Shown here: positions 1-22,952 of the stretch, piece by piece
Position numbering within the stretch: position 1 is the first letter of the stretch
Layout of the letters: the number at the start of each line of letters is the position of its first letter
Origin: a virus
Length of the DNA stretch: 22,952 bases
IMG/VR virus record: IMGVR_UViG_3300003323_000682
Coordinates: 1-22,952 of that record
Direction: 5' to 3' (one strand)
Program-made: the position numbers and the translations under genes
Notes under the pieces: generated by a model
Databases searched by the model: none
The model's input: only the letters and a program-made list of their open reading frames with translations
What the model was told of the DNA's origin: nothing

Positions 1-240
1 CCGACATCTCCGGTCAAGAAGGCGACGTACGAGGTATGCCGCAGGCGGGGGTGGATCGAGAGGATCGAGGAGTTCCCGTTTCACAGGGCAACCGACGAGG
101 GCCGTCGAGCGCTGGAGCCGGCCGAGCCGAGCACCGCGGCGGCTACGGAGAAGCGACGCCGGATCGGCGACGAAAAGCGGGCGGAGATCCTTCGCTCGCA
201 CGGGTGGACCGTTACGCCTCCCGCGTCAGCGGGCCGGTGA
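1..240 (+). CDS. C-terminal part of an unidentified protein (5' truncated by window edge)
   Basis: Frame 1 is open from the first base to a TGA at 238-240 (79 residues visible). The visible part is charged and ends in a Pro/Ala-rich tail. The stretch RRRGWIERIEEFPFHRATDEG looks like the wing of a winged-helix DNA-binding fold (turn, aromatic residues, then T-x-E-G), but this is a resemblance only and I cannot name a family. It lies eight bases before the methyltransferase start, same strand, so the two are probably cotranscribed. An alternative reading that extends the methyltransferase upstream to an ATG at 36 would overlap this frame completely; the protein-like composition here argues against it. 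Confidence 0.5.
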   Translation, partial: PTSPVKKATYEVCRRRGWIERIEEFPFHRATDEGRRALEPAEPSTAAATEKRRRIGDEKRAEILRSHGWTVTPPASAGR

Positions 241-248
241 GGGCTCAT

Positions 249-1247
249 ATGCTTAATGGGATCACCGTTGACCATTCCATCGAGCGCCGCACCGCCGGAG
301 CGAGCCTTGTCGTTCTGGGTGACGCGGGCAGAATCCCCATGGCCGACGCGTCTGTCGACCTCGTCGTCACCTCGCCGCCGTACTACGGGCACCGCAGCTA
401 CGCAGACGGCGGCGAGGAGTACGCCGGACAGCTCGGCAACGAGAGCACCCCGCACGAGTTCATCGACGCCCTGCTGCGCTGCACGAGCGAGTGGACGCGG
501 GTACTCAAGCCGACCGGGTCTATCTGGGTCAACCTCGGCGACACCTATGCCAGTTACCCGGGCGGGCGCGGCGATGGACGGATCGACAAGAACGCCCCCC
601 GCCAGACGCACGCACGCGGACACGGGCTGCTCGGAGGTGGCGTCACGAAGAACAAGTCCCTGATGGGTGTTCCGTGGCGCTACGCGATCCGCTGCATGGA
701 CGAGTTGGGCTTGATCCTGCGCGCTGAGGTGGTGTGGGACAAGACCAACTGCAAGCCTGAATCGGTCAAGGACCGTGTCTGGCGCGTACATGAGACATGG
801 TTCCATTTCACGGTCCGGGACCGCTACTACGCGGCAGGAAAGAGCCGGCCGGTCGGCGCGCGTAACCTCCTGCGCTCGGTCTGGCGGACCGGCGTAGCAT
901 CCCGGCCCCTACGAGTCCCTGAGCGGCTAGCGGTCCGGCACTTCGCTCGCTACCCCAAGGAGCTCCCGGCCCGGGTCATCCCAGAGTGGTCTCCGCCCGG
1001 CGGTGTCGTGCTCGACCCATTCGGCGGGACCGGCACAACGGCCCTGGTCGCCGAGTCCTTCGGGCGAGTTGGCGTCAGTGTGGACCGGTCGGCGGACTAC
1101 GCCAGGCTGGCTCAGTGGAGACTCGCGGACCCCGGCGAGCGAGCCCGCGCCGCGTCGTGCCGACCAATCCGGAGCGTGCCAGCCGCGCCAACTAGCGGAT
1201 CGATCCCTGTGCCGGCGCGATCGGTACCGGCGACGCCGTCGGTGTGA
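249..1247 (+). CDS. DNA methyltransferase, beta class (N4-cytosine or N6-adenine)
   Basis: Transfers methyl from S-adenosylmethionine to an exocyclic amino group in DNA. Counting from ATG 249 (332 residues), the catalytic motif IV TSPPY is at 41-45, an intermediate VWDKTNCKPESVKDR block at about 162-176, and the SAM-binding motif DPFGGTGTT at 256-264. Motif IV before motif I is the beta-class order. SPPY fits either N4C or N6A enzymes, so the base is undecided. I chose ATG 249 because GTGAGGG lies six bases upstream and the upstream gene ends at 240; the longer in-frame ATG at 36 gives only Arg/Gly-rich filler. No restriction endonuclease is adjacent, so it looks like an orphan phage methyltransferase for protection against host restriction. 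Its last 56 bases overlap the 3' end of the converging holin gene, and its final ~30 residues are low-complexity. Confidence 0.9.
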   Translation: MLNGITVDHSIERRTAGASLVVLGDAGRIPMADASVDLVVTSPPYYGHRSYADGGEEYAGQLGNESTPHEFIDALLRCTSEWTRVLKPTGSIWVNLGDTYASYPGGRGDGRIDKNAPRQTHARGHGLLGGGVTKNKSLMGVPWRYAIRCMDELGLILRAEVVWDKTNCKPESVKDRVWRVHETWFHFTVRDRYYAAGKSRPVGARNLLRSVWRTGVASRPLRVPERLAVRHFARYPKELPARVIPEWSPPGGVVLDPFGGTGTTALVAESFGRVGVSVDRSADYARLAQWRLADPGERARAASCRPIRSVPAAPTSGSIPVPARSVPATPSV

Positions 1248-1551
1248 CCTGCGGGCGGATACCGAACAACGCGAACGCCACCAGCACGAGACTGGAGATC
1301 GCGCCCACCTGCGCGTCCGACCAGTGCAGCCCGTATTCGGCCAGCAGCGCGGCGCCCGCGCTCACCACCGCGGTGAACAACGCGGGCGCGATCGGCCGCG
1401 TGGTGGCAGCGATGATGACCGCGGTCAGGAACGTGGTGATGGCCGCGCCGGCGCCGGCGTCCACGCCCGGAAGGTTGAACGATACGAGCAGGGTCACGAC
1501 GGCGCCGACGAGTGCAATGATGACGGCCGGCTCGCGTCCGAAGATTTTCAC
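1192..1551 (-). CDS. Holin-like membrane protein
   Basis: A 119-residue protein with about four hydrophobic segments (roughly residues 9-27, 36-51, 55-72 and 84-99) and a polar Pro/Thr-rich tail. The N-terminal KIFGREPA followed by a membrane segment is familiar from actinophage proteins annotated as holins, and it is the last gene of the lysis cassette downstream of the peptidase. Holins form the membrane lesions that time lysis. I place the start at GTG 1551, because the Shine-Dalgarno GAGGA ends six bases before it; the in-frame GTG at 1557 abuts the GAGGA and leaves no spacing. The 3' end overlaps the methyltransferase tail in a convergent arrangement, with no obvious terminator between them. 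Holin function is inferred from topology and position. Confidence 0.7.
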   Translation of the reverse strand: MKIFGREPAVIIALVGAVVTLLVSFNLPGVDAGAGAAITTFLTAVIIAATTRPIAPALFTAVVSAGAALLAEYGLHWSDAQVGAISSLVLVAFALFGIRPQVTPTASPVPIAPAQGSIR

Positions 1552-1560
1552 TGGCACTCC

Positions 1561-1839
1561 TCAGTAACAGTGGAATAGTTCGCCCAGATCATGCCACGCC
1601 CTGGCCGCCTTCTTACCCACTTCGGATGTTGCCTCGCTGAACACGTTCTCCTGCGTCGTCACCACCAGGCACACGATGGAACGCGACTGTGCCGACGCTT
1701 CGGCCCGCGCCTTGCGGTCGGCGTCGATCGCCCGCTGGGACAGGTTTGAGGTGACGGTGATCGTCAAGGCGATGTTGACCGCGGTGAACAGCACCAGCAC
1801 CACCCAGGACCACCAGCCCGGCAGCTTGCGAAGCGGCAT
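1561..1839 (-). CDS. Small single-span membrane protein of the lysis cassette
   Basis: 92 residues with one hydrophobic span at about residues 9-29, followed by a charged, probably helical stretch (DRKARAEASAQS) and a Cys-containing C-terminus ending HCY. The N-in, C-out arrangement with a soluble helical tail recalls the small membrane proteins that sit beside holins in actinophages; they are usually of unknown role (antiholin, holin partner or envelope disruption have been proposed for such genes). AGGA lies about nine bases before the ATG. The stop is three bases before the GAGGA Shine-Dalgarno of the holin-like gene, consistent with coupled translation. No specific function can be assigned. 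Confidence 0.75.
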   Translation of the reverse strand: MPLRKLPGWWSWVVLVLFTAVNIALTITVTSNLSQRAIDADRKARAEASAQSRSIVCLVVTTQENVFSEATSEVGKKAARAWHDLGELFHCY

Positions 1840-1850
1840 GGCTCATGATC

Positions 1851-2120
1851 CTAGGGCGCGCCAGATGATGACGGCGCCGACTCCGGCGAGGGAGGCGGCG
1901 GTGGCGACGCGCCCGTAGACGTGGCCGCGCCAGACCGCGCCAGCCAGAGCTGAAACACTCCGGGCACGCCGATCAGCGCGGCGGCCATCCAGATCAGTGT
2001 CTCGTTGACCTGGGCTGGCGGATCGAAGATGATGCCGGCCTGTTTGAAAATCAGCAGCCATCCGCCGATCCACGATCCCGCGTCCCGCAGGACGGTCCAC
2101 GTTCCAGGCCGCATGATCAC
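1851..2120 (-). CDS. Small membrane protein of the lysis cassette
   Basis: 89 residues. The central part has a hydrophobic stretch at about residues 18-31 and a clear span at about 43-60 (LIWMAAALIGVPGVFQLWLA), and the C-terminus is a Pro/Ser/Ala tail. The composition of the first 60 residues is protein-like, whereas the overlapping frame (start 2124) gives Arg/His/Gly-rich text and was discarded. The start is GTG 2120, placed six bases after AGGGCGGA; an ATG two codons later is possible. It lies between the peptidase and the 92-residue membrane protein, so a role in lysis or membrane association is plausible. I recognise the type from actinophage lysis regions but not a named family. Confidence 0.7.
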   Translation of the reverse strand: MIMRPGTWTVLRDAGSWIGGWLLIFKQAGIIFDPPAQVNETLIWMAAALIGVPGVFQLWLARSGAATSTGASPPPPPSPESAPSSSGAP

Positions 2121-2167
2121 TCATGATCCGCCCTACAGTTGAAGTGACAAGTGTCCGCGCGGGTGAG

Positions 2168-3073
2168 CTATTCCGGCTGCTCAGCTTCTGTGCTCAGCAG
2201 ACGACCCATCTCGGCCACCACCTCTTGCGCCAGGTCCGTAGGCAGCGCGTTCACCACCGCATCCGCGATCGTCTGCGCGGCACCGTCAGCGGACGCGAGA
2301 CCAGCCAGCACGCCCTGCACGATGGCCGCCTCGTCGGTGAAGTCCTTGCCGGCCAGCTCGGTGACCAACGCCAGCGTCTGCGTGGCCGTGCTCATCACCT
2401 TGTCCACCTTGGCCTGCGTGGTCTGATGTGGAGTCATCGACGGCGCATACCGCAACGGCGTCTGCGCCGGCTGCTTGTTGTTCGGCGCGGTCAGGTAGGG
2501 GTTGACCACCTGGAATTCCCAAACGGCCTTGGCGATGTCGTCTAGATTTTCCTGCGTCAGGTCCATGTTCTGCTGCTCCTGTCGATAGGCCGCGAGGATC
2601 CCCCACGACGCAGTGTTGTTCTCCGGGTTGCTCGCGCCGCTCCCTGAGCCGTACTCGAAGCTCACGTGGAAGTGCAGGTCATGCGGGTCGGTGCCGTCGT
2701 AGACACGCTGCACGAACTCGCCATTGATCCACTTCCAGATGCGGCGCTTGAAGATCACGTACTTGACACGCCGCTTGGCATGGCCGATCGCCCGGACGTT
2801 GGCGACGATGAGCTGCACGATCCGCTCGGCGCCGCCCTTGATCAGCCAGGGGCCGCGGGCATCGACATCGCGTGCGTGCACCTCGTTGATGTTGTCAGGG
2901 TCGCTGCTCGAGCCGGTGTTACCGGTCTCGTCCCGGTTGTGGTCGGACACTCTGTCCTCATGGGCGGTATCGCCCACGGTGCCGTCCTGTGCCTTGTTCC
3001 GACTCGGCATGCCGACGGCGTTCACCTCGGCCAGCAGACTCGTGCTGACCGGCAAGCTGAAGACTTCTACCAT
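2168..3073 (-). CDS. Endolysin, M15-like (VanY/D-Ala-D-Ala type) zinc peptidase
   Basis: Predicted to cut peptidoglycan cross-bridges or stems at the end of infection. The metal site is readable: SDHN at residues 43-46 (H45), HARDVDA at 66-72 (D69 as the expected acidic ligand) and HDLHFHVS at 131-138 (H134/H136). The family normally has Ser-x-His about seven residues before the Asp; here a Ser/Asp/Asn-rich loop of about 15 residues is inserted between them. Residues 171-301 form a helical C-terminal region with no wall-binding repeat that I can identify; it may serve in dimerisation or wall targeting. A perfect AGGAGG precedes the ATG, and the upstream gene stops nine bases before it. There is no signal peptide, so release needs the adjacent holin. 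Confidence 0.8.
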   Translation of the reverse strand: MVEVFSLPVSTSLLAEVNAVGMPSRNKAQDGTVGDTAHEDRVSDHNRDETGNTGSSSDPDNINEVHARDVDARGPWLIKGGAERIVQLIVANVRAIGHAKRRVKYVIFKRRIWKWINGEFVQRVYDGTDPHDLHFHVSFEYGSGSGASNPENNTASWGILAAYRQEQQNMDLTQENLDDIAKAVWEFQVVNPYLTAPNNKQPAQTPLRYAPSMTPHQTTQAKVDKVMSTATQTLALVTELAGKDFTDEAAIVQGVLAGLASADGAAQTIADAVVNALPTDLAQEVVAEMGRLLSTEAEQPE

Positions 3074-3081
3074 GCCGCCTC

Positions 3082-3588
3082 CTACGCGTACCGGGTCAGG
3101 ATGAGCCGGCTGCCGGCCTTCATGGTGACAGCATCGACGGATGATGTCGCCTGGCCGAACCGCACCCGGAACGTACCCGCCGTGTTGCCTACGATCAGCT
3201 CACCGTGCATGACGATGGCCCGCTCGACCGTGCCCGAGCCGCGGGTGTTGTCGGTGGTGGTCGACACCGTGTTGTTGATCGAGTCCGCCGAAGCGGTGGT
3301 GGTGTCCGGCGCGCCCCAGTCCGAGCGCGCGAAGCTGGCGCCGGCCGGGTACGAGTAGTTGATCCGGATGTCCGGGGTGTTCGATACCGCGGTGTGGCGC
3401 AGCCAGGCGAACACGAAGTAGCTGGCGTTCGCCTCCACGCTCAGGAACAGCTCGTCGTCGTCCTGCACACTGGCCGCTGACGTGGGCGCCGTCTCGTCGT
3501 TGGCCTTGCGCACGAACTGCGGTAGCAAGCTGTCGATGAAGTCCGCGGTGACCAGGTCACCGACCGATGCGTCCGGATATCTGGACAT
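3082..3588 (-). CDS. Conserved tail-associated protein (actinophage type)
   Basis: 168 residues, mostly beta-prone and Thr/Ser/Ala-rich. The N-terminal SLLPQFVRKANDE followed by SVQDDDELFLSVEANASY is a pattern that recurs in actinophage proteins encoded next to tail-tip genes. The C-terminal half (MHGELIVGNTAGTFRVRFGQ) has the alternating pattern of a beta-sandwich. It lies between the large tail-tip gene and the endolysin, so a distal tail or receptor-binding accessory role is likely; this is from position and not from a catalytic motif. AGGAAAG lies seven bases before the ATG, overlapping the end of the upstream gene's stop region. Confidence 0.65.
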   Translation of the reverse strand: MSRYPDASVGDLVTADFIDSLLPQFVRKANDETAPTSAASVQDDDELFLSVEANASYFVFAWLRHTAVSNTPDIRINYSYPAGASFARSDWGAPDTTTASADSINNTVSTTTDNTRGSGTVERAIVMHGELIVGNTAGTFRVRFGQATSSVDAVTMKAGSRLILTRYA

Positions 3589-3596
3589 GATCTTTC

Positions 3597-6503
3597 CTAT
3601 CTTCCCAGGTAGAACTTGTCCCGCACCTGCACGTCATCGCCCGCGCTGTGCGCCTTCACCACACCGTTGACCGATCGGGTGACCGACGAGAAGGTCTGTG
3701 GGCTCGTCGTGCTCGAGATGCTGCCGACCGACATCTCCTCCCCGCCGATCACGACCGCCATCGGGAAGGTGGGCGACGACGATCCCGTACGCCACAGCTT
3801 GCCCGTCGGCGTGCTCACCTGGAACGACGTGGCCGAACTGGTCAGGCTCGAGGTCAGTGTGCTGTTGCTGGCGGCCAGGCGCGCCCGGAACAGATCCGAG
3901 CCACTCAAGTTGTTCAGCGATCGGTACGGGCCGTACGGCGAAGTGTTGAAGGTCAGCGGCCGGCCGCGATTGCGCAGCACCTCCTGGTAGCCGATCACCA
4001 GCAGTTCGACGTCGTCCGGCGGTAGCTGCGCCGGCAAGTTGGAGATCTTGATCGGGTTACCGATGTCCACTGCGGACAGGCTCGCGGTCAGGGTAGGGCT
4101 GTCGATGAAACATTTGCGGGCCAGCTCGATCGGTACCTGCGGGTAGCGCAGCTCGTCCCAGGTGCCGAAATAGATCTCTTCCTGGGCGAGGTCGGTCAGC
4201 CGGTCGTCGTCATAGGCCTCGCGACTGATCGGCCCGGGGTCATAGGTGCCCACGCCGTCCGGATCGTCGGCCGGCTCGTTGACGTTCAGCGAGCCCGAGG
4301 TCTTGACCGCCCTGGCCGAGCCGCCGCCCGAGTTGGTCACGGTCACGTCGTTGCGTACGAAAAAGAGATCGTCGCGGGGCTTGAAGCCTGGCGACAGGTG
4401 GTTGGCGGAGTAGTCCAGCTCGACGGCTTCCTGCCCGATGAGCGAATTGCCCATCCGGAAGGTGAGGCCGAACTTGTCCCGCGGCGAGTAGATCATGCCG
4501 CGGTCCAGGGCGGCGCACTCGCGCACCAGGTCCATGAACGCCTGGGCGGTCTGCGGTCCCATGAACTCGCCGCCGCTGCCGTTGTCGAATCCGGCGGCCG
4601 AGTTTTGCCAGCCGACCACCCAGTACGGGATGCCCTCTTCCCGGCATAGCCGGGCGAAGCGGTTCTCCACCCGCTCATGGGTGTAGGCGTTGGTACTGCC
4701 GACGAACGCGAACTCACTGAAGTCGATGAGTTCCCGCATCATGGTCACGTGCGAGATCCACCAACCGGACTTGCCGGTGAATCGGCGGGAGATCCATTGA
4801 AGCGGCCGGCCGATGGTGCCGGCGAAGCTACCGCTGCTGCCGAAGAACACCGGCCCGCCCACGGCGTACCAGGTGATCGCGTAGTCGACGTTGGCGCCGT
4901 TCTGGACGAGTTGGATCCGCATGGCCATTGGCTGGTTCGGTTCCCCGCCGCCGCCGAAGCCGATGGCGGTGGACAGCAGCGAGGCCCCGGTGGTGTCCAC
5001 CACGTCCAGGGTGTAGGTGGTGGCGGTGACGCCCAGCGACGCCCGGTAGCAGTTCCCGCCGATCATGTAAAAGTCCATGATCGGGGACGCGGCGGCGGGC
5101 ACGGACGGTGCCCGGAAATAGAACAGGAAGGTGATGTCGCCGGTGCCGCTGACGTTGCTGACGCAGGCGGCGCGGGCGTATCCGTCGTCGCCGCTGAAGG
5201 TGAGCACACCTTCGCTGCCGGGGAAGTCGGTGTCGGTGCCGAAGACGGCGCTGGTCATCAGGCCGTTCTCGCCTATGGCCGCGGTGGGGCGGGTGGCGCT
5301 GGCCCCGTTCTCCATGGGCCAGTAGCCCGACAGCGTGCCGTCGGTGCCGGTGCTGGTCGATGCGTAGCGGATCAGGTTGCGGTAGATCGGCGAGTGCAGC
5401 GATTTCGCGCCGTTGAGCAGCCGGGAGATCAGGTCGTAGGACTGCACCTGCCCGAAGATGTCGGTGCCGGAGGTGTCCCATTCCTGCGGCATGGCGCCGA
5501 TCTCGCCCCAGAAGCGGAAATTCTGGGCGGTGATCTCCGCGCTCGCGGCCAGTGTCCAGGTGTTCGGGGTGCTCAGTCCGTCGGACCAGGATGTGGTGCC
5601 GGCGCTCTGGCTGCCGGGGTTCATGTCGGCCACCAGGGTGCCGCCGATGCCGTTGTACACCTGCGCGCGGTAGATCCGTCCGACGAAGGGGTCGATCAGG
5701 ATGGTGCCGAGCGCGAAGCCGGCGCGGCCGAACACCGCGCTGGCGCCGTTGGGGATGGCGCCTACCATGACCACGGCGCTGGACGAGAAGATGCTGGTGG
5801 TGCCGCCGGTGCCGACCACCTGATTGCCCAGTTGCGTCCAGGAGCCGGTGATCGTGTCGGCGGTGTAGAAGGTGACGGTCAGGCCGCCCGAGCCGTTGTT
5901 CACGTCCAGGGTCACCCGTAGTGCTTTGCGGCCGAGGCCGGTGACCGGTGTGGTGGAGGCGGTGGTGAAGGTGGTGGTGCCGCTGACCGACCAGCCGAAT
6001 CTCAGATATCCGTACCGGTCGATGTAGAAGATCCAGGAACGCTGGCTGCCGGTGGTGTTGTACTTGCACATCAACAGGTGCGCGCGGGTGCTGCGCCAGT
6101 TGTCCGGCTGCACGTCCACCCGCAGGTCAAGGTCGCCGGTGATGTCCAGGACCGCTTTGTCCGTGGTGGACACCATGGCGCCGTCGTAGCTGCCGACACT
6201 GTCCGAGTTATCGGGCAGTTTCAGGTAGGCGGTGGATTCGGTCACCGAGGCCCGGTACTGGGTGTTGCGCCCGAGTTTGCCGTAGTTGACTGAGGATGGC
6301 GATCGGTTGGAGAAGAAGTAGTCGCGGTTGTTGGCCGTCCAGGTGGCCGAGCCTGCGGACGCGGTGGTGCCGGCCTGTTCGCTGCCCTGGCCGCGACTGA
6401 TCCGTACCTCACCGTCCAGGCGGGTGCGGGAGGTGATGTCGGTCCAGGTGCCGTCGATCAACAGCTCCTGCTTGATCGGCAGGGGTGTCTGCGGGAAGGC
6501 CAT
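3597..6503 (-). CDS. Large minor tail (tail-tip) protein with lectin-like domains
   Basis: 968 residues. The N-terminus (residues 1-105: ELLIDGTWTDITSR, ISRGQGSE, TWTANNRDYFFSNRSP, YGKLGRNTQYRASV) is the typical actinophage tail-tip start that probably combines distal-tail and tail-associated functions. Two concanavalin-A/LamG-like regions follow, about 110-300 (LMCKYNTTGSQRSWIFYI, YGYLRFGW) and about 415-600 (VLTFSGDDGYARA, TGDITFLFYF). The middle (about 600-870) resembles baseplate-hub beta-barrel sequence. The C-terminal ~90 residues (FPMAVVIGGEEMSVGSI, VTRSVNGVVKAHSAGDDV) form a module that also occurs in the head-tail connector at 11787-12821. It lies directly after the tape measure gene (three-base gap), the usual tail-tip position. 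Role: contact with the cell surface and organisation of the tail end. Confidence 0.85.
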   Translation of the reverse strand: MAFPQTPLPIKQELLIDGTWTDITSRTRLDGEVRISRGQGSEQAGTTASAGSATWTANNRDYFFSNRSPSSVNYGKLGRNTQYRASVTESTAYLKLPDNSDSVGSYDGAMVSTTDKAVLDITGDLDLRVDVQPDNWRSTRAHLLMCKYNTTGSQRSWIFYIDRYGYLRFGWSVSGTTTFTTASTTPVTGLGRKALRVTLDVNNGSGGLTVTFYTADTITGSWTQLGNQVVGTGGTTSIFSSSAVVMVGAIPNGASAVFGRAGFALGTILIDPFVGRIYRAQVYNGIGGTLVADMNPGSQSAGTTSWSDGLSTPNTWTLAASAEITAQNFRFWGEIGAMPQEWDTSGTDIFGQVQSYDLISRLLNGAKSLHSPIYRNLIRYASTSTGTDGTLSGYWPMENGASATRPTAAIGENGLMTSAVFGTDTDFPGSEGVLTFSGDDGYARAACVSNVSGTGDITFLFYFRAPSVPAAASPIMDFYMIGGNCYRASLGVTATTYTLDVVDTTGASLLSTAIGFGGGGEPNQPMAMRIQLVQNGANVDYAITWYAVGGPVFFGSSGSFAGTIGRPLQWISRRFTGKSGWWISHVTMMRELIDFSEFAFVGSTNAYTHERVENRFARLCREEGIPYWVVGWQNSAAGFDNGSGGEFMGPQTAQAFMDLVRECAALDRGMIYSPRDKFGLTFRMGNSLIGQEAVELDYSANHLSPGFKPRDDLFFVRNDVTVTNSGGGSARAVKTSGSLNVNEPADDPDGVGTYDPGPISREAYDDDRLTDLAQEEIYFGTWDELRYPQVPIELARKCFIDSPTLTASLSAVDIGNPIKISNLPAQLPPDDVELLVIGYQEVLRNRGRPLTFNTSPYGPYRSLNNLSGSDLFRARLAASNSTLTSSLTSSATSFQVSTPTGKLWRTGSSSPTFPMAVVIGGEEMSVGSISSTTSPQTFSSVTRSVNGVVKAHSAGDDVQVRDKFYLGR

Positions 6504-6506
6504 GCG

Positions 6507-8144
6507 TCACGTCCCGTAGGCGGCCTGGACGTTGCCGCCGTACTCGTTGCGGATGATGTCCCGCTGCGGGTTGATCATGGCGCGGGCGATCTCCCGGCCG
6601 TCCACGATCAGCGGCACGATGATGGACCCCCACCCGCCGCCGCCACCTTGGCCGGCCATCCGCATGGAATCCGCGTTGGAGTAGACCCGGCTGCCCGGCG
6701 CCGCGTCGATCAGTTCCGGGCCGCGCTCGCCCACCCAGGTCAGCCCGTTGCGGGCGCCGCCGGTCGCAGCCTGGCCGATCACACCACCGGTGGCCCGGCC
6801 GATGGCGCCGACCGCCCGCAGCTGCCTGGTCACGTCCAGCACGCTCAGCGCGGTGTTCAGTCCCCAGGTGCGGATGCGCACGTCGATGTCCACGTCATGG
6901 ATGCCGGACAGCTGCCTGTTGACCTTCTGCTTGAACTCGGCCGCCTTGCCGGCCGCGGCGTCCAGCTTCGGGCCGAGGCCGGGCACCCACCCGAACGCGA
7001 TGCGGGCCGCGCTGGTGATACCGACTGCCCAGGTGGCGGCGATGTTCAGCATGGTGAAGAACGCATATCGAGCCATGCCGTACAGCTCGGTGAAGGCCTC
7101 GATGAGCACACCGATCACGCGGATCACAATGGGCAGGATGTTCAACAGGTCATTGAAGAACTTGTTGGCGTTCGGTGCGCCATGGGACACATGATCGAAG
7201 AATCGGCCGATGGCGTCCCCGATCCCGGGCAGCTCGTCGGCCAAGGTCTTGATCAGTGGGGCGCTCGCCTCCATGGCCCGCATGATCCCCGGCAGGGCGT
7301 TCTGCAGAAAGCCGATCACCCCGTGCGCCAGGCTGTCGGCCACCGGGGCGAGCGCGGCGCCGAGGGCATTGATGCTGGGCTTCATACTGTCCAGCAGCTG
7401 CGATGCCATCTGAATGAAGTCGTACAGCGGCCCTTTGAAGTAGCCGCCGAAGTCGTTGAAGATGTTCTTGGCTTTGTCCTTCACGCTGGTCAGCGCGTCG
7501 GTGATCGTCGGGCTGTTCTTGATCGCGGACGCGATGCCCGCGGCGATGGCACCGCCGCCGAGCGCGAGCAGGATGCCGGACGTGAGCGCGGCACCGATGG
7601 CCGGCGCGAGCACGAACGTGGCCAGTCCGATCACACCGGCCTTGAGCGTGGTGGAGATGAGGTCACCGGAGAACACCGAGGTGATGCCGGCACCGATCCC
7701 ATCGGAGAAGAAGCCCGAGATCTTCTCGCGAACGCTGTTGCCGAGGCCGGCCAGCCGCTGCAAGAACGACTGCTTGTCGACGTCCACGTCCACGGTGACG
7801 TGCTCGCGGTCCCGGTCGCTGCCGCCGCTGCTGCGGGATCGACTGCTGCTATCGCTCGAGCTGCGCGAATTGTTGATCCGGTCGCGGACATTGACGTTGA
7901 TCCGCTCGGTGATCCGCTCGGAAATCCGATCACCCATGACCCGGCCGATCCGGTCACCGGCCTGGGCGTAGCCGCCGCTGCCGCCGGCCGAGGCCTGCGC
8001 CTCCCGGTTCAGCCGCTCCGTGGTGGTCTTGTTGATCTCGACTGCGATGTCGTCGCCGAGCTTGCGGGATTCGGCGCGGACGGCATCGAACACGGTTTTG
8101 GTGTCATTGATAGCTTTCACCCGGATAGTGATCTCGTTCGGCAT
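6507..8144 (-). CDS. Tail tape measure protein (short)
   Basis: 545 residues. The protein sets tail length by spanning the tube lumen. Evidence: a Lys/Arg/Glu-rich helical N-terminus, a Ser-rich segment at about 92-110, a 40-residue hydrophobic Ala/Gly region at about 168-208, helical repeats, and the characteristic C-terminal GLTWVGERGPELIDAAPGSR motif near residue 450 with a Gly-rich end. I chose ATG 8144 (MPNEITIRVKA) because GGAGAGGGGG lies six bases upstream; the in-frame ATG 20 codons earlier lies inside the chaperone frameshift extension and encodes unrelated sequence. The gene starts 41 bases before the end of the frameshifted chaperone. The common ruler relation of about 0.15 nm per residue implies a tail of about 80 nm, short for a siphovirus. 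Confidence 0.9.
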   Translation of the reverse strand: MPNEITIRVKAINDTKTVFDAVRAESRKLGDDIAVEINKTTTERLNREAQASAGGSGGYAQAGDRIGRVMGDRISERITERINVNVRDRINNSRSSSDSSSRSRSSGGSDRDREHVTVDVDVDKQSFLQRLAGLGNSVREKISGFFSDGIGAGITSVFSGDLISTTLKAGVIGLATFVLAPAIGAALTSGILLALGGGAIAAGIASAIKNSPTITDALTSVKDKAKNIFNDFGGYFKGPLYDFIQMASQLLDSMKPSINALGAALAPVADSLAHGVIGFLQNALPGIMRAMEASAPLIKTLADELPGIGDAIGRFFDHVSHGAPNANKFFNDLLNILPIVIRVIGVLIEAFTELYGMARYAFFTMLNIAATWAVGITSAARIAFGWVPGLGPKLDAAAGKAAEFKQKVNRQLSGIHDVDIDVRIRTWGLNTALSVLDVTRQLRAVGAIGRATGGVIGQAATGGARNGLTWVGERGPELIDAAPGSRVYSNADSMRMAGQGGGGGWGSIIVPLIVDGREIARAMINPQRDIIRNEYGGNVQAAYGT

Positions 8145-8684
8145 CGTTCGCCCCCTCTCCCTTGCTTCGGGCCAAGATGTCCAGGTATCGGATACCTGCC
8201 GCATCCATGGCCAGGATCTCTTCCGGCAGCTTGTGCCACCGGTCGGCCAGGCCGATCACCAACTCGGCCTCGGCCAGCTCGTCCGGTTTGACTACAAAGG
8301 TTCCATCGGGAAGTTCGGCGGGACCGACTGCTGCCCAGAGTTCGAGCCTTTTCCCAGCTCAGCTCCGGCCTGAGTCATGGCGTTCTGCCAGGTCAAGATC
8401 ATGAGCGAGCCGAGTTGGTAGTCCAGATCGAAGACGGCGTCCAGGCTCACCGGCACGGGCTCGCCCTTCTCGTCCTCGAGATTCCAGCTCTTGATCTTGG
8501 ACGTGAACAGCTCGACCAGGCCTTTGGCCGCGTCCAGCCCCTCGCCCAGACGCAGCCGATCCGCCTGCTCCCCGACGGCCAGCAACTGCCCCAGCGACAC
8601 CGTGGCGCACTTGACCTCAAGGCCGGCGTACTGCGTCTCGCTGAAGTCCAGGTCGATGGTGACCCGCGGCGGCGTGTATCCCAC
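8104..8684 (-). CDS. Tail assembly chaperone, -1 frameshift product (gpG-T-like)
   Basis: The first 112 codons are read as in the short form (8684-8349). After slipping back one base on GGGAAAA, 81 more codons are read to a TGA at 8106-8104, giving 193 residues. The extension is clearly protein-like: LPDGTFVVKPDELAEAEL, then RWHKLPEEILAMDAAGIRYL and DILARSKG, the kind of helical T domain that contacts the tape measure. It has no stop for 81 codons, fills the otherwise unexplained gap between 8292 and 8144, and runs 41 bases into the tape measure gene, as is usual for this pair. Frame-shifted chaperone pairs here are an established siphovirus feature; that this one is used is inferred from the sequence. 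Confidence 0.8.
8292..8684 (-). CDS. Tail assembly chaperone, short form (gpG-like)
   Basis: 130 residues, helical and acidic, with LDFSETQYAGLEVKCATVSL at the N-terminus and a central helix LRLGEGLDAAKGLVELFTSK. It occupies the conserved slot between the tail tube gene and the tape measure gene, where siphoviruses encode a pair of chaperones that coat the tape measure during tail assembly. The start is GTG 8684, two bases after the upstream stop region, with no good Shine-Dalgarno, so translation is probably coupled. A GGGAAAA heptamer near its end allows the longer frameshifted product described separately. The assignment rests on position, size and frameshift architecture rather than a catalytic motif. 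Confidence 0.8.
   Translation of the reverse strand: MGYTPPRVTIDLDFSETQYAGLEVKCATVSLGQLLAVGEQADRLRLGEGLDAAKGLVELFTSKIKSWNLEDEKGEPVPVSLDAVFDLDYQLGSLMILTWQNAMTQAGAELGKGSNSGQQSVPPNFPMEPL
8349..8355 (-). other. Programmed -1 ribosomal frameshift slippery site
   Basis: The minus strand reads CTG GGA AAA GGC, so GGGAAAA is in the X-XXY-YYZ register needed for tandem tRNA slippage. An internal GGAG lies seven bases upstream and could act as a Shine-Dalgarno-like stimulator, as known for E. coli dnaX. I could not settle a downstream stem or pseudoknot by eye. Confidence 0.75.
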
Positions 8685-8687
8685 AGG

Positions 8688-9095
8688 TCAGCTCCACGTC
8701 GGCGCGGTGCCGTCGGCCAGCACACCGGGCGCCGTCCAGGTCAGCTCGCCGCTGGCCGCGCGAGTGAGCTGATAGTCGGTGAACAGCATCTCCATGGCCA
8801 GGGTCTGGCCGGACACGCCGATGGACACGGTGCGCGCGACCGATGTGGACGGCACGGTCTTGAACACGGCATGGGACTTGCTGGCCGCGTCGTTGAAAAC
8901 GCCGTTGGCGGTGACCGTGCCGTCGGCCAGGAGCAGGAGGCGCTCGTAGGCGCTCTTGTCCAGGCCGGTCACGTCTTGCACGCCGCGCGGCGTGGCGATG
9001 GCGATGTTGGTGCAGTCGTTCTTGATGTCGCACACGCTGCCAGCCGAGTCGTCCACCGAGAAGGTGGACCAGCCCAGGCCTGTCTCCTTCGCGAT
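8688..9095 (-). CDS. Tail tube-like protein (major tail protein paralog 1), apparent AUC start
   Basis: About 135 residues. The N-terminus reads (I)AKETGLGWSTFSVDDSAG, then IATPRGVQDVTGLDKSAYER and LLLLADGTVTANGVFNDAAS, and ends APGVLADGTAPTWS, a pattern I recognise from actinophage major tail proteins. Such proteins begin with MAKxTGLG, so translation should start at 9095, but that codon is ATC. A strong AAGGAGGG lies nine bases upstream of it. The next downstream GTG (9056) would delete the conserved N-terminus, and the only other near-start codon is CTG at 9125 without a Shine-Dalgarno; an in-frame TAG at 9134-9132 closes the frame. Product and family are fairly clear, the start is not. 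It shares local motifs with the protein at 10100-10834. Confidence 0.75.
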   Translation of the reverse strand: MAKETGLGWSTFSVDDSAGSVCDIKNDCTNIAIATPRGVQDVTGLDKSAYERLLLLADGTVTANGVFNDAASKSHAVFKTVPSTSVARTVSIGVSGQTLAMEMLFTDYQLTRAASGELTWTAPGVLADGTAPTWS

Positions 9096-9103
9096 ACCTA
9101 CTG

Positions 9104-9111
9104 CCCTCCTT
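9104..9111 (-). promoter_or_regulatory. Strong Shine-Dalgarno supporting the AUC start
   Basis: The minus strand reads AAGGAGGG, about as good an anti-16S match as anything in this window, followed nine bases later by ATC GCG AAG. It decides where translation of the tail-tube-like gene should begin, although no canonical start codon is there. It overlaps the -35 box (9110-9115, + strand) of the divergent HNH gene. Confidence 0.7.
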
Positions 9112-9138
9112 GACCTGCGGTCCAGGCGAGACTATTCT
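9110..9138 (+). promoter_or_regulatory. Sigma70-like promoter for the HNH gene
   Basis: TTGACC at 9110-9115, a 17-base spacer, and TATTCT at 9133-9138. The -10 box ends seven bases before ATG 9146, so the transcript would start at or next to the A of the start codon. No Shine-Dalgarno precedes the ATG, which fits a leaderless mRNA. This is the best -35/-10 pair I found in the window. Confidence 0.65.
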
Positions 9139-9145
9139 CATACCC

Positions 9146-9622
9146 ATGACCGAACTTATACCGCAGCTTTGCGCATGCGGTTGTGGCGAAATGGCTACCG
9201 TCGATCTCCGGCGGAAGCGAGTGTCCAAATTCAAGGCCGGACACAACAGCAAGATCAATCATCCGATGCAGGGTAAGCATCACTCCGACGAAACCCGCGC
9301 CCATCTCGCCAGCTTTACGGGCGAGCGCGCTTCGTCGTATAAGCATGGATGGTCCACCACTCCCACATGGAAGTCCTGGAAGTGCATGCACGAGCGCTGC
9401 ACTGACCCGCGTAACGCGTCGTACAAGAGTTACGGGGCGAAAGGAGTCACCGTCGATCCGCGCTGGGACGACTTCTTGAACTTCCTCGCGGACATGGGCG
9501 CAAGGCCTGGCAAAGAGTGGCAACTCGATCGCATCGATCCGGAGAGGGGATACGGCCCGGGTAACTGCCGCTGGCTGACCAAGGAAGAGAACAACGCCCG
9601 TCCCCGGCGCAAACGTCAGTAG
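9146..9622 (+). CDS. HNH homing-endonuclease-like protein with NUMOD3-like module
   Basis: 158 residues. Order of parts: a CxCxC cluster (C9, C11, C13) possibly binding zinc, a basic stretch with KFKAGHN, a NUMOD3-like DNA-binding motif GKHHSDETRAHLASFTGE (about 43-60), then the phage HNH/AP2-type nuclease region: CMHERC (80-85), YGAKGVTVDPRW (96-107), DMGARPG (116-122), LDRIDPERGYGPGNCRW (128-143). Free-standing enzymes of this type nick or cut DNA at intron- or gene-less alleles and spread into them. It is the only gene on the + strand inside the late operon. It ends seven bases from the convergent upstream tail gene and starts 50 bases from the divergent tail-tube-like gene, so it looks inserted. 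Codon use has more AT-rich third positions (ATA, AAA, AAT) than its neighbours. ATG 9146 is chosen from the promoter position; the in-frame ATG at 9110 precedes the promoter. Confidence 0.85.
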   Translation: MTELIPQLCACGCGEMATVDLRRKRVSKFKAGHNSKINHPMQGKHHSDETRAHLASFTGERASSYKHGWSTTPTWKSWKCMHERCTDPRNASYKSYGAKGVTVDPRWDDFLNFLADMGARPGKEWQLDRIDPERGYGPGNCRWLTKEENNARPRRKRQ

Positions 9623-9629
9623 CATGCGG

Positions 9630-10100
9630 TCACCCCTGCTTTCGCGCTTCGGCCAGGCGCTGCAGGTGCTCGCCCATGTCGTCGCGCCAGTCCTCCGGGC
9701 GTTGGTGCAGCCGGGACCAGCCGGTCGGATTCCCGCGCCAGTCCCCGTCGCGAACCAGCAGCCGCGGCGGCCGGCTCAGCGGCGCCCGGTGCCGCTTCGG
9801 GTGGCCGGGCGTGGACCGCGGGCAGAGCTGGCCGGCCGGGAACACGAACACGATCTGCTGCGGCCCGGTGATCTCCTCGGTGAAGCGCAGCCCGGATTGC
9901 CGGATCCAGGCCGCGGCGTTCTGGCCGTCCTGTGTGGACAGGTCCAGCGGCGTGCGCCAGCCATCGAGATAGCGCGGGCAGTCCACCTCGGCGCAGGTGG
10001 CCACCCGCCAGTGCGTGGCGAGGGGCTGCTGCAAGGCGTACGTGCGTACGGCTTTGACCGGCAGCTTGGGCGGGATGCGGAAGATCTGCGGCTGGAACAT
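9630..10100 (-). CDS. Conserved actinophage tail-region protein of unknown function
   Basis: 156 residues. Recognisable elements: PLATHWRVATCAEVDCPRYL with two Cys near residues 36-41, GWRTPLDLST, a central IVFVFPAGQLCPRSTPGH with a third Cys, and a C-terminal GDWRGNP...RLHQRPEDWRDDMGEH helix. Proteins with this THWR-x-A-T-C-x-E-V-D-C start recur between tail tube and chaperone genes in actinophages. Spaced Cys residues hint at a metal or structural site. Its start overlaps the upstream tail-tube gene stop (TGATG), so it is translationally coupled. The downstream operon continuity is interrupted by the inverted HNH gene. I know of no function. Confidence 0.75.
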   Translation of the reverse strand: MFQPQIFRIPPKLPVKAVRTYALQQPLATHWRVATCAEVDCPRYLDGWRTPLDLSTQDGQNAAAWIRQSGLRFTEEITGPQQIVFVFPAGQLCPRSTPGHPKRHRAPLSRPPRLLVRDGDWRGNPTGWSRLHQRPEDWRDDMGEHLQRLAEARKQG

Positions 10101-10834
10101 CAGAACACCACCGCCGTTTGGTTTCTCACCGCGAGGACCTGGAACTGTGCGTTGGAGAACGTCCCCGTGCTGACCGCGCGCAGGTAGCGCCGCACCGTGC
10201 CGGACACCGCGATTCGCTGCGCGCTGACCGCGCCGGCGTTGACGGCAGAAAAGGCGGCGCCGGACAGATCAGCCCAGGAAGAGTTGTCGGCCGAGTCCTG
10301 GATCTTCACCGTGCAGCTCGTACCGGTAACCGATGTCATGTGCAGATAGAACTGGGCGCCGTTGGTGGTGGCCGCGCCACCGTCCAGGCTCGCCCCGTTG
10401 GTGCCGGTGGTGTCCGTGCGCACCCAGTTGGTGAGCTGCTCGCCCCACTCCAGGCCGTAGCCGTCGGACTGCACGGCCACCGCGAACGACAGCGAACCGT
10501 CCTGACCGCGGGTGGGGTTGTAGTCGATCTGCAACCCGTAGCAGGCGGCGCCGGCGTTGCCGATCAGCGCGCCGCGGCCGTAGGTGGCGATAGTGTCCGT
10601 GCGCGGCAGAGCGGCCAGCGCGGGATGGGCGCGGCCGGCCGCGTCGTTGAACCAGGCGGTGAACGACATGCCACCGTTGCGGTCCCCGCCCAGACGCTCG
10701 GGGCCGTCCTTGTCGATGCCGGTCACCTCGAGCGCGGCCGGCCCGCCGTTGATCTGCTGGATGCTGCCGATGTCGCCGGACAGCTCGTAGCCGCCGACGG
10801 CGAACCGGTCGCCCAAACCTGTCTGCTTGGCCAC
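10100..10834 (-). CDS. Tail tube protein (major tail protein paralog 2)
   Basis: 244 residues starting (V)AKQTGLGDRFAVGGYELSG, then GGPAALEVTGIDKDGPER, MSFTAWFNDAAGRAHPALAA, a DGSLSFAVAVQSDGYGLEWG core and a C-terminal beta-sandwich-like part (CTVKIQDSADNSSWADLSG, VSGTVRRYLRAVS). This is the pattern of actinophage major tail proteins, which polymerise into the tail tube; the extra C-terminal domain would decorate the tube surface. I start at GTG 10834, which forms a TAGTG overlap with the preceding stop and aligns the N-terminus with AKxTGLG; an in-frame GTG at 10852 is less likely. The shared AKxTGLG, VTGxDK and FNDAA signatures mark it as a relative of the shorter protein at 8688-9095. Confidence 0.8.
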   Translation of the reverse strand: MAKQTGLGDRFAVGGYELSGDIGSIQQINGGPAALEVTGIDKDGPERLGGDRNGGMSFTAWFNDAAGRAHPALAALPRTDTIATYGRGALIGNAGAACYGLQIDYNPTRGQDGSLSFAVAVQSDGYGLEWGEQLTNWVRTDTTGTNGASLDGGAATTNGAQFYLHMTSVTGTSCTVKIQDSADNSSWADLSGAAFSAVNAGAVSAQRIAVSGTVRRYLRAVSTGTFSNAQFQVLAVRNQTAVVF

Positions 10835-11310
10835 TACGGCACCTGCTCCCACGCGTCGTTGATGATCATGGGTACGGTGATGGTCATGATCCGGTGCGTC
10901 ACCCCGCCCTGGCCGCCGATCTGCACATAGCCGGCCTCAGCGCTCAGCTCCGCCCCGCCGGCGCCCAACAGATCGATATTGCGGATCAGGCCGGCCAGGG
11001 TGAACTCGCCCGAGTAGGCCACCATCAATTCGTTGGTGACCGTGAGTAGTAGCGGATCGATCTGGTCGTCCTGCTCCACGCCGCCACCGGAGAGCATGGG
11101 CAGATACAGCCGCACGTTCATCACCAGGTAGGCGCTGGTCGCGGCCAGCCCGGACTCGATCGCGTGCGGGCGCAGCGCGTTCATCCACACCGAGCACGTC
11201 AGATTGGTGCCGGGCGGGGACTTCGGCTCGAAGCTGTTCACCCGGTCGAACCGGCCGGTCAACTGGGCATGGGACATGAGCGCGTCGGTGATGGCCTGAA
11301 TGTCGATCAT
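10834..11310 (-). CDS. Tail terminator-like / tail completion protein
   Basis: 158 residues, beginning MIDIQAITDALMSHAQLTGRF, then VNSFEPKSPPGTNLTCSVWM, and ending RIMTITVPMIINDAWEQVP. This matches in pattern the actinophage protein encoded just before the tail tube gene, in the slot of the tail terminator that caps the tube and joins it to the head. Start and stop are both coupled: ATGA overlap with the upstream gene and TAGTG overlap with the tail tube gene. Function is from gene order and family resemblance. Confidence 0.75.
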   Translation of the reverse strand: MIDIQAITDALMSHAQLTGRFDRVNSFEPKSPPGTNLTCSVWMNALRPHAIESGLAATSAYLVMNVRLYLPMLSGGGVEQDDQIDPLLLTVTNELMVAYSGEFTLAGLIRNIDLLGAGGAELSAEAGYVQIGGQGGVTHRIMTITVPMIINDAWEQVP

Positions 11311-11681
11311 CGTGACAGCGCCTCGCAGAGCACCCGGACCGACCGGTCACCGATCACCACAGACCGGTCCTGCATGGCCCGCGTCGTCTTCCGCATGATC
11401 GAGTAGCCCTTGAACCGGGTGCTCGGGAAGTTGCGCGAGCCGACACCCTCGAGCCACGGCCCGTACACCACATCCGAATCGTGGATCAGGTGCGCGCTGC
11501 CCAGGTCCCGCACCACCGTGTGCCGCTCGTAGTAGCCGGTGCGCACCTTGAAGTCGATCGACTGGCGCAGGTGCACCCGCCGTAGCGTCTCGTCCGCGAT
11601 CTTCTCCTGCGCCTGGTGCAGGTAGGCCCGGGTGACGAACGGCTCGCCCGGCGCAAAGAACGGCCCACTGACCTCAGCCAT
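11307..11681 (-). CDS. Head-tail joining / minor tail protein (HK97 gp10-like slot)
   Basis: 124 residues from MAEVSGPFFAPGEPF. Contains the helix YLHQAQEKIADETLRRVHL, RTGYYERHTVV, and VYGPWLEGVGSRNFPSTRFKGYS, a signature I know from actinophage proteins between connector and tail terminator. I place the start at ATG 11681, which overlaps the stop of the 38-residue gene upstream (ATGGCTGA) and gives the conserved N-terminus; an in-frame start at 11723 lies inside that small gene and adds unlikely sequence. It overlaps the next gene by four bases (ATGA). Role inferred: part of the neck complex. Confidence 0.75.
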   Translation of the reverse strand: MAEVSGPFFAPGEPFVTRAYLHQAQEKIADETLRRVHLRQSIDFKVRTGYYERHTVVRDLGSAHLIHDSDVVYGPWLEGVGSRNFPSTRFKGYSIMRKTTRAMQDRSVVIGDRSVRVLCEALSR

Positions 11682-11790
11682 GCGCCACCAGCCACACGAA
11701 GCCGGCCAGCACTGCGAACGCACACAGCACCACCCACACGCACGCGCCGAACAAGATCAGTAGCGTCTTGACCACACTGTCCCCGGTCAT
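11674..11790 (-). CDS. 38-residue single-span membrane microprotein
   Basis: A short gene, easily missed: it starts at ATG 11790 in an ATGA overlap with the stop of the head-tail connector gene and ends at a TGA at 11676-11674 that lies eight bases inside the next gene. Residues 7-35 are almost entirely hydrophobic (LLILFGACVWV, VLCAFAVLAGF), preceded by a short polar start and followed by AHG. Coupling at both ends and a clean transmembrane pattern argue that it is real. A membrane protein amid head-tail joining genes is unexpected. Possible roles are membrane anchoring, infection exclusion or a small holin-like activity, but no family is recognised. Confidence 0.6.
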   Translation of the reverse strand: MTGDSVVKTLLILFGACVWVVLCAFAVLAGFVWLVAHG

Positions 11791-12821
11791 ACCGCCGCGC
11801 TCCGGATCCGGCCGTACGCCATCACCACATCGTCGATGATCGATTGCAGGGACCGGCCGGTCGCCTCGCGCTGGTTGTCGCCCGAACCCAGCACCCGCCC
11901 GTACGCGTTCGACCCCTGCTCGAGCATCACCAGCGACATGGCCAGCGAGCACTCGTTGACCAGGCCGGGCGGATCGTTCGCGAGGATCGTCGCGCCGTCG
12001 GAGTGCGAGGCGGCGGTGGTTCCGGTGGCCGCCCGCTCGACCGTGCACAGCCGCGGCGCATAGATCACATCCGAGGTGGCGTGCGCGGCCAGGACACTGC
12101 CGTTCTCCGCCCGGCGCACGGTCAGCACGTTGCCCGCAATGGCCTCCACGAACAGGCGCTCGGCGCCGACCGTGATCAGCTCACCCTCATGTATCAGGGT
12201 GCCGTCCGAGACGGTCAGCGTGCGCGCGCCGGCGTTCGCGGCGAGGTCCGCGGCAACCGTAGCCGTGGTGTCCGTTGTCGTCTTGTTCACGACATTGAGG
12301 CGCTCGGCGCCGATGGTGAGCAGATCGCCCACGCCGACCAGGCTGGAATCGGAGACGGTCAGCGTGGTCACCGACGAGTTGATGCCGCCGGCCAGGGTGT
12401 CCGCTGGCCGGGTGGTGGCCGACGCCCCGAACTGGCCTACCAGCACATTGCCGCGGTCAGTGGATGACCAGGAAGCGCTCGAGGTGTCCAGCAGCCGGAT
12501 GGACGTGTACGGCGGACCGCCCTCGGGATCGAGGTAGAAGTCGGTGCCCTCGGTCAGCTCGGTGCCGTCCACGGTGACCGTGTCCAGCGAGGTCAGCTCG
12601 TACTCCATGGAATCGAGATCGAGCACGCTGCCGCGCACACGCCGGCGCCAGTCCGGATAGCGGGTGGCGGTCACGGGGTAGAAGCGGCGGTGCGTCCAGG
12701 CCTCAAGGTCTCTGGCCGCGGCGCGGATGACAGCGTCGATGCGGGTGTTGCTGCGGAAGGTGTCCGCCTTGTTGAGGGCGGCCTGCACCTGCTCACGCGT
12801 GCAATATGCGACGCCGGTCAT
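11787..12821 (-). CDS. Head-tail connector with two inserted beta repeats
   Basis: 344 residues, roughly twice the usual size of gp6-like connectors. The connector parts are the N-terminal CTREQVQAALN, AAARDLEAWTHRRFYPV (to about 50), the strand region to about 135, and the C-terminal helix NECSLAMSLVMLEQGSNAYG (288-307) with QSIIDDVVMAYGRIRS. Between them (about 148-255) sits an insertion of two related units, TTLTVSDSSLVGVGDLLTIG / AERLNVV and RTLTVSDGTLIHEGELITVG / AERLFVE, followed by VRRAENGSVLAAHATSD. The insert resembles the C-terminal module of the tail-tip protein at 3597-6503 and is probably displayed on the neck. GAGG abuts the ATG, so initiation strength is uncertain. A hairpin lies upstream at 12856-12883. 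Confidence 0.75.
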   Translation of the reverse strand: MTGVAYCTREQVQAALNKADTFRSNTRIDAVIRAAARDLEAWTHRRFYPVTATRYPDWRRRVRGSVLDLDSMEYELTSLDTVTVDGTELTEGTDFYLDPEGGPPYTSIRLLDTSSASWSSTDRGNVLVGQFGASATTRPADTLAGGINSSVTTLTVSDSSLVGVGDLLTIGAERLNVVNKTTTDTTATVAADLAANAGARTLTVSDGTLIHEGELITVGAERLFVEAIAGNVLTVRRAENGSVLAAHATSDVIYAPRLCTVERAATGTTAASHSDGATILANDPPGLVNECSLAMSLVMLEQGSNAYGRVLGSGDNQREATGRSLQSIIDDVVMAYGRIRSAAV

Positions 12822-12855
12822 CCTCGGCTGCTTTCTGCGAGGCCTTGCTTATGGA

Positions 12856-12883
12856 TGATGACGTGCCCGAGAGCACGTCATCA
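12856..12883 (-). terminator. Perfect 11-bp hairpin in a 133-bp gene-free gap
   Basis: TGATGACGTGC and GCACGTCATCA pair perfectly around a six-base loop. It lies between the stop of the DUF4082-type gene (12955) and the connector start (12821). No U-run follows on either strand, so it may be an attenuator, an RNA processing or stability element, or a protein-binding palindrome instead of an intrinsic terminator. Nothing else was recognised in 12822-12954. Confidence 0.45.
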
Positions 12884-12954
12884 GTACTTCACCCCTGAGG
12901 CGCCGAACCCGGCCGGTCTCCAACGGCTGTGATCAGCACTCGCGCGTGATCGTA

Positions 12955-14004
12955 CTACGACCAGACGCGGTTTCCGTGCAGGTCGAACAGTTCCCCGCCG
13001 AACGTGCAGTGCAGCGTGCCGGCCGTTCGCCCCGGATCGAGGGGATATGCGTGCACCGGGCATTCGGTGATCACCTGCGTGCGCTGCAACCGCGCCTGCT
13101 CGAGGTTGTATTTCGCGATCGTCAGCAGTGATCCCCAGCCGCCACCCTGCCGCGGCGGCGGCGCGTCCGGCTCAGGTGCGGCGGTGCCGGCCAGAGAGAG
13201 CGAGCCCGCGGCCTGCGCATTGTGAACAACCTTGGCCGTGGCCGAGCCGTCGAGGCCGATCTGCTGCGTGGCCGAGCCGCCCGGCCGGACGGTGGCCGCG
13301 GCCGTGCCAGTGAACGCGGTCGTCTGCGCGGCGCCTGCGTTGCGGTCGACATTGGCGGTTGCCGTGCCGGCCAGGGTGGTGGTCTGACTGGCGCTGGCGT
13401 TTCGGTCTACCGCGGCAGTGGCGGTGCCGGCCAGGGTGGTGGTCTGGCTGGCGGCGCCGTTGACGCTGGAGCCGGCCACCGTGTAGTCGACATCGACGCC
13501 GTACCCGTTGCCGTTGAAGGTCTTGTTCGGGTAGCCGGTGATGTTGGTGATGAACTTGCCGTTGTCCAGCGTGCCGATGCCGGTGGGGTTGGTGCCGGTC
13601 TGCCAGGCGACGATGTTGCCGTTGGTCAGGCCGGACGAGTTGAAGAAACCACCCGTCGCGGTGTAGCGGCCCTCGGAGGTACGCACGGCCACCACATAAG
13701 CGGTGTTCGCGCTCACGCTGATCGGGCTGGACAGGGTGGCCGTGTTCCAGGCGCCCGGCGTGAGCGCGCCGAAGGAAACCGATCCGAGAAGGGTGGCGGT
13801 ACCGGTTTCGGCCGGTGAGTCGTCAGCGGTGATCTGCCACAGCGTGCCCTCGTACGTGCCCGCGCCGACAGTGGTGGGCGCGTAGAACCGGATGGCCGAG
13901 ACGGTGCCTGCGGACGTGAAGTAGAGGCCGATGCCGACGGTGACGTTGGTGGCCTCGTTGACGTTCGGGAGAGCCGGACTCCACGCCGTGAACAGGTTGG
14001 TCAT
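12955..14004 (-). CDS. Head-associated protein: DUF4082-like domain, five 20-residue repeats, zinc-ribbon-like end
   Basis: 349 residues in three parts. Residues 1-178 resemble DUF4082, a beta-sandwich found in surface and glycan-associated proteins (VGIGLYFTSAGTVSAIRFYA, YEGTLWQIT, ANTAYVVAV, EGRYTATGGFF). Residues 184-283 are five tandem 20-residue repeats with the pattern AxQTTxLAGTATAxVDRNA, decaying towards the end. Residues 288-349 (GWGSLLTIAKYNLEQARLQR, ECPVHAYPL, LHCTFGGELFDLHG) resemble the small actinophage head protein with a degenerate zinc ribbon (C315, H318, C333). This looks like a fusion of an externally displayed fibre to a capsid-attached anchor. GGGGG lies four bases before the ATG. 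The function as a head decoration is inferred from position between capsid and connector genes. Confidence 0.65.
   Translation of the reverse strand: MTNLFTAWSPALPNVNEATNVTVGIGLYFTSAGTVSAIRFYAPTTVGAGTYEGTLWQITADDSPAETGTATLLGSVSFGALTPGAWNTATLSSPISVSANTAYVVAVRTSEGRYTATGGFFNSSGLTNGNIVAWQTGTNPTGIGTLDNGKFITNITGYPNKTFNGNGYGVDVDYTVAGSSVNGAASQTTTLAGTATAAVDRNASASQTTTLAGTATANVDRNAGAAQTTAFTGTAAATVRPGGSATQQIGLDGSATAKVVHNAQAAGSLSLAGTAAPEPDAPPPRQGGGWGSLLTIAKYNLEQARLQRTQVITECPVHAYPLDPGRTAGTLHCTFGGELFDLHGNRVWS
13156..13455 (-). repeat. Five tandem 60-bp coding repeats
   Basis: Encodes residues 184-283 of the DUF4082-type protein. Units 1 and 2 are nearly identical at the protein level (ASQTTTLAGTATA) and share long DNA identity; units 3-5 are progressively diverged. 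The period is exactly 60 bases, so copy-number change would keep the frame. Confidence 0.85.
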
Positions 14005-14022
14005 GCGACCCCCGCTACGCCG

Positions 14023-14394
14023 CTACGCCGCTATCGGTGATGCGGTGTAGGTGAGCGAGGTCAGGTTGAAGTCATCACCGTTGGTCACGGCCTTGGGGGC
14101 GGTCAGCGCCAGCGAGCCCTGGAAGGTGCCGCCGGACAACAGCGACCAGAACGACACGTGCGTGATCGTCTCGGACCCTGCGGACCACGTGGTCCACGAC
14201 GGCAGGGTGCCGTTGGCGGAGATGGATGCTGCGGATGGCGACGCCCAGGTGACCGCCTTGCGCGTCGTCTCGGCGCTCGCGTTGGACGTGCCTGCGCTGC
14301 CCGGATCCCCGGTGTGCAGCTTGACGAAGTCCGCGTCCGTGGTGATCGCGGTGAGCGCGGCGTTCGCGTTGGCCGTCGCCAGTCCGACAGTCAT
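14023..14394 (-). CDS. Conserved phage structural protein of unknown function
   Basis: 123 residues beginning MTVGLATANANAALTAITTD, then FVKLHTGDPGSAGTSNASAE and TRKAVTWASPSAASISANGT, and a hydrophobic-beta C-terminal half. The KLHTGDPG-x-AGTxNA motif is common in small actinophage and mycobacteriophage virion proteins encoded near capsid genes. It lacks catalytic motifs. Start ATG 14394 lies four bases after the neighbouring stop, with GGGGAC upstream as a modest Shine-Dalgarno. Possible roles are capsid decoration or a fibre adaptor, given that the next gene encodes a displayed, repeat-bearing protein. Confidence 0.65.
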   Translation of the reverse strand: MTVGLATANANAALTAITTDADFVKLHTGDPGSAGTSNASAETTRKAVTWASPSAASISANGTLPSWTTWSAGSETITHVSFWSLLSGGTFQGSLALTAPKAVTNGDDFNLTSLTYTASPIAA

Positions 14395-14397
14395 CTG

Positions 14398-14673
14398 CTA
14401 CTTGTCCCCGTCCTGCTTCGCGCTCGCGGCCTTGCGCTCGCGCGCCGCGGCTGTCGTCTTCTTGGCCGCGGGCACCACCTCGGCCTCGGCGCTGCCGGTG
14501 ATGCCGACGGCCTGCGTGTCCTGCTGCTGGTCGCTGGTCACCTCGTCGTGCGCGAGCTTGCCGTTCTCGAAGTCGTCCCGGTACAGGTCGACCAGCCGGG
14601 TGTCCTCGTCGGTGTGGGTGCCGTTCTCGATCCGGGCCTTGCGCTCGTCGTACTCGCTCTTGGTCATGCGCAT
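14398..14673 (-). CDS. Small charged protein with Lys/Ala-rich tail
   Basis: 91 residues. The N-terminal half (MRMTKSEYDERKARIENGTH, LVDLYRDDFENGKL) is helical and charged; the C-terminus (PAAKKTTAAARERKAASAKQ) is a basic Ala/Lys tail typical of nucleic-acid-associated or disordered phage proteins. I chose ATG 14673, seven bases after AAAGGAG; an in-frame upstream start at 14775 would run through the hairpin at 14694-14727 and the upstream gene. Similar short proteins occur after decoration-like genes in actinophages. No function known. Confidence 0.7.
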   Translation of the reverse strand: MRMTKSEYDERKARIENGTHTDEDTRLVDLYRDDFENGKLAHDEVTSDQQQDTQAVGITGSAEAEVVPAAKKTTAAARERKAASAKQDGDK

Positions 14674-14693
14674 GGTGCTGCTCCTTTGCAGTA

Positions 14694-14727
14694 GGCGTGC
14701 CCCGCCGGTACCCGCACGGGGCACGCC
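14694..14727 (-). terminator. GC-rich hairpin (11-bp stem) before the small charged gene
   Basis: GGCGTGCCCCG and CGGGGCACGCC pair perfectly around a 12-base loop, just after the stop of the 153-residue head gene and just before the AAAGGAG of the 91-residue gene. There is no U-run. In a highly expressed capsid stretch it could partly terminate transcription or protect an mRNA 3' end. Confidence 0.55.
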
Positions 14728-14734
14728 CGAATCG

Positions 14735-15196
14735 CTACGCGGCGACGATCGTTGCCCCGGACACGATCGGCACATACGTCAGGTACCAGGTGATACCGCC
14801 GTCGGCGCCCGTGGCCGTCACCTGCTCGATGGTGCCCGCGGCGATGAACACGCCGCCGGAGGCACCCATCTGGTTGACCGCGCCGATGCCGACCACCGGC
14901 GCAGTGGCCGCGCCGCCGGCGATGGCGATGAGGTCACCGGCCGGCGTGTCGGTGGTGCCGATGTCGGTCGCGGCGCACAGGTCCTGCGTCGTGCCAGTGG
15001 TCGGGTTGGCCTGAAGCTTCACCGTGTTGGCCACTGTGATGGCCGTGGTGACCACGCCGACCAGCGACGTGATGAGACACAGGCCGGACACGGTGAACAG
15101 GGTCTTGGTCTCCACCGCGAGCGTGGGGTACGCCTTGTTGACCACGACCCCGTACGCGCTCTTGGTGTACGCATCGGCTTCGTTGATGACGGTCAT
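14735..15196 (-). CDS. Minor head / decoration-like protein
   Basis: 153 residues, rich in Ala, Gly, Thr and Val with an alternating beta pattern (TLFTVSGLCLITSLVGVVTT, TVKLQANPTTGTTQDLCAA, IEQVTATGADGGITWYLTYV). This composition is typical of secreted-looking but virion-bound capsid accessory proteins, and the gene lies two places after the major capsid protein. GGGAG lies seven bases before the ATG. Expected to coat or bridge capsomers, though a tube or fibre adaptor cannot be excluded. A hairpin follows its stop. Confidence 0.6.
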   Translation of the reverse strand: MTVINEADAYTKSAYGVVVNKAYPTLAVETKTLFTVSGLCLITSLVGVVTTAITVANTVKLQANPTTGTTQDLCAATDIGTTDTPAGDLIAIAGGAATAPVVGIGAVNQMGASGGVFIAAGTIEQVTATGADGGITWYLTYVPIVSGATIVAA

Positions 15197-15208
15197 GTCA
15201 ATCTCCCG

Positions 15209-15748
15209 TCAGGCGTTCGCCGCGCCGGGACGCAGCAGGTTGAAGAGACGGTCGGGGCGCCGCGCCCATCGCAGGTCGTGCACGATGTAGAACGCCGCGG
15301 CGAGCTGCGCATTGGCGATGGTCGCCGCGGCGTTCAGGCTGACGTGCGTGTAGCCCTCGGTGAGCAGTGCCCCGTGCACGGGGATGACGATGATCTGCTC
15401 CGACTCGGCCGAGGTGCCGACGGCGCCGGCCTCGGTGATGGTCGCGGCGAGGGTCTGCTCGATGACCTGCCAGGACTCGTCGTTGTCCAGGGCGGTCTCG
15501 TTCTTGAGGTAGTAGTGGTCGATGCCGACCAGGTCAGCGGTGGTGCCGGACGTGTAGGCGGTGTGCTGCTTGAGCGTGTAGCCCATGTCCTGCCCGGCCG
15601 TGCCCGCGGCCTTGAAGACCACGATGTCCAGGCCGCGGCCCGGGGTCATCGCGATGCGCTTGCCGGTCGCGCCGTCGGCCGTGTTCAGGTCGACAGGTGA
15701 CCAGCACGTACCGATGTCGTAGATCCGGCCGAGTCCTTCGACGGTCAT
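15209..15748 (-). CDS. Conserved head protein next to the major capsid gene
   Basis: 179 residues: MTVEGLGRIYDIGTCWSPVD, LNTADGATGKRIAMTPGRGL, DIVVFKAAGTAGQDMGYTLK, then KNETALDNDESWQVIEQT and an Ala-rich end. The order of elements (GLG start, TGKR, GTAGQD, L-x-xDESW) recurs in actinophage proteins encoded right after the major capsid gene, probably accessory capsid proteins. GGAAGGGGAG precedes the ATG and is a strong Shine-Dalgarno, in keeping with high expression. The last 30 residues are basic (RWARRPDRLFNLLRPG). Confidence 0.65.
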   Translation of the reverse strand: MTVEGLGRIYDIGTCWSPVDLNTADGATGKRIAMTPGRGLDIVVFKAAGTAGQDMGYTLKQHTAYTSGTTADLVGIDHYYLKNETALDNDESWQVIEQTLAATITEAGAVGTSAESEQIIVIPVHGALLTEGYTHVSLNAAATIANAQLAAAFYIVHDLRWARRPDRLFNLLRPGAANA

Positions 15749-15814
15749 GCTCTCCCCTTCCAGGGGTTAGGGTCCACTCCCTCTGCTGGGCGGTGGCCTA
15801 GAGGTCGTGCGGGA

Positions 15815-17212
15815 TCAGTCCAGGGTGCGGGTCTCGAGCTGGATCCAGGACGACAGCGTCGGCCCGTTGTTCTCCGGGGTGAGCGGGGACAGCTGCGCCG
15901 GCTGGCCGTCCACGTGCTCCAGGATCCGGAAGTCCGTCTTGTCCGAGCGGAAGTTGGAGTGCTCGGACGTGTCGAACTGGATGCTGACCGCGTCGCCGAT
16001 CACGTACTGCTTCCAGTCGGCCAGGGAGATGTCCCCCTGGGTGCCCATCGTGCCGGGCGCCTTGCGCGTCCAGCGGATCGGCAGGCCGAGCATGGTCATG
16101 GGCAGCCGGTTCGGACCCTGGCCCTCACCGAACATGACCGCGCTGCCACCGGTGCCGACCGGGAGCGCCATGGTGAAGATCTCCGGGATGGCGTCCGGGG
16201 TGATGTCCCACTCGGCCGTCGCGTACGACTCGGGCAGCAGCCGGGAGAACATGGACAGGACGTTGACCCAGGTGATGCTGTTGGTCGTCTGCCCGGACTC
16301 GTCATTTACCACGATCAGGGCGGGGTTGTTCGCGTGCAGGCCGCCGAGTGGCTTGTCGACGCCGTTGCCCTTGATGAACGCCCGGTCCTCGAACTCGCGG
16401 ATACCCAGCGGCAGGCTCTCCCGCAGCCAGGTGGTCAGCGCCGGCGCGAATCGGATGATCTCGTTCGGCACCGAGGCGAGACCGCCCAGCTTGTGCTGCT
16501 CCAGCGCGAGCGACGCGAACGCCGCGTCGGACTCGGGGAACGTCTCGCCCGCGTCCAGCCAGGCGAACGAGATGCCGCCGTAGACCTCGCCCACCTCGGT
16601 GGTCATGTCGTTGACCGGCCAGCGCATCTTGCCGGTGCTCAGCGGCACCACCGTGGCCTGCGGTCGGACGACCGCGCCGTCTAGCGCGCGGGTGAGGATG
16701 TCCGACCGGACCTCCTCGGGGATGAGGTAGCCGCCTTCGGACGGGACGTGCGGCGAGTAGTTGGTCAGCTCGTCGTAGGCGTCCAGACGCGCGCGGGCCT
16801 CCTTGCCGGCCTGGCCGCGCTTGGCCATGAGCAGGTCCTGCAACATCTGGGTGCCGTTCTCCCAGATCTTGCCGAGCTTCTCGTCGGCGCCGGGCGCGAA
16901 CTTGTTGTAGGCGGTGCCGGCGCGCTCGGCCTTGATGCTGGTCGGGCGCAGGTCGGGGCGCCCGTCGGCGGGCACGCCGTTGCGCTTGAACATCTCCAGG
17001 ACACTGGCCGACACCTGGTCGGTGAGCTGGCCCTTGAGGTCGCGCATGGTCGAGTTGACGCCGTCACGGTAGGCCGTGGTGTAGGCGGTCAGCTTCTCGC
17101 TGAACTGCCCGGAGGTGACCGCGGCCTGGAATTTCTCCGGGGTCTCGAGGGTGGTGTTGAGCCAGTCCTCCCACTCGGCAGGAGTGAGGGCCGGGGCCTT
17201 GGTGTCGGTCAC
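15815..17212 (-). CDS. Major capsid protein, HK97 fold
   Basis: 465 residues. Residues 1-150 form a long, charged helical N-terminal region (delta-domain-like scaffold, including SVLEMFKRNGV and the KIWENGTQMLQDLLM helix), expected to be removed by the neighbouring protease. The shell domain starts around EGGYLIPEEVRSDIL (159-173), the classic start of HK97-type subunits, followed by VPLSTGKMRWPVND, the E-loop-like segment near 200-240, and the C-terminal P/A-domain strands (FGEGQGPNRLPMTMLGLPI, GDISLADWKQYVIGDAVS). Self-assembles into the icosahedral head. The start ATG overlaps the protease stop by four bases (ATGA), so capsid and protease are made in a coupled ratio. Confidence 0.9.
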   Translation of the reverse strand: MTDTKAPALTPAEWEDWLNTTLETPEKFQAAVTSGQFSEKLTAYTTAYRDGVNSTMRDLKGQLTDQVSASVLEMFKRNGVPADGRPDLRPTSIKAERAGTAYNKFAPGADEKLGKIWENGTQMLQDLLMAKRGQAGKEARARLDAYDELTNYSPHVPSEGGYLIPEEVRSDILTRALDGAVVRPQATVVPLSTGKMRWPVNDMTTEVGEVYGGISFAWLDAGETFPESDAAFASLALEQHKLGGLASVPNEIIRFAPALTTWLRESLPLGIREFEDRAFIKGNGVDKPLGGLHANNPALIVVNDESGQTTNSITWVNVLSMFSRLLPESYATAEWDITPDAIPEIFTMALPVGTGGSAVMFGEGQGPNRLPMTMLGLPIRWTRKAPGTMGTQGDISLADWKQYVIGDAVSIQFDTSEHSNFRSDKTDFRILEHVDGQPAQLSPLTPENNGPTLSSWIQLETRTLD

Positions 17213-18243
17213 TGGGTGAACGCTCCTTTCAGGGCGCTACGCAGCCCCTCAAGATCGAAGGGGAGGATCGTGCTGTTCGCGGGTGCGGGCGCGCCCGGAA
17301 GGAACATGTCGAGGGTGAGCTTGTTGGCCGGCTCGGGATCGGGCTCGGGTGCGGGATCAGCATCGACGATCAGGTCGATCAGGCCGGCCTCCTTGGCGGA
17401 GTCCATTCCGTACCAGGTGTCACCCTCGCGCATCTGGTCGCGCCAGTCCTCGGCTGTGCCGCCGGCGCGGTCGGCGTAGATCTGGGCGATATTGTCGGAG
17501 AGCATGTCCAGCAGATCGGCCACGTCGCGCATGTCATCGGCGGTGCCCATGGCCAGGCCCATGCCATCGTGGATCATCATCATGGCGTTCTTGTAGCCGC
17601 GCACGCCACCGGTGTTCGCCTCGGCATCGTACGGGCTGGCGGCCAGGGCGATGAAGCTCGCAGCGCTGGCCGCGTACCCGTCGATCCAGCTGGTGATGGG
17701 ACCGCCGGTGTAGGAACGCAGGGCGTTGTAGATGGCCGCGCCCTCGAAGATGATCCCGCCGGGTGAGTTGATGTGCAGGTCAATCGGCCCGGTCATGTCT
17801 TTCAAGGCCATGGCCACGTCGATGGCCTTGGTACCGTCCCAGCCGCCGATGGCGTCGTAGAGGTAGAGGCTGTTCGCCTCGGCGCGCATGGGCTGAAGGT
17901 TGACGGGTAGACCGTTGTCGGGCAGGTGCGGGATCAGCCCCCGGCCGGACACGCTCGCGGTCATGACGCGTGCCTTGTCGATCAACTGGACAAGATCACG
18001 GCTCATGTTCTCCCCGCTCCGGGCCTTGCCGCGCTTGGTGACCTTGCAGCGGCACGTGTTGCCATATTGTGCACCAACGCACTTCTTGTATCCACGACCG
18101 TTCGGGTAGTCGCGGTACGCGGCGGCGCGGTTGCGGTACAGCTTGCCGTCGTTGTCCTTGCAGGGTTTGCACACATTGTCGTCAATGTGTGCTTTGACCA
18201 CCCAGCGGAGAGCGTTCTCAGGCAGCAGTGTCGGCGCGGTCAC
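17209..18243 (-). CDS. Capsid maturation protease, ClpP-type (S14), with N-terminal Cys-rich module
   Basis: 344 residues. Residues 115-295 are a ClpP-type serine protease: LHINSPGGIIFEGAAIYNAL (substrate loop), nucleophile S193 in GYAASAASF, H225 in MMMIHDG, and YGMDSAKEAGLID at the end. It trims the capsid N-termini. Residues 1-78 are an extra module with C25, C28, C55, C64 and C66 (VKAHIDDNVCKPCKDNDGK, CVGAQYGNTCRCK), resembling the zinc-binding C-terminal part of Mu gpF-like minor head proteins. Start is GTG 18243, in a GTGA overlap with the portal stop. An internal ATG at codon 80 (18006), after GGGGAG, could yield a 265-residue protease alone, the usual size for this family. The C-terminus is Pro/Ala-rich. 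Confidence 0.85.
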   Translation of the reverse strand: MTAPTLLPENALRWVVKAHIDDNVCKPCKDNDGKLYRNRAAAYRDYPNGRGYKKCVGAQYGNTCRCKVTKRGKARSGENMSRDLVQLIDKARVMTASVSGRGLIPHLPDNGLPVNLQPMRAEANSLYLYDAIGGWDGTKAIDVAMALKDMTGPIDLHINSPGGIIFEGAAIYNALRSYTGGPITSWIDGYAASAASFIALAASPYDAEANTGGVRGYKNAMMMIHDGMGLAMGTADDMRDVADLLDMLSDNIAQIYADRAGGTAEDWRDQMREGDTWYGMDSAKEAGLIDLIVDADPAPEPDPEPANKLTLDMFLPGAPAPANSTILPFDLEGLRSALKGAFTQ

Positions 18244-19520
18244 GCCGGCACCGGCTCGTCATCCGGCGCCAGCCCAGGCTGCGCAGGCGGCGGCGCGACC
18301 ACCACCGGTGCCGGCTCGGGCTCGGGCATCATCTCCATTTCGGGCAGGCCGGCCACCTCCGCCGCCTGCTTCGGATCCACCCGCGACCGGATCAGGATCT
18401 CGAACACCTGCGCGCTGGTCAGCTTGTCGGCCCGGTCCTCGGTGCGATCACGCTGCACCGGTGACGCGTACACGAACTTCAGGCTCTGCTCGACCGCGCC
18501 CGGGAACAGCGGGAGGAAGTCGTTGTTGAGCATGCCCTGCCAGCGGTCCAGCCGCGGCACCGTCATCCGCTCGCCGAAGTTGTTCGCCGCCGCGGTGGAT
18601 GCCGCGCGGTTCACATCCTCGAGCACACCCACATCGAACTTGGACGCGCCGTACGCCAGCAGGATCGTGTCCCGATTCAGGTTGCTGGTCTCCACCAGCT
18701 GCATGTCCGCGACGCTCATGGGCTTCACGTCCACCCAGTCGCCTTCCTCGAGGAAGGCGGTGCGCCCCGCGTTGGCCACACCCTTGTGGTCGTAGTTCCA
18801 GCGCTCGACCAGCTGCTCGAACTGGTGGTCGGACATCTGCCGTGACAGCTTGACGATGCCGCCCGGGCGGGCGCCGTTGCGGTAGAAGTTCGCGTTCCAC
18901 TCGGCCGAGTAGGCGGCGCCGTCGATCTGCGACATGATCGTCTGCACGGGGCCGAGGCCACGGTACGGGTCCATCGGATTGGGCATGCGGATGGACAGCA
19001 CGTCCTCGAGCCGTAACGGCTGCTCCTGCCCGTCCGGGGTCAGGTAGATGTAGCCGACCAGGAAGTCTCGAGGGTCCGACACCACGACCATGCGATCCGG
19101 ACGCGCCACCCACAGTTCGGCCGGCATGCGCCCGATCCGGGCGACGACTAGCCAGCCTTCCCCGGTCAGGTCGATGTGCTGCTGGCCGGACTCGAGCAGC
19201 TCCTGGCGGGTGTAGAAGTTGTTCGGCTTGTTCAGCACGGTCAGCGCCGGATGGGCATCGACCTTGACGACGCCGTACGCGTCCTCACAGTCCTCGCACA
19301 TATCGTCCGGCTGGGCCGGACGGTGCAGGTGCCAATCCTGCTTGGCCGTGGCCGTGCTCGTCCGGTTGACGATGGAGTACAGAGCGGCGCTGGCGGACAT
19401 GGCGCCCATCTGGCCGGTCTTGTCCACGCGGCCGAACGGGCTGCCGCCGAACCAGGGGCGGCGATCGGCGGTGTACGGGATGGCCGGCCTGTTGATCAGT
19501 GGGCCGAGCAGGCTACGCAT
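18240..19520 (-). CDS. Portal protein, HK97 family
   Basis: 426 residues. The portal is the dodecameric ring at the unique capsid vertex that passes DNA and docks the terminase. Evidence: LYSIVNRTSTATAKQDWHL at 47-65, HPALTVLNKPNNFYTRQELL, LTGEGWLVVARIGRMPAELW, a central VLSIRMPNPMDPYRGLGPVQ, WNANFYRNGARPGGIVKLS, and the LLAYGASKFDVGVLEDVNRA block leading to the crown; the C-terminus is Pro/Glu-rich and acidic. Length and motif order fit actinophage portals. It has overlaps on both sides: eight bases with the 65-residue gene and GTGA with the protease gene. Confidence 0.9.
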   Translation of the reverse strand: MRSLLGPLINRPAIPYTADRRPWFGGSPFGRVDKTGQMGAMSASAALYSIVNRTSTATAKQDWHLHRPAQPDDMCEDCEDAYGVVKVDAHPALTVLNKPNNFYTRQELLESGQQHIDLTGEGWLVVARIGRMPAELWVARPDRMVVVSDPRDFLVGYIYLTPDGQEQPLRLEDVLSIRMPNPMDPYRGLGPVQTIMSQIDGAAYSAEWNANFYRNGARPGGIVKLSRQMSDHQFEQLVERWNYDHKGVANAGRTAFLEEGDWVDVKPMSVADMQLVETSNLNRDTILLAYGASKFDVGVLEDVNRAASTAAANNFGERMTVPRLDRWQGMLNNDFLPLFPGAVEQSLKFVYASPVQRDRTEDRADKLTSAQVFEILIRSRVDPKQAAEVAGLPEMEMMPEPEPAPVVVAPPPAQPGLAPDDEPVPA

Positions 19521-19710
19521 CCTCGGTCAGCTCTTTCTCCATGGCAGGAACGAGCGGCGCGCCGGCTGCCGAGAAGTTCACTCGCTCGGTCATCCACGCG
19601 GCCACCGTCGGGAGCCGGATATAGCCGATGCTGATGTCCGTGTCGGACGGTTCGTCACCGTGCTGGATGTAGAGATTGCGCGGGTTCTTGCGCCCCTGCC
19701 GGATGATCAC
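19513..19710 (-). CDS. Small protein between terminase and portal genes (65 residues)
   Basis: 65 residues with NLYIQHGDEPSDTDISIGYI, then LPTVAAWMTERVNFSAAGAP and an acidic end. Start GTG 19710 forms a GTGA overlap with the preceding membrane-protein gene, and the stop overlaps the portal start by eight bases, so translation of portal is probably coupled to it. Mixed charge, no membrane segment, no known motif. Possibly a portal or terminase accessory protein. Confidence 0.6.
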   Translation of the reverse strand: MIIRQGRKNPRNLYIQHGDEPSDTDISIGYIRLPTVAAWMTERVNFSAAGAPLVPAMEKELTEDA

Positions 19711-19970
19711 CGTTCACCGCCCAGTGCCTCGAGCACGAACAAGCTCACGCCCACCGCGATGAAGCCGGCCAGCAGTGACCAGGTGAACAGGCCGTAGCAG
19801 ATGGCCGCGCACGCGCCCCACTGCATGACGGCCGTGCGCGCCTGCTTCCAGGTCGGCAGGACGCGGGCCAGCCAGGACACCAGGAGCGTGAGCAGGGGAG
19901 CGCGCCGGCGCCGGGCTGAGCGGCGGGCGCGCGCCTGCTTCCAGGTGGCCGAGAGCGGGACGGTCGTCAT
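19707..19970 (-). CDS. Small membrane protein with basic N-terminus and internal duplication
   Basis: 87 residues. A strongly basic N-terminal half (RARRSARRRR at 14-23) is followed by hydrophobic segments at about 26-38 and about 53-79 (AICYGLFTWSLLAGFIAVGV). The hexapeptide TWKQAR occurs twice, at 9-14 and 40-45, from an 18-bp exact DNA repeat. ATGA overlap with the upstream gene and GTGA overlap with the downstream gene show it is part of the coupled terL-to-portal stretch. Membrane proteins of this kind recur between terminase and portal in some actinophages; their role is unknown (exclusion or tethering of packaging to the membrane are guesses). Confidence 0.7.
   Translation of the reverse strand: MTTVPLSATWKQARARRSARRRRAPLLTLLVSWLARVLPTWKQARTAVMQWGACAAICYGLFTWSLLAGFIAVGVSLFVLEALGGER
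19836..19946 (-). repeat. Pair of 18-bp exact direct repeats inside the 87-residue gene
   Basis: GCGCGCCTGCTTCCAGGT (+ strand) occurs at 19836-19853 and again at 19929-19946, 93 bases apart, which is 31 codons and keeps the frame. Both encode TWKQAR. Looks like an internal duplication. Confidence 0.85.
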
Positions 19971-20161
19971 CCGATCTCCACGGAGTCGTCGATGTGCGGC
20001 GTGTTGTCAGCCGGCTGGATGGGCGGAAGCACGCTGACGCGCCAGCCGCTGATCGTGGTCTCCAGACCGACCACCACTTCGTCGGCGTGGCCGGACGCGG
20101 CGACGGCATCGTTGACGATGGCCAGCCACTGCTCCGGGTTCAGCGGTAGTTCGTCGGTCAT
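19967..20161 (-). CDS. Small acidic protein downstream of terL (64 residues)
   Basis: 64 residues from MTDELPLNPEQWLAIVNDAV, with VVVGLETTISGWRVSVLPP and an acidic end. The start is best placed at ATG 20161, two bases after the terL stop with GGGG six bases upstream; an in-frame ATG at 20173 inside terL is possible. Its stop overlaps the next start (ATGA). No family recognised. The size and pattern suggest a helix plus a three-stranded sheet, perhaps an accessory of packaging or portal assembly. Confidence 0.65.
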   Translation of the reverse strand: MTDELPLNPEQWLAIVNDAVAASGHADEVVVGLETTISGWRVSVLPPIQPADNTPHIDDSVEIG

Positions 20162-20163
20162 GG

Positions 20164-21471
20164 TCAACCCCATCGCACTTTTGTCGGGCCGTGCAGGTCA
20201 GCTTCGCAGACAAAATACCGTTCGGCGTCCTTCCCATGGTCATTTCTCTTGACCGGCTGCGCGTGTTTCCGGTCTCCGCCCGGCGGTTCGGGCGCCCAGA
20301 TGTAGCCCGGCGTTTCCTCCACCGTGCACGTGGGCAGCTTCTTCTCCACCAGCGACGGGTCACGCTCGATCAGCGCGTCGCGGAAGTAGAACAGGCGCGG
20401 CTTCCCGTCACCGGCCAGCCGGTACCGCGACGCCACTGCCTCGATGCCCGAGGTCACCGCCTTCTCCGCAGGCACGGTGCCCATGCCCAGGTGCCGCTCC
20501 AGGGTGGCCCGGTCCTCGGCATCGTGGTCGCAGACGATCGCAGACGGGCGCCGGCCGGGTAGCGCCTTGATCTGCCGGGCGTGGTCCTCGACGAGACGGC
20601 CGGTCATGTAGATCTCACGGATCAGGTAGGCGCGCCGGTCGGAGTCCAGCGCCCATTCCTGCCACACGAACGGATTGGTGTAGCCGAAGTCAACGCTCTC
20701 GATCCGCTCCCAGGAGCGCGGTACCTGGAACGAGTCGATGACGTGGATGGCCGGATCGAAGTCCTCGTAGATGACACCCTCGGCCGCGGCCCAGATGTTC
20801 TTGCGTAGCCGTAGATAGCGCACGCCGGTGAGCGAGTCGAGGCGAGCGATGTAGGCCACACCCTCTTCGGTGGGCGTGCGGTCGGCATGGAAGTAGCGAG
20901 GGTTGTCCTCGTGCTGGCTGATCAGGTGCTTGAGCTTGCCGGTCTTGGCGCGCTCGAGCAGCCAGTGGGTGGGTGGCCCGGGGTTGCAGTCGCCGATGAT
21001 CTGCTGGAAGGAGATGGCGCCGTTGCGCAGCCGGATGTTGACGGACTCCCAGTCCTCCTCGCTGACCTCGGTGCACTCCTGAATGAAGGCGATGTCGTAC
21101 TCGGTGGACATGACCTTCATTGGGTCGTCGAGGCCACCGATGACCACGGCGCTGCCATTCTTGGGATAGCGGTACTGCGCCGGCTCGCGGGCGCTGCCGC
21201 CGTAGAAGTGCACGCTGCCGTCGGCCATGGCCTCGCGGACAACGTCGCGTTCCCAGGTGCGCAGGGCGCTGGTGGCCAGCGAGCGCGCGGTCCTGCGCAG
21301 GATGAGGGCTTTCACGCCGGGGGTAAGCAGGCAGACAAGGTTGATCTTCTCGAGGACGGCGCGGCTTTTGCCGGTGCCGGCCGCTCCGGAGATGAGCAGT
21401 TCGGGGGCGCGGCTGTTGGCCAGCTCGAGCGCGGCGCCGCGCAGCTCTACACGGTGTTCTAGGACCTGCAC
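20164..21471 (-). CDS. terL: Large terminase subunit
   Basis: 435 residues. The DNA-packaging motor and nuclease. Walker A is SGAAGTGKS (28-36); the Walker B/catalytic Glu is in YDIAFIQE (E132); the coupling motif is IIGDCNPGPPTHWLLER (158-174). The C-terminal nuclease has SVDFGYTNPF (D261) and AIVCDHDAED (D315) as metal ligands. Start is GTG 21471: an in-frame TAG lies 21 bases upstream and no other start codon intervenes. There is no Shine-Dalgarno, but a TATACT box ends six bases before the GTG, so the mRNA is probably leaderless and this is the head of the late operon. A degenerate copy of part of the 158-174 coding region lies upstream at 21521-21557. No terS gene was recognised next to it. 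Confidence 0.9.
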   Translation of the reverse strand: MQVLEHRVELRGAALELANSRAPELLISGAAGTGKSRAVLEKINLVCLLTPGVKALILRRTARSLATSALRTWERDVVREAMADGSVHFYGGSAREPAQYRYPKNGSAVVIGGLDDPMKVMSTEYDIAFIQECTEVSEEDWESVNIRLRNGAISFQQIIGDCNPGPPTHWLLERAKTGKLKHLISQHEDNPRYFHADRTPTEEGVAYIARLDSLTGVRYLRLRKNIWAAAEGVIYEDFDPAIHVIDSFQVPRSWERIESVDFGYTNPFVWQEWALDSDRRAYLIREIYMTGRLVEDHARQIKALPGRRPSAIVCDHDAEDRATLERHLGMGTVPAEKAVTSGIEAVASRYRLAGDGKPRLFYFRDALIERDPSLVEKKLPTCTVEETPGYIWAPEPPGGDRKHAQPVKRNDHGKDAERYFVCEADLHGPTKVRWG

Positions 21472-21477
21472 GAGTGG

Positions 21478-21483
21478 AGTATA
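21478..21483 (-). promoter_or_regulatory. -10 box (TATACT) of the terL operon
   Basis: TATACT on the minus strand, then CCACTC, then GTG 21471. No -35 match is evident. The same layout is seen before the genes at 21810 and 22868. An ATTGAT/ATCAAT inverted repeat (21515-21520 and 21531-21536, ten-base loop) just upstream could be an operator. Confidence 0.55.
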
Positions 21484-21520
21484 TTCAGGCTATCGGTTCC
21501 GGCCTGTACCCGGAATTGAT

Positions 21521-21557
21521 CCCTCGGCCAATCAATGGGTAGGTGGCCCGGGGTTGC
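21521..21557 (-). pseudogene. Short degenerate duplicate of a terL coding segment
   Basis: Over 37 bases this matches terL positions 20951-20987 at 30 sites, with 21 of 22 identical over 21536-21557. Read in the matching frame on the minus strand it gives NPGPPTH, then a TGA where terL has TGG, then L-A-E where terL has L-L-E. Several differences are synonymous third-position changes (CCC/CCT, CAC/CAT, CTG/TTG in either direction), which suggests descent from a coding sequence. The rest of 21484-21633 holds no gene that I can support; it also contains two or three CAGTACGsCC motifs (21574, 21615). Confidence 0.5.
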
Positions 21558-21633
21558 GACGGTGAGGGGGCGGCAGTACGCCCTGGTGTGAGGGACCGCG
21601 GCCCCCATGCAGCGCAGTACGGCCCCCGAACCG

Positions 21634-21810
21634 TCAATCCCCGTTCGCAGCCCGTTCAGCGCGCGCGCCCTGGTAGGCGGAGAAGTGCGCGGCCACGTTC
21701 GCATACAGGCTGGCGAACACCAGGAACGTCACCGACTCCGACCACCACAGTACGGCCGGGATGGTGAGGATCATCCAGAATGCGGCGAGGCCGGCATGCA
21801 GTTTGCGCAC
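21634..21810 (-). CDS. Small two-span membrane protein upstream of terL
   Basis: 58 residues from MRKLHAGLAAFWMILTIPAV, with hydrophobic spans at about 6-22 and 25-38 and a C-terminal SLYANVAAHFSAYQGARAER. The pattern is familiar from actinophage and prophage proteins encoded near terminase genes; function unknown. An in-frame ATG at 21879 would put the N-terminus through the terminator hairpin (21825-21857) and give Pro/Gly text, so I chose GTG 21810. CATACT ends six bases before it and no Shine-Dalgarno is present, which fits a leaderless mRNA like those of its two neighbours. Confidence 0.7.
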   Translation of the reverse strand: MRKLHAGLAAFWMILTIPAVLWWSESVTFLVFASLYANVAAHFSAYQGARAERAANGD

Positions 21811-21816
21811 GTGATC

Positions 21817-21822
21817 AGTATG
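21817..21822 (-). promoter_or_regulatory. -10 box (CATACT) of the 58-residue membrane-protein gene
   Basis: CATACT, then GATCAC, then GTG 21810 on the minus strand. It begins two bases after the terminator stem, so the -35 region would lie inside the hairpin; no -35 match is seen. Confidence 0.45.
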
Positions 21823-21824
21823 CA

Positions 21825-21857
21825 GAAACGCCCCCGGCGAGGGCTCGGGGGCGTTTC
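21825..21857 (-). terminator. Intrinsic-type terminator after the neprosin-like gene
   Basis: GAAACGCCCCCG (21825-21836) and CGGGGGCGTTTC (21846-21857) form a perfect 12-bp stem with a nine-base loop. It lies 43 bases past the stop of the secreted-protein gene and insulates it from the phage late operon. The A/T part is inside the stem instead of a separate U-run, so it may work in both directions. Confidence 0.8.
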
Positions 21858-21899
21858 CTGCAAGCGGTGAACCAGACATCCGAGATAGGCAAGCTCAGC

Positions 21900-22868
21900 C
21901 TAGCAGGGTGCTACCTCTTTGCCGCCGTACCGGAACACGGTGGTCGGGCTGTTGAGCGCGAGCACGCCCCAGATCGTGGGATCGGTGGCGGACAGGCTCA
22001 TGGCCGCGTTGGACGCGCCCGTGGGCTGGTAGCTCAACGAGTTGAAGTACGCGGTGGCCGTCGTGGTGGTGGTCGGGAACAAGTCGTTTCCCATGCCCAG
22101 GCAGTTGGTGCCAGCCTTGTACACCTCGCCGAACGCCTGGAAGAACTCGCCCGAGGTGAAGGTGGTGGCCAGCCGGTTGGCGCCGCCCGGGGTCGGGAAG
22201 CAGCCTACGGCGATGGCGTTGTAGTAGACGAACCATCCGTTGCCGCCGCCGGCCGCGCAGCCGGTCGTGTACTGCACGGCGACCTTCTTGACCGAGTTCA
22301 GGTCGGCGGTCAGGATCGCGCCCAGGTTGGTGGCGTTGCTGCCGTTGTCGAGGTAGCCACAGCCGCCGTTCCAGCCCTGGAAGACGCCGTTGACCCAGCA
22401 GCCCGCGAACAGGTGGATGTTGGTGTCGCTGAAGATCTGCGGCTCGCAGGCCCAGCCGATCTCGACAATGTTGTCGTTATAGGCAGGGTTGGTGCCGTCC
22501 TGCACGGTCAGTTCGGCCAGCGAGTGGGTGCCGCTGACGGAGCAGGTGGGCTTGCTCACCCACATGTTCGACTGGAAGTACGTCTTGGTGGCCGCGGGCA
22601 CCTCTTGGCCGGCGGCGTAGTGGTAGCCGGTGCCCGCGGCCAGCGCAGTGACGGCGCCCTTCTTGGCGGGCAGGCGGTGGTGGCCGCCCACGTCGGGTGT
22701 GCCTGCGATGGGCTTGCCGGTGATGACCTTGGGGCGGACGAGTGGCGTGTCCTGGGTGGCGAGGTTGCCGGCGCCGGGGTCGGCCTGCGCCTGGCCGGCC
22801 GAGCCGAGGGCGAGCAGGGAAACCAGCACGACCATGGTCAGCAGTAGTGCGGAGATGCGTTTCTTCAT
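21900..22868 (-). CDS. Secreted neprosin-like (DUF239) protein, putative glutamic peptidase
   Basis: 322 residues from MKKRISALLLTMVVLVSLLA. A Sec signal peptide (residues 1-29) ends at AQA|D, followed by a low-complexity linker of about 65 residues. The domain from about 95 shows the neprosin pattern: VEIGWACEP (E136), IHLFAGCWVNGVF, a WFVYYNAIAVGCFP strand pair, and FFQAFGEVY (E248). Neprosin uses two Glu about 109 residues apart; here they are 112 apart. Eight Cys (109, 141, 157, 170, 204, 223, 256, 322) would allow four disulfides. It should be exported and could cleave Pro-containing peptides, but many bacterial members are untested. ATG 22868 follows TATACT by six bases, with no Shine-Dalgarno; an in-frame GTG at 22907 would precede the signal peptide. 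It may be a lysogenic-conversion gene or a host gene at the phage border. Confidence 0.7.
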   Translation of the reverse strand: MKKRISALLLTMVVLVSLLALGSAGQAQADPGAGNLATQDTPLVRPKVITGKPIAGTPDVGGHHRLPAKKGAVTALAAGTGYHYAAGQEVPAATKTYFQSNMWVSKPTCSVSGTHSLAELTVQDGTNPAYNDNIVEIGWACEPQIFSDTNIHLFAGCWVNGVFQGWNGGCGYLDNGSNATNLGAILTADLNSVKKVAVQYTTGCAAGGGNGWFVYYNAIAVGCFPTPGGANRLATTFTSGEFFQAFGEVYKAGTNCLGMGNDLFPTTTTTATAYFNSLSYQPTGASNAAMSLSATDPTIWGVLALNSPTTVFRYGGKEVAPC

Positions 22869-22874
22869 GAGCTG

Positions 22875-22880
22875 AGTATA
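22875..22880 (-). promoter_or_regulatory. -10 box (TATACT) of the neprosin-like gene
   Basis: TATACT, then CAGCTC, then ATG 22868 on the minus strand; identical hexamer and spacing to the terL box. No -35 match in the expected place. It lies just after the stop of the partial upstream gene. Confidence 0.55.
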
Positions 22881-22890
22881 CGGGTTTGAT

Positions 22891-22952
22891 CTACCCGCCG
22901 AAACCACCGTGCGCCGCGACCACGATGCCGATGGCCAGCACGATGCCGACCA
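22891..22952 (-). CDS. C-terminal end of a small membrane protein (5' truncated by window edge)
   Basis: The minus strand reads VGIVLAIGIVVAAHGGFGG then TAG at 22893-22891. The visible 19 residues are a hydrophobic span followed by a Gly-rich end, so the product is probably an integral membrane protein. Too little is present for identification. Its stop lies 23 bases before the start of the neprosin-like gene. Confidence 0.5.
   Translation of the reverse strand, partial: VGIVLAIGIVVAAHGGFGG

Follow-up and report, generated by a model that had tools for sequence, protein, structure and literature searches.

How could a phage late operon tolerate a nuclease gene lodged, in the opposite orientation, in the 5' end of one of its tail genes? 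To our knowledge, selfish elements in essential genes are usually tolerated through RNA splicing, protein splicing or, in one case, ribosome hopping. The locus that raises the question lies in a window (the whole stretch of DNA analysed) of 22,952 bases with a GC content of 67%, which forms part of a 23,260-base IMG/VR virus record. The terminase, portal, protease, capsid, tail and tape-measure genes of the window are all encoded on the - strand in one operon. As had been claimed from the sequence alone, the HNH gene is the only clear + strand gene inside this operon; a DNA methyltransferase gene (phrog_67, 36-1247, +) lies beyond its left end. Prophage relatives of the target tail gene, TAIL1, come chiefly from actinobacteria such as Streptomyces, and a few come from MAGs of Chloroflexi and Acidimicrobiia. 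The features of the locus are the following:

8688..9095, - strand: TAIL1, the target gene, a major tail protein (phrog_10528)
9093..9095, - strand: new tail-gene start, a non-canonical AUC, with no in-frame ATG, GTG or TTG upstream before a stop
9098..9625, - strand: 175-aa open reading frame antisense to the HNH gene, from the orphaned ATG to a TAG; proposed ribosome conduit
9105..9111, - strand: new tail-gene Shine-Dalgarno (SD) sequence, AAGGAGG
9110..9138, + strand: predicted HNH promoter (-35 TTGACC at 9110-9115, 17-nt spacer, -10 TATTCT at 9133-9138)
9146..9622, + strand: HNH endonuclease gene (ATG at 9146, TAG at 9620-9622, 158 aa)
9623..9625, - strand: ATG, the orphaned original TAIL1 start, abutting the HNH stop codon
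9630..10100, - strand: UP, the upstream operon gene
10100..10852, - strand: TAIL2, a paralogous major tail protein (phrog_9522)

The HNH gene and its promoter

The HNH protein comprises a NUMOD3 motif, an N-terminal CxCGCG..GHN module and a DRI..NCRW catalytic region. Profile matches to NUMOD3 (PF07460, E 2e-4, above Pfam's cut-off) and to the HNH endonucleases of phrog_374 (E 3e-33) confirm the NUMOD3/HNH-type nuclease recognised by the sequence-only reading and assign the gene, by profile, to the HNH (NUMOD3) endonuclease family. The structure model (pLDDT 75) has a strand-strand-helix arrangement at residues 125-150; structure and fold searches with this model gave no significant structural match and none to HNH. 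PDB sequence matches to designed 'Pizza' proteins were judged spurious.

The promoter is the sole sigma-70-like match between 8900 and 9800, where 0.1 would be expected by chance, and its -10 box ends 7 nt upstream of the HNH ATG, so that the predicted transcript is leaderless. A TANNNT box precedes the HNH ATG by 6-8 nt in 22 of 22 distinct relatives at tail-gene 5' ends (23 of 23 inverted HNH loci if L110, a near-duplicate of L109, is counted), in forms that include TATTCT, TAATAT, TACAAT, TATACT, TAGAAT and TATCAT. The leaderless host-type promoter is thus a family trait and not a chance match, which upholds the earlier proposal of a TTGACC-17-TATTCT promoter seven bases before the ATG. The segment delimited by that reading, starting at 9104, corresponds to the HNH gene plus its promoter and the SD sequence.

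The overlap between the -35 box and the SD sequence of the divergent tail gene, also noted earlier, is present in the window, where it amounts to 2 nt, but its standing as a key feature is not supported, as it is found in the window-like subset of loci only. The model built on it, in which late antisense transcription confines the homing gene to early infection or lysogeny and the overlap provides reciprocal regulation, has the inverted orientation and the host-type leaderless promoter in its favor. We nevertheless regard it as highly improbable, since the orphaned start, the recoded restart and the conservation of the antisense frame described below are all left unexplained by it. Expression of the HNH gene itself may still be early or lysogenic. 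By analogy with I-TevI, which represses itself at its operator (PMC2988022), the HNH protein could also bind the altered target beside its own promoter and so repress itself.

Occupied and empty alleles

Among the 229 distinct TAIL1 genes that we collected, 16 carry the cassette and 213 do not. Because empty alleles are so common at the shared site, the element is a mobile free-standing HNH cassette; the inverted mobile cassette proposed in the sequence-only reading therefore stands, and the gene is far from being fixed in all relatives. In cassette-free relatives, UP mostly ends 1-9 nt before the tail start. The closest homologues of the window HNH are all inverted and located at the 5' end of TAIL1 or TAIL2, the TAIL2 5' end carrying the same kind of cassette in six distinct loci of other phages. 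The pattern is the one by which homing endonucleases are recognised: occupied and empty alleles exist at one conserved site, and the occupied alleles differ at the presumed target.

Other nucleases are found at the same place. Two MAG contigs labelled Chloroflexi and Acidimicrobiia (L297 and L299) carry inverted endonucleases at the same tail-gene site, which have the CxCGCG..GHN N-terminal modules in common with the window HNH while their catalytic region looks different, suggesting that the modules set the target and that the nuclease part has been swapped. In L197 and L289, endonuclease VII-like genes occupy the UP-TAIL1 gap on the same strand, so several nuclease types exploit this spot.

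The cassette lies inside the tail gene

The HNH stop codon is separated from the UP stop codon (9630-9632) by seven nucleotides, exactly as read earlier, and three of these form the orphaned ATG. The cassette is thus not simply intergenic but is embedded in the tail gene's 5' end. On the operon strand, the sequence before the HNH stop reads UP stop-CCGC-ATG in the window, AGC-GTG in L004, CCC-ATG in L011 and GCG-ATG in L316, while longer start remnants abut the HNH stop in L046 (ATGGCC), L109 (ATGGCG) and L188 (18 nt); L003 and L005 have no clear remnant of the old start. In L188, codons 1-6 of TAIL2 (ATGGCTAAGACCAGCGGG) lie upstream of the cassette and a recoded ATGGCGAAAACCTCTGGATTG lies downstream, with four of the five codons after the start recoded synonymously in the second copy (ATGGCGAAAACCTCTGGATTGGGT). 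The remnants, together with the duplicate in L188, indicate that insertion took place within the gene's first codons, with a new 5' end after the cassette.

The 5' end of the target gene is conserved as NTG-GCN-AAR...GGN-TTG-GGN, encoding MAK-x-x-GLG, and comparison of the loci suggests that the region up to codon 6/7 is likely the target. One further locus, L108, keeps TTGGCG; its TAIL1 codons 6 and 7 are separated by a putative group I intron of 223 nt, located where the cassette lies in L188. This candidate intron, in the 2560-2960 region (- strand), adjoins an inverted HNH gene and is proposed from a U.G-ended P1 (GGGU/GCCC), a P7 (AGACUA/UAGUCU), a terminal G and the exact restoration of the frame; an Rfam search did not recognise it. 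A group I intron was also considered for the window cassette and rejected, as there is no spliceable exon arrangement and no Rfam group I match (Rfam also misses the L108 intron); the tail frame of the window simply restarts.

The tail gene restarts without NTG-GC

The sequence-only reading had given the divergent tail gene its own SD sequence. The SD is there, 9 nt ahead of the ATC at 9095-9093; an ATG, GTG or TTG start ahead of the conserved N-terminus is not, the ATC being in its place. The suggested effect of the cassette on its neighbour's translation start is thus real and deeper than proposed, for the cassette replaces that start. Overlooked in that reading were the orphaned start, the AUC restart, the open antisense frame and the destruction of the NTG-GC motif. 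An assembly error was ruled out as the origin of the AUC, since AUH is found at the same codon in L004, L005, L006, L046 and others.

At the start codon, ATC, ATT, ATA or ACG is found in 12 of 16 cassette loci and in 11 of 213 cassette-free loci. A non-canonical start at all ATT and ACG loci was an idea that had to be narrowed: in L003, L007, L104, L105 and L107 an NTG stands in frame exactly three codons before the ATT or ACG, which therefore need not be the start, and in L297 and L299 a TTG precedes the SD, eight codons upstream. The strict cases, in which no NTG lies nearby in frame, comprise the window, L004, L005, L006, L046, L236/L238, L240, L254, L295 and L312; several positions in codons 3-12 vary freely among them.

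What the intron-free cassette loci share is the loss of the native motif. NTG-GC is destroyed in 15 of 15 intron-free cassette loci, compared with 33 of 213 others (Fisher p 1e-11), the sixteenth cassette locus, L108, being left out of this count owing to the intron at its presumed cut site. In 10 phylogenetically independent pairs, a run that counts L108 as protected, the motif is lost 7.8 times with the cassette and 0.0 times in the opposite direction (median p 0.008); an earlier test of this kind, with fewer loci and low power, gave a median p of 0.125. For TAIL2 alone, disruption of codon 2 is not significant (p 0.10).

Two alternatives bear on these altered starts. In the first, the odd starts tune expression, a strong SD overproducing and a weak AUH start being selected, with no link to cleavage immunity. 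The leader AAGGAGGGCAGTAG, common to the window-like loci (the window, L004, L005, L006 and L046), indeed never occurs with ATG but always with the weak ATC, ATT, ATA, TTG or GTG. However, HNH-free loci with this leader use TTG or GTG and keep NTG-GC intact (L213, L244, L292, L294, L296), the TAIL2 cassettes keep ATG or GTG, and in L011 and L316 the ATG is kept while codon 2 is changed to Ser, a change consistent with the loss of a target but not with a weakened start. Tuning is accordingly an improbable explanation. The leader was also considered as cassette DNA, which was rejected because it occurs without HNH as well, ending small upstream genes (L295, L296).

In the second alternative, one old cassette spread together with its flanks and the altered starts hitch-hiked, the antisense frame being a by-product of high GC and of the 3' end of an old upstream gene. 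The common leader of the window-like loci speaks for shared descent, but at least six different alterations are found (ATC, ATT, ATA, ACG, Ser at codon 2, codon 2 missing), the independent-pairs test counts against it, and the TAIL2 cassettes, of different sequence, have the same stop/restart junction. Common ancestry with composition is, on balance, an unlikely account, though one that deserves some weight.

The first 60 nt of the gene differ at one base between L004, which has the cassette, and L024, which is empty; L024 and L025, both empty, have their upstream sequence in common, with ATTAGC in the former and TTGGCG in the latter. L024 may be a resistant or a post-loss empty allele. AUH is also present at the native start of the cassette-free loci L240, L183, L189, L236, L238, L254, L295 and L312, and the leader of several of them matches that of a cassette-bearing relative. 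Such cassette-free AUH loci are likely scars of cassette loss, and several of the strict cases look like such scars.

The strand antisense to the HNH gene is open

The TAG of the antisense frame lies 2 nt before the AUC restart. Its predicted 175-aa product has no PHROG match and matches no protein family. After the HNH start, the first stop of the antisense frame falls at -5, -2, -1 or +4 of the restart in 17 of 22 loci, the +4 junctions being NTGA stop-start overlaps. Junction shuffling gives an expectation of 5.5 (P < 5e-6), a value that treats the loci as independent, whereas the common leader means that the junctions are not all independent.

Open antisense frames are frequent in high-GC genes, which favors the compositional part of the common-ancestry explanation, and openness is partly expected at the high GC3 of these genes. 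Composition falls short, however, when the same HNH family is compared at other sites and similar GC3: the codons TTA, CTA and TCA, which give antisense stops, make up 6 of 342 Leu and Ser codons in tail-site HNH genes and 37 of 415 elsewhere (p 1e-5), so that antisense stops are several-fold more frequent in the GC3-matched controls. Loci L104, L105 and L108 have a broken antisense frame, and that of L011 and L316 contains one internal stop and terminates 15-18 nt early. Openness of this frame is thus a strong but not universal feature.

In E. coli, re-initiation depends on a short distance from stop to start and is helped by an SD sequence (PMC2268962). These rules fit translational coupling at the TAG-AUC junction, without proving it.

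A proposed mechanism

Taken together, the comparisons make it probable that the locus holds a free-standing actinophage HNH homing cassette that targets tail-gene 5' ends, with a recoded restart conferring immunity and an antisense frame delivering ribosomes. The observed anatomy, conservation and statistics of the cassette suggest that it persists because its opposite strand can be read by ribosomes and because the altered tail start is not recognised by the cutter. The cassette brings a leaderless promoter of host type, keeps the strand opposite the HNH gene free of stop codons, and supplies a new SD sequence together with a restart in which the first codons lack NTG-GC. In the proposed mechanism, the HNH protein would bind and cut or nick cassette-free NTG-GC copies, and repair of the cut allele would copy the cassette in. 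The altered start or codon 2 would make the occupied allele immune, at the price, in the window phage, of an AUC start. On the late mRNA, ribosomes would load at the stranded start and translate the antisense frame to its stop, 2 nt ahead of the AUC, where they would re-initiate; operon coupling and the supply of tail protein would thereby survive the insertion.

We propose more tentatively, with somewhat short of an even chance, that the cassette is under selection on both strands, one encoding the nuclease and the other a disposable open reading frame that carries late-operon ribosomes from the captured start to the immunising recoded restart. If this is true, a selfish element can occupy an essential gene with no need of splicing, hopping or protein trans-assembly. 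The locus would then suggest another solution to the tolerance of such elements: the start codon is captured, the antisense strand stays translatable and a recoded start is supplied. The loci also provide a natural set of candidate AUC, AUU, AUA and ACG starts before a structural phage gene, and the altered starts could serve as an evolutionary read-out of the target site of the homing enzyme. Annotation pipelines that accept only ATG, GTG and TTG would truncate or miss such tail genes.

Comparison with known systems

None of the open-licence papers found describes an element that is inverted, captures a start codon, supplies a recoded restart and conserves an antisense frame all at once. The closest in logic is the MobA/gene 60 system of phage T4, in which the target gene is interrupted or bordered by a homing endonuclease and extra sequence is thought to protect from cleavage (PMC5009743). 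Both cases would involve a protective sequence and translation that copes with an interruption. In gene 60, however, ribosomes hop over a 50-nt insert, whereas in the window there is a new, recoded start and the nuclease gene is antisense.

The closest phylogenetic setting is that of ShiLan, where HNH insertions in actinophage methylases leave the host frame open and a leaderless start is discussed (PMC11855218). There too, an HNH gene lies in an actinophage gene whose reading frame stays open, but that HNH gene is an internal insertion, shares the strand of its host gene in a different frame, and is read through. The window HNH is antisense and at the 5' end, with a stop, a restart and a recoded start, and that paper does not mention reverse or antisense insertions. 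A ShiLan-type hidden HNH was considered for the window and rejected, given this orientation and the operon-strand frame, which stops before the tail start.

An inverted endonuclease gene among late structural genes is known from T4 segD, a free-standing endonuclease gene opposite to the capsid genes (PMC2988022). It differs in being of the GIY-YIG type, with no promoter found, a target that is unknown and no mention of start recoding. Mobile insertions in actinophage tail genes are represented by group I introns in phage tail and capsid genes, such as those of Cluster J mycobacteriophages (PMC3706429); L108 has a putative one beside its inverted HNH gene, whereas the window cassette is without an intron. 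Seen against these systems, the cassette is a free-standing homing cassette of a known kind in a new form.
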